Shown here piece after piece: positions 1 through 64,000 of a DNA stretch of 64,000 bases. This DNA is from Kitasatospora sp. DSM 101779 (GTDB lineage: Bacteria > Actinomycetota > Actinomycetes > Streptomycetales > Streptomycetaceae). The DNA lies in NCBI RefSeq assembly GCF_025655475.1, contig NZ_JAHTIK010000001.1, positions 6,930,066 through 6,994,065 of the forward strand, given 5' to 3'. How positions within the stretch are numbered: the first letter of the stretch is position 1; each line of letters begins with the position of its first letter. A program made the position numbers and the translations under genes. Under the pieces are notes generated by a model. That model searched no databases. It worked only from the letters and a program-made list of their open reading frames with translations, and had not been told where the DNA came from.

Positions 1-1432
1 GCGTGGCACCGGCAGTACGGGAGGCGCCGCCGGAGGCCGAGGGTCCGGCCGTGGGCGTGCCGGCGGACGCGGACGGGCCGGGGGAGCCGCTCGGCCCGGC
101 CGTCGCCACGGTCGGCAGCCCCGGCGCGGTCGGCAGGTCCCAGGACGGCAGCGGCACGCCCGGGGCCGCCGTGGTCGCCGTCGGACCCGGCCGGGTGGGC
201 GGGGCGTCGACCGTGCCGCAGATCGCGATGCCGGTGATCTGCTGGCTCGCGGGCACGGTGGCGCCGCGGAGCTCCTGGTCGTCCGCGCCGCGCGCCCGGG
301 AGCCGAAGTAGCCGTTGCCGGTGAGCTCCTCGCGGCTGCTGTGCTCGATCCACACCGAGTCGCGGAACTCGGTGCCGGCCGACTGCTCGTTGCGGCCCGT
401 GAGGTGCCAGTCCCTGACCACGTGCCCGGAGCTGCCGGGCGGCGGTCCGTCCGCGGAGGCGTACAGCAGGCCGTCCCCGAAGTACGGCTGCGGCCGGGTG
501 CCGCCGCCGCTGGCGGCGGCCACGGTGAAGGCGAAGCCGCCGCCCACCGCGAAGGTCTTCTTCGGGCAGTGCACGGTGAGTTCGGCCGTGCCGCCGGCCG
601 CGACGGCCGCCTGTGCGGTCACCACGGAGACGTCCTCGAGCTTGGCGCAGATCGCCCGGACGCCGACCGCGTAGTTGGCCTGCGGCGGCTGCGGGTCCTC
701 GATCCTGGTGCGACGTTCGGCGCCTTCGCTGTTCGTCAACGGGTAGGTACGGGACGTGAGTTCGGTACCGGGATTGACCGAGGCCGACCAGGCGAACGGG
801 GCGGTGGCGGAACGGTCGAGGGGCGAGAGCCCGTCCAGCGGGAGCGGGGCCGCGCCGTGCCCGGCGACGGCCCTGCCGGCCCGGAACTCCATACCGGTCA
901 TGGTGAATCCGGGTATGCAGGTGTCGGTGCCGAGCGCGGAGCCGGCCAGCCCGGCCCACGGGCCGTCGGTCGTCAGGTCGTGGAGGGTGCTGCCGGTCCA
1001 CTTGTCGGAGCGGTCCCGGAAGGCCAGTGCCCGCCGCGTGTAGGCACCGCGCGGGGCGAACTCCACCGGCGCGTTCACGCACAGCGCGTACACGGTGAGG
1101 GTCACCGGCGTGCTGCCGGGGTTGTACGCGGACGCCAGCCAGGCGCTGCTGCCGACGAACTCGCTGGTGGTGGCGTACCCGGCGCCGTCGACCGCGTACC
1201 CGCCGCCGAGGGCCGTCTCGTTCGCGGCGCAACCCGCCACCGCGGTCTGCTGCCCGCCCGCCGCCAGCGCCACCTGCGCATTGCGCTGCACCACGCGCAG
1301 CTGCGGCTCCGACCTCGCCCACCACACACCGGCGCCGACCGCCCCGGTGACCACCAGGGCCCCGGCCGCCACCGCGGCGGCCGTCCTGCCGCCCAGTGCA
1401 CCGGCCGCTCCCGCCCGGACCGCAGAACCCAT
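1..1432 (-). CDS. Membrane-anchored or secreted repeat protein, C-terminus off the window
   Basis: The gene reads leftwards from ATG 1432 (GGAGGGG ribosome site) and runs off the left edge, leaving about 477 residues visible. One hydrophobic segment lies at residues 16-38, so the rest should be outside the membrane. Two regions resemble each other: Cys followed by a Leu/Val-Gly-Gly-Gly motif, a beta-rich stretch, then a second Cys. The last visible 80 residues are Pro/Ser/Thr/Gly-rich, like a cell-wall linker. I do not recognise a named family. The downstream end and any anchor motif are not in view. Confidence 0.7.
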   Translation of the reverse strand, partial: MGSAVRAGAAGALGGRTAAAVAAGALVVTGAVGAGVWWARSEPQLRVVQRNAQVALAAGGQQTAVAGCAANETALGGGYAVDGAGYATTSEFVGSSAWLASAYNPGSTPVTLTVYALCVNAPVEFAPRGAYTRRALAFRDRSDKWTGSTLHDLTTDGPWAGLAGSALGTDTCIPGFTMTGMEFRAGRAVAGHGAAPLPLDGLSPLDRSATAPFAWSASVNPGTELTSRTYPLTNSEGAERRTRIEDPQPPQANYAVGVRAICAKLEDVSVVTAQAAVAAGGTAELTVHCPKKTFAVGGGFAFTVAAASGGGTRPQPYFGDGLLYASADGPPPGSSGHVVRDWHLTGRNEQSAGTEFRDSVWIEHSSREELTGNGYFGSRARGADDQELRGATVPASQQITGIAICGTVDAPPTRPGPTATTAAPGVPLPSWDLPTAPGLPTVATAGPSGSPGPSASAGTPTAGPSASGGASRTAGAT

Positions 1433-1528
1433 CGCCGCCGCCCCTCCGCCCCGTTCGGGGCGTCCCGCGCCATCAGGACGTGCCGTGCCGCTCCGGCCCA
1501 CGGGGTGTGCGGGCGGGACGGCCGGCAC

Positions 1529-1534
1529 ACTGTA
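1529..1534 (-). promoter_or_regulatory. Possible -10 box (TACAGT) for the leftward gene starting at 1432
   Basis: Read on the minus strand this is TACAGT, matching the TAnnnT -10 pattern. It lies about 97 nt before the ATG. The same hexamer occurs before the neighbouring hydrolase gene at 2362-2367. No clear -35 is visible. Confidence 0.3.
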
Positions 1535-1600
1535 GCGCCGCCGCGGGGCCGCGCCCAGAGCCCGGGCAGCGGTTTCCCGCGGGCCCCGGAAGGCGGTCGG

Positions 1601-2341
1601 TCAGCGGTGGGCGAGGGCGAGCTGGAGTCCGCCGTCGGCCGAGGACGGCAGGTCGAGCGCGGCCGCCACGTCCGGCGGGAGGTCGCGCAACCCGAGCAGG
1701 CCGGCGGTGAGTTCGGCGGTCGCGCGGTGCCAGTCGCCGGCGCGGCGCAGCAGGGTGTGACCGCTGCCCGCCACCCGGTAGCCAGCCGCCCGGGCGCCGG
1801 CGCCGCGGGCCCGGCCGGCGAAGCGCAGGGTGGCGTCCGGGGCCGTGATCCGGTCCAGGTCGCCGTGCAGCATCAGCAGGCGGCGGCCGGCCAGGTGCTC
1901 GCACGGCTCGTCCTCGGGGCACCAGGGGGCGAGCGCGACCACGCCGGTCACACAAGGGTGCCCGGCGGCCCGCAGGGCGGCGCGGCCGCCCATCGAGTGG
2001 CCGATCAGTACGGTCGGTACCGGGCCGAGCTCCTCGGCGAGGTCCTGCAGGGCGGCGAGGGTGTCCTGCGCGGCGTCGGCGCGTTCGCCGTTCCAGCCGC
2101 GGCAGCGGTAGCGGACGACGCCGACGGCCACCCCGGCGCCGGCGGTGGCCTTCTCCACGGCACGGGCGAACGGGCGCATCCGCAGACCGGGCAGGTTGAC
2201 CGGGCCGGGTCGGTGCAGTCCCGCCTCCTGGCCGCCGTGCAGCACCAGCACCGCGGCGGCCGGTGCCTCGGGCCGCTCGCGCCACACCAGTGCACGGTGG
2301 CCGGGTGCCCCCGGGACCGCCTGTCCGTCCATCGTCGTCAC
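1601..2341 (-). CDS. Alpha/beta-hydrolase (dienelactone hydrolase/esterase type)
   Basis: 246 residues, normal for a single-domain serine hydrolase. The nucleophile elbow GHSMGG is near residue 115, HGDLDR follows at the acid position, and SGHTLL supplies the likely catalytic His. No signal peptide is evident, so it is probably cytoplasmic. The start is supported by AGGAG 8 nt upstream and a TACAGT box at 2362-2367. The substrate cannot be told; an esterase or lipase-like hydrolase is the safe call. The gene stands alone, tandem with the secreted protein gene to its left. Confidence 0.85.
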   Translation of the reverse strand: MTTMDGQAVPGAPGHRALVWRERPEAPAAAVLVLHGGQEAGLHRPGPVNLPGLRMRPFARAVEKATAGAGVAVGVVRYRCRGWNGERADAAQDTLAALQDLAEELGPVPTVLIGHSMGGRAALRAAGHPCVTGVVALAPWCPEDEPCEHLAGRRLLMLHGDLDRITAPDATLRFAGRARGAGARAAGYRVAGSGHTLLRRAGDWHRATAELTAGLLGLRDLPPDVAAALDLPSSADGGLQLALAHR

Positions 2342-2361
2342 TCCTGTCAGCCGAGGCTGTC

Positions 2362-2367
2362 ACTGTA
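2362..2367 (-). promoter_or_regulatory. Probable -10 box (TACAGT) for the alpha/beta-hydrolase
   Basis: TACAGT on the minus strand, about 20 nt before the ATG at 2341. The predicted start site near 2355 leaves a short leader carrying AGGAG. Confidence 0.35.
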
Positions 2368-2476
2368 CGCGGCGTCCCGGGGCCGCCGTAAGGACGGATC
2401 GGCCGCCGCAGGGGCCGGCCGGGCGCCGACCGCGGACCGTTCGGCGTCCGTCCGCTCGGGGCGGCCCCGCGGCTCG

Positions 2477-2482
2477 TAATGT
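2477..2482 (+). promoter_or_regulatory. Possible -10 box (TAATGT) for mtnP
   Basis: TAATGT stands out in very GC-rich sequence and would give a leader of about 65 nt before the ATG at 2556. No convincing -35 is seen. Confidence 0.3.
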
Positions 2483-2555
2483 GGGGGGCGGCCGACCGGT
2501 CCGCGGTCCGGAGGCAGCCGTTCGACGAGAGACCGTCACACCCGAAGGAGAGGCC

Positions 2556-3443
2556 ATGCCTGACGCCCCCTCGACCCCGCCCGCCACGGGCACCCCCGTC
2601 CGGGCCGAGATCGGCGTGATCGGCGGTTCGGGCCTGTACGCGCTGCTCGACGACGTCACCGAGGTCGCCGTGCAGACCCCGTACGGGCCGCCCAGCGACT
2701 CCGTCTTCCTCGGGGAGGTGGCGGGCCGCAGCGTCGCCTTCCTGCCGCGGCACGGCCGCGGGCACACCCTGCCGCCGCACCGGATCAACTACCGGGCCAA
2801 CCTCTGGGCGCTGCACTCGCTCGGGGTGCGGCAGGTGCTCGGCCCCTGCGCGGTCGGCGGACTGCGCACCGAGTACGGTCCGGGCACGCTGCTGGTGCCG
2901 GACCAGTTCGTCGACCGCACCCTCGGCCGGGCCCAGACCTTCTACGACGGCCTGCCGCTGCCGGACGGCTCGCTGCCCGAGGTGGTGCACGTCTCGATGG
3001 CCGACCCGTACTGCCCGGACGGCCGCGGGGCCGCGCTGGCCGCCGCCCGCGCCAACGCCTGGGAGCCGGTCGACGGCGGCACCCTGGTGGTTGTCGAGGG
3101 TCCGCGGTTCTCCACCCGTGCCGAGTCCCGCTGGTTCACCGCGAACGGCTGGTCGGTCGTCGGCATGACGGGCCACCCGGAGGCCGTCCTGGCTCGCGAA
3201 CTCGGGGTCTGCTACACCTCGTTGGCGCTGGTCACCGACCTGGACGCGGGCGTGGAGACCGGCGAGGGCGTCACCCACGCCGAGGTGCTGGAGGTCTTCG
3301 CTCGCAACGTGGACCGGCTGCGCACCGTCCTCTTCAAGGCGGTCGCCGACCTGCCCACCGCCCGGGACTGCGTCTGCTCGCACGCCCTCGACGGCCTGGA
3401 GACCGGCCTGGCCGGTGTCCCCGGGCCGTCCGCCGCCGGGTGA
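2556..3443 (+). CDS. mtnP: S-methyl-5'-thioadenosine phosphorylase (PNP/MTAP family)
   Basis: 295 residues. It would split methylthioadenosine (a by-product of polyamine and related pathways) with phosphate to adenine and methylthioribose-1-phosphate, in the cytoplasm. Visible motifs are IGVIGGSGLY at the N-terminus (phosphate-binding loop), FLPRHGRGH near residue 65, VEGPRFSTRAE near 185, and GMTGHPE in place of the usual NMT-x-PE substrate motif. The ATG has GAAGGAG 7 nt upstream. A related specificity such as methylthioinosine or purine-nucleoside phosphorylase remains possible because the substrate-contact motif differs from human MTAP. It converges on ku. Confidence 0.85.
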   Translation: MPDAPSTPPATGTPVRAEIGVIGGSGLYALLDDVTEVAVQTPYGPPSDSVFLGEVAGRSVAFLPRHGRGHTLPPHRINYRANLWALHSLGVRQVLGPCAVGGLRTEYGPGTLLVPDQFVDRTLGRAQTFYDGLPLPDGSLPEVVHVSMADPYCPDGRGAALAAARANAWEPVDGGTLVVVEGPRFSTRAESRWFTANGWSVVGMTGHPEAVLARELGVCYTSLALVTDLDAGVETGEGVTHAEVLEVFARNVDRLRTVLFKAVADLPTARDCVCSHALDGLETGLAGVPGPSAAG

Positions 3444-3618
3444 CCGCGCCGGCCGCCGGAGCCGGCGCACCGGCGCCGCCGGGCGCGCCGCGCGAGTCCC
3501 GCAGGGAGAACCGTTTCGCTGCTCCGGACGCCACCCAGTCTGGCGGTTCCGGGGGTCAGGCCCGCCCGACGCGGCCGGGCCCTCGGACGAGGCGGTGCTC
3601 CCTCCGCCCTGCCGGGAC

Positions 3619-4608
3619 TCAGGATGCCCGGCGCGGCGCCGCCTTCTTGGCGGCGGTCTTCGACGGCGTCTTCCTTGCCGCGGCGGTCTTCTCGGCCGGG
3701 GCCTTGCGCGCCGCGGCGGCCTTCTTGGCGGGCGCCTTCTTCGCCGGCGCCTTCCGGGCTGCCGGCTCGTCCGCGGCGTCCGCCCCGGCCGTTCCGGAGT
3801 CCGCCGCGGACCGCGCGTGCCCGCTCTTCGCCGCCTGGACACTGCTGCGCAGCACGGCCATCAGGTCGATCACGTTGTCCCCGCCCGCGGCCGCCGCCTC
3901 CTCCTCGCCGTGCGGCACCTCCACCCCGGCGAGCTTCGCCTCGATCAGGCCCTGCAGCGCCGCCTGGTACTCGTCGTGCAGCGCCGAGAGGTCGAAGTCC
4001 TCCGACAGGGTGTCCATCAGCGAGCGGGCCATCTTCAGCTCCTGCGGTCGCACCGAGACGGTCTCGTCCGGGGCGATGCCCTCCGCCGAACGGACCTCGT
4101 CCGGCCAGAGGCAGGTCTGCAGCACCAGCGCGTTCCCGTGCACGCGGAGCACCGCCAGCGACTCCCTGGTCCGCATGGCCACCTTGGTCACCGCGATCTG
4201 CCCGCTCTCCACCAGCGCGTCGCGCAGCAGCACGTACGGCTTGGCGGGTGCCTTGTCGGCGGTGGCCACGTAGTAGGCCTTGGAGTACATCAGCGGGTCG
4301 ATCGCGTCGGTCGGTACGAAGGCCAGCACGTCGATGATCTTCTTGCTCGGCAGCGGCAGCTCCGCCAGGTCCTCCTCGTCCAGCACCACCCGGCGGCCGT
4401 CCGGGCTCTCGTATCCCTTGGCCACCTCGCTGTACGGCACCTCGACGCCCTCGGCCTCGCAGAACCGCTTCTGGCGGATCCTGGCGCCGTCCTTCGCGTG
4501 CACCTGGTGCAGGGTCGGGCCGCTGTGTTCCTCGGTCGCGGCGTACAGCTGTACGGGTACGCTGACCAGCCCGAACGTGATGACACCTTTCCAGGTGACC
4601 TGTGGCAT
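3619..4608 (-). CDS. ku: Ku-type DNA end-binding protein (non-homologous end joining)
   Basis: 329 residues, with the standard bacterial Ku core (about residues 1-260) beginning with the TWKGVITFGLVSVPV-type strand. It would form a homodimeric ring on DNA ends and recruit LigD-type enzymes. The last 70 residues are a low-complexity Lys/Ala tail with repeated APAKKAPAKKA units, like the DNA-binding tails of other actinobacterial Ku proteins. AAAGGGAC precedes the ATG. The gene is divergent from the LigD polymerase gene, with only 14 bp between the first possible start codons. Confidence 0.95.
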   Translation of the reverse strand: MPQVTWKGVITFGLVSVPVQLYAATEEHSGPTLHQVHAKDGARIRQKRFCEAEGVEVPYSEVAKGYESPDGRRVVLDEEDLAELPLPSKKIIDVLAFVPTDAIDPLMYSKAYYVATADKAPAKPYVLLRDALVESGQIAVTKVAMRTRESLAVLRVHGNALVLQTCLWPDEVRSAEGIAPDETVSVRPQELKMARSLMDTLSEDFDLSALHDEYQAALQGLIEAKLAGVEVPHGEEEAAAAGGDNVIDLMAVLRSSVQAAKSGHARSAADSGTAGADAADEPAARKAPAKKAPAKKAAAARKAPAEKTAAARKTPSKTAAKKAAPRRAS

Positions 4609-4622
4609 GACCTGTCCCTTTC

Positions 4623-5537
4623 ATGGGGATTTACCACGGTATGCCGGAGCGACAGGTCACGGAAGTCGAAGGCCGCCGCCTGGTCCTCTCCCACCTCGAC
4701 AAGGTGCTGTGGCCGGCGACCGGCTGGACGAAGGGCCAGGCCCTCTACTACTACGCCCAGGTCGCACCGCACCTGCTGCCGCACGTGCGGCGGCGGCCGG
4801 CGACCCTGCTGCGGTTCCCCTCCGGAGTCGGCGAGGAGGGTTTCTTCGCCAAGAACCCGCCGCCCGGCCTGCCCGACTGGGTCCGCACCATGGTCGTCGA
4901 CAGCCACGAGGGCCCCAAGGAGCGCGTCACCGTCGACGACCTGCCCACCCTGATGGCCCTCGCCAACGGGTACGCCCTCGAACTCCACGTCCCGCAGTGG
5001 AGCGCCGACACCGGGCCGGCCGCCCACGACCGGCTGGTCATCGACCTCGACCCCGGCCCCGGCGCCGACATCACGCTCTGCTGCCGGGTCGCGCAGCTCG
5101 TCCGCGAACACCTCGCCGAGGACGGCCTCACCGCCCACGCCAAGACCTCCGGCAGCAAGGGCCTCCACCTGTACGCGGCACTGCGCCCCAGCGACGCCTC
5201 CGCCGTCGTCGGCTACGCCCGCTCGCTCGCCGAACGCCTCGCCGCCGAGCACCCCCGGCACGTGGTCAGCCGGATGGCGAAGGCGCTGCGCCGCGGCAAG
5301 GTCTTCGTCGACTGGTCACAGAACACCACCGCCAAGACCACCGCCGCGCCCTACACGCTGCGCGCCACCGCCGTGCCCGGCGTCTCCACCCCGCTCACCT
5401 GGGGCGAGGTCGAGGAGTGCGCCACCCCCGACGAGCTCGCGTTCACCCCCGACGACGTCCTCGCCCGCATCGCCGAGCACGGCGACCTGCTCGCCCCTCT
5501 CCTCGGCCAGGCCGCAGAACTGCCGGGCGTCGACTGA
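4623..5537 (+). CDS. ligD: LigD-type polymerase/primase for end joining
   Basis: 304 residues from ATG 4623, or 298 from the in-frame ATG 4641. The protein covers only the PolDom (primase-polymerase) domain, without the ligase and nuclease modules of fused LigD. Characteristic motifs are LDKVLWP near the N-terminus, DLDPGPGAD with the two metal-binding Asp, TSGSKGLH, and the DWSQN segment. With Ku it would fill gaps at broken ends, while an ATP-dependent ligase such as 50186-51757 could seal them. The stop lies where the IS110 left end may begin, so the last few residues could be insertion-derived. Confidence 0.92.
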   Translation: MGIYHGMPERQVTEVEGRRLVLSHLDKVLWPATGWTKGQALYYYAQVAPHLLPHVRRRPATLLRFPSGVGEEGFFAKNPPPGLPDWVRTMVVDSHEGPKERVTVDDLPTLMALANGYALELHVPQWSADTGPAAHDRLVIDLDPGPGADITLCCRVAQLVREHLAEDGLTAHAKTSGSKGLHLYAALRPSDASAVVGYARSLAERLAAEHPRHVVSRMAKALRRGKVFVDWSQNTTAKTTAAPYTLRATAVPGVSTPLTWGEVEECATPDELAFTPDDVLARIAEHGDLLAPLLGQAAELPGVD

Positions 5538-5559
5538 CAGTGAGGATGTGACGTGGTGA

Positions 5560-5755
5560 TGTTGCCGGTGGGTCTGACCCTCCGACTGACTGACGTCTCG
5601 ACTGTCCTGTTTGGGATTTGTCGGCCCGCCGGGCATCACCACGCACGCGGCCGGACGGGTGCTTGTGACTTCATAGGAGCTTGGTCCAGAAGCCCCGTCA
5701 CTGTCTTGTCCACCCGCCCGACCGGCGCGTGCCGCCCTCGGAACGGACTCGCAAG
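5560..5755 (+). ncRNA. Candidate IS110 bridge RNA
   Basis: IS110-group elements are known to encode a bridge RNA in the non-coding stretch upstream of the recombinase. Here a stem pairs 5654-5664 with 5690-5699 (GACGGG/CCCGTC and GCTT/AAGC with one bulged T). It closes a 25-nt loop containing CATAGGAGC, the same nonamer found at the right end of the element. That is the arrangement expected of a donor-binding loop. A weaker hint of a target guide is that 5628-5637 differs by one base from the left flank at 5522-5531. The RNA ends are guesses. Confidence 0.4.
5672..5680 (+). repeat. CATAGGAGC, copy 1 (in the putative donor-binding loop)
   Basis: Nonamer in the loop of the 5' hairpin of the IS110 element. 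An identical copy lies at 6853-6861. Confidence 0.7.
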
Positions 5756-5762
5756 GACGGAC

Positions 5763-6848
5763 ATGACCAGCATGACGCACGACCACCGGGAGATCACCGG
5801 CGGAGTCGACACCCACGGCCTCACCCATCACGCGGCGGTGATCGACTCCATCGGCCGGCACCTGGCCGACCGGGAGTTCCCGGCCACGATCCGCGGCTAT
5901 CGCGACCTGCTGGACTGGATGCGCTCCCACGGCACGCCGAGCGCGGTCGGGGTCGAGGGCACCGGCGCCTACGGCGCCGAACTCGCCCGGGTCCTGACCG
6001 CCGCCGGCGTCACCGTCGTCGATGTCGACCGCCCCGACCGCAAGGCCCGGCGGACGAAGGGCAAGTCCGACCCGATCGACGCCTACGCGGCCGCCACCGC
6101 CGTGCTGTCCGGCCGGGCCACCGGCGTCCCCAAGAGCCGGGACGGCGTGGTCGAGGCCGTTCGCGTCCTGCGGGTCGCCCGCCGCAGCGCGGTCAAGGCC
6201 CGCACCCAGGCCATGAACCAGATCCGCGGCCTGCTCGTCTCCGCGCCAGCTCTGCTGCGCGAGCAGGTCGCCGGCCTGCACCGCGCGGAACTCATACGCA
6301 CGCTGGCCCGGCTGCGGCCCGGCGACGACCTCTCGGGCCCGCTGGCGGCGACCCGGGCGTCACTGCGGCGGCTGGCCCGCCGCCACCGGGCGATGGACGA
6401 GGAGATCGCCGAGCTCGACACCGAGATCGGCCCACTGGTCAGAAAGGCCGCACCCGCACTGCTGGCGCTGTTCGGCGTCGGCCCCGAGACCGCGGGCCAG
6501 CTCCTTGCCTCCGCCGGGGACAACCCCGAACGGATGCGCTCGGAGGCCGCGTTCGCCCACCTGGCCGGGGTCGCCCCGATCCCCGCGTCCTCCGGCCGAA
6601 CTCACCGCCACCGCCTCAACCGCGGTGGCGACCGGGCCGCGAACAACGCCCTGCAGACCATCGTCTTGACCCGGATGCGCTTCGATGCGCGCACCCGCGC
6701 CTACGTCGCACGCCGCACCAAGGAAGGCATGTCCAAGAAGGACATCATGCGCTGCCTCAAGCGATTCGTCGCCCGCGAGGTCTACCGCAGCCTGACCAGC
6801 ACACCAACAACCCACGTCACCCAACCCGCCCTCGCCCCCGCGGCTTGA
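5763..6848 (+). CDS. IS110-family transposase (DEDD recombinase)
   Basis: 361 residues, full length for the family. The N-terminal RuvC-like fold carries D16 (GGVDTHG), E65 (GVEGTGAYG), D103 and D106 (KSDPIDAY), completing the DEDD set. The C-terminal transposase_20 region has the conserved PIPASSG segment near residue 276 with the likely catalytic Ser, followed by the RGGDRAANNAL motif. All key residues are present, so the enzyme looks functional. The ATG has AAGGACGG 5 nt upstream. The protein is expected to work with the bridge RNA encoded just upstream. Confidence 0.93.
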   Translation: MTSMTHDHREITGGVDTHGLTHHAAVIDSIGRHLADREFPATIRGYRDLLDWMRSHGTPSAVGVEGTGAYGAELARVLTAAGVTVVDVDRPDRKARRTKGKSDPIDAYAAATAVLSGRATGVPKSRDGVVEAVRVLRVARRSAVKARTQAMNQIRGLLVSAPALLREQVAGLHRAELIRTLARLRPGDDLSGPLAATRASLRRLARRHRAMDEEIAELDTEIGPLVRKAAPALLALFGVGPETAGQLLASAGDNPERMRSEAAFAHLAGVAPIPASSGRTHRHRLNRGGDRAANNALQTIVLTRMRFDARTRAYVARRTKEGMSKKDIMRCLKRFVAREVYRSLTSTPTTHVTQPALAPAA

Positions 6849-6852
6849 CAGC

Positions 6853-6861
6853 CATAGGAGC
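6853..6861 (+). repeat. CATAGGAGC, copy 2 (probable right end of the IS110 element)
   Basis: Lies 5 bp after the transposase stop and matches the loop sequence at 5672-5680. It probably marks the right-end donor sequence. Confidence 0.6.
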
Positions 6862-7014
6862 ATCCCCCGGACTCCCGGCCCCGGGCGTGGCTTCCGCGGC
6901 CATGGGCACACCTCCGGGGCGCGGGGGACTGTGTGATCCGGAAACGGGTCACCGGACGAATCGCGGCTCGGCCCGTGCTGACGTGACACCCACCCCCGGA
7001 TTGCGCACTTCCCC

Positions 7015-7044
7015 TCTCCCCCGGCCCTCGGCCGGGAGGTGCCC
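7015..7044. repeat. Streptomyces-type palindromic intergenic repeat
   Basis: CTCCCCCGGCC and GGCCGGGAG flank CTC and are followed by GTGCCCC. This looks like the dispersed 'GGGGGCACCTCCC' palindromes found between Streptomyces genes. It lies between the IS element and the pseudogene and may act as a weak terminator. Confidence 0.5.
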
Positions 7045-7089
7045 CACACGCCACTCAAGTGCCGCGCAAGGGCAGCTGCCGGGGCGGTG

Positions 7090-7479
7090 TCACCCGGCCG
7101 GGGCCCACAGCAGACGTGCCAGGGCGATCTCCTCGCGGCGGACGGCCCACGTCCGGCTCCGCGTCCAGGGGCCCCACTAGTCCCGCGTCAAGGGCAGGAT
7201 GGCGTCGGCGCAGGGCTGTTCGGGATGCAGGCCGAGGCGGCGCAGCGGGGCGGCGCGGACCCGGACGGTGATGTCGCCGCCCCAGCGTCCGCCGGGCGCG
7301 GGACCGGGCCCGCAGGCGAGGTCGCAGCGGACGTCCCGTTCGCCGAAGGGCCACCAGTCGATGCCGCGGTCGCGCAGTCAAACGGCGAGGGTGAACCCCG
7401 GGCGCGGCAGGCCGGACAGGTTCTCGACGGTGAAGAGGGTCACCCATTCCGCGGGACCCGTGGTGATCGTCGTGGCCAT
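7090..7479 (-). pseudogene. Hypothetical protein gene with two in-frame stop codons
   Basis: From ATG 7479 one leftward frame of 130 codons keeps strong G/C third positions up to the stop at 7090-7092. It is cut by TGA at 7378-7380 (codon 34) and TAG at 7177-7179 (codon 101), with no change of frame. Conceptual products contain PAEWVTLFTVENL, then RDRGIDWWPFGERDV and RREEIALARLL. I do not recognise the family. A 33-residue product alone is unlikely to be the original gene. It lies between the IS110 element and the SUKH gene, in a patch of damaged genes. Confidence 0.6.
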
Positions 7480-7556
7480 CGGACCAGCGTGCCACCACGG
7501 CTGACGCCCCGTCGTCCGGGTTTCCGGGTCCGTGCCGGGTGGTCGGACCCGGCGGG

Positions 7557-7562
7557 TAGGGT
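7557..7562 (+). promoter_or_regulatory. Leaderless-type -10 box (TAGGGT)
   Basis: TAGGGT lies at -13 to -8 from ATG 7570. Transcription would begin at or next to the start codon. Confidence 0.45.
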
Positions 7563-7569
7563 CCGGGGT

Positions 7570-8283
7570 ATGACACAGGGGTTCGATCTCGTGGAAGGTG
7601 TCGCGGCCGGTCTCGAGGACCGTGCGGCGGCCTGGTGGTTCGTGCAGGACTTCGCGGAGCACTGGGTCGCTCCGCTCGCGGAGGGCGACGGCTGGGCCGA
7701 GGCCGACCTCGCCGCCGCGGAGGAACGGCTCGGGCACCGGCTGCCGGCGGCGCTCCGCGAGGCGTACGGGCGGTTCGGCCGGCGCGAGGACCTCACCGCC
7801 AACCACGACCCGCTGCTCGGCCCCGCGGAGCTCCACCTCGACGCCGGGGGCGGCGTCCTGGTCCTCCGTCACGGGAAGCAGGGCGCCGCCTGGGGCATCC
7901 CGGTCGACGAACTGCACCGGCCCGACCCGTCCGTGGTGCTGGAGACCGGCGGCACCTGGCGGCCCTGGCTGGACCGGCTCTCGGTGGCCCTGGTCGAACT
8001 GGTCCTCTCGGAGTCCCTGCGCGCGCCCGAGGACCGCACCGACCACCTCGAACCGCTCGACGTCCGGACCCTCCTCGGGATCGAGGAGGGCTACGTCCAA
8101 CTGCCCTTCCCCGACTACCCGGTGTTCTCCGCCCCGTCCGGCAGCCGCTGGTTCGCCGGGGACGACGTCCTGCTCCGCGAGGACGACGGCGGCGCCCTGT
8201 ACGTCCGGGCCCGCACCCCCGAGGCCCTCGCCGACCTCCGCAAGAACCTCCCGGGCACCTGGCTGAACGCCGACGGCGCATGA
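7570..8283 (+). CDS. SUKH (SMI1/KNR4)-family protein, possible toxin immunity protein
   Basis: 237 residues. The middle has the SUKH pattern: acidic helix AEADLAAAEERLGHRLP, then REAYGRFGR, an NHDPLL-type loop, a strand LVLRHGKQGAAWGI and a Trp-rich segment. SUKH proteins commonly neutralise polymorphic toxins, but no toxin gene is in view. The ATG follows a leaderless-type -10 box. Its stop overlaps the first ATG of the damaged ADP-ribosylglycohydrolase gene (ATGA), so the two were once coupled. Confidence 0.75.
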   Translation: MTQGFDLVEGVAAGLEDRAAAWWFVQDFAEHWVAPLAEGDGWAEADLAAAEERLGHRLPAALREAYGRFGRREDLTANHDPLLGPAELHLDAGGGVLVLRHGKQGAAWGIPVDELHRPDPSVVLETGGTWRPWLDRLSVALVELVLSESLRAPEDRTDHLEPLDVRTLLGIEEGYVQLPFPDYPVFSAPSGSRWFAGDDVLLREDDGGALYVRARTPEALADLRKNLPGTWLNADGA

Positions 8284-9226
8284 ACCGCGCGGCCCCCCGA
8301 CGGCCGGGCCGCCCGCGCCGCCGGCGCCGTGGTCGGCTCGGCCGTCGGGGACGCCCTGGGCACCCTTCGAGTTCGGGCCGGCCGGGGCCTTCTCGGCCCG
8401 CTTCCCGGCGCCCGGCGCGGGCGGCGAGATGTGCGGCGGGGGCGGCTGGGAGGCCGGTGAGGCCACCGACGACACCCAGATGGCCATCCTGGTCGCCGAA
8501 TCGCCGCTGGAGCGCGGCGGGTTGGACCTGCCGGACCTCTTCGACCGCTTCCGGCACTGGGCGGCCTCCGAACCCAAGGACATCGGCATCCAGACCGAGG
8601 ACGTCCTCACCGGCGGCCTGCCCTGGGACTTGGCGGCAGCGATCCACTTCCAGACCAACCTCCGTGCCGCGGGCAACGGTTCACTCATGCGGGCCGCGAC
8701 CTCGGCCGTCCGCTTCGCCCGCGCGGGGCGCACGGCCACCATGGACGCCGCCCGCCGGATCGCCGCCCTCACCCACGGCGACCGCGCCGCCTGGGAGGGC
8801 ACCGCGATCCTGCACGAACTCGTACGGATCGCCCTAGCCGGCGGCGACCCGCTCGCAGCCCTCCCGGCCACCCTCATCGCCGTCGACCCGGAGAACCGCG
8901 ACCGCCACGCCGCCGTTTGCGCCCCCGACCGGCACCCCGACCGCGCCACCGAGCCCAACGGCGCCGTCTGGCCCTGCCTGGGCTCCGCCGTCTGGGCGCT
9001 GCGCACCACCACCGGCTTCGAGCAGGCCCTGCGGGCCGCCGTCGACCTCGGCGGCGACACCGACACCGTCGCCGCCGTCACCGGTACCCTCGCCGGCGCC
9101 GTCTACGGCCTGGACGCCGTCCCCACCCGCTGGACCCACCCCCTGCACGTCCCCCTCCCCAGCTCCGCCGGCCGCGTCCTGCGCCTGTCCGACCTCCTCG
9201 ACCTCGCCCACCGCCTGGACTCCTGA
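8280..9226 (+). pseudogene. ADP-ribosylglycohydrolase gene with N-terminal frameshifts
   Basis: The frame from ATG 8429 gives 265 residues with the ADP-ribosylglycohydrolase metal motifs TDDTQM and GGDTDTVA and a normal C-terminus. The expected family start (AAGAVVGSAVGDALG) lies just upstream at about 8311-8361 but in another frame. The coupled ATG at 8280 is in a third frame. Removing one base in the C6 run at 8293-8298, and one more base (or adding two) near 8363-8368, joins all three parts. Either the gene is decaying or the sequence has two small indels. If only the 265-residue form is made, it lacks the first conserved helix. Confidence 0.7.
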
Positions 9227-9343
9227 ACCCCTTGGCGGCCCCGCACGCGTACCGCCCACTGCCGGGCCTTCAGGCCGTGACGGAGCTCCTTACGGAAGTC
9301 GGACGGAACGCCCGGGCAGGTCGGCGGGCCCGGGCCACCTGCC

Positions 9344-9349
9344 TATCCT
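9344..9349 (+). promoter_or_regulatory. Leaderless-type -10 box (TATCCT)
   Basis: TATCCT lies at -13 to -8 from GTG 9357 of the response regulator. GGAGG at 9351-9355 is too close to the GTG for normal use. Confidence 0.45.
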
Positions 9350-9356
9350 CGGAGGC

Positions 9357-10097
9357 GTGAACGTGCCCGACGGCGACAGCCGCCCCCCGAACGCCGGCCG
9401 CATCCTGGTGGTCGACGACGACCCGACCGTCGCCGAGGTCGTCACCGGCTACCTCCGGCGGGCCGGGTACACCGTGGACCGGGCCGCCGACGGCCACCAG
9501 GCGCTGGCCGCCGCCGCCAGCGGCCCCGACCTGGTGGTGCTCGACCTGATGCTGCCCGGGATCGACGGCCTGGAGGTCTGCCGCCGGCTGCGCGAGACCG
9601 AGCACGGCGCCCGGCTGCCGGTGGTGATGCTCACCGCCAAGGGCGACGAGTCCGACCGGATCCTCGGCCTCGAACTCGGTGCGGACGACTACGTCACCAA
9701 GCCCTTCAGTCCGCGCGAACTGGTGCTGCGGGTCCGCTCCGTGCTGCGCCGCGCCGGGGCCGCGGCCGCCGCGACCCCTGCGGCGGCCCCCGCGCTGCTG
9801 GCGAGCGGCGACCTGGAACTCGACCCGCAGGCCCGCCGCGCCCGCCGGGCCGGTGCCGAACTGTCGCTCACGCTGCGCGAGTTCGACCTGCTGGCGTTCT
9901 TCCTCCGGCACCCGGGCCAGGTCTTCGGACGGGAGGAGCTGATGCAACGGGTGTGGGGCTGGGAGTTCGGCGACCTGTCCACGGTGACCGTCCACGTCCG
10001 CCGACTGCGCGAGAAGATCGAGGACGACCCGGCCGCGCCGCGCCTGATCAGCACCGTCTGGGGCGTCGGCTACCGCTTCGACCCGGTGGGGAGCTGA
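9357..10097 (+). CDS. OmpR/PhoB-family response regulator
   Basis: 246 residues. The receiver domain (residues 15-130) has the acidic pair VVDDD, the phospho-acceptor Asp in VVLDLMLPG, a Thr in MLTAK and Lys in DDYVTKPFSP. An Ala-rich linker leads to a winged-helix DNA-binding domain (residues 150-243) with LTLREFDLLAFF and STVTVHVRRLREKIE, ending GVGYRF. It is a DNA-binding activator or repressor controlled by the sensor kinase that starts 5 bp downstream. The signal and regulon are not evident. Confidence 0.95.
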   Translation: MNVPDGDSRPPNAGRILVVDDDPTVAEVVTGYLRRAGYTVDRAADGHQALAAAASGPDLVVLDLMLPGIDGLEVCRRLRETEHGARLPVVMLTAKGDESDRILGLELGADDYVTKPFSPRELVLRVRSVLRRAGAAAAATPAAAPALLASGDLELDPQARRARRAGAELSLTLREFDLLAFFLRHPGQVFGREELMQRVWGWEFGDLSTVTVHVRRLREKIEDDPAAPRLISTVWGVGYRFDPVGS

Positions 10098-10102
10098 CCG
10101 CC

Positions 10103-11260
10103 ATGAGGGACCTGCTGTTGATCGCCGCCTTCGCGGCCCTGGGCGCCGGCGCGGCCGGCCTGCTCGGCTGGCCCGCGGTGCGGCTGCTGCGCCGCCGCTC
10201 GGTCGCGCTGTCGCTGCTGTGCGTCGCCGTGGTGACGGTCGTGGCGATGACCGCGGGCACGGTGGCCGTGGCGCAGGCGATGTTCCTGTCGGAGCACGAC
10301 CTCGGCGTGGTGGTCACGGTGACCCTGATGGCCGCAGTGGTCTCGCTGGCGACCGCGGCGCTGCTGGGCCGCCAGGTGGTGGCGGGCAGCCGGGCGCTGG
10401 CCGCGGCCGCACGGACGGTGGGCAGTGAGGACGGTTTCGCCCCGCCGGCACAGCCGCTCGGCAGCGAACTCGCGCAACTCAGCGCGGAGTTGGCGGCGAC
10501 GAGTGCCCGTCTCGCGGAGTCCAGGCGGCGTGAGCAGGCACTGGAGCAGTCGCGCCGGGAGTTGATCGCCTGGATCTCGCACGATCTGCGCACCCCGCTG
10601 GCGGGCCTGCGGGCGATGGCGGAGGCGCTGGAGGACGGGGTCGCCGAGGAGCCGCAGCGCTATCTGACCCGGATGCGCACCGAGGTGGACCGGCTGACCG
10701 GCATGGTGGACGACCTGTTCGAACTCTCCCGGATCCAGGCCGGCGCGCTGACGCTCTCGCCGTCGCGCCTGTCGGTCTACGACCTGGTCGGCGACGCGAT
10801 CGCCGGCGCCGCCCCGCTGGCCCGCGAGCGCGGCGTGCGGCTGGAGGGCGGCCCGGTGGCCGCCGAACCGGTCGAGGTGGACGGTCGGGAGATCAGCCGC
10901 GTGCTCGGGAACCTGCTGGTCAACGCGATCCGCTGCACCCCCGCGGACGGGGTCGTGGCGGTCGCGGCACGGCGTGCGGAGGACGAGGTGCTGGTATCGG
11001 TGACGGACGGCTGCGGGGGCATCCCCGAGGCGGACCTGCCACGGGTCTTCGAGACCGGCTTCCGCGGCGGCGCCGCCCGGACGCCACGGAGCGCGAGCGG
11101 CGGTGCCGGCCCGCACCACGGGGACTCCGGGGCGGGCCTCGGCCTGGCGATCGTCCGGGGCATCGTGGAGGCGCACGAGGGACGGGCGACCGTCCGCAAC
11201 GTCGCCGGCGGCTGCTGCTTCGAGATCGCGCTGCCGGCCGCCGAGGCCGCCCGGGTCTGA
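10103..11260 (+). CDS. Membrane sensor histidine kinase
   Basis: 385 residues. Three hydrophobic segments lie in residues 1-95 (about 3-25, 35-57 and 65-90), leaving almost no external sensor loop, so it may sense within the membrane. A HAMP-like linker follows, then the H-box WISHDLRTPLAG, N-box NLLVNAIRCTP (the usual RYTP changed to RCTP), G1 TDGCGGIPE and G2 GAGLGLAIV. A glycine/His-rich insert precedes the G2 box. It partners the response regulator upstream, and a strong hairpin follows the stop. Confidence 0.93.
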   Translation: MRDLLLIAAFAALGAGAAGLLGWPAVRLLRRRSVALSLLCVAVVTVVAMTAGTVAVAQAMFLSEHDLGVVVTVTLMAAVVSLATAALLGRQVVAGSRALAAAARTVGSEDGFAPPAQPLGSELAQLSAELAATSARLAESRRREQALEQSRRELIAWISHDLRTPLAGLRAMAEALEDGVAEEPQRYLTRMRTEVDRLTGMVDDLFELSRIQAGALTLSPSRLSVYDLVGDAIAGAAPLARERGVRLEGGPVAAEPVEVDGREISRVLGNLLVNAIRCTPADGVVAVAARRAEDEVLVSVTDGCGGIPEADLPRVFETGFRGGAARTPRSASGGAGPHHGDSGAGLGLAIVRGIVEAHEGRATVRNVAGGCCFEIALPAAEAARV

Positions 11261-11268
11261 GCGGCGGA

Positions 11269-11307
11269 CCCGCCCGCGGGGCCGGGAGCCCCGGTCCCGC
11301 GGACGGG
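11269..11307. terminator. Bidirectional hairpin between convergent genes
   Basis: The 12-bp arms 11269-11280 and 11296-11307 pair with one mismatch. The structure sits between the kinase stop (11260) and the opposing secreted-protein stop (11314). Confidence 0.65.
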
Positions 11308-11313
11308 CCGGGG

Positions 11314-11895
11314 TCACTGCGCGAACGGCCGGGCCGGCTCGGTCACCGGCGGCGCCGGGGTGTCGGCGGGCGGAGGGGTGGTGTCACCGGTGGGCGGGGG
11401 AGCGGTGCCGTCGGTGGGCGGCTCGGTCGTGGCGGGCGGTGCGGCCCCGACCGTGAGCACGATCCTCTTCGCGTCCGCGTAGGCGGGGTTGGGCACCGAG
11501 CCCAGGTCGGTCAGCGTGGTGGTGACGATCGCCGGGACGTCGGCCAGCCAGTTGTAGGTCTTCGACTGCACGATGACCGTCTGGGTGTGCGGCAGCCCGT
11601 TGCAGAGGATGCCGGCCGGCGCCGCCCGGGTGGTGCCGAACGAGACGGCCTCCGAGTCCTCCGGGTCGGTCTGCTCGACGGACACGTTCAACGACCGCTC
11701 GCCGGACGGGCTGTCGCAGAGGTAGGTGACATCGGCCCGGACCCGGCTCGGGATCTTGGGGTCGATCACGGCCCGGTCGATGCCGACCAGGGTGACCGCC
11801 GATGCCGGCGCGGCCAGCACGAGCGGGCTGCCAGCGGCGAGTAAGGCCGCCAGGGTGGCCGTCAACCTCCTAGGGGTGGGTGCTGCCTCGACCAT
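11314..11895 (-). CDS. Secreted hypothetical protein, TTA-containing gene
   Basis: 193 residues with a signal peptide (basic PRR then a hydrophobic run to the ASA site near residue 33). The mature part of about 120 residues is beta-rich with two Cys (YLCDSPSG and GILCNGLP), which could form a disulfide. The last 40 residues are a Pro/Thr-rich tail. Family not recognised. The Leu codon at 11844-11842 (codon 18) is TTA, the rare codon read by the bldA tRNA, so its production probably depends on development. It is divergent from the LPMO pseudogene, which also has a TTA codon. Confidence 0.75.
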   Translation of the reverse strand: MVEAAPTPRRLTATLAALLAAGSPLVLAAPASAVTLVGIDRAVIDPKIPSRVRADVTYLCDSPSGERSLNVSVEQTDPEDSEAVSFGTTRAAPAGILCNGLPHTQTVIVQSKTYNWLADVPAIVTTTLTDLGSVPNPAYADAKRIVLTVGAAPPATTEPPTDGTAPPPTGDTTPPPADTPAPPVTEPARPFAQ

Positions 11896-11980
11896 GACCC
11901 GGACGGGCTCCGGCGGCGCGGCGGGGCCGTCCGGGGCGCGGCCACCCGGCCCGCCCCACCTGTCGAGAGGGACGACGCAC

Positions 11981-13034
11981 GTGGCCGACCTCCGCCGACG
12001 GTTACACCTGCTCAGCCTGCTGACTCTGCTCGCCGCAGTGCCCGCACTCGTGCTGGTGGTGCTGGGCAGCCCCCGGGCCGCGGCCCACGGCGCGCCGATG
12101 GCGCCCGGCAGCCGGACCTTCCTCTGCTACCGGGACGCCATCACCCCCACCGGGGAGATCAAGCCCCGCAACGCGGCCTGCGCCTCCGCGGCCGCCACCG
12201 GCGGCACCACGCCGTTCTACAACTGGTTCTCCGTGCTGCGCTCGGACGGCGCCGGCCGCACCCGCGGCTTCGTGCCCGACGGACAGCTGTGCAGCGGCGG
12301 CAACCCCGACGTCACCGGCTTCGACCAGGCCCGCACCGACCGGCCGCTGACCCGCCTGACCAGCGGTGCCCCGTTCACCTTCGGCGACAACGCCTGGGCG
12401 GCCCACCCCGGCAGCTTCCGCCAGTACGTCACCAAGGACGGCTACGACCCGACCGAGCCGCTCACCTGGGACGCCCTGAAGAGCACGCCCTTCCGGTCGG
12501 TCGCCGACCCGCCGCTCTCGGGCACGGTCGGCACGATCGACGACAAGTACACCTGGAGCGGCCCGCTGCCCGCGAACACGTCCGGACGGCACGTCATCTA
12601 CACCGTCTGGCAGCGCTCGGACAGCACCGAGACCTTCCTACTCCTGCTCCGACGTGGTCTTCGACGGCGGCACCGGCCAGGTCACCGGCGTCGGCGACGG
12701 CAGCGGCCCGACCGAACCGCCGCCGGCCGGCGCCGCCTGCTCCACGGCCTACCGCACGGTCGGCAGCTGGTCCGGCGGCTAGCAGGGCGAGGTGACGGTC
12801 AAGAACACCGGCACCACCCCGATCCTCGGCCGGGTGGTCCACTTCACCCTGCCCGGCGGCCAGTCGCCGGCGAGCGTCTGGAACGGTGTCAGCACCGGGA
12901 CGGGCACCGCCGCCACCGTCGACAACGCGGACTGGAACGGATCCCTCGCCGTCGGTGCCTCCACCACCTTCGGCTTCGTCGCCGACGGCGGCGCGCCCGA
13001 CCCCGCGGCCGGGTACTCCCGCACGGTCATGTGA
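11981..13034 (+). pseudogene. Lytic polysaccharide monooxygenase (AA10) with CBM2-like domain, disrupted
   Basis: From GTG 11981 a signal peptide ends in AAAHGAPMAPGSR, leaving His as the first mature residue as in AA10 enzymes. The partner His of the copper brace is in AHPGSFRQY. In HVIYTVWQRSDSTETF an extra C at 12637-12638 shifts the frame. The next frame continues as YSCSDVVFDGG and a linker, then meets TAG at 12780-12782 inside the CBM2 start (SWSGG), followed by QGEVTVKNTGT and the rest to 13034. One indel and one nonsense codon therefore break the gene. Codon 8 is TTA (12002-12004), implying bldA control when intact. Chitin or cellulose is the likely former substrate. Confidence 0.8.
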
Positions 13035-13059
13035 CCGCCGTCCGGCCCGGCCGTCCCCC

Positions 13060-13090
13060 GGCCTGCCGGCGCGCCGCCCGCCGGCAGGCC
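13060..13090. terminator. Perfect 11-bp hairpin after the LPMO pseudogene
   Basis: The arms 13060-13070 and 13080-13090 are perfectly complementary with a 9-nt loop, 26 nt after the stop. The right arm overlaps the first 32-bp repeat. Confidence 0.6.
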
Positions 13091-13144
13091 CACCACGGCC
13101 CGGCCCCGCCCGCCGGCAGGCCCACCACGGCCCGGCCCCGCCCG
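13081..13144 (+). repeat. Tandem direct repeat, 32 bp x 2
   Basis: 13081-13112 and 13113-13144 are identical and intergenic, between the LPMO pseudogene and the PAP2/diacylglycerol-kinase gene. Nothing coding is seen in this interval (13035-13258). Confidence 0.9.
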
Positions 13145-13258
13145 CCGCCGTGGCCGTCCCGCACCCGACGGTGTGGCGGACCGTCAGCCGCCCGCGGGCC
13201 GCTGCGGAGACCCGGCCGACCCGCACCGCGAGGTGAGCACGCCCCGGCCGGTACCGCC

Positions 13259-13264
13259 TAGGCT
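13259..13264 (+). promoter_or_regulatory. Leaderless-type -10 box (TAGGCT)
   Basis: TAGGCT occupies -12 to -7 from ATG 13271, exactly where a -10 box must be for transcription to start at the ATG. Confidence 0.55.
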
Positions 13265-13270
13265 GGCTCC

Positions 13271-14740
13271 ATGAGGGCGCTGCGCAGTCTCGACCGCCGA
13301 CTCTTCGCCCGCGTCGCCGTCAGCCGGCTGCGCGGGGCCCACCCCGTGCTGCCACGGCTCAGCAAGGCGGCCAACCACGGGGTGCTCTGGTTCGGCGTCG
13401 CCGCCGCGCTCGCCGCCACCGGCAACCGCACCGCCCGGCGGGCCGCACTGCGCGGCGCCGGCTCGCTCGCCCTGGCCTCGCTGCTGGCGAACGTCCCGGC
13501 CAAGTACGCCACCCGGCGGCCCCGGCCGCTGCTCGACGACGTCCCGCTCGCCCGCCGGCTGGCCGTGCAGCCGCTGACCACCTCCTTCCCCTCCGGGCAC
13601 TCCGCCTCCGCCGCGGCCTTCACCGTCGGCCTGGCGATCGAGTCGCCCGCGCTCGCCGCCTGCGCGGCCCCGCTGGCCCTCGGTGTGATGGCCTCCCGGG
13701 TGTACGTCGGGGTGCACTACCCGGGCGACGTGCTCGCGGGAGCGGCACTCGGCGCCGGTGCCGCGCTGCTCACCACCCGGTGGTGGCCGCGCGCCGCCGA
13801 GGAGCCCGCGCGGGCCGCTCCGGCCCGGATCGCCGCCCCCGCCCTGCCGCGCGGCGCCGGCCTGGTCGTCGTGGTCAACGCCGACTCCGGGCCGGACGGC
13901 CCCGACGCCACCCTCGTCGAACTGCGCCGTCTGCTCCCCGAGGCGGAGATCGTCGAACGCGGACCGGAGGACGACCTGCCCGCCCTGGTCGAGCGGGCCG
14001 CCGCCCGGGCCGCGGAGGCCGGCGGAGCGCTCGGCATCTGCGGCGGCGACGGGTCCGTCAACCTGGCCGCCACCGTCGCCCGCCGCGCCGGCCTGCCGCT
14101 CGCCGTCTTCCCCGGCGGCACCCTCAACCACTTCGCCCTCGACCTCGGCGTCGACGAACTCGCCCGTGCGGCAGAGGCGGTGGAGAGCGGCAGCGCGGTC
14201 GCCGTCGACCTCGGCCGGGTCAGCGCACCGGACGGCACCGACCTGCCCTTCCTCAACACCTTCAGCATCGGCGTCTACCCCGACCTCGTCCGCGTCCGTG
14301 AACGGCACGAGAAGCGGTTCGGCAAGTGGCCCGCCCTCGCCGTCGCCCTGGTCGAGGTGCTCTCCTCCGCCGAACCCGTCCGGGTCTCCGTCGCCGGGGT
14401 GCCGCGCAACCTGTGGCTGCTGTTCGCCGGCAACAGCGTGTACGACCCGCCCGGTTTCGCCCCGACCCGGCGCAGCCGGCTCGACGACGGACTGCTCGAC
14501 GTCCGCGCGGTCGACGGCAGCCACCCGTTCGCCCGGACACGGCTGGTCGCCGCCTTCCTGCTCGGCACCCTCGGCCGCTCCCCGGTCTACCGCGAGGCCC
14601 GGCTGTCCGCCCTCGATCTCACCGACCTGCGCGGCGTCGCCCACGCCGCGGTGGACGGCGAGGTCGTCGACGCGCCCGACCACCTGGTCCTCGCCAAGAC
14701 GCCCGCCGGGCTGACGGTCTACCGCCCGGCCGAGTCCTGA
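13271..14740 (+). CDS. PAP2 phosphatase-diacylglycerol kinase fusion
   Basis: 489 residues with two catalytic domains. Residues 1-180 form a membrane PAP2 phosphatase with motifs KYATRRPRP, PSGHSAS and SRVYVGVHYPGD. Residues 190-489 form a DAGK/YegS-type lipid kinase with GGDGSVN and FPGGTLNHFA. The pairing suggests control of the phosphatidate/diacylglycerol or undecaprenyl-lipid pool at the inner membrane face. A leaderless-type promoter precedes the ATG. The 3' end overlaps by 22 bp with the convergent gene 14719-15165. The exact lipid is not deducible. Confidence 0.9.
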   Translation: MRALRSLDRRLFARVAVSRLRGAHPVLPRLSKAANHGVLWFGVAAALAATGNRTARRAALRGAGSLALASLLANVPAKYATRRPRPLLDDVPLARRLAVQPLTTSFPSGHSASAAAFTVGLAIESPALAACAAPLALGVMASRVYVGVHYPGDVLAGAALGAGAALLTTRWWPRAAEEPARAAPARIAAPALPRGAGLVVVVNADSGPDGPDATLVELRRLLPEAEIVERGPEDDLPALVERAAARAAEAGGALGICGGDGSVNLAATVARRAGLPLAVFPGGTLNHFALDLGVDELARAAEAVESGSAVAVDLGRVSAPDGTDLPFLNTFSIGVYPDLVRVRERHEKRFGKWPALAVALVEVLSSAEPVRVSVAGVPRNLWLLFAGNSVYDPPGFAPTRRSRLDDGLLDVRAVDGSHPFARTRLVAAFLLGTLGRSPVYREARLSALDLTDLRGVAHAAVDGEVVDAPDHLVLAKTPAGLTVYRPAES

Positions 14741-15165
14741 CCCGGCCCGGCCCCGGCCGGCCCGACCACGGCCGCGACCCCGCGGTGGCGGAGCCGTTCG
14801 GCGAGGAACTCCATCTCCACCAGGGTGCCGGTGAGACCGGTCGCGGCCAGTTCGTCCGCGAGGCGGCGCGCCTCGGCGAGCGAGCGGGTGCCGTCCTCGC
14901 GCAGCGCGCGCAGCAGACCGACCAGGCTCACCGCGGGCCCCGCCGGGCGGACCGCGAACGTGCCGTGCTCCGCCAGCAGCGCCCGCCGGACGGACGCGGG
15001 CGCCGGGCCCCACTCGTCGCCGCAGGAGACGAGCGAGCAACCGGCGCAGTCCGTGTCGATGCCCCAGCCGAGCCGCCCCGACCGGACGAACTGGCCGATG
15101 TCCTCGAGGAGGGCGCCGCCGCACCTCCCGCACTCCGTCGTTCTCCGCACGGCCTGAACGGTCAC
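14719..15165 (-). CDS. Hypothetical Cys-rich (zinc-ribbon-like) protein
   Basis: 148 residues from GTG 15165, preceded by a GGGGGG purine tract 5 nt away. The N-terminus has ECGRCGGAL followed by TDCAGCSLVSCGDEW, five Cys in two clusters suited to a metal ribbon. The rest is helical and charged, with no signal or membrane segment. Family not recognised. The 3' end overlaps the PAP2-kinase gene. Confidence 0.65.
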   Translation of the reverse strand: MTVQAVRRTTECGRCGGALLEDIGQFVRSGRLGWGIDTDCAGCSLVSCGDEWGPAPASVRRALLAEHGTFAVRPAGPAVSLVGLLRALREDGTRSLAEARRLADELAATGLTGTLVEMEFLAERLRHRGVAAVVGPAGAGPGQDSAGR

Positions 15166-15303
15166 CGAGCCCCCCTTTCTCCGGGACGCATCCTGCCACC
15201 GCCTGCACCAGGGACGGCAGGTCGGGGACACCCGGCCGTCCCGGTCGGCCGCCGGGAGGTCCGCCCGGCACCTGGCGCCCCGGCCGACGGGCATGATGGG
15301 GGA

Positions 15304-16092
15304 GTGCCCGAAGGCGACACCGTCTACCGCACGGCCGTGCAGCTGCGGGAGGCCCTGGCCGGCCACCGGCTGACTGCGGCCGACCTGCGCGTGCCCGCCC
15401 ACGCGACCGCCGACCTGACGGACCGCCTGGTGCTGGACGTCGTGCCGCGCGGCAAGCACCTCCTCACCCGTTTCGACGGCGGCCTCACCCTCCACACGCA
15501 CCTGCGGATGGACGGCCGGTGGGCGGTCTTCCGTGCCGGGGAGAAGTGGCACGGCGGCCCGGCACACCAGATCCGCGCCGTGCTCGGCACCGCCGAGCGG
15601 ACGGCCGTCGGCTACCGTCTGCCCGTCGTCGAACTGCTCCGCACCGCCGACGAGGACCGGGCCGTCGGCCACCTCGGCCCCGACCTGCTCGGCCCGGACT
15701 GGGACGCCGCCGAGGCGCTGCGCCGACTCGCCGCCGACCCGGCCCGGCCGGTCGGCGAGGCCCTGCTCGACCAGCGCAACCTGGCCGGCATCGGCAACGT
15801 GTACGCCAACGAGCTGTGCTTCATGGCCGGCGTCACCCCGTGGACGCCGGTCGGCGAGGTCGCCGTGCTCGACCGGGTGCTCGCCAAGGCGCAGCACCTG
15901 CTGGAGGCCAACAAGCTGCGGGCCGAGCGGATCACCACCCGCGACCCGCACCCGGACCGCCGGACCTGGGTCTACGGCCGGGCGCGTCGCCCCTGTGCCC
16001 GCTGCGGCACCCCGCTGCGGACGGCCCCGCACGCCGAGGACCGCCCCGCCGTCTGGTGCCCACGCTGCCAGCGCGGCCCGACCCCCGGCTGA
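15304..16092 (+). CDS. nei: Endonuclease VIII-type DNA glycosylase (Fpg/Nei family)
   Basis: 262 residues. It begins with PEGDTVYRTA, where Pro2 is the Schiff-base nucleophile and Glu3 the acid. PRGKHLLTRF carries the conserved Lys and THLRMDGRW follows. The helix-two-turn-helix has DQRNLAGIGNVYANE, and the C-terminus is a four-Cys zinc finger (CARCG and CPRCQ). It removes oxidised bases and nicks the strand, feeding base excision repair. Start is GTG 15304. It matches the actinobacterial Nei2 type. Confidence 0.92.
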   Translation: MPEGDTVYRTAVQLREALAGHRLTAADLRVPAHATADLTDRLVLDVVPRGKHLLTRFDGGLTLHTHLRMDGRWAVFRAGEKWHGGPAHQIRAVLGTAERTAVGYRLPVVELLRTADEDRAVGHLGPDLLGPDWDAAEALRRLAADPARPVGEALLDQRNLAGIGNVYANELCFMAGVTPWTPVGEVAVLDRVLAKAQHLLEANKLRAERITTRDPHPDRRTWVYGRARRPCARCGTPLRTAPHAEDRPAVWCPRCQRGPTPG

Positions 16093-16122
16093 ACCGCCGG
16101 CGCCCCCGACGGCGCGGCTGCC

Positions 16123-17115
16123 TCACGCGGTGCGCCCGGTGGCGTCGAGGCGGGCGAGGTGCAGCGCGGCCGGGTGGAGGCAGGCGGTGAGGCGGGAGGC
16201 CTGTGCGGCGGGCAGTCCGCCGAGGCGGTCGGCGAGGTCCTCGACGGTGTCCCGGGCGATCTCGGCGGCGACCTCCGCCGGCCCGGCCGCCGGGCCGAGC
16301 TTGGAGACGGCGGAGGCCGCCCGGGCCGGGGTGCGCAGGGCGGCCGCCTGTTCGACCAGCCAGCCGGGCACGCCGGCCGCCCCACCGGCCGGGACGGCGT
16401 ACGGGCGGGCGCCGCCGTACCGGGCGTCCTCGGCGAAGCCCGCCTGCTTGACCTTGAGCACCGGCCGCCCGGCCTCCACCGGCACGTCCTCGGCGGGCTT
16501 CAGCACGTACCCCTCGGCGAGGTTCGCCGCGAGCGGCGGCAGGTCGAATCCGGCGGGGACGAGGCTGGGAAAGGCCGCGGGCAACTGCTGCAGCCGCACC
16601 AGCGGGCCCTCGGCGAGCAGCGGCGCGCACGGCAGCGCGGCCGCCGCGGCGGCCCGCCGCAGCACCGCGTCGCCCGCCCACCACCGCTCGCCGCGGACCT
16701 CGACCACCGCGTCGAAGACCGACCAGTGCAGGCCCGGCGCGTACCAGACCCCGGTCTGCACGGCCTGGGCACCGTCCTCCGGCGGGACGGCCGGGTGCGG
16801 GTAGCGGCCGCCGAAGAGCTCGCCGTACAGCACCACCCGCCCGGGCGTGCGGTACTCCTCCCGCAGCGCCCCGGCGGCCCGTGCGGCGGCCACCGCCAGG
16901 CCCGGCCAGATCCGGGCGAGCCCGAAGAACCCGTCCAGCGCGTCGCCTTCCAGCAGCTCGCGCCGCTTGGCCGGCCGTACCGTGCCGCCCTCGCAGAGCA
17001 GGGCGAGGTGGGCGCCGTGCACCTTCTCGGTGGCCGTCCAGCGGCGGACGGCGGACCGGCTGAGCGCCGCCCGCTCGGGGATCTTCGGATAGGGGGCGAA
17101 GACGCTCTCGGACAT
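16123..17115 (-). CDS. Rnl2-family RNA ligase
   Basis: 330 residues. Nucleotidyltransferase motif I is TEKVHGAHL with the adenylated Lys near residue 31. LYGELFGG fits motif III, EGYVLKP motif IV and LKVKQAGF motif V, so all expected catalytic motifs are present. Such enzymes seal nicked or cleaved RNA using ATP. Homologues are known as stand-alone repair ligases, but the substrate here is unknown. It lies downstream of a degenerate uridine-kinase-like gene on the same strand. An in-frame upstream start at 17151 is possible but lacks a better ribosome site. Confidence 0.82.
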   Translation of the reverse strand: MSESVFAPYPKIPERAALSRSAVRRWTATEKVHGAHLALLCEGGTVRPAKRRELLEGDALDGFFGLARIWPGLAVAAARAAGALREEYRTPGRVVLYGELFGGRYPHPAVPPEDGAQAVQTGVWYAPGLHWSVFDAVVEVRGERWWAGDAVLRRAAAAAALPCAPLLAEGPLVRLQQLPAAFPSLVPAGFDLPPLAANLAEGYVLKPAEDVPVEAGRPVLKVKQAGFAEDARYGGARPYAVPAGGAAGVPGWLVEQAAALRTPARAASAVSKLGPAAGPAEVAAEIARDTVEDLADRLGGLPAAQASRLTACLHPAALHLARLDATGRTA

Positions 17116-17183
17116 CCGCCGAGCATCCCGGCCGGTCCCGCCGGGCGGCAACGGGATTACCAGCCGGCCGGCCGGTCCACGCC

Positions 17184-17226
17184 GTCCGTGGTCGGGCCCG
17201 TCCGTCGTCGGGCCCGTCCGTGGTCA
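17184..17226 (+). repeat. Tandem 16-bp repeat, 2.7 copies
   Basis: Units 17184-17199 and 17200-17215 differ by one base. A third partial copy includes the stop codon of the leftward gene 17224-17853. It may have been generated by slippage and may affect the intergenic RNA. Confidence 0.8.
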
Positions 17227-17853
17227 GGGCTCGACGAGTGCCGGGTGCCGCGGGTCGTCGACCTTCACGGCCAGGTCGGCGGCCTCCCGCGGACGGGTCT
17301 CCTCCTCGTAGCGGGCGAAGGCGGGCAGCGTCCAGCGCTCCGCCTCGGCGGTGTGCCGGGCGAGCGCGCCCGGGCCCATCGCCAGGTGCACCGTGAGCTC
17401 GAACGGCAGCCAGCGGCCGAGCAGCAGCGGCCCGTCCAGCAGCAGCACCCCGCCCGGCGGCAGCTCGGTGTAGGGCGCCCGGGTGGCCCGGTCGGCGCCG
17501 GCGTCCCACAACGAGGGCAGCACCCGTCCGCTGCCGCCCGGGTCGAGCGGTGCCAGCACCTCGCGCAGCAGTGCGCCGTCGTCGAGCCACAGGTCGTGGA
17601 AGGCGTCGGAGTCCCGCCGGCCGTACTCCAGGCGGATCGAGGCCGGCCGCAGGAAGTCCGCGGCGGACACCCGGAGCACCGGGCGGCCGCGCAGCCGCAA
17701 CGGCCCGACCAGGGCGTCCGCGAGCTCACCCGGCCGCGCGGCGTCGGCGCCGTCCACCGCGACCCGCACCCACGGCGCGGCCCGGGCGGCGTCCTCGACC
17801 CGGTCGGCGACCAGGGCGGTCAGCCGTTCCGTGGAGATCGGTGTCACCCGCAC
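17224..17853 (-). CDS. Uridine-kinase-like protein lacking the Walker A loop
   Basis: 209 residues resembling nucleoside kinases: VAVDGAD near residue 32, a VSAADFLRPAS segment, RLEYGRRDSDAF, a DGALLREVL region and GVLLLDGPLLL. The place of the P-loop reads DGADAARPGELADAL, with no GK[ST]. ATP binding of the usual kind is therefore doubtful, and the protein may be a non-catalytic relative. GTG 17853 is supported by GAAGGAG 7 nt upstream. It is divergent from the HD-domain gene and precedes the RNA ligase gene. Confidence 0.75.
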   Translation of the reverse strand: MRVTPISTERLTALVADRVEDAARAAPWVRVAVDGADAARPGELADALVGPLRLRGRPVLRVSAADFLRPASIRLEYGRRDSDAFHDLWLDDGALLREVLAPLDPGGSGRVLPSLWDAGADRATRAPYTELPPGGVLLLDGPLLLGRWLPFELTVHLAMGPGALARHTAEAERWTLPAFARYEEETRPREAADLAVKVDDPRHPALVEP

Positions 17854-17884
17854 CCTGCTGCTCCTTCCCGTCGGCCCGGCCGAC

Positions 17885-17890
17885 TATATT
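17885..17890 (+). promoter_or_regulatory. Probable -10 box (TATATT) in the divergent intergenic region
   Basis: TATATT is the only AT-rich hexamer in the 92 bp between GTG 17853 (leftward) and GTG 17946 (rightward). It reads AATATA on the other strand, so it could serve either gene. Confidence 0.35.
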
Positions 17891-17945
17891 TCGCCGCGAC
17901 TGACGGGCCGTCGGGGCCCGGCGCCGTACCCGAGGGGAGACCGCC

Positions 17946-18449
17946 GTGTCCGAACCGACCCTGGCCGATGTCGATGCTCTCGCCGCCCGCGCCCACGCCG
18001 GGCAGGTCGACAAGATCGGCGTCGCGTACGTCGAGCACGTCCGGGCGGTGGCGGCCGGTCTCGCCCCGTTCGGCACCGGTCTCCAGATGGCCGGGCTGCT
18101 GCACGACGTGCTGGAGGACACTCCGCTGACGGCCGAGGACCTGCTGCGCGCCGGGGTGCCGTCCGCCGTGGTGGCGACCGTCCGGCGGGTCACCAAGGTC
18201 CCGGGCACGCCCTACGAGGAGATGCTGGCGCAGATCGCCGGGGACCACTCCGCGGCCCTGCTGAAGATCGCGGACAACGCGCACAACTCGCTGCCCGAGC
18301 GGGTGGCCCGGCTCGACGGGGCGGACCGGCGGCGGCTCGCCGAGCGCTACCGGGCGGCCCGCCGGGTGCTGTGGCCGGCGGTCGGCGAGGCCGACGTCCG
18401 TGCCGTCGTCGGCCTGGTCAACCCCGCTCTGCTGGCCGAGCTCGGCTGA
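17946..18449 (+). CDS. Small HD-domain phosphohydrolase (MESH1/SpoT-hydrolase-like)
   Basis: 167 residues, a single HD domain. YVEHVRAVA provides the first His, LLHDVLEDT the HD pair and following ED, and KIADNAHN the distal Asp region. This is the order found in (p)ppGpp hydrolases and the small MESH1-type enzymes. No synthetase or TGS domain is present. A role in alarmone or nucleotide hydrolysis is likely, but the substrate is an inference. GTG start with GAGGGGAG 6 nt upstream. Confidence 0.82.
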   Translation: MSEPTLADVDALAARAHAGQVDKIGVAYVEHVRAVAAGLAPFGTGLQMAGLLHDVLEDTPLTAEDLLRAGVPSAVVATVRRVTKVPGTPYEEMLAQIAGDHSAALLKIADNAHNSLPERVARLDGADRRRLAERYRAARRVLWPAVGEADVRAVVGLVNPALLAELG

Positions 18450-18602
18450 CACCGGTGCTCGTGGCGGCGCCGGACCGGTGTGGCCCCCGGGCCCGGGCAG
18501 GAGCACGCTGGAAGCAGGAACGCGGCCGGCCCCGCCCGCCGCGGCGGCGCGCTGCCGCCGGGTGTCACGGGCCCGCCGACCGCCCGAGCACAGGGAGCGG
18601 CC

Positions 18603-18773
18603 ATGTCCGACATGCACCAGCGGATGAACGACAAGACGGAGCGGGACGAGGAGGACGTGCGCTCGCGCGACCCCGAGGAGGGCATCACCTCGTACCAGAC
18701 CGCGCACGCGCAGGACGAGTCGACGGCCGAGGGCGACCGCCTCGACGAGCCCTCCGAGGAGCTCGGCCGGTGA
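18603..18773 (+). CDS. Small acidic hydrophilic protein
   Basis: 56 residues, rich in Asp, Glu, Arg and Gln, with no hydrophobic segment and probably disordered. It starts MSDMHQRMND and ends EPSEELGR. AGGGAG precedes the ATG. Its stop overlaps the GTG of the DUF1876 gene (GTGA), so the two should be made together. Family not recognised. Confidence 0.65.
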   Translation: MSDMHQRMNDKTERDEEDVRSRDPEEGITSYQTAHAQDESTAEGDRLDEPSEELGR

Positions 18774-19075
18774 GCGCGCTCGCCGGCGAGGGGCCGCACA
18801 CCAGCGAGTGGCAGGTGCGGTTGGTGATCACCGAGGACGGCGACGTCACCAGGGCGCACGCCGTCCTCGAGTCCGGCGGCACGGCGATGGAGGGCACCGG
18901 CGCGATGCAGGCCGACGCCGAGGCGCGCCGCAGCACCCACGATCCCGCCGTCCCCGCCATCGGCGACGAGCTCGCCGTCGGCCGCGCCCTGCTCGACCTC
19001 GGACACCGCCTGGTGCACGCCGGTTCCGTCGCCGCCGAGGCCGCCGAGTCGGCCCGCCGCCGCGACACGGAGTAA
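18770..19075 (+). CDS. DUF1876 (dsRBD-like fold) protein
   Basis: 101 residues matching the family pattern: EWQVRLVITEDGDVTRAHAVL near the N-terminus and IGDELAVGRALLDLGHRL in the C-terminal half. The fold in this family resembles a double-stranded RNA-binding domain, but function is unknown. The usual proline/aspartate stretch before IGDELA is present in variant form (DPAVPAIGDELA). It is translationally coupled to the 56-residue acidic protein, which may be a partner. Confidence 0.8.
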   Translation: MSALAGEGPHTSEWQVRLVITEDGDVTRAHAVLESGGTAMEGTGAMQADAEARRSTHDPAVPAIGDELAVGRALLDLGHRLVHAGSVAAEAAESARRRDTE

Positions 19076-19161
19076 CCGTGCACGACCGACCCGCCCACCG
19101 CCGGAAGAAGGTAGCCGAAGGCGACAAGTAGTGTGCGAAACAGCTGAATCGTGACCTTCCA

Positions 19162-19197
19162 GCACCCGCGGACCGGAACCCGCCGGACCGCGGGTGC
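19162..19197. terminator. Hairpin between DUF1876 and the receptor kinase gene
   Basis: The perfect 10-bp arms 19162-19171 and 19188-19197 enclose a 16-nt loop with further pairing. It is a likely terminator for the small-protein pair upstream. Confidence 0.55.
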
Positions 19198-19223
19198 GTC
19201 ACTGTCGGTGGCCGTACGCCCGG

Positions 19224-19229
19224 TACGGT
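19224..19229 (+). promoter_or_regulatory. Probable -10 box (TACGGT) for the receptor kinase
   Basis: TACGGT predicts transcription from about 19236, 4 nt before ATG 19240. It overlaps the alternative GTG at 19228, which argues for the ATG. Confidence 0.4.
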
Positions 19230-19239
19230 GACCGACGTC

Positions 19240-20961
19240 ATGGTGGCAGGAACGGTGGACGAGAACAGAGGCAAGGGCGGCCCCGAGGGCCAGGCCCCCC
19301 AGGACGCTGCGATACCGCAGGACGCGCGCTGGGAGCTCCCCGGCTACACGCACGAGCGCGAGCTCGGTGCGGGAGCAGCCGGGCGCGTCGTGCTGGCCAG
19401 CCACGACGCGACCGGCACCCCCGTCGCGGTCAAGTACCTCAACGGCGACCACGCCGACCACGAGAACTTCCGCACCGAGGCCGAGCTGCTCGCGGGCCTC
19501 GACTCCCCGCACGTCACCCGTCTGTACGAGTACGTGGAGGGCCCGCAGGGCGCCGCCATCGTCATGGAGCTCGTCGACGGCATCTCCCTGCGCGACCTGT
19601 TGCAGGCCGAGGGCGCCACCGGCCCCGAGGCCGCACTGGCCGTGCTCAAGGGCTCGCTGCTCGGCCTCGCCGACGCCCACCGGGCGGGCGTGGTGCACCG
19701 CGACTACAAGCCCGGCAACGTCATCGTCACCACCGAGGGCGTCTCCAAGCTGGTCGACTTCGGCATCGCGGTGCCCAGCGGCGCCAAGGGCGACATCGCC
19801 GGCACCCCCGCCTACATGGCGCCCGAGCAGTGGGCCGGCGAGCCCGCCTCGCCGCGGGGCGACGTCTACGCCGCGACCGCCACCTTCTTCGAGTGCCTGA
19901 CCGGCGCCAAGCCGTACGCGGGCACCACGCTGATGGAGCTGGCCGTCCAGCACACCGAGGCGGACATCCCCGACGAGCAGGCGCCCGAGGCGCTGCGCCC
20001 GCTGATCCGCTCCGGCCTCGCCAAGACCCCGCAGGACCGGCCGGAGGGCGCCGCCGACCTGGTCGCCGACCTGGAGGCGGTCGCCGCCGGCACGTACGGG
20101 CCCGAGTGGGAGGAGCGCGGCCGCCGCCAGCTGGCCGGCCTGGTCGCCCTGCTGCCGCTGCTGCTGCCCCACCCGCACGGGCATGCCGCCGGCAACACCT
20201 CCGTCGCCACCACCACCCTCCCGCAGGGCGCGGGCGGCGGCGTCACGGCCGTCCGCCGGTTCGGTCCGCGAGCCAAGCTGCTGAGCGCGGCCACCGGACT
20301 CGTCCTGCTCGGCGGCACCCTGGCCGGGGTCGCGGCCGCCGGAGCCTCCGACTCGACCACCACCACCGAGGTCGCCGCACCGAAGGCCACCACGACCTTC
20401 GGTGCCGACGGGCCCGTGGCGGTACCGTCGCCGAGCGCCTCGCCGTCCGGATCGCCCTCGGTGTCCGCCTCGGCCTCGGCCTCCCCGTCGGCCTCGGCGT
20501 CCCCGAGCACCTCCCCGACCACCTCGCCGTTCGCCTCGCCGAGCCCCACCCCGACCAAGAAGCCCACCACGGCCCCGCCGACCACGCCGCCGACCAGCGC
20601 CCCGCCGACCACGCCCACGACCAGTGCCCCGCCGCCGCCGACCCTGCGGGTCCTCCGGCTGAGCGTGAGCACCACCTGTGGCAACCGGTCCTACGAAGTG
20701 GTCGCCAGGATCACGGCCGCGACGGACGGTGTGGCGAGCGGCACCGTGACCGTTGCCTGGTACTCGGGCGTGAGCCGGCTGCCGGCCTCCACCGTGCAGG
20801 TCACCATCCCGAAGGGGACGAAGACCTTCACCACCACCCTGTCTGCTCCGAGCACCACGGGCTCCTGGAGCGCGCGGGTGAGCTCGAATCCGGCGGCCGA
20901 ATCGGGTCAGGGCAGCTCGTCCGGTCCCGTCAACACGAGCACCTGCGTCATCCTGACCTGA
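19240..20961 (+). CDS. Receptor-type Ser/Thr protein kinase with secreted-side domain
   Basis: 573 residues from ATG 19240 (GTG 19228 would add four). Kinase domain at about 35-285: glycine loop GAGAAG, VAVKYL Lys, HRDYKPGN with the catalytic Asp (Tyr replaces the usual Leu/Val), DFGIA and TPAYMAPEQ. The activation segment has Ser but no Thr before the GT motif, unlike typical PknB kinases. One membrane helix lies near 347-368. Outside are an 80-residue Ser/Thr/Pro linker and a beta-rich domain (about 470-573) bounded by two Cys. It is followed after 10 bp by the TVR-repeat membrane protein, its most likely substrate or partner. Confidence 0.9.
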   Translation: MVAGTVDENRGKGGPEGQAPQDAAIPQDARWELPGYTHERELGAGAAGRVVLASHDATGTPVAVKYLNGDHADHENFRTEAELLAGLDSPHVTRLYEYVEGPQGAAIVMELVDGISLRDLLQAEGATGPEAALAVLKGSLLGLADAHRAGVVHRDYKPGNVIVTTEGVSKLVDFGIAVPSGAKGDIAGTPAYMAPEQWAGEPASPRGDVYAATATFFECLTGAKPYAGTTLMELAVQHTEADIPDEQAPEALRPLIRSGLAKTPQDRPEGAADLVADLEAVAAGTYGPEWEERGRRQLAGLVALLPLLLPHPHGHAAGNTSVATTTLPQGAGGGVTAVRRFGPRAKLLSAATGLVLLGGTLAGVAAAGASDSTTTTEVAAPKATTTFGADGPVAVPSPSASPSGSPSVSASASASPSASASPSTSPTTSPFASPSPTPTKKPTTAPPTTPPTSAPPTTPTTSAPPPPTLRVLRLSVSTTCGNRSYEVVARITAATDGVASGTVTVAWYSGVSRLPASTVQVTIPKGTKTFTTTLSAPSTTGSWSARVSSNPAAESGQGSSSGPVNTSTCVILT

Positions 20962-20971
20962 GGAACGAGAC

Positions 20972-22180
20972 ATGAGCACCCCGCAGCAGCCGGACGAGGA
21001 CGCCACCGTCCGCTTCGGCTCGAAGCCGCCCCGGGCGGACCAGACCGTGCGCCTCAACGCGCCCGCCGCCGACCCGGAGGCGACCGTCCGCCTCGGCTCG
21101 TCGCCGGTGCCCGCGCCGGACCCGGAGGGCACCGTCCGCCTGGGCCCGGCGAAGCAGCCGGACCCGGACGGCACCGTGCGCCTCAACGCGCCGCGGTCGA
21201 CCCCGGACGCGACGGTCCGGCTGAACGCGCCCGCGCCCGCGCCGGACCCGGAGGGCACCGTGCGGCTCGGCCCGGCGAAGCAGGCCGACCCCGAGGGCAC
21301 CGTCCGGCTGAACGCCGCGAAGCCGGACCCGGAGGCGACCGTCCGCCTCGGCTCGTCCCCCGTGCCCGCGGCGGACCCGGACGGCACCGTCCGGCTGAAC
21401 CCCGCGCAGCCCAACCCCGAGGCGACCGTCCGGCTCGGCGGTGCCGGGGCGCGGCCCGCCCCGCAGGCGTACGTTCCGCCGCCCTCGCAGCAGCAGCCGC
21501 CGGCCGAGAGCTTCGAGAGCGCCACCTTCCTCGACCCGCAGGTCTGGCCGACCCCGCCGGTCGGCACCGCCGTCCCCGCGCCGACGCCGGCCATGGGCAC
21601 CCCCCTCACGCCCGCCATGGGCACCCCGGTCACCCCGGCCATGGGCACCCCGGTGCCCCCGGCTGCGGTCCCGGCACCCGCCGCGCAGGACGGACTGCAG
21701 CGCTTCGGGCCGGGCGTGCCCCCGCAGGCGGCCGCCGTCTGGCACGGGGCGACCGCGGTCCCGCCGGCCCCGGAGCAGCCGAAGCGCCGGCGCCGCCGCT
21801 GGCTGCTGCTGCCGCTGCTCCTGCTGATCGCGGTGCTCGCCTGGCTGGCCTGGGACCGCTACGGCCGGCCGGTCGCGGTGACCGGGGTCGCCGTCCGTAC
21901 GGACAACGCGAAGGGCCCGGCCTGCGACGGCACGGCGGTGATCACCGGAGCGATCTCCACCGAGGGCGGCGCGGGCAATGTCCGCTACCGCTGGAAGCGC
22001 AGCGACGGCACCGACTCCGGTGTCCTCACCCAGCCGGTGTCCAGCGGCCGTCGCACCACGGACGTGGTGCTCCGCTGGACCTTCCAGGGCCACGGCAGCA
22101 TGCAGGCGACGGCCACCCTGGAGATCGTCGGCCCGGGCAGCGGCACCTCCTCGGTGACCTTCCCCTACACCTGCCCCTGA
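20972..22180 (+). CDS. Single-pass membrane protein with eleven TVR(L/F) repeats
   Basis: 402 residues. Residues 8-155 hold eleven units of the form acidic-x-T-V-R-L/F, starting EDATVRF and ending EATVRLG, spaced 10-15 residues apart with Pro/Ala linkers. Residues 205-230 contain three TPAMGTP units. A basic run KRRRRR precedes the only membrane helix (about 278-297), so the repeats should be cytoplasmic. The C-terminal 105 residues are external, beta-rich and bounded by two Cys, like the kinase ectodomain. I infer that the Thr residues are kinase targets and FHA docking sites; nothing in the sequence proves this. Family not recognised. Confidence 0.85.
   Translation: MSTPQQPDEDATVRFGSKPPRADQTVRLNAPAADPEATVRLGSSPVPAPDPEGTVRLGPAKQPDPDGTVRLNAPRSTPDATVRLNAPAPAPDPEGTVRLGPAKQADPEGTVRLNAAKPDPEATVRLGSSPVPAADPDGTVRLNPAQPNPEATVRLGGAGARPAPQAYVPPPSQQQPPAESFESATFLDPQVWPTPPVGTAVPAPTPAMGTPLTPAMGTPVTPAMGTPVPPAAVPAPAAQDGLQRFGPGVPPQAAAVWHGATAVPPAPEQPKRRRRRWLLLPLLLLIAVLAWLAWDRYGRPVAVTGVAVRTDNAKGPACDGTAVITGAISTEGGAGNVRYRWKRSDGTDSGVLTQPVSSGRRTTDVVLRWTFQGHGSMQATATLEIVGPGSGTSSVTFPYTCP
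20999..21440 (+). repeat. Degenerate coding repeat, eleven TVR(L/F) units
   Basis: Eleven copies of ACCGT(C/G)CG(C/G)CT or a close variant are spread over about 440 bp, with unit lengths of 30-45 bp. Several units occur as longer duplicated blocks, for example GSSPVPA and LGPAKQ each twice, which suggests growth by internal duplication. Confidence 0.9.
21584..21659 (+). repeat. Tandem 24-bp repeat, 3 copies (TPAMGTP[LV])
   Basis: ATGGGCACCCC recurs at 21593, 21617 and 21641, exactly 24 bp apart, within the TVR-repeat gene. Confidence 0.9.
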
Positions 22181-22222
22181 TGACCTGCACTTGACGGAAC
22201 ACCCTCCCCTGTCGGAGGCACC

Positions 22223-22254
22223 CCGGCACCCGGCCCGCAACGGCCGGGTGCCGG
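22223..22254. terminator. Strong 13-bp hairpin after the kinase/TVR operon
   Basis: The arms 22223-22235 and 22242-22254 are perfectly complementary with a 6-nt loop, 43 nt after the TVR gene stop. Confidence 0.75.
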
Positions 22255-22319
22255 CACGTTACTGACACCGTGTCAACACGCCGGTGGGACGCCCCTGTCG
22301 GGCGGGCGCACGGAGGCCC

Positions 22320-22325
22320 TACCCT
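22320..22325 (+). promoter_or_regulatory. Leaderless-type -10 box (TACCCT)
   Basis: TACCCT occupies -12 to -7 from ATG 22332, so the membrane PemK-like gene is probably transcribed from its own start codon and not from the kinase operon. Confidence 0.55.
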
Positions 22326-22331
22326 GCGTCC

Positions 22332-23450
22332 ATGATCCTGCGCTCCGCGAAGCGGCTCGTGCTCCTTCTGCCGGTGCTCTGGCTGACCTCGCTCACCTAC
22401 GTGGCCTGCGCCGTGCTGCTCGTCCACCTGCGCCACACCGATCCGGAGGTCGAGCGCGAGATCGCGCAGGGCGCGGACCGGTGGCCGGCCCTGGCCGCAC
22501 TCGCGGTGGCCACCGCGGTCGCCACCGCCTGGGCCCGGCGGCCCGACCGGCGTCGCCGGTTCCCCTGGCACCGGCTGGCGGCGCGGGCGCTCGCGCTGTT
22601 CGTCACGGCCGTGTCCGTCGCGCTGCTCTCGTACCACCGGGGCGGCCCCGACTTCGACCACCTGCTGGGCCTCGGCGCCGTCACCACCTTCGCGGTCGTG
22701 CTGTGCATCCTCGGCTGGGGACTGCTCAACCTCGGCCCGGCCCGGGCGGCGGCCGGCGCGGTGGCCGCGCTGGCGGCCTCGGCGCTCTGGCTGGCGCGCG
22801 CGCCCGAGCGTTCAACCGTCGCGGTACTGGCCGCGGCGGCGCTGCTGGTGGCGCTCGGCACCACGGCGGCCGCGGTCTGGCGGGTGCCGCGGGTGCGGCT
22901 GCTGGCCGGGCTGCCCCCGGTGGAGTGGACCGGCGGCGGCGTCCGACCGCCGGAGCGCCGGCCGGTGCCCGGCGAGATGTGGTGGGCGGACGTGCCGTTC
23001 GAGGAGTCCGGCGGGTCCAAGGACCGGCCGGTGCTGGTGGTGCGGGTCCTGGAGGGCCGGCTGGAGGTGCTGAGGAGCACCAGCCAGGACCGGCTCGGCC
23101 GCAGCGACCACATCCGGCTGCCCACCGGTGCCTGGAACCCGGAGGCGGCCCACGACAGCTGCCTCGACCTTCGGCTGCGCACCCTGACGGCGGACCGGCT
23201 GCGCCGCTACGCCGGGCCGTGCCCGGTCGGGGTGTGGCGGGTGGTCCGCGGCCGCACCCTGCCGCTGGTGAAGCCGCCGCGGACGGTCCGCCGGGCAGGG
23301 GCCGCCGGGCAGGCCGCGCCGCGGCAGCGCCGTCCCGTCGTCGAACCCGTTGCCGAGCCCGCCTCCGAACCGGGCGGCGCGCCCCGCGGCCTCCGCAGGC
23401 CACCGCGCGGGGGCGACTCCGGGAAGGCGGGGGCCGGCGGCACCGGCTGA
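22332..23450 (+). CDS. Multi-pass membrane protein with PemK/MazF-like C-terminal domain
   Basis: 372 residues. About six hydrophobic segments fill residues 7-195. From about 212 to 305 the sequence follows the PemK/MazF pattern: PVPGEMWWADVPFEE, GGSKDRPVLVVRV, a TSQDRLGR segment, IRLPTGAWN and SCLDLRLRTL. The last 60 residues are a basic, Pro-rich tail. MazF-type domains are usually free mRNA-cutting toxins of about 110 residues. Here the domain is tethered to the membrane and no small antitoxin gene is adjacent, so it may be a regulated ribonuclease or a non-toxic binding domain. Confidence 0.7.
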   Translation: MILRSAKRLVLLLPVLWLTSLTYVACAVLLVHLRHTDPEVEREIAQGADRWPALAALAVATAVATAWARRPDRRRRFPWHRLAARALALFVTAVSVALLSYHRGGPDFDHLLGLGAVTTFAVVLCILGWGLLNLGPARAAAGAVAALAASALWLARAPERSTVAVLAAAALLVALGTTAAAVWRVPRVRLLAGLPPVEWTGGGVRPPERRPVPGEMWWADVPFEESGGSKDRPVLVVRVLEGRLEVLRSTSQDRLGRSDHIRLPTGAWNPEAAHDSCLDLRLRTLTADRLRRYAGPCPVGVWRVVRGRTLPLVKPPRTVRRAGAAGQAAPRQRRPVVEPVAEPASEPGGAPRGLRRPPRGGDSGKAGAGGTG

Positions 23451-23457
23451 TGCAACG

Positions 23458-23505
23458 ACCGCGGCCGGGCCCGTCGGGACACCGCCCGAGGGGCCCGGCC
23501 GCGGT
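23458..23505. terminator. Bidirectional 15-bp hairpin between convergent genes
   Basis: The arms 23458-23472 and 23491-23505 are perfectly complementary, between the stops at 23450 (rightward) and 23523 (leftward). Confidence 0.75.
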
Positions 23506-23522
23506 GTGCCGGGGGGAGGCCG

Positions 23523-25145
23523 TCAGCAGCGGCCGACGGCCTCGCAGTCCTCCCATCGGGTGCCGGTGCCGGACTTGGTGCCGGTGGCCTCGTCGCCGCC
23601 GCGGGCGGGGGCGTTCAGCGACTTGAGCTTCGGGGTGACCGGGGTGGCGGCCGGCGCGCTCGGGGTGGCGGCGGGGCCGGCGGCGAGCCGGACGGCGATG
23701 GCGTCGATCACCGGGCGCGGGCTGGTGCCGGCGAAGTTGCTGATCATCACGGAGAAGATCAGCTTGTGGCCGTCGGGCGCGGTGGCGTAGCCCATCAGGT
23801 TGTCGACGCCGCTCATCGAGCCGCTCTTGGCGTGCACGTTGTTCTCGGCCTTGGTGCCGCGCATGCGGGCGGCCAGGGTGCCGCCGACCATCCGGTCCGG
23901 GTTGCCGGCCACCGGCAGGGCGTTGTACCAGGAGTTGAACCAGGGCTTGTCCTGGGCGACCTTGAGCAGGCCGGCCATCTTGGCCGGGGTGATCAGGTCG
24001 TAGCGGGAGAGGCCGGAGCCGTCGACCTGGCGGCCGCCCGGGTTCTCCAGGCCGTTGGCCTTGAGGAAGCCCTTGACCTGGGCGACGCCGGTGGCCCAGT
24101 CGCCCTTCCCGCCCTTGACCTTGCCGATCTCCTTGGTCAGGTGCTCGGCTATGCCGTTGTTGCTGATCTTCAGCATCGGGACGATCAGCTCGGCGAGGGT
24201 CTTGGACTGGTGCGAGGCGACCGGCGCCGAGGTCTCGGCTCCGGTGGCGGACGCGACGCCGTGCTGCACCGTCACGCCGTGCCGGGCGAGCGCACCGGCG
24301 AAGACCTTGGCCGCGTAGGTGGCCGGGTCCTCGACCGTCACCCAGTAGGTGGCCGGGGCGGAGCCGGCCGCGATGCTGCCGGTGAGCAGCAGCTCGTTGG
24401 CGCCGCGGCGGCGGTCGACGCCCGCGGAGGCGCCGCTGCCGGCCGCGCCGGTGGTGATGCTGCCGGTGAACTTCATCGGCGCCTCGGCGGGCACCAGGGC
24501 GACCTTGGCCTTCTCGCCGGCCGCACCCGGGGTGACGGTCACCTGGACGGTGTCCATGGTGTACTCGGCGTCGTTGGCGATCGTCAGACCGGAGATCTGC
24601 GGGCTGTAGGAGTACGGCTCGTCGTCCCAGGTCCAGCCGGGGCCGAGCGGAGTGGAGTCGTAGCGGGTGCCGTCGGCGAGCACCCGGCCGGTGACGGTGG
24701 TGATGCCCGAGGCCGCGACCTTGGCCGCCAGGTCCTCCAGGTCCTGGACGAGCAGGCTGGGGTCGCCGCCGCCCTTCAGCACCAGGTCGCCGGCGAGCTT
24801 GTTCCCGTACACGGTCCCGGTGCTGCGGACCTCGGTGGTGAACCGGTAGTCGGCGCCGAGCAGGTCGAGGGCGGCCGTCGAGGTGACGGTCTTCATGGTG
24901 GACGCCGGGGTGAGCAGCGCGCCGGGCTGGCGGGAGTACAGCACCTGGCCGGTGGCGGCGTCGAGCACCTGGACGCCGGCCTGCGCGTTGGCGAGGCGGG
25001 CATCGGCGAGCAGCGCGTCGAGGTCGGCCGTCAGCGTCGCGTCGGCAGGCGCGGGATTGTCGGCCTGGGCCGAGCCGGCGAGCAGGGACGCGGCGAGTGC
25101 GGCGGCGGCCAGCGGCAGGCCGCGGCGGTACAGGCGTGCGGGCAC
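23523..25145 (-). CDS. dacB: D-alanyl-D-alanine carboxypeptidase/endopeptidase (PBP4, class C)
   Basis: 540 residues from GTG 25145 (CTGGAG 6 nt upstream) with a signal peptide ending near SAQA, residue 28. The serine peptidase S13 motifs are PASTMK (SxxK, about residue 80), ISNNG (SxN, about 328) and HAKSG (KTG-like, about 433). A large insert between SxxK and SxN is typical of PBP4. It trims or cuts peptidoglycan peptides outside the membrane. The C-terminus adds a Pro/Ala linker and a short tail with two Cys (DCEAVGRC). Two copies of a decamer at 25214-25238 lie in its promoter region. Confidence 0.92.
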   Translation of the reverse strand: MPARLYRRGLPLAAAALAASLLAGSAQADNPAPADATLTADLDALLADARLANAQAGVQVLDAATGQVLYSRQPGALLTPASTMKTVTSTAALDLLGADYRFTTEVRSTGTVYGNKLAGDLVLKGGGDPSLLVQDLEDLAAKVAASGITTVTGRVLADGTRYDSTPLGPGWTWDDEPYSYSPQISGLTIANDAEYTMDTVQVTVTPGAAGEKAKVALVPAEAPMKFTGSITTGAAGSGASAGVDRRRGANELLLTGSIAAGSAPATYWVTVEDPATYAAKVFAGALARHGVTVQHGVASATGAETSAPVASHQSKTLAELIVPMLKISNNGIAEHLTKEIGKVKGGKGDWATGVAQVKGFLKANGLENPGGRQVDGSGLSRYDLITPAKMAGLLKVAQDKPWFNSWYNALPVAGNPDRMVGGTLAARMRGTKAENNVHAKSGSMSGVDNLMGYATAPDGHKLIFSVMISNFAGTSPRPVIDAIAVRLAAGPAATPSAPAATPVTPKLKSLNAPARGGDEATGTKSGTGTRWEDCEAVGRC

Positions 25146-25213
25146 AGATGCTCCAGGAATCGGGTACGGCGGGGCGCGCGCGTCGCCCACGCCCCCGTTT
25201 TGGCCTGCACATT

Positions 25214-25238
25214 ATCAGTTGATGCAACATCAGTTGAT
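25214..25238 (-). promoter_or_regulatory. Possible operator for dacB: ATCAGTTGAT x 2
   Basis: Identical decamers at 25214-25223 and 25229-25238, 15 bp apart, in an unusually AT-rich patch 69-93 bp before GTG 25145. On the minus strand TAATGT nearby could be the -10, which would place the boxes over the -35 region. Confidence 0.4.
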
Positions 25239-25240
25239 CT

Positions 25241-25272
25241 TCGGGTGGGGCGGCCGTGCGGCCGTCCCCCGA
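25241..25272. terminator. Imperfect hairpin downstream of the lipoprotein gene
   Basis: TCGGG...GGCGGCC pairs with GGCCGTCCCCCGA around a GTGC loop. It lies between the lipoprotein stop (25380, leftward) and the dacB promoter. Confidence 0.45.
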
Positions 25273-25379
25273 GCCCGGGTACACGCTCCTGTCCATGGAC
25301 ACGCCTCGGCGGGCCGGAAGGTCTCACGGGAATTTCGACCGGTCTGCGGAAGCGCGCGGGACCGCGGCCGGGTGGGGGA

Positions 25380-26777
25380 TCAGCCCACGGAGAAGGCCGT
25401 GACCCCGGCGTCCGTGCCCACCAGCACCCGCCCGCCGGCGAGCACCGGGGAGGCGAAGTGCGGCGCCGGGCCGGTCTTCGCCTGCTGCAGCACCCGCCCG
25501 GTCGCCGGGTCGAGGGCGAGCAGCACGCCGCGGTGGTCGTCCACCACCCAGACCGCGCCGCCGCCGACCACCGGCGAGCCGCCGCGCTCCAGGTCCACCT
25601 GCCAGTCCCGGTGCAGCGAGCCGTCCTGGCCCACCGTCACCCGGGCGAGGCCCTGCTGGCAGGGCACGTACACCGCCGAGCCGTCTACCGCGGCTCCGCC
25701 GTACGCCGGGCAGACCGTCGCCTGCGCCACCTGCCCGCCGATGCCGCCGAGGTGCTGCGCGTCCAGCACGTACGCCTCGCCCCGCTTGCCGACGGTCAGC
25801 ACGTGGCCGCCGACCCGCACCGGGGAGAGCGAGCCGAGGTCCAGGTCCTGGGCGTTGTCGTCCGCCCAGGTCGAGGGGGCGAACCAGTCGATCCGCTGCA
25901 GCTCGGGGGAGAGCGCCAGCACCGAGTCCGAGCCGTCGTACGAGCCGCCCGTCGACTCGCCGTTGCCGACCGTCACCAGCAGCCGGTCGCCGTCCACCAC
26001 CGGCCCGCCGCTCGCCCAGATCCCGCCCTCGCGGCCGGTCGGCACCGCGTAGGAGAGCACCGTCCCGGCGCCGCTGGTCGGCACCGACAGCACGCTGCCG
26101 ACGTAGTTGCCGCAGTCACCGAACAGACCGCCGAACGCGATCACCACCCGGCCGTTCCACAGGGCGAGGGCAGCGCGCTGCTGGTGCGCCAGCGGGTCCC
26201 CCTTCGGCGGCTCGACCTCGCGCTGCACCTCCAGCGCCCCGGTCGCCGCGTCGAGCCCCGCCAGCACGTGCCGGCCGCCCGCCAGTTCGGCGACCGCGAA
26301 GACCCGGCCCGTCGCCGGGTCGTAGACCGGCGTGCCGGTGATCCCCAGCGGGTCGATGTTGCCGCAGGGCAGCCCGGCGGCCCGGGCCGGGGCGCCCAGG
26401 TGACGGCTCCACACCACCGCGCCGCTCGCCGCGTCCAGGCCGTACACCGTGTTGTTCTCGGTCGCCGCGAGCACCCTGTCGCCGACCACCAGCGGCTGCC
26501 CGTACACGGCGCCGTCCAGCTTCGCCGTCCAGGCGGTGCCGAGCGGCCCGACCGGGGCGGCGTCGGGGGCCGTGCCGGTGCGCAGCGCGTCGCGGTGGTA
26601 GGTGGGCCAGTCACCGGCCCGCAGCGGGGTCGGCGAGGCCGTACCGGCGACCACCGTGGACGGCGCCGCGGTGCTGACCGCCGAACCGCCGCCCGAGGTG
26701 CACCCGGCGAGCAGCACGGCCAGGGCCGCGGCGACGGCGGGCAGCGGCGCCCGCCGGTCAGCTCGGAGCTGTCGCAC
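25380..26777 (-). CDS. PQQ-type beta-propeller lipoprotein
   Basis: 465 residues. A lipoprotein signal ends in VLLAGC, placing the lipid-bearing Cys at about residue 26. Repeated blades carry the PQQ-binding-like pattern, such as NTVYGLDAASGAVVWS, HVLAGLDAATGAL and LLALDPATGRVLQQ. No catalytic or PQQ-ligand residues are evident, so it is more likely a surface scaffold than a dehydrogenase. The start is GTG 26777, overlapping the preceding gene by 20 bp, which implies one transcript and coupled translation. Confidence 0.85.
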   Translation of the reverse strand: MRQLRADRRAPLPAVAAALAVLLAGCTSGGGSAVSTAAPSTVVAGTASPTPLRAGDWPTYHRDALRTGTAPDAAPVGPLGTAWTAKLDGAVYGQPLVVGDRVLAATENNTVYGLDAASGAVVWSRHLGAPARAAGLPCGNIDPLGITGTPVYDPATGRVFAVAELAGGRHVLAGLDAATGALEVQREVEPPKGDPLAHQQRAALALWNGRVVIAFGGLFGDCGNYVGSVLSVPTSGAGTVLSYAVPTGREGGIWASGGPVVDGDRLLVTVGNGESTGGSYDGSDSVLALSPELQRIDWFAPSTWADDNAQDLDLGSLSPVRVGGHVLTVGKRGEAYVLDAQHLGGIGGQVAQATVCPAYGGAAVDGSAVYVPCQQGLARVTVGQDGSLHRDWQVDLERGGSPVVGGGAVWVVDDHRGVLLALDPATGRVLQQAKTGPAPHFASPVLAGGRVLVGTDAGVTAFSVG

Positions 26778-27033
26778 CGCCGCCGGCCTTCACCGCCTCC
26801 ACCATGCGCTGGTGGAGCTCGCGCGCCGTCGACTCGTCCCCGGCGGGCACCGGGCTGCCCTCCACGGTGAACCAGTCCAGCGCGCCGCTGTACTGGACCG
26901 TCAGCCGGGCCTCTCCCTCGATCCACGTCGTGTGGACCGTCAGATCGCCCTTGATGACGCCCAACTCGACCGTTCGCACCCCTCCGGTGCCGGCGAGGAT
27001 GCCCTGCGTGGTCCAGGTCGCCCAGGTGTTCAC
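26758..27033 (-). CDS. Hypothetical small protein, coupled to the PQQ-propeller lipoprotein
   Basis: 91 residues from GTG 27033 with GGGGAGG just upstream. It begins VNTWATWTTQGI and contains LTVHTTWIEGEARLTVQY and SGALDWFTVEG, suggesting a small beta-sheet domain. There is no signal peptide. Family not recognised. Its end overlaps the lipoprotein gene by 20 bp. Confidence 0.7.
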   Translation of the reverse strand: MNTWATWTTQGILAGTGGVRTVELGVIKGDLTVHTTWIEGEARLTVQYSGALDWFTVEGSPVPAGDESTARELHQRMVEAVKAGGGATAPS

Positions 27034-27223
27034 GGAGCCTCCCCGGTGTGCGGCCGACAGTACGAACTCGTCATGCCCCAAGACATACCGGGTGACACAC
27101 GTGTTTCCGGCCGAATCGCCCCGTCGTGGGCATGTCGCCGGATGCCCCGCGCCGGGGCCCGCTCCCGGCCGTGCCGTGGCCTGCGGCGCACGGCGGAAGC
27201 GGGCGTGCCTCCCGGGGCACGGC

Positions 27224-27229
27224 TACCAT
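27224..27229 (+). promoter_or_regulatory. Leaderless-type -10 box (TACCAT)
   Basis: TACCAT lies at -13 to -8 from ATG 27237 of the FHA-ABC transporter. Confidence 0.45.
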
Positions 27230-27236
27230 CGGCGGT

Positions 27237-29588
27237 ATGGGAGAGCGACCCGCCGCGCTCACCGCGCCGCAGCTGGTACTCGAGACCGAAGGCGACTCGC
27301 AGGTCATCAGCCCGAGCCGCACCTACCACGTGGGCCGCGACCCCACGAGCGAGGTCTTCCTCACCGACCCCCGGGTGTCCTGGCACCACGCCGTGCTGCA
27401 CGCCGACGGCGACCACTGGGCGCTCGACGACACCGGCTCCACCAACGGCACGTACACCGACGGGCACCGGATCCGGCACCTCGACGTCGGCCCCGGCAGC
27501 GAGCTGCGGTTCGGCAGCGCCGCCGACGGCCCCCGGTGCACCCTGCGCGAGCTGCCCCGGAAACCGGCCGTCGACCGGCAGCCGTCCGCGCTGACCGCCA
27601 TCACCGGCTCGATGCGGCCGCCGACCACCGTCCGCCCGCTCCCGGCCAAGGTCGTCCGGATCGGCCGCGCCCTCGACAACGAGCTGGTCGTCGGGGACCT
27701 GTCGGTCTCCCGCCGGCACGCCGAACTGCGCGCCCGCTCCGACGGCCGCTGGGAGATCGTCGACCTCGGCAGCCACAACGGCACCTACCTCAACGGCCAG
27801 CCGGTGCTCGACGCCCTGGTCGGCGAGGGCGACCTGATCGGCATCGGCCACTCGGTGTTCTGCCTGGTCGGCGACGAACTGCAGCAGTTCGTCGACACCG
27901 GCGACGTCGACCTCGACGTCGACGGCCTCAGCGTCACCGTGGCCGGCGGCCGCCGCCTGCTCGACTCGGTCACCTTCCCGGTCGGGCAGAAGATGCTGCT
28001 CGCCGTGGCCGGCCCGAGCGGCGCCGGCAAGTCCACCCTGCTCAACGCCCTCACCGGGCTGCGCCCCGCGGACGAGGGCGCCGTCCGCTACGACGGCCGC
28101 GACCTCTACCGCGACTACGCGGAGCTGCGCCGCCGGATCGGCCTCGTCCCGCAGGACGACATCCTGCACACCCAGCTGAAGGTGCGCCGCGCCCTGCGGT
28201 ACGCCGCCGAACTGCGGTTCCCCGACGACACCGCCGCCGCCGAGCGGGAGGCCAGGGTGGAGGAGGTGATCCACGAACTCGGCCTGGAGAAGCGCGCCGA
28301 CCAGGTGATCTCCAGCCTCTCCGGCGGCCAGCGCAAGCGCGTCAGCGTGGCTCTGGAACTGCTCACCAAGCCCTCGCTGCTCTTCCTGGACGAGCCGACC
28401 TCAGGCCTCGACCCCGGCATGGACCGCTCGGTCATGCAGATGCTCCGCAACCTCGCGGACGACGGCCGCACCGTCATCGTCGTGACGCACAGCGTGCTCA
28501 GCCTCGACGTGTGCGACCGGCTGCTCCTCCTCGCCCCCGGCGGCCGGATCGCCTTCTACGGCCCCCCCGGCGAGACCCTCGACTTCTTCGGCTTCCAGCA
28601 GTGGCCGGACGCCTTCGACGCCTTCGAGAACGACACCGAGCGCGACTGGGCCGGCCAGTACCGCTCCTCGCCCTCCTACCGCCGCTACATCGCCGGCGCC
28701 ATGGACCACTCGCGGCCGGCCGCGCTGCCCGCCCCGGCCGCCGCCGAGACACCGGCCGCCAAGCCTCCGCGCCCGCAGCGCTGGCACCACCAGGTCGGCA
28801 CGCTCGTCCGCCGCTACGCCACCGCGCTCACCGCCGACCGCACCTTCCTCGCGGTCATGATCGCGCTGCCGTTCGTCATGGGCGTGATGGCCAGGGCCCT
28901 GGCAGGCAAGAAGCTCGCCGAGGACAGCGTCTTCAACGCCCTGCTGATCCTCTGCGTCGGCGCGGTGCTCACCGGCGCCGCCAACTCGGTGCGCGAACTC
29001 GTCAAGGAACGCGTCATCTACCAGCGAGAACGCGCCGTCGGCCTGTCCAGATCGGCGTACCTCTGGTCCAAGATCATCGTGCTCGGCACCGTCACCGTCG
29101 TCCAGGCGGTGGTGCTCACCATGGTCGCGCTGCTCGGCGTCGACCTGCGTCCACAGGGCGGCGGTGGCGTCCTCATGCCACCGCTGGTGGAGATCACCCT
29201 GGCCGTCGCCCTGCTCGCCTTCACCGCCATGATGCTCGGCCTCCTCATCTCCGCCCTGGTGAAGAAGGAGGAGGTGACCATGCCCCTGCTGGTGCTGGTC
29301 GCCATCGTCCAGGTGGTGTTCTGCGGCGCCCTGATCCAGCTCAACAGCACCCCCGTGCTCGCCCAGCTCTCCTGGCTCGTCCCCTCCCGCTGGGCGTTCG
29401 CCGCCATGGCCTCCACCGTCGACCTGCACGCCTCCGTGCCCAAACCGCTGACCGCGGACCCGCTCTTCCGGCACGAGGCCTCGATCTGGCTGCTGGACAT
29501 GGGCATGATGGTGGTGCTGAGCATCGTCTTCGGCCTGCTGGTCCTGCGCCTGCTGCGCCGTCACGAACCCGCCGTCATGCGGAGGTGA
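27237..29588 (+). CDS. Double-FHA ABC transporter (Rv1747-like)
   Basis: 783 residues in one chain. FHA1 is at about 15-100 (VGRDP, WHHAVL, GSTNGTY) and FHA2 at about 135-205 (IGRALDNELVV, SRRHAEL, GSHNGTYLNG). The ABC ATPase has Walker A GPSGAGKST near 259, signature LSGGQRKR near 360 and Walker B LLFLDEPTSGLD near 381. An ABC-2 permease with about six helices lies at 530-775. FHA domains bind phospho-Thr. The inter-FHA linker carries TTVRP at residues 130-134. The layout and the kinase two genes downstream match the known mycobacterial Rv1747/PknF pair. Cargo unknown; lipid or glycan export is plausible. Confidence 0.92.
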   Translation: MGERPAALTAPQLVLETEGDSQVISPSRTYHVGRDPTSEVFLTDPRVSWHHAVLHADGDHWALDDTGSTNGTYTDGHRIRHLDVGPGSELRFGSAADGPRCTLRELPRKPAVDRQPSALTAITGSMRPPTTVRPLPAKVVRIGRALDNELVVGDLSVSRRHAELRARSDGRWEIVDLGSHNGTYLNGQPVLDALVGEGDLIGIGHSVFCLVGDELQQFVDTGDVDLDVDGLSVTVAGGRRLLDSVTFPVGQKMLLAVAGPSGAGKSTLLNALTGLRPADEGAVRYDGRDLYRDYAELRRRIGLVPQDDILHTQLKVRRALRYAAELRFPDDTAAAEREARVEEVIHELGLEKRADQVISSLSGGQRKRVSVALELLTKPSLLFLDEPTSGLDPGMDRSVMQMLRNLADDGRTVIVVTHSVLSLDVCDRLLLLAPGGRIAFYGPPGETLDFFGFQQWPDAFDAFENDTERDWAGQYRSSPSYRRYIAGAMDHSRPAALPAPAAAETPAAKPPRPQRWHHQVGTLVRRYATALTADRTFLAVMIALPFVMGVMARALAGKKLAEDSVFNALLILCVGAVLTGAANSVRELVKERVIYQRERAVGLSRSAYLWSKIIVLGTVTVVQAVVLTMVALLGVDLRPQGGGGVLMPPLVEITLAVALLAFTAMMLGLLISALVKKEEVTMPLLVLVAIVQVVFCGALIQLNSTPVLAQLSWLVPSRWAFAAMASTVDLHASVPKPLTADPLFRHEASIWLLDMGMMVVLSIVFGLLVLRLLRRHEPAVMRR

Positions 29589-29594
29589 CCGCCG

Positions 29595-30125
29595 ATGACA
29601 GCCCCGTACGAGTTCCAGCCCACCCATGTCGCGCCCGCCGACGGGCTGCAGACCTGGGTGAGCCCGGACCCGTCCCGGCCGTCCGTGCGGCTCGACCCGC
29701 TGCTGCCCGTCCGGCTCGCCGACAGCAGCGGCAACTGGGCGCGGATCGTCTGCTCCAACGGCTGGTCGGCCTGGGTGGACGGCCGGCTGCTGGTCACCCT
29801 GCCGCACCCGCCGTCCGGCACCGACCACCCGCTGACCCCGCTGGAGGACCCGCGCCCGCTGCTCGCCGCCCTCGAGAAGGCTCTGGCGACCTACCGCCGC
29901 CTCGTCGGCGAGTACGCGGACGGCCTGATCGACCTGGAGACCTTCCGCGACCGCAGCCGCAACCTGCGGCTCGGCGCCGTCATCGACGGGTCCTCCGCCT
30001 GGCTGCTCGACCTCGACCAGGGCCGCTGGTTCTTCAGCGACGGCGCCAGGATGCAGACGTACGCCACCGTCGACCCGCCCTCCGCCAGGCGGTCCGCGGC
30101 CGGCGCCCGGGGTGACGCCGGATGA
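29595..30125 (+). CDS. Hypothetical protein in the FHA-ABC/kinase operon
   Basis: 176 residues without signal peptide or membrane helix. The first 70 residues look like a small SH3-like barrel (PLLPVRLADSSGNWARIVC, then NGWSAWVDGRLL). Residues 85-125 are helical (EKALATYRRLVGEYADGLIDLETFRDR), followed by a strand-rich end (GSSAWLLDLDQGRWFF). It starts 6 bp after the transporter and overlaps the kinase start by 4 bp (ATGA), so it is probably an adaptor in the same complex. That role is inferred from position alone. Confidence 0.75.
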   Translation: MTAPYEFQPTHVAPADGLQTWVSPDPSRPSVRLDPLLPVRLADSSGNWARIVCSNGWSAWVDGRLLVTLPHPPSGTDHPLTPLEDPRPLLAALEKALATYRRLVGEYADGLIDLETFRDRSRNLRLGAVIDGSSAWLLDLDQGRWFFSDGARMQTYATVDPPSARRSAAGARGDAG

Positions 30126-31309
30126 CGACCGCCGCACCGGCCGACCTCACCGGCCACCAACTCGCCGCCTACCGGTTGGAGCAGCTGATCGGCCGCGGCG
30201 GCATGGCGGTGGTCTACCGCGCCGAGGACCTCCGCCTCGGCCGGACGGTCGCGGTCAAGCTGCTCGCCCCCGACCTCGCCCGCAACGACGTCTTCCGCGA
30301 GCGGTTCGCCCGCGAGTCCAAGGCCGCCGCGGCCATCGACCACCCGCACATCGTGCCGGTCTACGAGGCCGGCGAGGCCGACGGACTGCTCTACATCGCC
30401 ATGCGCTACGTCCGCGGCCGCGACCTGCGCGCCCTGCTCGACCGCGAGGGCCCGCTCTCGCTGCGCCAGACCGTGCGGATCACCACCCAGGTCGCCTCCG
30501 CGCTGGACGCCGCGCACGGCCACGACCTCGTCCACCGCGACGTCAAGCCCGGCAACATCCTGGTCGCCGAGGGCACCGACTCCGAGCACCCCGAGCACGT
30601 CTACCTCACCGACTTCGGACTCACCAAGAAGTCCCTCTCGCTCTCCGGCCTGACCACCGTCGGCCAGTTCGTCGGCACCCTGGACTACGTCGCCCCCGAG
30701 CAGATCAACGGCAAGCCGGTGGACGGCCGCTGCGACGTCTACAGCCTCGCCTGCGTGGTCTACGAGATGCTCTCCGGCACCCCGCCCTACGAGCGCGACG
30801 ACGACCTCGCCCAGCTGTGGGCGCACCTCAACGACGACCCGCCGCACCTCAGCGAGCAGCGCCCGAACCTGCCCGCCGCCCTGGACGACGTGCTGATCCG
30901 GGCACTCGCCAAGGCGCCGGACGACCGGTACGACAGCTGTCTGGCCTTCGTCGGCGCCCTGCACGGCGTGGAGCACGTCGCGGCGATCCCGGTACCGACG
31001 CCGACCGAACTCGTCCCGCAGCTGCCCGAGTCCGTCGCACCGCCCGAACTCGCCGCACCTCCCGAGGCCGCCGCACCTCCCGAGGCCGCTGCTCCGCCCG
31101 AGTCCGCCGCACCGGTCGAGCCGGCCGCGCCGCGGGAGGCCGTCGCGCCGTCCGAGCCGGCGGTGTCGTCCGAGCCGGCTGCGCCGCGGGGGGCCGTCGC
31201 GCCCCGGAAGTCCGTGGTGCCGCCCGTCCCGCCCCCGCCGGCCTCCGGTTCCCGCCCGCCGGAGCCGCCCGACTGGGCGCTGCCGGTCTACGGCACCGAC
31301 CGCGACTGA
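30122..31309 (+). CDS. Cytoplasmic Ser/Thr protein kinase of the FHA-ABC operon
   Basis: 395 residues. Kinase domain at about 15-280: glycine loop GRGGMAVVY, VAVKLL Lys, HRDVKPGN, DFGLT, and an activation segment with SGLTTVGQFVGT before YVAPEQ, which includes the usual double Thr. The tail (about 290-395) is Pro/Ala/Glu/Ser repeats with no membrane helix, unlike most PknB-type kinases. It is translationally coupled to the gene before it and should phosphorylate the FHA-ABC transporter or its linker. The 3' end overlaps the convergent streptophobe gene by 22 bp. Confidence 0.92.
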   Translation: MTTAAPADLTGHQLAAYRLEQLIGRGGMAVVYRAEDLRLGRTVAVKLLAPDLARNDVFRERFARESKAAAAIDHPHIVPVYEAGEADGLLYIAMRYVRGRDLRALLDREGPLSLRQTVRITTQVASALDAAHGHDLVHRDVKPGNILVAEGTDSEHPEHVYLTDFGLTKKSLSLSGLTTVGQFVGTLDYVAPEQINGKPVDGRCDVYSLACVVYEMLSGTPPYERDDDLAQLWAHLNDDPPHLSEQRPNLPAALDDVLIRALAKAPDDRYDSCLAFVGALHGVEHVAAIPVPTPTELVPQLPESVAPPELAAPPEAAAPPEAAAPPESAAPVEPAAPREAVAPSEPAVSSEPAAPRGAVAPRKSVVPPVPPPPASGSRPPEPPDWALPVYGTDRD

Positions 31310-32643
31310 GCCCCGGACGCGTCGGGTCCGCCCTCGCCCGGCTCCGGCCGCTGCTCCGCCGCCGGCGCGGTGTCGCGGCGCACCCGGGCCGCCGTCCAGC
31401 CGCCGATCAGCCCGGCCACCGCGCCCCAGACCGCACCCACCGCCACCAGCACCAGCAGGTCCGGCTCCAGTACCGCGGCGCCGCTGCCGCCGAAGCCGAG
31501 CAGGGTGAGGCCGTACGCGGCGTGGATCCGGGTGAGCACGCCGATCAGCAGCATCGCCACCGCCAGCGCCACCGCCAGGTGCACCGCGTGCTGCCACACC
31601 TTGACCCGGGGCGGGGCGTGCATCGCCATGCCGAGGCCGGTGAGCAGCAGCGCGACCACCGCCAGGGCGACGAGCAGCCAGGTCCGGGAGTCCTGCTCGG
31701 TGAGGGTGGCCGCGTCCAACCGGACGTCCTCGTTCTGCTGCAGCACCCCGGCCAGCGGCTGCGGCATCGGCAGGCCGAGGGTGCCGGCGACGTGGCCGTG
31801 CCAGGCGCCGCCCATGCCGATGCCGAGGGCCAGCCAGGCCAGGTTCGGCAGGCCGAGGAAGACCACGGCCATGGTCTGCCGGGCGTGCCCGCCGACCGCG
31901 GCCTCCACCAGGCCGGCCGGCACCGCCAGCGCGACGTAGACCAGGAGCAGGGTCAGCACGGCGTGCGCGGCCGGGCGGACGGTGGTGTGGAAGCGCAGCA
32001 GCGGCAGCGGCAGCGGGGTCCGCCGGGAGACCGCCAGGGCGAGCAGCAGCACCACCGCGAGCCACAGCAGGCCGAGGCCGACCGCCCGGCCGGTGTCCAC
32101 GGCGAAGCCGACCGTGGGAGAGGCCCCGATCAAGCCGCCCAGCTCGTCGACCAGCGGCTCGCCGGTCGACACCACGAAGCTCTTCTCGGCCGGGATCGAC
32201 AGCAGCAGCAGCGCGAGCGCCCACAGCACGGCGATCCGGCCCACCCGGGCCAGCAGTTCCCGGCCGCTCACCGTGGCGTGCAGCCGCATCGGGCGCAGGA
32301 ACAGCCATCCGAGCAGCAGCGCGCCGGTCAGCGCGACCGAGAGTGGGACTGCCTCGATGCCGCCCTTCGCCCCGGCCACGAACGCCGCCCCGCCTTCGAC
32401 CCGGGCGGAGGCTCCGCAGGCCATCAGCACCGTCGCCGCGACCACCGAGCGGTAGCCACCGGAGGGCAGGTCGTTCGCGCCGGCGAAGTACAGGCCGATC
32501 GCGGCCACCACCAGCATGGCGACCACCGCGGCCGCCACTGCCAGCAGTGCCTCGCCCCAGTGCCGCAGCTCGCCCGCGGCCCCGCCGGTGCGGGCCGCGG
32601 GCCCGCCGCTGGTACGGGCGCCGGGCCCGCTGCTCGTCCGCAC
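31288..32643 (-). CDS. Streptophobe-family multi-pass membrane protein
   Basis: 451 residues, strongly hydrophobic, with roughly ten membrane segments between residues 28 and 430 and a charged tail. The composition and motifs (LRPMRLHATVSGREL, FHTTVRPAAHAVLTLLL, LPNLAWLALG) fit the actinomycete family named streptophobe, which has no known function. GTG 32643 has GGGAG 6 nt upstream. It is divergent from the DUF6777-like gene. Confidence 0.75.
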   Translation of the reverse strand: MRTSSGPGARTSGGPAARTGGAAGELRHWGEALLAVAAAVVAMLVVAAIGLYFAGANDLPSGGYRSVVAATVLMACGASARVEGGAAFVAGAKGGIEAVPLSVALTGALLLGWLFLRPMRLHATVSGRELLARVGRIAVLWALALLLLSIPAEKSFVVSTGEPLVDELGGLIGASPTVGFAVDTGRAVGLGLLWLAVVLLLALAVSRRTPLPLPLLRFHTTVRPAAHAVLTLLLVYVALAVPAGLVEAAVGGHARQTMAVVFLGLPNLAWLALGIGMGGAWHGHVAGTLGLPMPQPLAGVLQQNEDVRLDAATLTEQDSRTWLLVALAVVALLLTGLGMAMHAPPRVKVWQHAVHLAVALAVAMLLIGVLTRIHAAYGLTLLGFGGSGAAVLEPDLLVLVAVGAVWGAVAGLIGGWTAARVRRDTAPAAEQRPEPGEGGPDASGAQSRSVP

Positions 32644-32830
32644 AATCGGCTCCCTGCCGGGTCGGCTCTCCGGTGGACTCCTTCCAGCCTCCGCCCGGGG
32701 ACGGGGAACGGCGAGCCCGCGGGGCGGAAGCGGGGAGCCGCGCGGGCGGGAAACGGCGAGCTGTCGCGCGAGCCGGGCCGGGCGCGCGGAGAATGGCCTG
32801 CGGGGGGTGCCCAGGACGGGAGGAAGACCC

Positions 32831-34243
32831 GTGAGCCCGCTGCCACCGTCACCCGACCAGCCGTCCGACCGGCCGTCCGGTCCGCCCGACGGTCCGGCCG
32901 GGCCGCCCTCCGGCCCGCTGTCCGGCCCCGGCTCCGGCCCGCCGTCCTCCGGGAACCGGCCGGCCGGCCCCGGTCACACCTCCTCGTTCCCCGGCGCACC
33001 CTCCGGGCCGCCGTCCGGCCCCACCTCCGGGCCCGGGGCGCACCCCGGCGGACCGGGCGGCACCGGCGGCCGCGGAGGCCCGCCGAGCAACGCCCGGACG
33101 GTCGTCACCGGTGGCGGTGGCGGTGGGGACGGCGGCGGAGGCGGGGGAGACGGCTCCGGCGGGGGCGGGGGAGGCGGCGGGCACCGGCGGACGTCCTGGT
33201 GGCGCAACCCCCGGACGGTGCTGCCCGCGGGCATCGCCGCCGTGGTCCTCGGCGTCGTCCTCGGCCTGGTGCTCTCCGGCGGCTCCGGCTCCACCGCGGC
33301 GGCCCAGTCGGTCGCCCTGCAGCCGGCCGGCACCGCCGGGCAGGACCCGTTCACCGACTCGGTCGCCGGGCAGAACGCCGCCCCCACCGCGAGCCCGACC
33401 GTCGCGCCACCGACCGGCGGCAACCGCAGCGGCGGCGACGTCGGGCTCTACGGGGGCACGATGAACGTCTCCAGCTGCGACGTGCCCAAGCTGAGCGGCT
33501 ACCTTGCGGCCAACCCGGACAAGGCCAAGGCCTGGGCCGGCGTCGAGGGCATCCAGCCGAACCAGATCGACGGCTACCTCAAGGGCCTCACCCCCGTCGT
33601 GCTGCGCGCCGACACCCGGGTCACCAACCACGGCTTCAGCAACGGCCAGGCCACCGCCTACCAGGCGGTACTGCAGACCGGCACCGCCGTCCTGATCGAC
33701 AACCAGGGCGTGCCGCGGGTCCGCTGCGCCTGCGGCAACCCGCTGACGCCGCCGGTCGACCCCGGCGCCCCCGCGAGCTACAACGGGCAGCCCTGGGCCG
33801 GCTTCAACGGCCACGAGGTGGTCACGGTGACGCCCGCGCCGCAGCCGATCCAGACGGTCGTGCTGGTGGACCCGAACGGCACCGCGTTCGGCCGCCCGAC
33901 CGGCGGAACGGGGCACAACGACACCACGAACGTGACGATGCCGCCGACGACCTCCTCGTCCTCCGGCTCCCCGTCGACCTCCGGATCCTCCGGGTCCTCC
34001 GGTTCGCCGTCGAGCGGCACCCCGTCCTCCGGGACGCCGTCGACCTCCACGCCGCCGTCGAGCCCGCCGAGCCACCCGAGCTCCGGCCCGTCCGGCTCCG
34101 AGTCCGGTTCGCCGTCGGCGCCCAGCTCGGCGCCCGCCCCGAAGAGCGAGGGCGGCCAGTCCTCGGCCGGCGGCGCGGGTGCGTCCAGCCAGTCCGCCGG
34201 ATCCCCGCAGTCGGCCGTCGAGCCGGCCTCGCCGCAGTCCTGA
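32831..34243 (+). CDS. DUF6777-like membrane-anchored protein with low-complexity ends
   Basis: 470 residues from GTG 32831, preceded by GGGAGGAAG. The first 130 residues are Pro/Gly/Ser-rich with a pure Gly/Asp stretch near 95-118. One membrane helix follows at about 130-153. The external domain (about 205-370) begins GGTMNVSSCDVPKLSGYL and includes TRVTNHGFSNGQATAYQAVL and VRCACGNPL; I recall this pattern as DUF6777. The last 100 residues are Ser/Pro-rich. The N-terminal half should be cytoplasmic and disordered. Function unknown. Confidence 0.8.
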   Translation: MSPLPPSPDQPSDRPSGPPDGPAGPPSGPLSGPGSGPPSSGNRPAGPGHTSSFPGAPSGPPSGPTSGPGAHPGGPGGTGGRGGPPSNARTVVTGGGGGGDGGGGGGDGSGGGGGGGGHRRTSWWRNPRTVLPAGIAAVVLGVVLGLVLSGGSGSTAAAQSVALQPAGTAGQDPFTDSVAGQNAAPTASPTVAPPTGGNRSGGDVGLYGGTMNVSSCDVPKLSGYLAANPDKAKAWAGVEGIQPNQIDGYLKGLTPVVLRADTRVTNHGFSNGQATAYQAVLQTGTAVLIDNQGVPRVRCACGNPLTPPVDPGAPASYNGQPWAGFNGHEVVTVTPAPQPIQTVVLVDPNGTAFGRPTGGTGHNDTTNVTMPPTTSSSSGSPSTSGSSGSSGSPSSGTPSSGTPSTSTPPSSPPSHPSSGPSGSESGSPSAPSSAPAPKSEGGQSSAGGAGASSQSAGSPQSAVEPASPQS

Positions 34244-34253
34244 CCGCACCTGC

Positions 34254-34287
34254 GATGCCGGGCACCGCGCCGTCGGTGCCCGGCATC
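34254..34287. terminator. 14-bp hairpin after the DUF6777-like gene
   Basis: The arms 34254-34267 and 34274-34287 are perfectly complementary with a 6-nt loop, 10 nt after the stop. Confidence 0.75.
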
Positions 34288-34356
34288 GAGCCCTGTTCGC
34301 CACCGCGGCACGTCCGCCGCCGGGCCGCGGACCGACCGTCTGTCGCAGGCGGCGCC

Positions 34357-34362
34357 TAGCCT
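34357..34362 (+). promoter_or_regulatory. Leaderless-type -10 box (TAGCCT)
   Basis: TAGCCT lies at -13 to -8 from ATG 34370. Confidence 0.45.
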
Positions 34363-34369
34363 GCGCGGC

Positions 34370-34861
34370 ATGGGATTCACCGGAAACCTCACCGTCGCCC
34401 GCCTCGACGCCCCACTGGACGGGACGGCCGCCGTCCGGGCCGCAGGGGGCGTCGCCGACCGGTCCGCCGCCGCGGAGGGCTGGCAGCTGCTGGCGAGCAG
34501 CGGCGACGACCTGAAGCCGTCGGCGCTCGCCCGGGAGACGGGCGGGCCGGTGCTCAACGCCTTCGTGTTCGACAGCGACTTCGCCGTGGTCGAGGTGTTC
34601 GACACCGGCCGGCCCGCCTGGACGTGCGTCCTGTCGCCGGAGGCCGCCCTCGACCACGACTGTCCGCAGGACTGGCTCGGCGACCCGGCCGAGACCGCCG
34701 CGACCGCAGCGGACTGGGCCGCCGCCCACGGCCTGGCCGCCGACCGCGAGGCGCTGGCGGCCGTGCTCACCGCCGAGTCCGACCCGTTCGCCGAGGAGCT
34801 CGTCCTCGTCCTGCTCGCCGCACTCGGCCTCCCGGCCGCGCTGCTCGCCGCGGCCGGCTGA
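34370..34861 (+). CDS. Hypothetical protein
   Basis: 163 residues, cytoplasmic, acidic and Ala-rich. Recognisable pieces are MGFTGNLTVARLD, FVFDSDFAVVEVFD and AWTCVLSPEAALDHD. It resembles small actinomycete proteins of unknown role, but I cannot name the family. It is preceded by a leaderless-type -10 box and stands as its own unit. Confidence 0.7.
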   Translation: MGFTGNLTVARLDAPLDGTAAVRAAGGVADRSAAAEGWQLLASSGDDLKPSALARETGGPVLNAFVFDSDFAVVEVFDTGRPAWTCVLSPEAALDHDCPQDWLGDPAETAATAADWAAAHGLAADREALAAVLTAESDPFAEELVLVLLAALGLPAALLAAAG

Positions 34862-34925
34862 ACTGCCGCGCGCCACCGGGGCGGGTGTGTCGCGACCGGT
34901 CTGCCGGGCCGGGGCGACCGGCTGG

Positions 34926-34931
34926 TAGCTT
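34926..34931 (+). promoter_or_regulatory. Leaderless-type -10 box (TAGCTT)
   Basis: TAGCTT lies 14 to 9 nt before ATG 34940. Confidence 0.4.
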
Positions 34932-34939
34932 CGGGGCAC

Positions 34940-35449
34940 ATGGAGAGCACGCAGAGTATCGCCGGGTCCGTCCGCGCCCTGCTGGACGGCTGGGGAGCGC
35001 CCTACACCTGGCTGGACATCGACCCGTCCTTCGCCGACACCGCGCAGTTCTGCGAGCGGTACGGCTACACGTTGGAGGACTCGGTCAACTGCATCCTGGT
35101 GGTCGGCAAGACCGAACCGCGCCGCTACGCGGCCTGCCTGGTGCAGGCGACCCGCCGGCTGGACGTCAACCGGGCCGTCAAGCGGCTGCTCGGCGCCCGC
35201 CGGGTCTCCTTCGCGAGCGCCGAGGAGACGGTGGCGCTGACCGGGATGCAGGTCGGCGGGGTGACCCCGGTGGCGCTGCCGCCCGGCATGCCCGTGTACG
35301 TGGACGCGCCGGTGCTCGGCCGCACCGAGATCGTGCTGGGCGGCGGGGACCGGGCGGGCAAGCTGCTGATCGCCCCGGGCGCGCTGCTGGCGCACCTGCC
35401 GGGCGCCGAGGTGGTCGAGGACCTGTCGACCGCCCCGCCGACCGTCTGA
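34940..35449 (+). CDS. YbaK/EbsC-family aminoacyl-tRNA deacylase-like protein
   Basis: 169 residues, the usual length. A helix-rich start (SVRALLDGWGAPYTWLDI) leads to the family core NCILVVG, YAACLVQATRRLDVNRAVKRLLG, and FASAEETVALTGMQVGGVTPVALP. These proteins clear mischarged tRNA, but this subfamily's amino acid is not predictable. The conserved core Lys of ProX/YbaK may be the one in VNRAVKRLLG. A single gene with a probable leaderless start. Confidence 0.85.
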   Translation: MESTQSIAGSVRALLDGWGAPYTWLDIDPSFADTAQFCERYGYTLEDSVNCILVVGKTEPRRYAACLVQATRRLDVNRAVKRLLGARRVSFASAEETVALTGMQVGGVTPVALPPGMPVYVDAPVLGRTEIVLGGGDRAGKLLIAPGALLAHLPGAEVVEDLSTAPPTV

Positions 35450-35618
35450 CGCCCGCTCACCGCCCGACGCCCGGGCGTTGAGTGCATCCGGCCGCTGCAC
35501 CGGCGGGGACCTGGACGGAACGTCCAGCGGCTCCCCCTTGCGACACTCCATTTCGTCGCCTGCCAAAGCGCGGTTCGGGTGCACAGAATGTGCGTCACAC
35601 CGAACGAAGGAGGTGCCG

Positions 35619-36836
35619 ATGGGGACGGAACCGACCGAATCGATCGCCGGTGCAGCGGATGCGCGTGCGCCGCTCGCCGGAGTGCTGGTCGCGGACTTCG
35701 GCCGGGTGCTCGCCGCCCCGTACGCCACGATGCTCCTCGCGGACCTCGGCGCGGACGTGGTCAAGGTCGAGCGTCCGGACGGCGGCGACGACACCCGGGC
35801 CTGGGGGCCGCCGTACGCGCCTGACGGCCAGGCCACCTACTACCTCTCGGTCAACCGCAACAAACGCTCGCTCACCCTCGACCTCGGCAACGCGGACGAC
35901 CGCCGCCGCGCCCTCGAACTCGTCCGTCGCGCCGACGTGGTGGTCGAGAACTTCCGCCCCGGGACGATGGCCAGGCACGGCCTCGCCTACGAGGACGTCG
36001 GCGCCGCCAACCCGCGCGCGGTGTACTGCTCGATCACCGGCTTCGGCGCCGGCGAGGGCGCCGCACTGCCCGGCTATGACCTGCTGATCCAGGCCGTCGG
36101 CGGCCTGATGAGCGTCACCGGGCCGGGCCCTGGCCAGCCGGTCAAGGCCGGTGTGGCCCTGGTCGACGTGCTCACCGGACTGCACGCCGCCTTCGGCATC
36201 ATGGCCGCCCTGCGCGAGCGCGACACCACCGGCCGCGGCCAGCTCGTCGAGGTCAACCTGCTCTCCACGCTGCTCTCCAGCCTGGTCAACCAGTCGGCCG
36301 GCTACACCCTGGCCGGTGCCGTGCCCGGTATCCTCGGCAACCGGCATCCCTCCATCGCCCCGTACGAGGTGTTCCGCGCCGCCGACCGGCCGCTGGTGAT
36401 CGCGGTCGGCAACGACCGTCAGTTCGGGGCCCTGTGCCGCGGGGTGGACGCCCCCGACCTCGCCGACGACCCGCGCTTCACCACCAACGCCGACCGCGTC
36501 ACCCACGTCGACGAACTCGCGGACGAGCTCGGCCGGCGCCTGCGCGAGCGGACCGCCGCAGCCTGGTTCGAGCACCTCACCCCGCTCGGCGTCCCCTGCG
36601 GCCCGGTCAACGACCTCGCGGACGCCTTCGGCCTCGCCGAGCGCCTCGGACTGTCGCCCCGCACCGACCAGGGCCTGGTCGCCAACCCGATCGGCCTCTC
36701 CCGCACCCCGCCCGCCTACCGCCTCGCACCACCGCGGCTCGGCGAGCACACCGACGAACTCCTCGCCTGGCTCGACGCACCCCACCACCCCACGAACCAC
36801 CCCACGAACCACCCCACGAACGGAGACCTCCCGTGA
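35619..36836 (+). CDS. Class III CoA-transferase (CaiB/BaiF), probable glutarate CoA-transferase
   Basis: 405 residues with AAGGAGG 5 nt before the ATG. Family motifs are VADFGRVLAAPYATMLLADLGADVVKVE near the N-terminus (split here by length), NRNKRSL, and PGYDLLIQA near residue 150 with the Asp that carries the CoA thioester. Because it is coupled by GTGA to a glutaryl-CoA-dehydrogenase-like gene, the likely reaction is transfer of CoA to glutarate, as in human SUGCT. The C-terminus has three exact HPTN repeats. It may instead act on another dicarboxylate. Confidence 0.85.
   Translation: MGTEPTESIAGAADARAPLAGVLVADFGRVLAAPYATMLLADLGADVVKVERPDGGDDTRAWGPPYAPDGQATYYLSVNRNKRSLTLDLGNADDRRRALELVRRADVVVENFRPGTMARHGLAYEDVGAANPRAVYCSITGFGAGEGAALPGYDLLIQAVGGLMSVTGPGPGQPVKAGVALVDVLTGLHAAFGIMAALRERDTTGRGQLVEVNLLSTLLSSLVNQSAGYTLAGAVPGILGNRHPSIAPYEVFRAADRPLVIAVGNDRQFGALCRGVDAPDLADDPRFTTNADRVTHVDELADELGRRLRERTAAAWFEHLTPLGVPCGPVNDLADAFGLAERLGLSPRTDQGLVANPIGLSRTPPAYRLAPPRLGEHTDELLAWLDAPHHPTNHPTNHPTNGDLP
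36786..36821 (+). repeat. Tandem 12-bp repeat, 3 copies (HPTN)
   Basis: CACCCCACGAAC three times in frame at the 3' end of the CoA-transferase gene, ending 12 bp before the coupled start codon of the next gene. Copy-number change would alter only the protein tail. Confidence 0.9.
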
Positions 36837-38005
36837 CCGGCCCGATGAAGGACCCGCTGGACCTGCTCGACATCCCCTCGCTGCTCACCGACGAGGAGCG
36901 GGAGATCCAGGCGACCGTGGCCCGCTTCCTCGCCGACCACGTCCGCCCGAACCTGCCCGAGTGGTTCGAGAACGCGCACTTCCCGCGGGAGATCGCCCCC
37001 GAGCTCGGCAAGCTCGGCGTCCTCGGCATGCACCTGAAGGGCTACGGCTGCGCAGGCACCGAGGCGGTCGCCTACGGCCTCGCCTGCCTGGAGCTGGAGG
37101 CCGCCGACTCCGGCTTCCGCAGCTTCGTCTCGGTGCAGGGCTCGCTCGCCATGTACTCCATCCACCGGTACGGCTCCGAGGAGCAGAAGCAGGAGTGGCT
37201 GCCGCGGATGGCCGCCGGCGAGGCCATCGGCTGCTTCGGCCTCACCGAACCGGACTTCGGCTCCAACCCGGCCGGCATGCGCACCCGGGCCGTCCGCGAC
37301 GGCGAGGACTGGATCCTCAACGGCGCCAAGATGTGGATCACCAACGGCGCGATCGCCGACATCGCCACCGTGTGGGCCGCCACCGAGGAGGGCGTCCGGG
37401 GCTTCCTCGTGCCGCGCGGCACCCCCGGCTTCGAGGCCCGCGAGATCAAGCAGAAGCTCTCGCTGCGTGCCTCCACCACCGCCGAGCTCAGCTTCGCCGA
37501 CGTCCGGCTGCCCGCCTCCGCGCAACTGCCGGAGGCCCGCGGGCTCGGTGCACCGCTGTCCTGCCTGAACGAGGCGCGGTTCGGCATCCTGTTCGGCGCG
37601 GTCGGCGCCGCCCGCGACTGCCTGCAGACCGCCCTCGCCTACGGTGGCGAGCGGATCCAGTTCGACCGGCCGATCAGCGGATTCCAGCTCACCCAGCAGA
37701 AGTTCGCCGACATGGCCGTCTCGCTGAACAACGCGGCCCTGCTCGCCGTCCACCTCGGCCGGCTGAAGGAGCAGGGCCGGATCCGCCCCGAGCAGGTCAG
37801 CGTCGGCAAGCTCAACAACGTCCGCGAGGCGATCGCCATCGCCCGGGAGTGCCGCACGATCCTGGGCGCCAACGGCATCTCGCTGGACTACTCGCCGCTG
37901 CGCCACGCCAACAACCTCGAGTCCGTCCTCACCTACGAGGGCACCAGCGAGATCCACACCCTCGTCATCGGGCAGGCCCTCACCGGCATCCCCGCCTACC
38001 GCTGA
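36833..38005 (+). CDS. gcdH: Acyl-CoA dehydrogenase, probably glutaryl-CoA dehydrogenase
   Basis: 390 residues from GTG 36833 (GGAGA 6 nt upstream; GTGA overlap). FAD and substrate motifs are FGLTEPDFGSNP, NGAKMWITNGAIAD and FDRPISGFQLTQQKFADM. The catalytic base is in YEGTSEIHTLVIGQALTG near residue 370, the ending characteristic of glutaryl-CoA dehydrogenases. It would oxidise and decarboxylate glutaryl-CoA to crotonyl-CoA, the late step of lysine and glutarate breakdown. A very strong hairpin follows the stop. Confidence 0.88.
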   Translation: MTGPMKDPLDLLDIPSLLTDEEREIQATVARFLADHVRPNLPEWFENAHFPREIAPELGKLGVLGMHLKGYGCAGTEAVAYGLACLELEAADSGFRSFVSVQGSLAMYSIHRYGSEEQKQEWLPRMAAGEAIGCFGLTEPDFGSNPAGMRTRAVRDGEDWILNGAKMWITNGAIADIATVWAATEEGVRGFLVPRGTPGFEAREIKQKLSLRASTTAELSFADVRLPASAQLPEARGLGAPLSCLNEARFGILFGAVGAARDCLQTALAYGGERIQFDRPISGFQLTQQKFADMAVSLNNAALLAVHLGRLKEQGRIRPEQVSVGKLNNVREAIAIARECRTILGANGISLDYSPLRHANNLESVLTYEGTSEIHTLVIGQALTGIPAYR

Positions 38006-38017
38006 CACCCGCACCGC

Positions 38018-38059
38018 ACGCCGGAGCCCCGCCGGACCCGTCCGGCGGGGCTCCGGCGT
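38018..38059. terminator. Bidirectional 19-bp hairpin
   Basis: The arms 38018-38036 and 38041-38059 are perfectly complementary with a 4-nt loop, between the convergent stops at 38005 and 38072. It is the strongest terminator in the window. Confidence 0.85.
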
Positions 38060-38071
38060 CGTGCCCGGCCG

Positions 38072-38803
38072 TCAGCCCAGGAAGCCGCGGAGCAGGGCGG
38101 CCGTGGCGGCCAGGTGTTCCTCGGTGGCGCGGCGGGCGGTGTCGGCGTCGCCGGCGAGGATGGCGTCGACCATGCCGCGGTGCTGGTGGGCGGCGTGGTC
38201 GATGTTGCGGTCCAGGATCGGGATGGCGTTCAGCAGGTCGTTGAGGCGCATGCGGGCCTCGGCGATGGCGGTGGCGAGGGAGCGGGAACCGGTGAGTTCG
38301 GCGATCGCCAGGTGGAAGCGGGAGTCGAGGCGCCGGTACTCCTCCGGCGGGGCCTGCTCCAGGTCGGTGAGCCGCCGCTGCAGGTAGGCGCGCTGCTCGG
38401 TGGTGAGGTCGCGGCGGGCGGCCGTCTCCGCCGCACCGGCCTCCAGGACGAGCCGGTAGGTCAGCGCGTCCTCCAGCTCCTCGCCGAGGTCGCTGGCGGC
38501 GCGGCGCAGGTCGGCGACGTCCGGCGGCGGCATCCGGTAGGTGACGAAGGTTCCTCCGTAGCGGCCGCGGCGGGACTCCACCGCGCCGGCCTGCTGCAGC
38601 GAGCGGATCGCCTCGCGCAGGGTCTCCCGGCCGACGCCGAGCCGGGCGGCGAGGTCGCGTTCGGCGGGCAGCCGGTCGCCGTGGCCGAAGACGCCGAGCT
38701 TGATGGCCTGGAGCAGCCGTTCGACGGTCTCCTCGAAGGCGTTGCCCGTCCGGACGGGACGGAAGATCGCCCCCGCCTGCCAGTCGATCCCTGCCTCGTC
38801 CAC
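38072..38803 (-). CDS. FadR/GntR-family transcriptional regulator
   Basis: 243 residues from GTG 38803. The winged helix at about 18-85 has GDRLPAERDLAARLGVGRETLREAIRSL. The FCD effector domain (about 95-240) has helical acidic motifs such as DSRFHLAIAELTGS and a final H in AAHQHRGMVDAI, giving the usual metal-binding His set. It is divergent from the permease gene and probably controls the gamma-glutamyl amine operon, with the convergent glutarate operon a second candidate. An inverted repeat at 38924-38947 lies in the shared promoter region. Confidence 0.88.
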   Translation of the reverse strand: MDEAGIDWQAGAIFRPVRTGNAFEETVERLLQAIKLGVFGHGDRLPAERDLAARLGVGRETLREAIRSLQQAGAVESRRGRYGGTFVTYRMPPPDVADLRRAASDLGEELEDALTYRLVLEAGAAETAARRDLTTEQRAYLQRRLTDLEQAPPEEYRRLDSRFHLAIAELTGSRSLATAIAEARMRLNDLLNAIPILDRNIDHAAHQHRGMVDAILAGDADTARRATEEHLAATAALLRGFLG

Positions 38804-38883
38804 GCGGGCATCGTACCCACGGCCCGGCGCGTGCCCCGTGTCGGCCGCCCCCGTTCCGCAGGGGGTTCTTCGTCGCTTCCCTC

Positions 38884-38913
38884 TTGACGTGCCCCGAACC
38901 CAGGGTGAACGAT
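38884..38913 (+). promoter_or_regulatory. Possible promoter, TTGACG-N18-AACGAT
   Basis: TTGACG at 38884-38889 and AACGAT at 38908-38913, upstream of the permease start at 39020. It leaves a leader that contains the inverted repeat at 38924-38947. Confidence 0.4.
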
Positions 38914-38923
38914 GCTGCCCATC

Positions 38924-38947
38924 CAATGGTCTGGTTTCGGGCCATTG
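38924..38947. promoter_or_regulatory. Candidate operator, CAATGG-N12-CCATTG
   Basis: Perfect 6-bp inverted repeat (38924-38929 and 38942-38947) just after the possible promoter. It is AT-richer than its surroundings and well placed for repression by the adjacent FadR-like regulator. Confidence 0.4.
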
Positions 38948-39019
38948 AACGTTCGGAGGGCGCATCCACACCGCCGTGGCTGCGCGCGTCCAGGCCCGCC
39001 TCACTCCCCAGGGGTGCCC

Positions 39020-40597
39020 ATGTCCGCCGACCCCACACCCGACCAGGCAGCGCACCACACTCCCGCATCCGTGTTTCCGGCGGCGACCCCGCCGGTTTCG
39101 GCCGACGAACAGCGGCTTCACGAGCTCGGCTACGCCCAGGAGCTCACCCGCTCGATGTCCGGCTTCTCCAACTTCGCCGTCTCCTTCTCGATCGTCTCGA
39201 TCCTCTCCGGCTGCCTGACCCTCTACGGGATGGGCATGAACACCGGCGGCCCGGCGATGATCGTCTGGGGCTGGCCGCTGGTCGGCCTGCTCACCCTCTG
39301 CGTGGGCCTGGCGATGGCCGAGATCTGTTCCAGCTACCCGACCGCCGGCGGCCTCTACTACTGGTCCGCCAAGCTCGCCCGCAGCCGCGGCGCAGCCTGG
39401 TCCTGGTTCACCGGCTGGTTCAACTTCCTCGGGCAGGTCGCCGTGACCGCCGGCGTCGACTACGGCGCCGCGTTCTTCACCAACGCCTTCCTCGCCCTGC
39501 AGTTCGACTTCGCGGCCACCCCGGCGCACACCGTGGAGATCTTCGCGGTGATCCTGCTGCTGCACGGCCTGCTCAACACCCTCGGCGTGAAGCTGGTCGC
39601 CCGCCTCAACGACGTCTCCGTCTGGTGGCACCTGGTCGGCGTCACCGTGATCGTCGGCGCGCTCGCGATCCTGCCGTCCAAGCACGCCTCGGCGTCCTTC
39701 GTCTTCACCGAGTTCGTCAACAACACCGGCTTCCACAGCCAGTTCTACGTCGCCATGCTCGGCCTGCTGCTCGCCCAGTACACCCTCACCGGGTACGACG
39801 CCTCCGCGCACATGACCGAGGAGACCCACGACGCGGCCCGCTCCGGCCCCCGCGGCATCGTCAACGCGATCACCGTCTCGCTGGTCGCCGGCTGGGTGCT
39901 GCTGCTCGGCATCACCTTCGCCATCCAGGACTACCAGGGTGCGCTCGACGGGCCGACCGGCGTGCCGCCGGCGCAGATCTTCATCGACGCGGTCGGCACC
40001 ACCGGCGCCAAGCTGCTGCTGCTCATCGTGATCGGCGCCCAGTTCTTCTGCGGCATGGCCTCCGTCACCGCCAACTCCCGGATGATCTACGCCTTCTCCC
40101 GGGACGGCGCGCTGCCCGGCTCCGCCCTGTGGCACCGGATCTCGCCGCGCACCCACACCCCCACCAACGCGGTCTGGCTCGCCACCGGCGGCGCCCTGCT
40201 GCTCGGCCTGCCCGCCCTGTGGAACTCCACCGCCTACACCGCGGTCACCTCCATCTCGGTGATCGGCCTGTACATCTCGTACGTCATCCCGACATTCCTC
40301 AGACTGCGCCAGGGTGACGCCTTCCAGCGCGGCCCCTGGCATCTGGGCCGCTGGAGCAGGATCATCGGGACCGTCGCGGTGGGCTGGACGGCCGTGATCA
40401 CCGTGCTGTTCATGCTGCCCACCGTCAGCCCCGTCACCGCCGTCAGCTTCAACTACACACCCGTCGCGGTCGCCGTCGTCCTCGGCTTCGCCGGCCTGTG
40501 GTGGCTGGTCTCCGCCAGGCACTGGTTCACCGGCCCCAAGGTCCACGGCACGCCCGAGGAACTCGCCGCCCTCGAAGCCGAACTGGAGATCCGATGA
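39020..40597 (+). CDS. APC-family amine/amino-acid permease
   Basis: 525 residues with about twelve membrane helices. The first helix carries SGFSNFAVSFSIVSILSG, typical of the APC/GABA permease branch, and YPTAGGLYYWSAKLA follows. A substrate-gate segment LTGYDASAHMTEETHDA is conserved in the family. It opens an operon whose later genes process gamma-glutamyl amines, so its likely cargo is an amine such as ethanolamine, a polyamine or GABA. Its stop overlaps the GlnA-like start (ATGA). Confidence 0.88.
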   Translation: MSADPTPDQAAHHTPASVFPAATPPVSADEQRLHELGYAQELTRSMSGFSNFAVSFSIVSILSGCLTLYGMGMNTGGPAMIVWGWPLVGLLTLCVGLAMAEICSSYPTAGGLYYWSAKLARSRGAAWSWFTGWFNFLGQVAVTAGVDYGAAFFTNAFLALQFDFAATPAHTVEIFAVILLLHGLLNTLGVKLVARLNDVSVWWHLVGVTVIVGALAILPSKHASASFVFTEFVNNTGFHSQFYVAMLGLLLAQYTLTGYDASAHMTEETHDAARSGPRGIVNAITVSLVAGWVLLLGITFAIQDYQGALDGPTGVPPAQIFIDAVGTTGAKLLLLIVIGAQFFCGMASVTANSRMIYAFSRDGALPGSALWHRISPRTHTPTNAVWLATGGALLLGLPALWNSTAYTAVTSISVIGLYISYVIPTFLRLRQGDAFQRGPWHLGRWSRIIGTVAVGWTAVITVLFMLPTVSPVTAVSFNYTPVAVAVVLGFAGLWWLVSARHWFTGPKVHGTPEELAALEAELEIR

Positions 40598-41952
40598 CCA
40601 GCCCCAGGCTCACCCTCGACCGGCTGCGCGAGCTGGTCGCCGACGGCGCCGTGGACACGGTCGTCCTCGCCATGACCGACATGCAGGGCCGGCTGCAGGG
40701 CAAGCGCCTCGCCGCCGAGTACTTCCTCTCCGACGTCGTCCCCGGCGCCGCCGAGGGCTGCGGCTACCTGCTCGCCGTCGACACCGACATGAACACCGTG
40801 GACGGCTACGCCATCTCCTCCTGGGAGAGCGGCTACGGCGACCTCGTGCTCACCCCGGACCTCGCCACCCTGCGGATGGTGCCCTGGCACCCGGCCACCG
40901 CCATGGTGCAGTGCGACGTCCACCACCACGACGGCCGCCCGGTCACCGTCTCGCCGCGGCAGGTCCTGCGCCGCCAGCTGGACCGGCTGGCCGGCTACGG
41001 CTGGCAGGCGTACGCCGGCACCGAGCTGGAGTTCATCGTCTTCCGGGACACCTACGAGCAGGCCTGGGAGCGCGCGTACCACGGCCTCACCCCGGCCAAC
41101 CAGTACAACGTGGACTACTCCGTGCTCGGCACCGCCCGGGTCGAGCCGCTGCTGCGGCGGCTGCGCAACGGGATGGCCGGCGCCGGCCTCACCGTGGAGT
41201 CCGCCAAGGGCGAGTGCAACCTCGGCCAGCACGAGATCGCCTTCAAGTACGCCGAGGCGCTCACCACCTGCGACAACCACGCCGTCTACAAGACCGGTGC
41301 CAAGGAGATCGCCGCCCAGGAGGGCTGCAGCCTCACCTTCATGGCCAAGTACGACGAGCGCGAGGGCAACTCCTGCCACATCCACCTGAGCCTGCGCGAC
41401 GCCGAGGGCGCACCCGTGATGGCGGGCGACGGCCCGTACGGCTTCTCGCGCACCATGGAGCACTTCCTCGCCGGGCAGCTCGCCTGCCTGCGCGAGTTCG
41501 CGCTGCTGCTGGCCCCGACCGTCAACTCCTACAAGCGCTTCGTGCCCGGCAGCTTCGCCCCGACCGCGATCGCGTGGGGCCGGGACAACCGCACCTGTGC
41601 ACTGCGGGTGGTCGGCCACGGCGCCTCGCTCCGCTTCGAGAACCGTGTCCCCGGCGGTGACGTCAACCCCTACCTCGCGGTCGCCGCACTGATCGCCGCC
41701 GGCCTGCACGGCATCGAGCACCGGCTCGAGCTCGAACCGGAGTTCACCGGCAACGCGTACGCCTCCGACGCCCCCCGGGTGCCCGCCACCCTGCGCGACG
41801 CGGTGGACGCCTTCGAAGCGAGCGAGGCCGCCACCGAGGCCTTCGGCAAGGACGTCGTCCGGCACTACGCGCACGCCGGCCGGGTCGAACTCGCCGCCTA
41901 CGACCGGGCGGTGACCGACTGGGAGCGGCGCCGCGGATTCGAGCGGCTGTGA
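40594..41952 (+). CDS. Glutamine-synthetase-like gamma-glutamyl-amine ligase (GlnA3/GlnA4 type)
   Basis: 452 residues. It follows the GS-I fold with TDMQGRLQGKR, GTELEFIVF, AKGECNLGQHEIAFKYAEAL, CHIHLSLRD and ENRVPGGDVNPYLA. The arginine motif reads ALRVVGHG where true glutamine synthetases have RIP, and the adenylylation loop is not conserved. This points to joining glutamate to an amine, as shown for GlnA3 (polyamines) and GlnA4 (ethanolamine) in S. coelicolor. Its neighbours supply every following step. The amine cannot be told from sequence. Confidence 0.85.
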   Translation: MTSPRLTLDRLRELVADGAVDTVVLAMTDMQGRLQGKRLAAEYFLSDVVPGAAEGCGYLLAVDTDMNTVDGYAISSWESGYGDLVLTPDLATLRMVPWHPATAMVQCDVHHHDGRPVTVSPRQVLRRQLDRLAGYGWQAYAGTELEFIVFRDTYEQAWERAYHGLTPANQYNVDYSVLGTARVEPLLRRLRNGMAGAGLTVESAKGECNLGQHEIAFKYAEALTTCDNHAVYKTGAKEIAAQEGCSLTFMAKYDEREGNSCHIHLSLRDAEGAPVMAGDGPYGFSRTMEHFLAGQLACLREFALLLAPTVNSYKRFVPGSFAPTAIAWGRDNRTCALRVVGHGASLRFENRVPGGDVNPYLAVAALIAAGLHGIEHRLELEPEFTGNAYASDAPRVPATLRDAVDAFEASEAATEAFGKDVVRHYAHAGRVELAAYDRAVTDWERRRGFERL

Positions 41953-42647
41953 GCACCGTGCACCACCGCCCGCTCATCGGCATCACCAGCTACCAGGACG
42001 AGGCCGCCTGGTCGGTGTGGCGGCAGCCCGCCTCGCTCGTCCCGCAGACCTACGTCGACGCGGTCTCCCGGGCCGGCGGCACGCCCGTCCTGCTGCCCCC
42101 GCAGCCGGGCGGGGTCGGCCGGCTGGTCGACGCGCTCGACGGTGTCGTCCTCGCCGGCGGCTCCGACATCGACCCGGCCCGGTACGGCGCCGCCGCCGAC
42201 CCGCGCACGGGGGAGCCCCACCGGGCCCGCGACGACTGGGAGTTCGAGGTGCTCGCGGCCGCCCTGGCGTACGACCTGCCGGTGCTCGGCGTCTGCCGCG
42301 GCCTGCAACTGCTCAACGTCGCCCTGGGCGGCAGCCTGCTGCAGCACCTGCCCGACGGCAGCCACCAGCAGGTCCCGGCGGTGTTCGTGCAGCAGCCCGT
42401 ACGGATCCGTCCGGGCAGCCGGCTGGCCGGCATCCTCGGCGAGCACACGAAGGTCAACTGCTACCACCACCAGGCCGTCGCCCGCCTCGGCACCGGCCTC
42501 AGGCCGACCGCCTGGAGCGCCGACGAGACCGTCGAGGCCGTCGAACTCCCCGACCACCGCTTCGCCCTGGCCGTCCAGTGGCACCCCGAGACCGACCCCG
42601 ACGACCTCCGCCTCTTCGAGGCACTCACCCGGGCCGCCCGCGGATGA
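41949..42647 (+). CDS. Class I glutamine amidotransferase-like (C26) gamma-glutamyl hydrolase
   Basis: 232 residues. The nucleophile is in LGVCRGLQLLN near Cys117, and the His/Glu pair in QWHPE near 212. This is the PuuD-type family that cuts gamma-glutamyl amides, here probably the last step releasing glutamate. GTGA overlap with the previous gene. No synthase domain is present, as expected for stand-alone hydrolases. Confidence 0.88.
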   Translation: MSTVHHRPLIGITSYQDEAAWSVWRQPASLVPQTYVDAVSRAGGTPVLLPPQPGGVGRLVDALDGVVLAGGSDIDPARYGAAADPRTGEPHRARDDWEFEVLAAALAYDLPVLGVCRGLQLLNVALGGSLLQHLPDGSHQQVPAVFVQQPVRIRPGSRLAGILGEHTKVNCYHHQAVARLGTGLRPTAWSADETVEAVELPDHRFALAVQWHPETDPDDLRLFEALTRAARG

Positions 42648-42700
42648 ACCCCGGCACGGCCACCGCACGCGTTGCTTCTCCACCGGACAAGGAGCACTTG

Positions 42701-44065
42701 ATGACCGACCCCGACCGCTACCAGGTGGTCAACCCCGCGACCGAGGAGGTGATCACCACCGTCGACCTGGCGGGCCTCGCGGAGACGGACGCCGCGATCG
42801 CCCGGGCCAGGGCCGCCTTCGAGCAGTGGCGCCGGGTCGCCCCGGCGGACCGGGCCCGGCTGCTGCGGGCCTTCGCCGCGGCCGTCGACGCCGACCGCGA
42901 GCACCTCGCCGCCCTGGAGGTCGCCAACGCCGGCCACACCGTCGGCAACGCCCGCTGGGAGGCGGGCAACGCCCGCGACGTCATCGAGTACTACGCGGCG
43001 GCCCCCGAACGGCTGTTCGGCCGCCAGATCCCGGTCGCCGGCGGCATCGACGTGACCTTCCAGGAGCCGCTCGGCGTCGTCGGCATCATCGTGCCGTGGA
43101 ACTTCCCGATGCCGATCGCCGCCTGGGGCTTCGCCCCTGCCCTGGCCGCAGGCAACACCGTCGTGCTGAAGCCGGCCGAGCTCACCCCGCTCACCGCGCT
43201 GCGCCTCGGTGAACTCGCCCTGCAGGCGGGCCTGCCGGAGGGCGTGCTGGAGGTCCTTCCCGGCCGCGGCCCGGTGGTCGGGCAGCGCTTCGTCACCCAC
43301 CCGGACGTCCGCAAGGTGGTCTTCACCGGCTCGACCCGGGTCGGCAAGGAGATCATGGCGGGCTGCGCCGCGCAGGTGAAGCCGGTGACCCTCGAACTCG
43401 GCGGCAAGAGCGCCAACATCGTCTTCGCCGACGCCGATCTGGCGAAGGCCGCCGCCACCGCCCCCTACGCCGTCTTCGACAACGCCGGCCAGGACTGCTG
43501 CGCGCGGTCCCGGATCCTGGTCGAGGAGTCGGTGTTCGAGGACTTCATGGCGCTGCTGGAACCGGCCGTCCGCGGGGTGCGGGTCGGAGACCCTGCGGAC
43601 GAGAAGACCGAGATGGGGCCGCTGATCTCGGCCGCGCACCGCGAGCGGGTGGCCTCCTACGTGTCGGAGGCGGCCTTCCGCGGCAGCGCGCCCGAGGGGC
43701 CGGGCTTCTGGTACCCGCCGACGGTGCTGGCGCCGGTGCGGCACGACGACCGGGCGTTCACCGAGGAGATCTTCGGCCCGGTGGTGGCGGTCGTGCCGTT
43801 CCGCGGCGAGGAGGACGCCCTGCGCATCGCCAACGCCACCGACTACGGCCTGTCCGGCTCCATCTGGACGAGGGACGTGGGCCGCGCGCTGCGGGTCGCC
43901 CGCGGCGTGGAGGCGGGCAACCTGTCCGTCAACTCGCACTCCTCGGTGCGGTACTCGACGCCGTTCGGCGGCTTCAAGCAGTCCGGTCTGGGCCGTGAGC
44001 TCGGCCCGGACGCCCTCGGTGCCTTCACCGAAACCAAGAACGTCTTCATCTCCACGGAGGAGTGA
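42701..44065 (+). CDS. Aldehyde dehydrogenase
   Basis: 454 residues from ATG 42701, chosen because AAGGAG sits 7 nt upstream (ATG 42644 overlaps the previous stop but lacks a site). Cofactor and catalytic motifs are VPWNFPMPIAAWG, FTGSTRVGK, VTLELGGKSANIV with the base Glu, and NAGQDCCARSR with the nucleophile Cys. FGGFKQSGLGREL is near the end. It would oxidise the gamma-glutamyl aldehyde made in this pathway, as PuuC does. It is about 20 residues shorter than many homologues, around residue 325. Confidence 0.9.
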   Translation: MTDPDRYQVVNPATEEVITTVDLAGLAETDAAIARARAAFEQWRRVAPADRARLLRAFAAAVDADREHLAALEVANAGHTVGNARWEAGNARDVIEYYAAAPERLFGRQIPVAGGIDVTFQEPLGVVGIIVPWNFPMPIAAWGFAPALAAGNTVVLKPAELTPLTALRLGELALQAGLPEGVLEVLPGRGPVVGQRFVTHPDVRKVVFTGSTRVGKEIMAGCAAQVKPVTLELGGKSANIVFADADLAKAAATAPYAVFDNAGQDCCARSRILVEESVFEDFMALLEPAVRGVRVGDPADEKTEMGPLISAAHRERVASYVSEAAFRGSAPEGPGFWYPPTVLAPVRHDDRAFTEEIFGPVVAVVPFRGEEDALRIANATDYGLSGSIWTRDVGRALRVARGVEAGNLSVNSHSSVRYSTPFGGFKQSGLGRELGPDALGAFTETKNVFISTEE

Positions 44066-44070
44066 CCAGC

Positions 44071-44838
44071 ATGACCAAGCGACTGGACGGCCGGGTGGCG
44101 GTCATCACCGGAGCGGGCAGCGGCATCGGCCTGGCCACCGCGCGGCGGTTCGCCGCCGAGGGCGCCAAGGTCGTCTGCGTGGACCTCGACGAGGAGACGG
44201 GCGCCAAGGCCGCGAACGAGGTCGGCGGCCTGTTCGTGCAGGCGGACGTCACCGACGAGGCGGCCGTGCGCGCCATGTACGAGCGGGCGGTCGAGGAGTA
44301 CGGCAGCCTGGACATCGCGTTCAACAACGCGGGCATCTCCCCGCCGGACGACGACTCCATCCTCACCACCGGCCTGGAGGCGTGGAAGCGCGTCCAGGAC
44401 GTCAACCTGACCAGCGTCTACCTGTGCTGCAAGTACGCGATCCCGCACATGCAGCGGCAGGGCAAGGGCTCGATCATCAACACCGCCTCGTTCGTGGCGG
44501 TGATGGGCGCGGCGACCTCGCAGATCTCCTACTCCGCCTCCAAGGGCGGCGTGCTGGCGATGTCGCGGGAGCTGGGCGTGCAGTTCGCCCGGGAGGGCAT
44601 CCGGATCAACGCGCTCTGCCCGGGGCCGGTGAACACCCCGCTGCTGCAGGAGCTGTTCGCCAAGGACCCGGAGCGCGCCGCCCGCCGCCTGGTGCACATC
44701 CCGCTCGGCCGGTTCGCCGAGCCGGAGGAGATCGCCGCCGCGGTGGCCTTCCTGGCCAGCGACGACTCCTCGTTCATGACCGCCAACACCTTCCTGGTGG
44801 ACGGCGGCATCTCCGGCGCCTACGTCACCCCGCAGTAG
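44071..44838 (+). CDS. Short-chain dehydrogenase/reductase
   Basis: 255 residues from ATG 44071 (GGAGGAG 8 nt upstream; GTG 44062 is too close to that site). The NAD(P) loop is TGAGSGIG, Asp in CVDLDEE follows strand 2 and suggests NAD, NNAG is present, and the catalytic Ser-Tyr-Lys lies around YSASK (Tyr about 154). As the last gene of the operon it may turn the gamma-glutamyl alcohol into the aldehyde, which would fit ethanolamine as the amine. Confidence 0.88.
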   Translation: MTKRLDGRVAVITGAGSGIGLATARRFAAEGAKVVCVDLDEETGAKAANEVGGLFVQADVTDEAAVRAMYERAVEEYGSLDIAFNNAGISPPDDDSILTTGLEAWKRVQDVNLTSVYLCCKYAIPHMQRQGKGSIINTASFVAVMGAATSQISYSASKGGVLAMSRELGVQFAREGIRINALCPGPVNTPLLQELFAKDPERAARRLVHIPLGRFAEPEEIAAAVAFLASDDSSFMTANTFLVDGGISGAYVTPQ

Positions 44839-44853
44839 CCGGTACGCGGCAGC

Positions 44854-44895
44854 GCGCCGGCCTGGCGGCCCCCAGGGGAGCCGCCCGGCCGGCGC
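44854..44895. terminator. Hairpin at the end of the amine operon
   Basis: The 9-bp arms 44854-44862 and 44887-44895 pair perfectly, and GGCGGC/GCCGCC pairs inside the loop. It lies 16 nt after the SDR stop. Confidence 0.65.
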
Positions 44896-44936
44896 CGGCC
44901 GTACGGGTCAGGCCGTACGGCGTCGGGGTGCACGGG

Positions 44937-45224
44937 TCAGGAGGACGAGTCCCCGCCGACCGCGACGCCGATGCCGTAACCGGCGGCGTCGCCGCCCACG
45001 GCGAAGGCCGCCTCCTCCGCGGAGGAGGCGTCGCCGCCCACCGCGAGCGCCTGCTCGAGGAGCGCGTCGGCGTCGCCGCCGACCGCGAGGGCCCCGCCCT
45101 CGGTGGAGCTGGCGTCGCCGCCGACGGCCAGCGAGCCGTGGGCGGCGGCCGAGCCTGCGGCGCCGAAGACGGCGAGGCCGGAGATGAGCGCGGCGGTGGT
45201 GATCCTGGCGAGGCTGGAGCGCAT
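44937..45224 (-). CDS. Small secreted protein with five AVGGD repeats
   Basis: 95 residues with AGGAGG before the ATG. A signal peptide ends near AAGSAAAH (about residue 29). The mature part is five units of about 12-15 residues with core AVGGDA: LAVGGDASST, LAVGGDADAL, LAVGGDASSA, FAVGGDAAGY and VAVGGDSSS. It has no Cys or Trp. The regular Gly/Asp pattern could form a small beta-solenoid or an acidic self-assembling peptide; that is inference. Family not recognised. Confidence 0.75.
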   Translation of the reverse strand: MRSSLARITTAALISGLAVFGAAGSAAAHGSLAVGGDASSTEGGALAVGGDADALLEQALAVGGDASSAEEAAFAVGGDAAGYGIGVAVGGDSSS

Positions 45225-45353
45225 GAGTCCTCCTGGTCGGGAAGCCGGACGGCACCGATCCTGCGGCCCCCACCGCCCGCGTACGAACCGACACGACCCG
45301 ATCACCCGCCCGCCTCACCTCGACGGAGCAGCCCGTGCGCCGTCCGGGTGAGA

Positions 45354-48300
45354 TCAGGCGGCGCCCCGGGTGGCGCCGGGCGGCAGCTCCAGCTCGTACC
45401 AGACGACCTTGCCGTCCTTGGTGGCACGCACGCCCCAGCGGTGCGCCAGCTCGTTGACCAGGTGCATGCCGCGGCCGCCCTCGTCCTCGGCCCGGGCGCG
45501 GCGCAGCCGCGGCTCGTGCCGGTCCCGGTCGGCGACCTCCACGGTGAGCACCTGGTTGCGGAACATCCGCAGCTGCACGGGTGCGCCGGCGTGCACCAGG
45601 GCGTTGGTGATCAGCTCGCTGGTCAGCAGCTCGACCATGTCGCTGAGCCCGTTCAGTCCCCATTCGGTGAGCGTCTCGCGCGCGAACCGCCGCGCGTGCC
45701 GGACCATCGCGCGGTCCCCGGCCAGGGTGAGGGTGGCGAGCCGGTCGCTGCCGATCGGCCGGGAGTGCGCCATGATCACCGCGATGTCGTCCTGTCCGGC
45801 GGCGGCGCCCAGGGCGGCCAGCACCGCGTCGCAGGTCTGCTCCAGCGAGTCGCGGCGCTCGGCGACGGTGTGCCGCAGCAGGTCGATGCCCTCGTCCAGA
45901 TCGCGGCCGCGGCGCTCGACCAGGCCGTCGGTGTACAGGACGAGGATGGCGTCCTCGTCGAGGGTGGTGTGCACCGACTCGAAGGGCACGCCGCCGACGC
46001 CGAGCGGCGCACCGGGCGGCAGTTCGAGCAACTCGGTGGAGCCGTCGGCGCGGGCGATCACCGGCGGCAGGTGGCCGGCGGTCGCGGCGGTGCAGATCCG
46101 GTCGACGGGGTCGAAGAGCACGCAGACACAGGTCGCGAACTGGCTCTCGCCGATCGCGGCGGCCGCGTCGTCGAGCCGGCGCAGCACCCGGGCCGGATCC
46201 ATCTCCAGGGTGATCAGCGTCCGGGCGACGGTGCGCAGCTGGCCCATCGTGGCGGCGGCCCGGATGCCGTGGCCCATCACGTCGCCGACGATCAGCGCGA
46301 CCCGGCCGCCGCTGAGCGGAACGACGTCGAACCAGTCGCCGCCCACCTCGCTGATCACACTGCTGGGCAGGTAGCGGTGGGCGATCTCCAGGCCGGGGGT
46401 GCGGTGCACGTCCTGCGGCAGCAGACTGCGCTGCAGGGTGAGCGCGGTGTCCCGCTCGCGGCGGTAGATCCGGGCGTTGTCGATGCAGACGGCGGCCCGG
46501 GCGGCGAGCTCCTCGGCGAGCGCCACGTCGGCGTGCGTGAAGGACTCCGGGTTGTGGGTGCGGACGAACTCGACGCCGCCGAGCACCGTGCCGCGGGCCA
46601 GCAGCGGCACCATCAGGTACGAGTGGACGCCGGCCTCCAGGCTGGGGGCGATCCGGTTCGGGTGGGCGACGATCCGGCGCAGCGCGGCCTCGTCGACGTG
46701 CGGCACCAGGATCGACCGGCCGGTGCGCAGGCTCTGCGCGTACAGCTGCGCGGAGCGCGAACCGCCGCCGACCGGGTCGGCCGCGCCGATCATCGTCCCG
46801 CTCGCACCGACCTCGCCGACCGCGACGGCCCGCAGCATCACCGAGCCGTCCCGCGGCACCGGCTCGGGCTCGTCGCCCTCCAGCACCGACTCCAGCAGGT
46901 CGACGGTGACGAAGTCGGCGAACCGCGGGATCACCACGTCGATCAGCTCCTGCGCGGTGCGCTGCAGGTCGAGGGTGGTGCCGATCCGGGTGGAGGCCTC
47001 GTTCAACAGCGCGAGCCGGGCCTGTGCGGCGCCCGCCGCCTCCAGGGCGCGCTGGCGCTGCTCGGCGGCGTCCCGCTCCCGGGTGTAGAGCAGCGCGTTG
47101 TCGATGGAGACGGCGGCACGGGCGGCGAGCTCCCCGGCGAGGCGCAGGTCCTCCTGGTCGTACGGGCGCTCGGTGACGCTGCGGTAGAAGGTGGCGACGC
47201 CGACCGCGGAGCCGCGGGCGATCAGCGGCACCACCATGACCGAGCGGACACGCTGCTCGCGGACGGCCGCGGCCCGCTCCGGGTCGTCGTTGAACCAGTT
47301 GAGCGTCGGCTCGTCCAGCTCCGGCAGCAGCACCGGGCGGCGGTGGGCGAGCACCCAGGCGTACGGCGTCGACGGGTGGAAGCGGTGCACGCTGCCGACC
47401 GGCGAGACCGGGCTCATGCCGCTGCCCGGCACGGTGTGGAAGGCCATCCGGCGCAGCACGGCGGAGCGGTCGGCGCGGCCCGGCGCCCCGGTCTCGGCGC
47501 CGCGCACCAGCGCGTCCAGCACCTCGACGACGACGGTGTCGGCCAGCCGCGGGCTGGCCGTCTCGGCGAGCTCCCGGGCGGTCTGCGCGAGGTCGAGGGT
47601 GGTGCCGATCCGCGCCGAGGCGGCGTTCACCAGGGCGAGCCGCTCCTGCGCGGCGCGCGCCTCGGTGAGGGCCTGCTCGCGGGCCTGCGCGGTCTGCTGC
47701 TGGTGCAGGTAGAGCCGGGCGTTGTCGATGGCGACGGCGGCCCGGGAGGCCAGCTCGTCGCCGAGGGTGCTGTCCTCCGGGCCGAAGCCCTCCCGCTCCG
47801 GGCTGCGCGAGTACACCACCATGCCGAGCACGGTGCCGCGGGCGACCAGCGGCGCGACCCGCACCGGCCGAGGCCGGTCGTCGAGGTAGTCGCGGACGCG
47901 CTCGGTGAGCGCCTCGTCGGCGAGCAGCGGCAGGTCCCAGTTGGGGGCGACGATCGTCCGGCCGGAGGTGAGCGCCTGCTCGTACACCGACCCGGGCGGG
48001 ATCCGGTACACCGCCTCGGTCGGCAGCTCGCCGATCGGGTGCTCCGGATCGGCGGTGGCCACGGCGAGCCGGCGCACCCGCAGCCCTTCCTCGGAGGCGG
48101 TCGCCTCCGCGCCGGAGACGAGGTGTTCCAGGGCGAACACGCCCACCGCGTCGGCCAGCCGCGGCACGATCACCTCGGCGAGCTCCCGCGCGGTCTGCCG
48201 CAGGTCCAGCGTGGTGCCGATGGAGACGGTGGCCTCCGCCAGCACGGTCAGCCGCTCGCGGGCCATCGCCGCGGCGTGCTCGGCCCGGTACCGCTCGGTG

Positions 48301-49073
48301 ACGTCGACGATCGTCGAGCTGACCCCCAGCACCTGTCCGCCGGGCTCGTCCAGCCGGAAGTACGACGCCGACCAGGCATGGTCGTGCGTCGGGTCGCTCG
48401 GGGTGCGGCCGTGCGAGCGGGAGTCGACCACCGGCGGCCCGCCGTCCAGGACCTTGCGCATCACCGCCTCGACCTCGCGGCCGTTGATGCCGGGCAGCAC
48501 CTCGGTGACCCGCCGGCCGAGGTGCTCGTCGACCGGCAGGCCGTTGATCTTCGCCAGCGCGCTGTTCAGCCGGACGAACCGCAGCTCGGAGTCGTACACC
48601 GCCATGCCGACCGGCGACTGGGTGAAGAATCCGTCCAGTACGGCCAGGTCCGCCTGCAGGCGGCGCAGCGCGGTGACGTCCGAGGCCACCGCCAGGACGA
48701 GCGGACGCCCGTCGGGGCCGGCGATCGGGTGGGTGCGGAACTCCAGGTTCACGTGGTGGCCCTCGCGGTGCTTGACCGGGAACACCCCGGACCAGGCCCG
48801 ACCACTGACGATGTGGTCGAAGAGCGTCAGCACGTCGCCCCGCTGCTCCTCGGTGATCAGCAGGTTCGCGGCGAACTCGCCGATCGCCTCCTCGGTGCTG
48901 TAGCCGAGCAGGGTCTCCGCATCGGGGCTCCAGTGCAGGATTCGCCCGTCCTCGGCGATCAGCGCCGTCGCGATCGGCACCATGAGCAGCCCGTCGCGGG
49001 CGTGCCCGTCGGGCCCCTCCGCAGCCGGATCCCGGCGGTTCGGGGAGCTCGTGCCCTGCTCGGGATTGTCCAT
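45354..49073 (-). CDS. Large PAS-GAF-SpoIIE phosphatase-HATPase sensor protein
   Basis: 1239 residues. Order: two PAS domains (about 25-265), three GAF domains (about 270-800) each preceded by a helix with IGTTLDL, an RsbU/SpoIIE-type PP2C phosphatase (about 830-1080) with VGGDWFDVV, GDVMGHG and LYTDGLVER, and a HATPase_c_2 anti-sigma-kinase domain with ELITNALVHAG and EGGRGMHLV. All metal-binding Asp are present. It would both phosphorylate and dephosphorylate anti-sigma-antagonist proteins in response to signals. No membrane segment. Start chosen at ATG 49073. Confidence 0.93.
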   Translation of the reverse strand: MDNPEQGTSSPNRRDPAAEGPDGHARDGLLMVPIATALIAEDGRILHWSPDAETLLGYSTEEAIGEFAANLLITEEQRGDVLTLFDHIVSGRAWSGVFPVKHREGHHVNLEFRTHPIAGPDGRPLVLAVASDVTALRRLQADLAVLDGFFTQSPVGMAVYDSELRFVRLNSALAKINGLPVDEHLGRRVTEVLPGINGREVEAVMRKVLDGGPPVVDSRSHGRTPSDPTHDHAWSASYFRLDEPGGQVLGVSSTIVDVTERYRAEHAAAMARERLTVLAEATVSIGTTLDLRQTARELAEVIVPRLADAVGVFALEHLVSGAEATASEEGLRVRRLAVATADPEHPIGELPTEAVYRIPPGSVYEQALTSGRTIVAPNWDLPLLADEALTERVRDYLDDRPRPVRVAPLVARGTVLGMVVYSRSPEREGFGPEDSTLGDELASRAAVAIDNARLYLHQQQTAQAREQALTEARAAQERLALVNAASARIGTTLDLAQTARELAETASPRLADTVVVEVLDALVRGAETGAPGRADRSAVLRRMAFHTVPGSGMSPVSPVGSVHRFHPSTPYAWVLAHRRPVLLPELDEPTLNWFNDDPERAAAVREQRVRSVMVVPLIARGSAVGVATFYRSVTERPYDQEDLRLAGELAARAAVSIDNALLYTRERDAAEQRQRALEAAGAAQARLALLNEASTRIGTTLDLQRTAQELIDVVIPRFADFVTVDLLESVLEGDEPEPVPRDGSVMLRAVAVGEVGASGTMIGAADPVGGGSRSAQLYAQSLRTGRSILVPHVDEAALRRIVAHPNRIAPSLEAGVHSYLMVPLLARGTVLGGVEFVRTHNPESFTHADVALAEELAARAAVCIDNARIYRRERDTALTLQRSLLPQDVHRTPGLEIAHRYLPSSVISEVGGDWFDVVPLSGGRVALIVGDVMGHGIRAAATMGQLRTVARTLITLEMDPARVLRRLDDAAAAIGESQFATCVCVLFDPVDRICTAATAGHLPPVIARADGSTELLELPPGAPLGVGGVPFESVHTTLDEDAILVLYTDGLVERRGRDLDEGIDLLRHTVAERRDSLEQTCDAVLAALGAAAGQDDIAVIMAHSRPIGSDRLATLTLAGDRAMVRHARRFARETLTEWGLNGLSDMVELLTSELITNALVHAGAPVQLRMFRNQVLTVEVADRDRHEPRLRRARAEDEGGRGMHLVNELAHRWGVRATKDGKVVWYELELPPGATRGAA

Positions 49074-49176
49074 CCAGGCACCGTCCAGAGATCGGCCTTC
49101 CGCCCTGCCATCCTCCCATGGCAGCCGGAGCCCGCCCAGAGGAGCGCACGACCGCACGGCGGCCCGGTACGGCCGA

Positions 49177-49182
49177 TAGGGT
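49177..49182 (+). promoter_or_regulatory. Leaderless-type -10 box (TAGGGT)
   Basis: TAGGGT lies at -13 to -8 from GTG 49190. Confidence 0.45.
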
Positions 49183-49189
49183 TCGCACG

Positions 49190-50140
49190 GTGAGACGCAG
49201 GTCAGGCATTCCGGCGAGCCCGCTGCCGCAGCGGGACGGCATCGACGCGGTCCGGCTCCGGCTGCCGCCGGAGGGGCCGTGGCCCACCGCGGGCGCGTAC
49301 CTGCTGGAGCGCTACGGCCCGGCCGTCGGCCCCGAGCGGGTGGCGGCGATGCTGCGGTCGGGCGTCTTCGTCACCGCCGAAGGCCCGCTCGCCGCCGAGG
49401 CCCCCTACCGGCCCGGCGCGTACGTCTGGTTCCACCGGGAGCTGGAGCCGGAGACCCCGGTCCCCTTCGCCGTCGACGTCCTGCACCGGGACGAGCGGAT
49501 CGTCGTCGTCGACAAGCCGCACTTCCTCTCCACCACCCCGCGCGGGCGGCACGTCACGGAGACCGCCCTCGCCCGGCTGCGCCGCGACCTCGGCCTGCCC
49601 GGCCTCAGCCCCGCCCACCGCCTCGACCGGCTCACCGCCGGGCTGGTGCTCTTCGTCGCCCGACCCGAGCTGCGCGGCGCCTACCAGGGCCTGTTCGAAC
49701 GCCGGGCGGTCCGCAAGGAGTACGAGGCGATCGCCGGGTACGACCCGCAGAGGCCGATGCCGGTCACCGTCCGCAGCCGGATGGTCAAGGAGCGCGGCGA
49801 GCTCGCCGCCCGGGAGGTCGCGGGGGAGCCCAACAGCGAGACCCGGATCGAACTCGCCGAGCACCGCGACGGCCTCGCCCGCTACCGGCTGCACCCGCAC
49901 ACCGGCCGCACCCACCAGTTGCGCCTGCACATGGCCTCGCTCGGCCTGCCGATCCTCGGCGACCCGCTCTACCCCCGGGTGCTCCCCGAGCAGGCCCCGG
50001 ACGACTTCCGTCGCCCGCTCCAACTGCTGGCCGCAGTACTGGAGTTCACCGACCCGGTCAGCAAGGAGCCGCTCCACTTCGAGAGCCGCCGCACCCTGGC
50101 CGCCTGGACCTCCCCCGAGGCCTGGGACGAGGGTGTTTAG
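49190..50140 (+). CDS. RluA-family pseudouridine synthase
   Basis: 316 residues. The catalytic motif HRLDRLTAGLVLF has its Asp near residue 146, YEAIAGY is typical, and LHPHTGRTHQLRLHMASLGLPILGD is split across the family C-terminal motif. It isomerises uridine in rRNA or tRNA, but the target site is unknown. It is divergent from the large phosphatase gene and convergent with the DNA ligase gene. Confidence 0.9.
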   Translation: MRRRSGIPASPLPQRDGIDAVRLRLPPEGPWPTAGAYLLERYGPAVGPERVAAMLRSGVFVTAEGPLAAEAPYRPGAYVWFHRELEPETPVPFAVDVLHRDERIVVVDKPHFLSTTPRGRHVTETALARLRRDLGLPGLSPAHRLDRLTAGLVLFVARPELRGAYQGLFERRAVRKEYEAIAGYDPQRPMPVTVRSRMVKERGELAAREVAGEPNSETRIELAEHRDGLARYRLHPHTGRTHQLRLHMASLGLPILGDPLYPRVLPEQAPDDFRRPLQLLAAVLEFTDPVSKEPLHFESRRTLAAWTSPEAWDEGV

Positions 50141-50185
50141 TGCCCCCACGCGCCCCTGAATCGACCGCACCTTCGAAGGCGACTC

Positions 50186-51757
50186 CTAGTGGGTTGCGGC
50201 GAGCGCACGGACGGTGGCGACGGTGTCGGCCTCGGCGGCGGTCTTGTCGGGCCGGTAGCGGACGACCCGGGCGAAGCGGAGGGCCAGTCCGGCCGGGTAG
50301 CGGGGACTGCGCTGCAGGCCGTCGAAGGCGACCTCGACCACCAGCTCCGGCCGCACCTGCACGTCGTAGTCGCCGCGACCGGTCTCCCGGGCGAGCAGCT
50401 CCCGGGTCTGCCAGGCCAGCAGTTCGTCGGTCAGCCCCTTGAAGGTCTTGCCGAGCATCACCCACTCCGGCAGGCCCGCCTCGCCGCCGGACCGCGCCCC
50501 CAGATGCAGGTTGCTCAGCCACCCGCGGCGCCGCCCGGTGCCCCACTCGGCGGCAAGCACCACCAGGTCCAGGGTGTGGTGCGGCTTCACCTTGATCCAT
50601 CCGGCGCCGCGCCGGCCCGCCTCGTACCGTGCCGCGAGGTCCTTGACGACCACGCCCTCGTGGCCGTGACCGAGCGCGTCGGCCAGGAAGCCGGCGGCCT
50701 GCTCGGGGTCGGCGGTGACCAGCCGGGGCACCCGCCGCGGCTCGTCGACCAGGCCGGCGAGGGCGGCCCAGCGGTGTTCACCGGGCTCGTCCACCAGGTC
50801 GGTGCCGTCCAGGTGCAGCAGGTCGAAGAAGTAGGGGTGCAGCGGCACCTCGGCGCGCAGCCGCTCCGGGTCCTGCCGGGAGGCGGTGCGTGCGGCCGTC
50901 ACCTGGAAGGGCCGGGGCCTGCCGTCCGGGCCGAGCGCGATCGCCTCGCCGTCCAGGACGGCCGAGCGGACCGGCAGGGCCAGGGCGGCCTCGACGAGTT
51001 CCGGCACCCGGGCGGTGATGTCGTCCAGGCTGCGGGTGAACACCCCCACCTCGCCGCCCGACCGGTGCACCTGCACCCGGATGCCGTCCAGCTTCCACTC
51101 CAGGGCGGCGGGCGAGACCTTCGCCAGCGCCTCGGCGACGCCCGGCGCGGAGGAGGCCAGCATCGGCCGCACCGGCCGGCCGACCTCCAGCCCGAACGCG
51201 GCCAGCGCCGCGGCCCCGCCGGTGAGCGCCGCCTCGGCGACCGCCCGTGCCGAGCCGCGGAACATCAGCGCCCGCCGCACCGCCGGTGCCGGCACCCCGG
51301 CGGCCCTGGCCACGGCCTCCGCCATCACGCCGTCCAGCGCGCCCTGCCGCAGTTCGCCGACCAGCACGCCGCGCAGCAGCCGCTGTTCGGGCGCGGTGGC
51401 CCGTCCGAAGAGGGTGTCGAGGAGCGTCCGCCGGGCGGCCTGTGCACCGCGGCCGTGCACCGCTGCCAGTTCGCCGAGCAGAGCCTCGGTCTCGGCCGTC
51501 CCGAGGGTGGCCGCCGCGGCCGGCGGCGGCAGCTCGCGCAGCGCCGCGTAGCCGACGCCGACCCGCATCCGCCGGGACTCCCCGGAGAGCAGTGCGACCG
51601 CCGCGGGGGCCTCCCGCGGGCCGAGTTCCCGCAGGCAGTCCGCGAGCAGGACGATCTTCGCCGTCCGACCCGGCTCGGCGGCCACGGCCTCCGAGGCCAG
51701 GGCGACACGTTCCAGCACGGCCGACTCCTCTTCCGTGGCGGGGCCTGTGCCTGCCAT
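50186..51757 (-). CDS. ligB: ATP-dependent DNA ligase
   Basis: 523 residues. An N-terminal helical DNA-binding domain (about 1-195) is followed by the adenylation domain with motif [13 protein letters not shown] (Lys near 217), VLDGEAIAL (motif III), EGVVVKD (motif IV) and [11 protein letters not shown] (motif V). An OB domain follows with [15 protein letters not shown]. It matches the actinobacterial LigB group. It could seal nicks in end joining with the Ku and PolDom proteins encoded near the window start, but that is inferred. Confidence 0.93.
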
Positions 51758-51841
51758 CCTGCCCCGGCGCCGCGCCCGCCGCCGTGCTTCCCGGGTGCGG
51801 GATCGGGTGCGCGATGGGGTGCGCGATGGGGTGGGGCGCGG

Positions 51842-52369
51842 TCAGAGCCGGCCGAGGGGCACGGTCGCGCCGGTGAGGGTGTCGTAGCTCCGGCCCGCGT
51901 CGAAGCTGCCCGTCAGGTCCGGGTGGCGGCCGACCACGGTGTGGGCGAGGGCCAGCTCCTCGGGCTCCAGGCGGCGGGTCAGGCCGATGTGCGGGGCCCA
52001 GCGGCCCGGCAGGTAGTGCGGGTTGGGGTCCGCGGCGCCGTCCAGCAGGAGCCAGACGCGGCGGTGCAGGTCGACCAGCTCGAAGCTCGGCACCACGGCC
52101 CAGCTGAGCACCCGTCGGCGGCTGCGCGCCGAGAACGACAGCAGCCCGCTCAGCCGGACCGGGAGCGGCAGCGCCTCGGCGAGCAGCTCGCCCACCGCGT
52201 CCAACGCCCCCTCGGGCGCGGCCCCGCAGGAGGCCAGCGTCAGGTGCGGCCGGTGCCCGGGGTGGGTGTTGTGGGCGAGGCTCGGGAGGTCGGCCCCGGA
52301 GAGCTGCTGCCAGACCCCGCGCACCGCCGCGTCGAGGGCGGGCGCGCAGGTCAGCTCGACGGTCTGCAT
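51842..52369 (-). CDS. 2'-5' RNA ligase-like 2H phosphoesterase
   Basis: 175 residues. Two H-x-T motifs are RPHLTLASC near 42 and [10 protein letters not shown] near 125 (the second written H-x-x-L-T), as in the 2H phosphoesterase superfamily. Such proteins open or form 2'-5' or cyclic phosphate RNA bonds. It may belong with RNA repair, but the RNA ligase is 35 kb away. It is divergent from the MFS transporter gene. Confidence 0.8.
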
Positions 52370-52471
52370 GGGCCCACGCTACGACCCGGCCGCCGCGCCC
52401 CGGCCGACCGGGTTCACCGCCGCGGCGGCCCCAGGCGGGCGCCCGGCCGCCCGCCGGGCGACCATGCGAGG

Positions 52472-54559
52472 GTGACCACCACCGAGAGCAGCCCGCCGGC
52501 CCCGGCCGCCGCGCCGCCCGTCCTGGACCGGCGGCAGCGCAACGTGGTCTTCGTCACGATCATGCTCGGCATGCTGCTGGCCGCCCTCGACCAGACGATC
52601 GTGGGCACCGCGCTGCCGACGATCGTCTCCGACCTCGGCGGCGCCCAGCACATGTCCTGGGTGGTCACCTCGTACCTGCTCGCCGAGACGGTCACCACCG
52701 CCCTGGTCGGCAAATTCGGCGACCTGTTCGGGCGCAAGCTGGTCTTCCAGGTGTCGGCGATCGTCTTCATCACCGGCTCGTTCCTGTGCGGCCTGTCCAC
52801 CGACATGCTGATGCTGATCGCCTGGCGGGCCATGCAGGGCGTCGGCGCGGGCGGTCTGATGGTCACCTCGATGGCGCTGATCGCCGACGTCATCCCGCTG
52901 CGCGAACGCGGCAAGTACCAGGGCGCGATCGGTGCGGTGTTCGGCGTGGCCACCGTCATCGGCCCGCTGCTCGGCGGGCTGTTCACCGACCACCTGACCC
53001 GGCGCTGGGCGTTCTACGTCAACGTCCCGATCGCGATCGTGGTCGTGCTGGCCGCGGCCCGGACGCTCCCCTCGGTGCGGGCCCCCGGCCGCCCGGTCAT
53101 CGACTACCTGGGCATCGCCCTGGTCGCGGTCGGTGCGAGCGCGGTGATCCTGGCGACCAGCTGGGGCGGCAACCAGTACGCCTGGAGCTCGCCGGTCATC
53201 CTCGGCCTGTTCGTCGGCGGCGCCGTCGCGCTCGGCCTGTTCTGCCGGGTGGAGACCCGCGCCGCCGAGCCGATGCTGCCGATGCGGTTGTTCCGCAACC
53301 CGGTCTTCACGGTCTGCGCGGTGCTCAGCTTCATCGTCGGCTTCGCGATGCTCGGCGCGATGACCTTCCTGCCGACCTTCCTGCAGTACGTCGACGGGGA
53401 CTCGGCCACCGTCTCCGGGGTGCGGACCCTGCCGATGGTCTTCGGCCTGCTGATCGCCTCGGTGTTCAGCGGCACCATGGTCAGCCGCACCGGCCGCTAC
53501 CGGATCTTCCCGATCGTCGGCTCGGCCGTGATGGGCGTCGGCCTGTACCTGCTGTCGCTGATGGACGCCGACACCCCGAGCTGGCTGCAGTCGCTCTACA
53601 TGCTGGTGCTCGGCGCCGGCATCGGCCTGTGCATGCAGGTGCTCACCATCGCCGTGCAGAACACCGTGGACTACGCCGACCTCGGCACCTCCACCTCCGG
53701 CGTCACGTTCTTCCGCACCCTCGGCAGCTCGTTCGGTACGGCCGTCTTCGGCACCATCTACACCAACACCCTCGGTGACCGGCTGGCCGAGGGCATCGCC
53801 ACGTCCGCCCGGCTCACCGGCGCCGACCCGGCCGCCCTGGCGCGCGCCGCCTCCAACCCGAAGGACCTGCACGCGCTGCCCGCCGACCAGGCCGCGCCGA
53901 TCGTCGACGCCTACGCGGACACCCTGCACACCGTCTTCCTGTGGACGGTGCCGGTGGCCGCGGTCGGCTTCGTCGTCGCGCTCTTCCTCAAGCAGGTGAG
54001 GCTCCGCGACTCCACCCGCGCCACCTCCACCGACATGGGCGAGGGCTTCGCCTCCCCGGTCTCCGGGGACTCGGCGCGGGTGCTGGAACTCGCCGTCGCC
54101 AAGATCATCCGCGGTACCGACCAGCAGACCGCCCGGGAGATCGTCGCCCGCTCCGGCACTCGGCTGGACACCGCCGTGGCCTGGGCCGTCATGCAGGTCG
54201 AACTCTTCACCCGGACGGTCGGCCACGCCTCGCTCACCCTGATCGCGGCCCGCCGGCGGCTGCCCGGCGAAGTGCTCGAACCGGTCTTCGACCGGGCCGT
54301 CGGTGAGGGGTGGCTGTCCCGGGTGAACGGCTACTTCATGCACACCGAGGCGGGGCAGCGGGAGGCCGAGCAGATCGGCCACGCCTGGGCCCAGTGGCTG
54401 AACGAACAGCTGGAACGCGAGGCCGGCCGCCCCCGCAGCGCCGAACTCCGCGCCGCCGTCGACACCATCGCCAAACGCCTCATCGCGGAGGACCTGACCG
54501 AGGGCCTCCCGGCGAGGATGCTGGGCAACGAGGCAGGGACGGGCAGGCGCCAGGGCTAG
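52472..54559 (+). CDS. DHA2-type MFS drug exporter with extra C-terminal domain
   Basis: 695 residues from GTG 52472. Fourteen membrane helices cover about 25-515, with [17 protein letters not shown] and GDLFGRK motifs of the DHA2 family. Residues 535-695 form a soluble helical domain ([51 protein letters not shown]) that looks like a winged-helix or four-helix module. It is about 170 residues longer than standard DHA2 pumps. The drug or metabolite exported is unknown. A cytoplasmic C-terminal domain could gate the pump. Confidence 0.88.
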
Positions 54560-54591
54560 CGGCTTCGGACCTGCGGCCCCGGTGGTGGTGC

Positions 54592-56274
54592 TCAGGTCCG
54601 CAGGGTGGCCGTCAGCAGGGCGACATCGTCGTCGGCGGTGGGGGAGAGGCCGGTGAGGACGGCGTCCAGGAGCTGTTCGCCGCGGGCGTCCGGGGGGAGC
54701 CGCAGGTGGGTGAGGCGGGCGAGCGAGGCGTCGATGGCCTCGTCGCGGCGCTCGACCAGGCCGTCGGTGTACAGCAGCAGGTGATGGCCGGGCGGGCACT
54801 GCGCGGTGGCCTCGGGGAACCCGCTGAACCCGGCGGCGAGCGGCGGGCCGGGCTCGACAGGGAGCAGACGGACCGTCCCGTCGGGGGCGACCAGGGCCGG
54901 CGGCAGGTGCCCCGCGCTGGCGAAGGTGCAGGTGCCGGTCTCCGGGGACATCACCAGCGCGAGGCAGGTGGCCGGTCGCCCGGTGGCGAGCGGTGCGGTC
55001 AGCCGGTCCATCCGGTCCAGGACCCGGCCCGGCGGCAGGTTCCCGGCGGCGACCATCCGCAGCATCGCCTGGTAGTGGCTCATCTCGACGGCGGCCTCCA
55101 GGCTGTGCCCCATCACGTCGCCGATCGCCAGCAGGGTGCTGCCGTCGGGCCGGGCCACCGTCTCGTAGAAGTCGCCGCCGACCAGGGCGCTCGCCCCGGC
55201 GGGCCGGTAGCGGAAGGCCACTTCGAGGCCCGGGTGCGGGGCGCCGGGCTCGGCGAGCAGGGCGCGCTGCAGGTCGAGGGCGATGCCGTGCTCGCGGGTG
55301 AAGCGGCGGGCGTTGTCGATGCTGACGGCGGCCCGCAGCGCCAGGTCGGCCGCCACCACGGTGTCGTCCTGGGTGAACAGCGGGGAGTCGCCGGCCCGGA
55401 TCAGGGTGACCGTGCCGAGCGCCCGGCCGCGGGCCACCAGCGGTACCACCAGGCCGGAGTGCACGCCGCCGCGGCGCAGCGCCGCCAGCCGGTCCGGGTG
55501 CGCCGCGGCCCGGCCGAGCCGGTCGTCGCTCGGCATGTTCTCGATCACCGGCCGCCCGCTCTCCAGCGCGCGGCGGGCGGCCGAGCCGGGCTGGTGGTCG
55601 ATGTGCTCGCCGGCCTTGCCGAGCGCCGCCGCGGTCTCCTCCAGTTCGGGCACCGCGACCAGGGAGGCGCGGCGCAGCCGCAGGACGCCGGGGAGGGTGT
55701 GCGCGGCGGGGGCGTCCTCGGGCGGCAGCACGTCCACCGAGGCGGCGTCGCCGAGTTCGGGGACGAGGAAGCGGGCGAGTTCGACGCAGGTGGTGTCCAT
55801 GTCGAGGGTGGTGCCGATCCGGGTGGAGGCGCTGTCGAGCATGGCGAGCCGCTCGCGGGCGCGTTCCAGCTCGTTCTGCTGCTGCCGGGACGCGGTCACC
55901 TCCAGCACGATGCCGGCGAGGCCGACGACCGTGCCGTCCACCTCCAGCCGGTGGTAGGCGCCGTGGAAGTAGCGCCGGGCGAGCGGGGAGGGCACCCGGG
56001 TCTGGCCGCTGGAGGTGGTCTCGCGGGGGACGCCGTCGGCGAGCACGGCCCGCAGCACGTCGAGCCGCGCGTCGATGCCGGGCACGATCTCGGCGATGGT
56101 GCGGCCGATGTGGTCGGCGGCGGGTGCGCCGTTCAGCCGGGCCAGGGCGGTGTTGACGTACACGTACCGCAGGTCGGTGTCGAGGACGCCGACCGCGCCG
56201 GGTGTGCCTTCCAGCAGCTCGCGCACGGGGGACGGCAGGGTGCGCCACACACGGTCGTCGGCCACGGGCGTCAC
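54592..56274 (-). CDS. PAS-GAF-SpoIIE phosphatase
   Basis: 560 residues from GTG 56274 (GTG 56265 is an alternative). PAS at about 15-135, GAF at about 150-310, and PP2C phosphatase at about 325-560 with LVGGDFYETV, GDVMGHS, LYTDGLVER and DDDVALL, all metal ligands intact. It lacks the HATPase domain that the other two have. It is divergent from the pseudophosphatase-like gene 56417-58495. Confidence 0.92.
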   Translation of the reverse strand: MTPVADDRVWRTLPSPVRELLEGTPGAVGVLDTDLRYVYVNTALARLNGAPAADHIGRTIAEIVPGIDARLDVLRAVLADGVPRETTSSGQTRVPSPLARRYFHGAYHRLEVDGTVVGLAGIVLEVTASRQQQNELERARERLAMLDSASTRIGTTLDMDTTCVELARFLVPELGDAASVDVLPPEDAPAAHTLPGVLRLRRASLVAVPELEETAAALGKAGEHIDHQPGSAARRALESGRPVIENMPSDDRLGRAAAHPDRLAALRRGGVHSGLVVPLVARGRALGTVTLIRAGDSPLFTQDDTVVAADLALRAAVSIDNARRFTREHGIALDLQRALLAEPGAPHPGLEVAFRYRPAGASALVGGDFYETVARPDGSTLLAIGDVMGHSLEAAVEMSHYQAMLRMVAAGNLPPGRVLDRMDRLTAPLATGRPATCLALVMSPETGTCTFASAGHLPPALVAPDGTVRLLPVEPGPPLAAGFSGFPEATAQCPPGHHLLLYTDGLVERRDEAIDASLARLTHLRLPPDARGEQLLDAVLTGLSPTADDDVALLTATLRT

Positions 56275-56416
56275 CGCCTTCCGGCAGCAGGTCTGCCCTC
56301 CATCGTCGCGGGCGGGCGGGGCGGCTGCATCCGCACCCGCCCCGGCGCCGACTTGCCGCGCGCCCGGGCGCTGACAAGGTGGAGAGCGAGCCCTAGGCCC
56401 GGAGAGGGGTGCACCC

Positions 56417-58495
56417 GTGCAGCCGAACGACCGCGACCGCACCGACGCCGCTCTGCTGGAGGCGCTGTTCACCCGTGCCCCGGCCGGCCTGTTCGTGCTG
56501 GATCCGGATCTGCGGGTGGTGCGCTTCAACACCGCCGCGCGCGGCATGCGCGGCATGCCGCCGGACGCGGTGGTGGGTCGGACGGTGGAGGAGTTCGCCC
56601 CCGGTTTCCCGCACGAGAAGCTGACCGAGCTCGCCCGTTCCGTGCTGGCCAGCGGCAAGTCGGTGCGGCGTTTCCAGGTCACCGGCACGCTCCCGCACGA
56701 TCCGGAGCGGCCGATGGTCGTCTCGCTGTCGGTCTTCCGGCTGAGCGCGCCCGGCGGCCGGGTGCTCGGCCTGGCCGTGATGGTCGAGGACGTCACCGAG
56801 CAGCAGGCCACGGCGGACCGGCTGGCGATCCTCCACGACGCCCAGCGGCTGATCGGCTCCACCCTGGACGCCTCGGCCACCGCCGGGGAACTCGCCGAGG
56901 TGGCGATCGGCCGGTTCGCCGACGCCGTGATCGTCGACCTGCTGGACGACGTGCTGCGCGGGCGCCGACTGCTCCCCGGACCGGTCGCCGCCGATGCGCC
57001 GCTGCGCCGGGTGGTGCTCCGCTCCGTGGAGGAGTTCCGCAGCGCGACGGAGCCCGGCGAGCTGACCTCACTGCACTTCCCGACCGTGCTCACCCAGAGC
57101 ATGCACGACCACCACCCCCGGCTGATCGCCCGCCTCACCCCGGACGAACCGCTGCTGGCGGCCGATCCGGTGCGGGCCCGGCGGCTCGCCGAGGCCGGGG
57201 CGCACTCGCTGATCGTCGCGCCGCTCACCGTGCACGGCACCGCGCTCGGCCTCGCCGCCTTCATCCGGACGACCACCGGGGCGCCGTTCGGGGAGCAGGA
57301 CCTCGAGCTGGCGGCCGAGCTGGCCGGCCGGACGACGCTCAGCGTCCACCGGTCCTGGCAGTACCTGCACGAGCGGACCATCGCGACCACACTGCAGCGG
57401 CGCCTGCTGCCCGTCCGGCCGCCCGACCTGCCCGCCGTCGACACGGCCTACCTGCACCTGTCCGGCGACGCCGGCGCGGACTGGTTCGACGTCGTCCCGC
57501 TCTCCGGCGGTCGGGTCGCCCTGGTCTGCGGCACGGTCGCCGGACGCGGCGTCGAGGCGGCCGCCACCATGGGCCAGCTGCGCACCGTCGTGCAGACCCT
57601 GGCCCGTCAGGACCTCCCCGCCGACGAACTGCTCGGCGTCCTCGACGAGACCGTCCGGCGCCTCGCCGAGGAGACCGTCCCGGAACCGGGCGAGCCGCCG
57701 GTCGCCGCCAGCTGCCTCTACCTCGTCTACGACCCGGTGACCGGCCGGTGCAGCGCGGCCGCCGCCGGCCACCCCCCGCTGGTGCCGATCGCCCGCGACG
57801 GCGGCCTGCTCGACTTCGAGGTGCCCGTCGGCCCGGCGCTCGGCCGCGGCGGCGGCGAGGGCTACGAGGCGGTCTCCGCCGAACTCCCCGAGGGCAGCCT
57901 GCTCGCCCTGCACACCCGCGGCCTCACCGCGGGCGCCGACACCGGTGACCGGTCCGGCCGGGACCGGCTGCGCCGGCTGCTCGCCCACCCCGACCGCAGC
58001 CTGCGCGAGCTGTGCGACGACGTCGCGTACGCCGCCGTGCCGCACCGGCTCGACGAGGACGCGCTGCTGCTGCTCGCCCGGACGAAGCTCTTCGGCAGCG
58101 ACCGGGTCGCCCTCTGGACGCTGCCCGCCGACCCGGCCGTGGTCGCCACCGCGCGCACCCTCGTCGCCCAGCAGCTGACCGCCTGGGGACTGGCTTCGAT
58201 CGTCGCCGACACCGAACTGATCGTCAGCGAGCTGGTCACCAACGCCATCCGCTACGGCCGCGGACCCGTGCGGCTGCGGCTGATCCGCGACCGCGGCCTG
58301 CTCTGCGAGGTCTCCGACAGCAACTCCGCCGCCCCGCACATGCGGCTCGCCCGCAGCGGGGACGAGGGCGGCCGCGGCCTGTTCCTGGTGATGCACCTGA
58401 GCCGCCGCTGGGGCACCCGGTACGGGGAACGCGGCAAGACCGTCTGGTCCGAGCAGCGCGTCCCCGACCCGGTGCGGGCCGCAACCATCGCATGA
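56417..58495 (+). CDS. PAS-GAF-degenerate SpoIIE-HATPase protein
   Basis: 692 residues from GTG 56417 with GGAGAGGGG upstream. PAS at about 10-130, GAF at about 140-315, and SpoIIE-like at about 330-560. The HATPase at about 575-680 has ELVTNAIRYG and EGGRGLFLV intact. In the phosphatase domain GADWFDVV keeps its Asp, but the GDVMGHG position reads GTVAGRG and the TDGL position reads TRGL. Two metal-binding Asp are therefore replaced, and dephosphorylation is unlikely. It may bind targets without cutting, leaving kinase activity dominant. Confidence 0.9.
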   Translation: MQPNDRDRTDAALLEALFTRAPAGLFVLDPDLRVVRFNTAARGMRGMPPDAVVGRTVEEFAPGFPHEKLTELARSVLASGKSVRRFQVTGTLPHDPERPMVVSLSVFRLSAPGGRVLGLAVMVEDVTEQQATADRLAILHDAQRLIGSTLDASATAGELAEVAIGRFADAVIVDLLDDVLRGRRLLPGPVAADAPLRRVVLRSVEEFRSATEPGELTSLHFPTVLTQSMHDHHPRLIARLTPDEPLLAADPVRARRLAEAGAHSLIVAPLTVHGTALGLAAFIRTTTGAPFGEQDLELAAELAGRTTLSVHRSWQYLHERTIATTLQRRLLPVRPPDLPAVDTAYLHLSGDAGADWFDVVPLSGGRVALVCGTVAGRGVEAAATMGQLRTVVQTLARQDLPADELLGVLDETVRRLAEETVPEPGEPPVAASCLYLVYDPVTGRCSAAAAGHPPLVPIARDGGLLDFEVPVGPALGRGGGEGYEAVSAELPEGSLLALHTRGLTAGADTGDRSGRDRLRRLLAHPDRSLRELCDDVAYAAVPHRLDEDALLLLARTKLFGSDRVALWTLPADPAVVATARTLVAQQLTAWGLASIVADTELIVSELVTNAIRYGRGPVRLRLIRDRGLLCEVSDSNSAAPHMRLARSGDEGGRGLFLVMHLSRRWGTRYGERGKTVWSEQRVPDPVRAATIA

Positions 58496-58512
58496 TCAAC
58501 TCGTTGGATCAT
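58493..58512. terminator. Weak hairpin over the stop of the pseudophosphatase-like gene
   Basis: TGATCAAC pairs with GTTGGATCA around a 2-nt loop with one bulge. AT-rich for this genome. Confidence 0.35.
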
Positions 58513-58617
58513 CTGCAGTCCACCCCGGCTGCCGCCCGAACCGCAGGGCTCGTCCGACGACGCGCGCCGCTGCGACGCGAACTGTCAGACAAGCCCTAGC
58601 CACCGGAGCCCGCTCCC

Positions 58618-59999
58618 ATGGACCGCCCCACCCTGCGCCGCCCCGCGCCGCGGCCCGCCGCCCCGCCCCGCCCGCCCGGCACTGGGACGGCGAGCGCTTC
58701 GACCCGTGCACCGTCCGCGTCCAGCCCGGCGACCTGATCCGCCGCCGACGGGCCGCCCGGATCGCCGCCGCCGCACTGCTGCTCCTGCCCCTTGCCGCGG
58801 GCGCGCAGCTCGTCCAGCACGAGTCCCGCGCACCCGCCCTCCGGCTGCCCGGCTCCGACTCGGCCACCGCCGCAGCCGGACCGGGCGGCCTCGTCCGCGC
58901 CGCCCCCGGCCTGTGGCGCCGTACCGCCCGGCTCGACCACACCGCCTGGCCCGCCCGCGGCGACCGCACCGGCGACCGGGCGCTGCTCGGCCGTGCCCTC
59001 GCCGCCTGGGACGGCACCGCCCCCGCCGGCCTCGAACCCGGCACCGCCGCCGGCCCGCCCGCCGAGCCCCCGCAGCTGCTGTACGCCGGCACCGTCGACG
59101 GCGACCAGGTCGTCCTGCTCTCCGACGGCTCCCGGATCGCCCGGTGGACGGACGGCCACGGCCTGCTGCTCGCCCGCTCCGACGACTCCGACGTCACCAC
59201 GGCCGCCGCCCTGGTGCTGCACCGCACCGGCGAGTCCGTCCGCTACCTGCTCGCCCCCTGGATCTCCGAGGCTTCGCTCCGCAGCCTCCGCGCCCCCGAC
59301 ACGCCCGCCCGCCCGCTCGGCCGCCGGGACGGCGTCACCGACCCGGTGCCCGCGCCCCCGGCCGGCGGCTGCCCGGACCTCACCGCCCTGCAGCTGCGCT
59401 CCTCCCGGGACGTCGCCGAGAACCACGCCTTCCTGCTCGCCGACCTCGGCGGCCTCGCCCCCGCCCACCTCACCTACACCCCGCCGCCCACCACCGGGGC
59501 CGCCCGCGCACCCCGCGAGGCCACCGGGCCCGAGGCACTGACCACCTGGGCCCGCACCGTCTGCGCCCTCCCCGAGCGCACCCCCGGCGTCAAGGCCCTG
59601 AACGCCTGGGCCTTCGCCGTCCAGCCGCTGCCCCAGCGGGCCGGCACCGCCACCTGGGTCTGCCTGCGCACCGACCGCTGGAACGGCACCGGCTCCGCCG
59701 CCACCGAACTGCTGCTGCCCGGTGCCGCCGAACCCGAGAGGACGGGCTACGCCGAGGGCCGCGGCTGCAGCCGATTCGACCAGGACACCGTGGCCTGGAG
59801 CCGCTGGCGCGCCCCCGACGGGCACGACCTGCTGCTCGTCGCCGCCAGCCGCCGCATCGTCGGCCTCACCGTGCACGAGCCGGGTGCCGCCGACCGCTCC
59901 GTCGGCGACCGCACCCTGGTCGTCGACCGGCCCGGCGCGGGCCGCCCCACCGTGGAGGGCACCCGCGCGGACGGCACACCCGTCCGTCCGCTGCCCTGA
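58618..59999 (+). pseudogene. Membrane-anchored hypothetical protein gene with N-terminal frameshift
   Basis: The long coding frame ending at 59999 has no usable start codon. The likely ATG 58618 (GGAG 9 nt upstream) is in a different frame that stops after about 39 codons. One lost base in the CCGCCCCGCCCG tract near 58659-58680 would join them, giving about 460 residues: a basic N-terminus (HWDGERFDP, QPGDLIRRRRAAR), one membrane helix, and an external domain with two or three Cys (GCPDLTALQ, TVCALPE, GRGCSRFD). Family not recognised. It is either a real lesion or a sequencing error. Internal GTG 59214 would give only the last 261 residues. Confidence 0.55.
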
Positions 60000-60112
60000 C
60001 GGCCCGCCCGCGGGCGCCGCCGCTCACCCGCCCGGCCGCCCCGGCGGGCTGCGAACGGCCGCCCCGCATACGGTCGTCGGGATCCCTGCGGACACGACGA
60101 CGGAGGCACCGG

Positions 60113-61198
60113 GTGGCCACGACCAGCCTGCCGGAGGAGGCACCGCCGGCACCCCCGCCCGAGCCGGCACCACCGCGGCGGGTCGCCCTGCGGGCCTCCC
60201 TCACCGCGAGCGGCGCCTGCGTCCTGCTGGTCCTCGCGATCGTGCTCGGCAGCCGCGGCCTGCGCGACTTCGACTCCGCGCTGGTGCCCTACGCCGTCGC
60301 CACCGTCTTCCTCGCCTTCGGCGTCGTCTACCGCTGCACCGTCTGGATCTCCTCCCCCGCGGTCGCCCGCCTCTTCCGCCAGGGACGGCGCGCCGTCCTC
60401 TCCCGGCACAACCTGCGCCGGCTGCCCACCGCCCTGCCCCGGCTCGCCGTCACCTGCCTCGGCTTCCAGAAGTTCCTCGGTGCCCGCTCGCACGCCCACC
60501 GGGCCGCCCGCCAACTCCTCCTCTGGGGCTGTCTGCTGGCCGCGGCCATCACCTTCCCGCTGACCTGGGGCTGGTTCACCTTCACCGCCGTCGGCCCGGA
60601 CGGCCCCGGCTACCGGATGCGGCTGTGGGGCGTCGAGCTCGTCGGCTTCACCTACGACAGCGCCCTCGGCTGGGCGCTCTACCACGGACTCGACCTGGCC
60701 GCCGTGATGGTGATCGCCGGCAGCGGCTACTTCCTGTGGCGCCGGATGCGCGACCGGCAGGCCGTCACCGGACAGCGCCTCGGCTACGACCTCGTCCCGC
60801 TGCTCGCCCTGATCACCGTCTCCGTCACCGGGCTGCTGCTCACCCTCTCCGAGATCGCCCTCGAGGGCGGCGGCTACCAGTTCCTGTCCGTGCTGCACAT
60901 GGCGTCCGTCGTGCTCACCCTGGTCTACCTGCCCTTCGGCAAGTTCTTCCACATCGTGCAGCGCCCCGCCGCCGTCGGCATGCAACTGGTCAAACCGGTC
61001 TCCCGCACCGAAGGCGGGATCCTGCCCTGCCGCAACTGCGGCCGGCCGATCGACACCGCCGCGTACATCGCCAACCTCCGCGGCACCATGCGCGACCTCC
61101 ACCTCGACGTCGACAGCTGGGCCGAGACCTGCCCGCGCTGCACACGGGTGCTGCGCGGTGGCGCCTACCTCTCCCAGGTGAAACGGGGCTTCCGGTGA
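60113..61198 (+). CDS. Cytochrome-b-like membrane protein with Cys pairs
   Basis: 361 residues from GTG 60113 (GGAGG 5 nt upstream). About six membrane helices. His residues placed for haem are in YHGLDLA, SVLHMASVV and GKFFHIVQRP. The cytoplasmic tail has LPCRNCGRP and ETCPRCTRV, two CxxC pairs that could bind a metal or FeS centre. It is probably an electron-carrying membrane subunit for the Rieske protein in the same coupled operon. Such proteins are sometimes labelled MFS transporters, which the His/Cys pattern does not support. Confidence 0.7.
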   Translation: MATTSLPEEAPPAPPPEPAPPRRVALRASLTASGACVLLVLAIVLGSRGLRDFDSALVPYAVATVFLAFGVVYRCTVWISSPAVARLFRQGRRAVLSRHNLRRLPTALPRLAVTCLGFQKFLGARSHAHRAARQLLLWGCLLAAAITFPLTWGWFTFTAVGPDGPGYRMRLWGVELVGFTYDSALGWALYHGLDLAAVMVIAGSGYFLWRRMRDRQAVTGQRLGYDLVPLLALITVSVTGLLLTLSEIALEGGGYQFLSVLHMASVVLTLVYLPFGKFFHIVQRPAAVGMQLVKPVSRTEGGILPCRNCGRPIDTAAYIANLRGTMRDLHLDVDSWAETCPRCTRVLRGGAYLSQVKRGFR

Positions 61199-61533
61199 CC
61201 GGCTCCGCCCGCCGCACCGCATCCGCCCGCCGCATCGACCCGGTGATCGCACCGCCCGGCACCCGCGGCTTCCGCGACGCCTCGCGCGGGCCGGCGCCGA
61301 TGTGCGCCACCGTCGGCCCGGCCGGCGTCCGCTGCTACGGCACGGTCGAGGAGCTCCAGGCCGAACGGTCCGGCGTCGAGGTCTCCGCGCAGTTCTCCTT
61401 CGGCGACGCCGAGGTGGCCACCGGGGTGGCCGCCGTGGTGCCGGCCGAGCGCCGCGCACCCGTCCCGGGCGGCCTGCTGCCGCTCGTCGAGGTCAACGGG
61501 CGCCCCGAGCCCGGGAACGGAGCAGCGCGATGA
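61195..61533 (+). CDS. Hypothetical protein in the Rieske operon
   Basis: 112 residues, coupled on both sides (GTGA at the start, ATGA at the end). Pieces are IDPVIAPPGTRGFRDASRG and FSFGDAEVATGVAAVVPAE. No membrane helix and no cofactor motif. Family not recognised. It sits where a larger catalytic subunit might be expected and could be a remnant of one, but I have no direct evidence of a deletion. Confidence 0.6.
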   Translation: MTGSARRTASARRIDPVIAPPGTRGFRDASRGPAPMCATVGPAGVRCYGTVEELQAERSGVEVSAQFSFGDAEVATGVAAVVPAERRAPVPGGLLPLVEVNGRPEPGNGAAR

Positions 61534-62126
61534 CCGACCCGACGGACCCCGAAGGGGCGTCGCTCGAACACGCGGCCCCGGTCGACCGGATCTCCGCCGA
61601 CTCCCTCACCACCCGCCGCGACTGCCTGCGGATCGTCGCCACCGTCTCCGGCGGCCTCGCCGTCGGCTCCGCGGTCGTCGCCGCCGGTGTGCTGCCCCGG
61701 CACGGCGACGGCACCGCCACCGCGCTGCGGATCGCCGACCGGATCGGCCGAGGCCAGGCCGTCCCCTTCTCCTACCCCGGCGAGGACGACCGGGCGATCG
61801 CCGCCAGGCTCGCCGACGGCACCCTGGTCGGCTGGTCGACGATCTGCACCCACCTCGCCTGCGGCGTGGTCCGCCGCCCCGACCACGGACGCGACGGCGA
61901 CCTCTACTGCCCCTGCCACGAGGGCGAGTTCGACATCCGCACCGGCGCGGTCACCGCCGGGCCGCCGCCGCGGCCGCTGCCCAGGGTGCTGCTGGTCGAG
62001 GACGCCCGCGGCGCCGTCTGGGCGGTCGGCACCGCCCGGTCCGGCGAGGACCCGCAGGCCGGCCTCTGCCGCGGCCTGCGGGAACGGGACCCGGACCTCG
62101 CCGACCGGATCGGCTGCGACTCGTGA
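61530..62126 (+). CDS. Rieske 2Fe-2S protein with twin-arginine N-terminus
   Basis: 198 residues. TTRRDCLRIVATVSGG followed by a hydrophobic stretch (about 28-50) looks like a Tat signal anchor. The cluster ligands are CTHLAC near 106 and CPCHEGEFD near 127, forming the C-x-H...C-x-x-H set. It should transfer electrons on the outer membrane face. It is not the QcrA of the cytochrome bc1 complex, which is longer with three helices. Confidence 0.9.
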   Translation: MTDPTDPEGASLEHAAPVDRISADSLTTRRDCLRIVATVSGGLAVGSAVVAAGVLPRHGDGTATALRIADRIGRGQAVPFSYPGEDDRAIAARLADGTLVGWSTICTHLACGVVRRPDHGRDGDLYCPCHEGEFDIRTGAVTAGPPPRPLPRVLLVEDARGAVWAVGTARSGEDPQAGLCRGLRERDPDLADRIGCDS

Positions 62127-62479
62127 CCGCCCCCGAGGAGTACCACGCCGGCAGCGAGCAGCCCGGGCTCAACCGGCCGCTGCACCAGCGCTGTCCGCAG
62201 ATCCGGGCGACCAGCGGCCACGCCGACCCGCGGGTGCACGCCCCCGGCCCGGGACCCGGGGCCGGCGGCGAGCACGAACCCGAGCGCTCCTCGATGCTCA
62301 GCGCCCGGGTGGCCCTGGCCTGCACCGTCGTGATCGGCCAGCTGTGGGCCCTGACGGTGGCCACCGACGCGTGGACGGAGGGCCGCACCGGCACCGCCTG
62401 GTGGTGCACCGGGTTCTCGGCGCTGTCCTTCCTGGTGGTGCTGGTCGTCTGGTGGTACGCGCCGCGGGGCGACCGGTAG
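62123..62479 (+). CDS. Small two-helix membrane protein of the Rieske operon
   Basis: 118 residues, coupled by GTGA to the Rieske gene. A hydrophilic His/Pro/Gly-rich first half ends near residue 55; two membrane helices follow (about 60-80 and 92-112). It is likely an accessory subunit of the electron-transfer complex. Family not named with certainty. Confidence 0.75.
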   Translation: MTAPEEYHAGSEQPGLNRPLHQRCPQIRATSGHADPRVHAPGPGPGAGGEHEPERSSMLSARVALACTVVIGQLWALTVATDAWTEGRTGTAWWCTGFSALSFLVVLVVWWYAPRGDR

Positions 62480-62519
62480 CCGTTCGCGGGGGACGTGGTG
62501 CAGGTGTCCGGGCGGGCGA

Positions 62520-62550
62520 GAGCATTCGTGGTGGATCGTCAAGAATGCTC
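62520..62550. terminator. 8-bp hairpin, possible terminator or operator
   Basis: GAGCATTC at 62520-62527 and GAATGCTC at 62543-62550 are perfectly complementary around a 15-nt loop. It lies between the Rieske operon and the secreted-protein gene, in an AT-richer stretch that also holds the next promoter. Confidence 0.45.
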
Positions 62551-62666
62551 GCTGTCGCCCGAATTGCTGAATGATCTTCTCTCCGGCATAGTGCATGCCC
62601 ATGATCACCGGGGCACCCCCAATGCCGTCGTCCGTGACGGCCCTCGGCGATCAGGAGAGGAACAGC

Positions 62667-63089
62667 GTGTTCACCCTCAAGCGTTTCGCCGTGGCCTCCG
62701 CCGCCGCCGTGGCCATGGTCGTCGGCATAGCGGGCACCGCCTCCGCCACCGAGCCCCAGGTCGACGTCTGGTCGTCGTCCAACCCCGACAGCTGCGGCTA
62801 CGCGGGCTTCGCCACCAACGGCGACAACTTCTACTTCCAGGACCACTGCAAGGACGGCCACGGCGTCCGCGTGGAGTACACGACGCCCACCAAGGGCCAG
62901 CCCAGCACCTCCGACGGCAAGCACACCATCGACTACACCGGCGGCTACACCGGCTTCCACTGGACTTCGGCGGCGAACAGCAACAAGGACTTCGCCGAGG
63001 GTGCCTGCTTCTACTTCCGGGCGGGCCTGGAGGAGAGCGGCACCTACATCAAGGGCACCTACGACGTCTGGCACCTCGCCTGCGCCTGA
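62667..63089 (+). CDS. Secreted hypothetical protein
   Basis: 140 residues from GTG 62667 with AGGAGAGG 5 nt upstream. A signal peptide ends at ASA near residue 26. The mature protein of about 112 residues is rich in Tyr, Trp and Gly with four Cys (DSCGYAG, DHCKDGHG, GACFYFR, LACA), enough for two disulfides. It may be a small extracellular inhibitor, lectin or morphogenetic protein. Family not recognised. Confidence 0.8.
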   Translation: MFTLKRFAVASAAAVAMVVGIAGTASATEPQVDVWSSSNPDSCGYAGFATNGDNFYFQDHCKDGHGVRVEYTTPTKGQPSTSDGKHTIDYTGGYTGFHWTSAANSNKDFAEGACFYFRAGLEESGTYIKGTYDVWHLACA

Positions 63090-63164
63090 CACTTCCCGGA
63101 GTGCACTTCCGCGCCGCGACCCGGTAGCCGCCGGCCCTGACGGCTGCGGGACGTAGGCGGCGGG

Positions 63165-63218
63165 CGGTCCGCACGGTCCGGCGCACCGGCCCGTCGGTGC
63201 AGAGCGGACGGCGGACCG
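63165..63218. terminator. Nested inverted repeats after the secreted-protein gene
   Basis: GCACCG 63183-63188 and CGGTGC 63195-63200 pair perfectly. Outer arms 63165-63180 and 63205-63218 pair imperfectly. Confidence 0.45.
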
Positions 63219-63285
63219 TCCCCGCCCCCGGGCGCTGCGGGCCGCCGGTTCGGGAGGCGGGGGCCGACGGCGGGCGGGCTCGGGG

Positions 63286-63291
63286 TATAAC
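63286..63291 (+). promoter_or_regulatory. Leaderless-type -10 box (TATAAC)
   Basis: TATAAC occupies exactly -12 to -7 from GTG 63298, so the LacI-family mRNA probably begins at the start codon. Confidence 0.55.
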
Positions 63292-63297
63292 TGCAGC

Positions 63298-64000
63298 GTG
63301 ACCACCGATCTGCCACCGTCGACCAGGCCCGTGACGCTGGAACACGTCGCCAAGGTGGCCGGCGTGTCCCGGGCGACCGTCTCCCGCGTGGTGAACGGCA
63401 AGTCCACCGTCGATCCGGAGCTGCGCCGGATCGTCGAGGAGGCCGTCGCCGCCACCAACTACGTGCCGAACTCGGCCGCCCGCTCGCTCGTCACCCGGCG
63501 CACCAACTCGGTCGCACTGGTGGTCTCCGAGGCGGAGCGCCGCGGCCAGCCGCTCGACCCGTTCGTCGGCCGGATGTTCACCGACCCGCACTTCGGCCGG
63601 GTCGTGAGCGGCGTGATCCAGGTGCTGCGCCCGCAGGGGATGGCCATGGTGCTGATGCTGGCGGACGACGCCGAGTCGCGCGGCCAGCTGCAGGGCTACC
63701 TCCGGCAGGGCCACGTGGACGGCGTCATCCTGGTGTCCTCGCACGCCGCGGACCCGCTGCCGCAGTGGCTCACCGAGGCCCGCATCCCGGCCGTGCTCGC
63801 CTCCCGGCCCGCCTCCTCCGCCTCCATCGCCTACGTGGACGTGGACCAGCGCGAGGGCGTACGGCTGGCCGTCGACCACCTGGTCGGCCTCGGACGGCAG
63901 CGCATCGCCACGATCAGCGGGCCGCTGGACATGCCGGCCAGCCGGGAGCGGCTCGACGGGTTCCGCGAGGCGCTGGCGGCGCACGGCCGCGGCGACGCCG
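63298..64000 (+). CDS. LacI-family transcriptional regulator, C-terminus off the window
   Basis: 234 residues visible from GTG 63298, running off the right edge. The helix-turn-helix is at residues 11-36 (VTLEHVAKVAGVSRATVSRV) with the minor-groove hinge helix NSAARSLV. The periplasmic-binding-protein-like effector domain follows with DGVILVSSHAADP and DHLVGLGRQRIATISG. It probably represses a sugar-use operon beyond the window, since none is here. A leaderless promoter is predicted. Confidence 0.92.
   Translation, partial: MTTDLPPSTRPVTLEHVAKVAGVSRATVSRVVNGKSTVDPELRRIVEEAVAATNYVPNSAARSLVTRRTNSVALVVSEAERRGQPLDPFVGRMFTDPHFGRVVSGVIQVLRPQGMAMVLMLADDAESRGQLQGYLRQGHVDGVILVSSHAADPLPQWLTEARIPAVLASRPASSASIAYVDVDQREGVRLAVDHLVGLGRQRIATISGPLDMPASRERLDGFREALAAHGRGDA

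Follow-up and report, generated by a model that had tools for sequence, protein, structure and literature searches.

Which role does a membrane protein with eleven threonine-containing units play beside a receptor kinase? The question is raised by a gene pair in the 64,000-nucleotide stretch of DNA of the soil bacterium Kitasatospora sp. DSM 101779 analysed in this work (the window). A preliminary description of this DNA had proposed that the units are a dense array of phosphorylation and FHA docking sites that counts or amplifies the signal of the neighbouring kinase. For bacterial Ser/Thr kinases, the usual descriptions mention one or few phosphothreonine docking sites, often located on the kinase itself.

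The receptor kinase

The first gene of the pair has the following features.

19240-20961, + strand: transmembrane Ser/Thr kinase (Pfam Pkinase, E 8e-42; ATG start, alternative GTG start at 19228)
approximately 19345-20046: kinase domain
approximately 20272-20343: transmembrane segment, followed by a Ser/Pro/Thr-rich stalk and an Ig-like ectodomain
20623-20958, + strand: seven-stranded Ig-like ectodomain (AlphaFold2 pLDDT 74.7, pTM 0.66)

The ATG start at 19240 agrees with that of the homologue L031. The motifs PVAVK, HRDYKPGN, DFG and APE are intact, as expected of an active Hanks-type Ser/Thr kinase, and HRD and DFG are retained across the kinase homologues; we predict that the kinase is an active enzyme of this type. 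There is one transmembrane segment, and the stalk and the domain beyond it are extracellular. Classification as a Stk1/PknB-type PASTA receptor kinase was rejected, as the score against NF033483 was 181.6 bits (cut-off 450), a PASTA domain was not found in the protein and an Ig-like ectodomain stands in its place. The activation loop does not have the usual Thr pair. Many kinase homologues carry an A-x-T-x-L segment between the kinase domain and the transmembrane segment (e.g. LATTVLG, LASTVLR; approximately 20190-20225 in the window), which is a possible autophosphorylation site. The sequence RRFGPR precedes the transmembrane segment of the window kinase and resembles the RFGPGV of the partner (see below).

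The membrane partner

The last base of the kinase stop codon is 20961 and the partner begins with the ATG at 20972, which leaves 10 bp between the genes. The preliminary description of a transmembrane kinase followed at this distance by a single-pass protein was confirmed, and the case for it proved stronger than first described. The partner is organised as follows.

20972-22180, + strand: single-pass partner protein of 402 aa (disordered cytoplasmic N-terminus with the threonine array, transmembrane helix, Ig-like ectodomain)
21005-21436, + strand: array of eleven TVR[L/F] units, mostly [DE]-x-T-V-R-[L/F] (Thr codons at 21005, 21044, 21083, 21131, 21173, 21212, 21257, 21299, 21338, 21386 and 21425)
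21518-21547, + strand: second conserved Thr site, SATFLDPQVW (Thr codon at 21524)
21701-21718, + strand: juxtamembrane motif RFGPGV (invariant in 25/25 aligned homologues)
21794-21862, + strand: transmembrane helix, with RRRRR just before it (AlphaFold2 helix at residues 275-297; positive-inside rule)
21872-22174, + strand: Ig-like ectodomain (AlphaFold2 pLDDT >90; two invariant Cys, 318 and 401)

Pfam gave nothing usable for the partner. The AlphaFold2 model, obtained with an alignment of the window protein and public homologues, shows residues 1-270 as disordered (pLDDT ~35), a transmembrane helix at residues 275-297 and an Ig-like domain at residues 301-401 (pLDDT >90). Because arginines precede the helix, the positive-inside rule places the repeats in the cytoplasm, and the threonine array is predicted to lie on that side of the membrane. 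In the juxtamembrane region, RF/YGPGV was found in 78 of 82 family members, and the motif RFGPGV...VWHG is near-invariant family-wide, exceeding the repeats in conservation.

The threonine array

Counting confirmed eleven TVR(L/F) units in the partner, ten TVRL and one TVRF, spanning residues 12-155 (Thr 12, 25, 38, 54, 68, 81, 96, 110, 123, 139 and 152). These units hold 11 of the 13 Thr present in residues 1-165. In 20,000 shuffles, the mean number of units was 0.006 and the maximum 1. A tandem two-unit pattern (ACCGTNCGNCTN-N{20,48}-ACNGTNCGNCTN) matched eight times in the 8.5-Mb genome, always at this locus (reversed control, 0), and no TVRL arrays were found in the rest of the genome. Searching 396 other actinobacterial genomes revealed isolated TVRL pairs in ten of them and no arrays, the scatter being similar in the reversed control. 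The array DNA has a higher-order period of 126 bp, and the spacing of the units is irregular. Elsewhere in the window there are a perfect 32-bp tandem repeat (13074-13147) and a 42-bp repeat of 3.3 copies (44985-45122).

Conservation of the threonine sites

The preliminary description would have been refuted by homologues in which the Thr is gone and the remainder of the repeat is retained. We searched the N-terminal regions of the homologues for x-V-[RQHK]-L words with x left unconditioned (Thr background 9.3%), and x was Thr in 201 of 203 words, Pro in one, Ala in one and Ser in none. In these units V is found at +1, R, Q, E, H or K at +2 and L/F at +3, while D/E are enriched at -2 and -4. 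When the codons of the window were compared with those of its two nearest relatives, 31 synonymous and 0 nonsynonymous differences were counted at the T/V/R codons, versus 54 and 79 in the linkers (Fisher 6e-11); the comparisons were pairwise and involved three related sequences, so the counts are not fully independent. The pattern indicates that T-V-R is under purifying selection, and the Thr was kept together with the rest of the repeat.

At the second site, SAT[VFLM]L[DGA]..W, the Thr is present in 59/59 homologues in which the site is recognisable, including members without any TVxL unit. Several homologues, chiefly in genus g10, retain the SATVL..W site and no TVxL unit. The number of units among relatives ranges from 0 to approximately 14 (pattern count), with one or few sites in most of them, and high counts sit in well-separated parts of the kinase tree.

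The site context fits the preferences that the preliminary description had cited for mycobacterial kinases and FHA domains, that is, acidic residues before the Thr and a hydrophobic residue at +3. PknA-dependent sites of Mycobacterium tuberculosis are acidic ahead of the Thr and have Leu/Val at +3 (PMC7164672), and pThr237 of Rv2623, in the sequence pTRVV, mediates binding to FHA-I of Rv1747 (PMC5549992). The array has the hallmarks of an FHA ligand (pThr-x-x-hydrophobic): Thr is kept, Ser is absent, L/F stands at +3 and the region is disordered. This suggests that the units are candidate sites of the FHA-ligand type.

Distribution and pairing

Partner homologues are present in 87 of 200 Streptomycetaceae genomes (7 of 17 genera), in a second family of the same order and in several families of the class. 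The pairing claimed for the window extends to the relatives: in nearly all of the approximately 80 Streptomycetaceae partner loci examined, the gene immediately upstream, in the same orientation, encodes a kinase, mostly with a gap of approximately 10-140 bp or a 4-bp overlap. The arrangement of the pair is operon-like. At the exceptions (e.g. L040, L057, L094 and L098), no kinase was matched by the pattern or the frames are disrupted. In L006/L040 (G181), the array and the ectodomain are in different frames, reflecting a frameshift or an assembly error.

Arrays of other composition occur further away. L179, from a separate family of the class, has a TVHL/TVYL array, and L155, from another family of the order, has T-[EQ]-R-M units; both have a same-strand kinase nearby. 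The threonine arrays of the distant relatives L155, L156 and L179, each near a same-strand kinase, include A-T-V-A-V units.

In family f91 (L170-L177), the partners consist of an N-terminal pseudokinase, a T-L-L-[DH] site, RFGPGV, a transmembrane segment and a partner-type ectodomain, with one or two same-strand kinases adjoining. Pfam found nothing in these pseudokinases. Their N-terminal part can be aligned with the kinase domain (prob 91.6%, E 8e-7, 65 columns), with HRD changed to HGA/HGS and DFG to ERG, so that the catalytic residues are lost. These proteins allow the interpretation that the partner is related to kinases and has given up catalysis, its domain having been swapped for a phosphosite array in Streptomycetales. 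The direction, from pseudokinase to array, is tentative.

The shared ectodomain

The ectodomain profiles of the kinase and the partner aligned over approximately 100 columns in hhalign (prob 93-94%, E 1.6e-7 to 3.7e-7; reversed control 0.2%), and we regard the two profiles as those of homologous domains. A Foldseek/PDB fold search with the partner ectodomain returned only generic Ig-like folds (CARDB, PKD, GH2), and a specific identity based on these matches was consequently dropped. A distantly related form of the ectodomain (E 1e-6 to 1e-4) is also present in other Streptomycetaceae kinases (L158-L161, genus g10 and relatives), which supports the view that it has spread among receptor kinases.

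An FHA-ABC exporter downstream of the pair

Two further genes of the window concern a possible reader of the array.

27237-29588, + strand: FHA-FHA-ABC exporter of Rv1747 architecture, candidate reader (Pfam FHA twice, ABC_tran, ABC2_membrane)
30122-31309, + strand: second Ser/Thr kinase, companion of the FHA-ABC gene (Pfam Pkinase, 1.5e-47)

The FHA-ABC gene lies approximately 5 kb downstream of the partner. Its product is of the Rv1747 type, with two N-terminal FHA domains, an ABC ATPase, an ABC2 membrane domain and intact phosphate-binding residues; the latter (GR, S..H, NG) are invariant in both FHA domains of the linked orthologues. A same-strand FHA-ABC gene was found 0.5-6 kb downstream of the pair in 16 loci of the genus (approximately 0.5 kb in nine). 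In the kinase tree, all of these loci belong to a single clade, which itself contains a break, and the linkage counts as one event at clade level. Unlinked FHA-ABC orthologues are present in most of the remaining genomes of the genus, and most unlinked copies have a kinase beside them. The exporter was therefore rejected as an obligate third component: the linkage is confined to one clade with an internal break, and the unlinked copies have their own kinase.

The number of repeats is higher in the genomes with linkage (mean 6.4 vs. 2.6, Mann-Whitney 1.7e-4), which is not independent evidence, as the linked cases form one clade. With the linkage amounting to one event in one clade, and with a separate companion kinase next to the FHA-ABC gene at other loci, identification of the exporter as the reader is weak; the association may serve as a lead, not as proof. 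Ten FHA domains, distributed over about seven proteins, are encoded in the genome, and any of these proteins, or none, could be the reader.

Other observations concern this neighbourhood. The linker between the two FHA domains of the exporter reads PPTTVRPLPAK in high-repeat genomes and PPSSV[RM]PLP in genomes where the genes are adjacent. The tail of the second kinase contains a proline-rich repeat (31001-31240). Directly downstream of the partner (22337-23450) lies a membrane protein with no Pfam match, whose C-terminal part (PGEMWWADVPF...KDRPVLVVRV) is reminiscent of PemK/MazF-like proteins.

Proposed mechanism and alternatives

The homologous ectodomains, the near-invariant RFGPGV and the dead-kinase relatives make the partner look like a co-receptor and phosphothreonine adaptor. 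We consider it somewhat probable that it works as a co-receptor with multi-site phosphothreonine docking, the valency being set by the number of repeats. The two genes would encode one receptor, with kinase and partner traversing the membrane side by side. Since their ectodomains are homologous, they would probably detect the same envelope cue or pair with each other through these domains. The activated kinase would phosphorylate the Thr of the [DE]-x-T-V-[RQHK]-L units and of the SAT[FVLM]L[DGA]..W site of the partner, and the resulting pThr-x-x-[L/F] sites would dock FHA-domain proteins. Repeat number would determine how many of these are recruited, one or few sites being available in most relatives and 11 here. 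In this clade the likeliest reader would be the downstream Rv1747-like FHA-FHA-ABC exporter, which may be clustered or gated at the receptor. The near-invariant RFGPGV has as yet no place in this model.

Among the readings considered, phospho-docking is the best, and it survived the single test to which sequence comparison lends itself. The proposal of the preliminary description is upheld in part: Thr conservation, kinase pairing and site context favour a docking array, while a fixed counter is disfavoured by a unit number varying from 0 to approximately 14, which fits tuning of valency. Not contained in that description are the shared ectodomain, RFGPGV, the second Thr site, the FHA-ABC gene in the vicinity and the relatives with a pseudokinase.

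Alternatively, the TVRL units might be kinase-docking or substrate-trap sites, the partner acting as a decoy or inhibitor that tethers the kinase, with phosphate incidental or absent. The strict pairing with the kinase speaks for this reading, and the catalytically dead kinase domain of the f91 partners makes a regulatory co-receptor plausible. However, a docking motif needs no invariant Thr that is never replaced by Ser, and the fixed Thr, with hydrophobic residues at +1 and +3 and a variable +2, resembles an acceptor site. We consider this explanation unlikely.

The repeats might also be phosphorylated with an electrostatic or condensate output (bulk charge or phase separation at the membrane) and no specific FHA reader. 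A charge switch requires neither V at +1 nor L/F at +3, nor the exclusion of Ser. This makes such an output rather improbable here, despite an array that is dense, disordered and variable in number, as it should be for that purpose.

It is very unlikely that the units, instead of being phosphosites, have a structural role or self-assemble (as a beta-zipper, an amyloid signalling motif or a solenoid). To judge from the residues, a short beta strand of T-V-R-L flanked by D-P and G/N-A-P turns is conceivable, but AlphaFold2 gives a pLDDT of ~35 and no strands over the array, the unit spacing is irregular and Thr is kept more strictly than the +2 residue. A solenoid or amyloid fold was rejected on the basis of the AlphaFold2 prediction, which shows no structure. 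Finally, a functionless low-complexity expansion, to which the wide copy-number variation and the 126-bp DNA period would be suited, is hardly credible, being contradicted by the codon test (31:0 at T/V/R), by high repeat numbers well separated in the kinase tree and by the recurrence of arrays in other families.

Comparison with known systems

The docking model has a close parallel in the Rv1747/PknF/Rv2623 system of M. tuberculosis, where a pThr-x-x-hydrophobic sequence (pTRVV) docks the FHA domain of an ABC exporter alongside a kinase, and an exporter of the same architecture is encoded in the window. The FHA-linker module of Rv1747 condenses upon phosphorylation by PknF (PMC9312465). There, however, the pThr belongs to the transporter itself or to a soluble stress protein, whereas here an up-to-11-fold array is carried by a separate membrane co-receptor with the ectodomain type of the kinase. 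The juxtamembrane domain of StkP has several pThr and that of M. tuberculosis PknB docks FhaA (PMC12077195). Those pThr are likewise membrane-proximal in a receptor kinase, but the candidate sites described here are in trans, on a second protein, and variable in copy number. In the threonine phosphorylation pathway of the type VI secretion system (T6SS), the membrane kinase PpkA phosphorylates Thr of a partner (TssL or Fha) and an FHA protein reads it (PMC3953482), an order of events resembling the one proposed here; condensates were reported in one species (PMC12607579). By contrast, no T6SS is involved in our case, and neither a shared ectodomain nor a repeat array is found in that pathway. 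A separate array-bearing co-receptor of such form was not found in the literature, in which subscription journals were incompletely covered.

LAT and the ITAM chains are eukaryotic multi-site adaptors. The resemblance is in the way of working only: a receptor-associated membrane protein has a disordered tail with several phospho-docking sites. Those are tyrosine/SH2 systems, this one would be threonine/FHA, and there is no homology. As a tentative and on balance doubtful extension of the docking model, the pair would be a bacterial counterpart of LAT, in which a kinase and a co-receptor with an evolvable phosphothreonine docking array assemble FHA membrane clusters, with valency given by repeat number and possibly with a decayed kinase as the origin of the co-receptor.

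If the docking model is true, bacteria would have multivalent phospho-signalling by way of a dedicated membrane partner, whose pThr-type array is strictly conserved but varies in the number of units. The evolution of valency would become testable in relatives with 0 to 14 units, and actinobacterial receptor kinases of unknown function would gain a candidate substrate. For ligand discovery, the ectodomain type common to both proteins offers a starting point.
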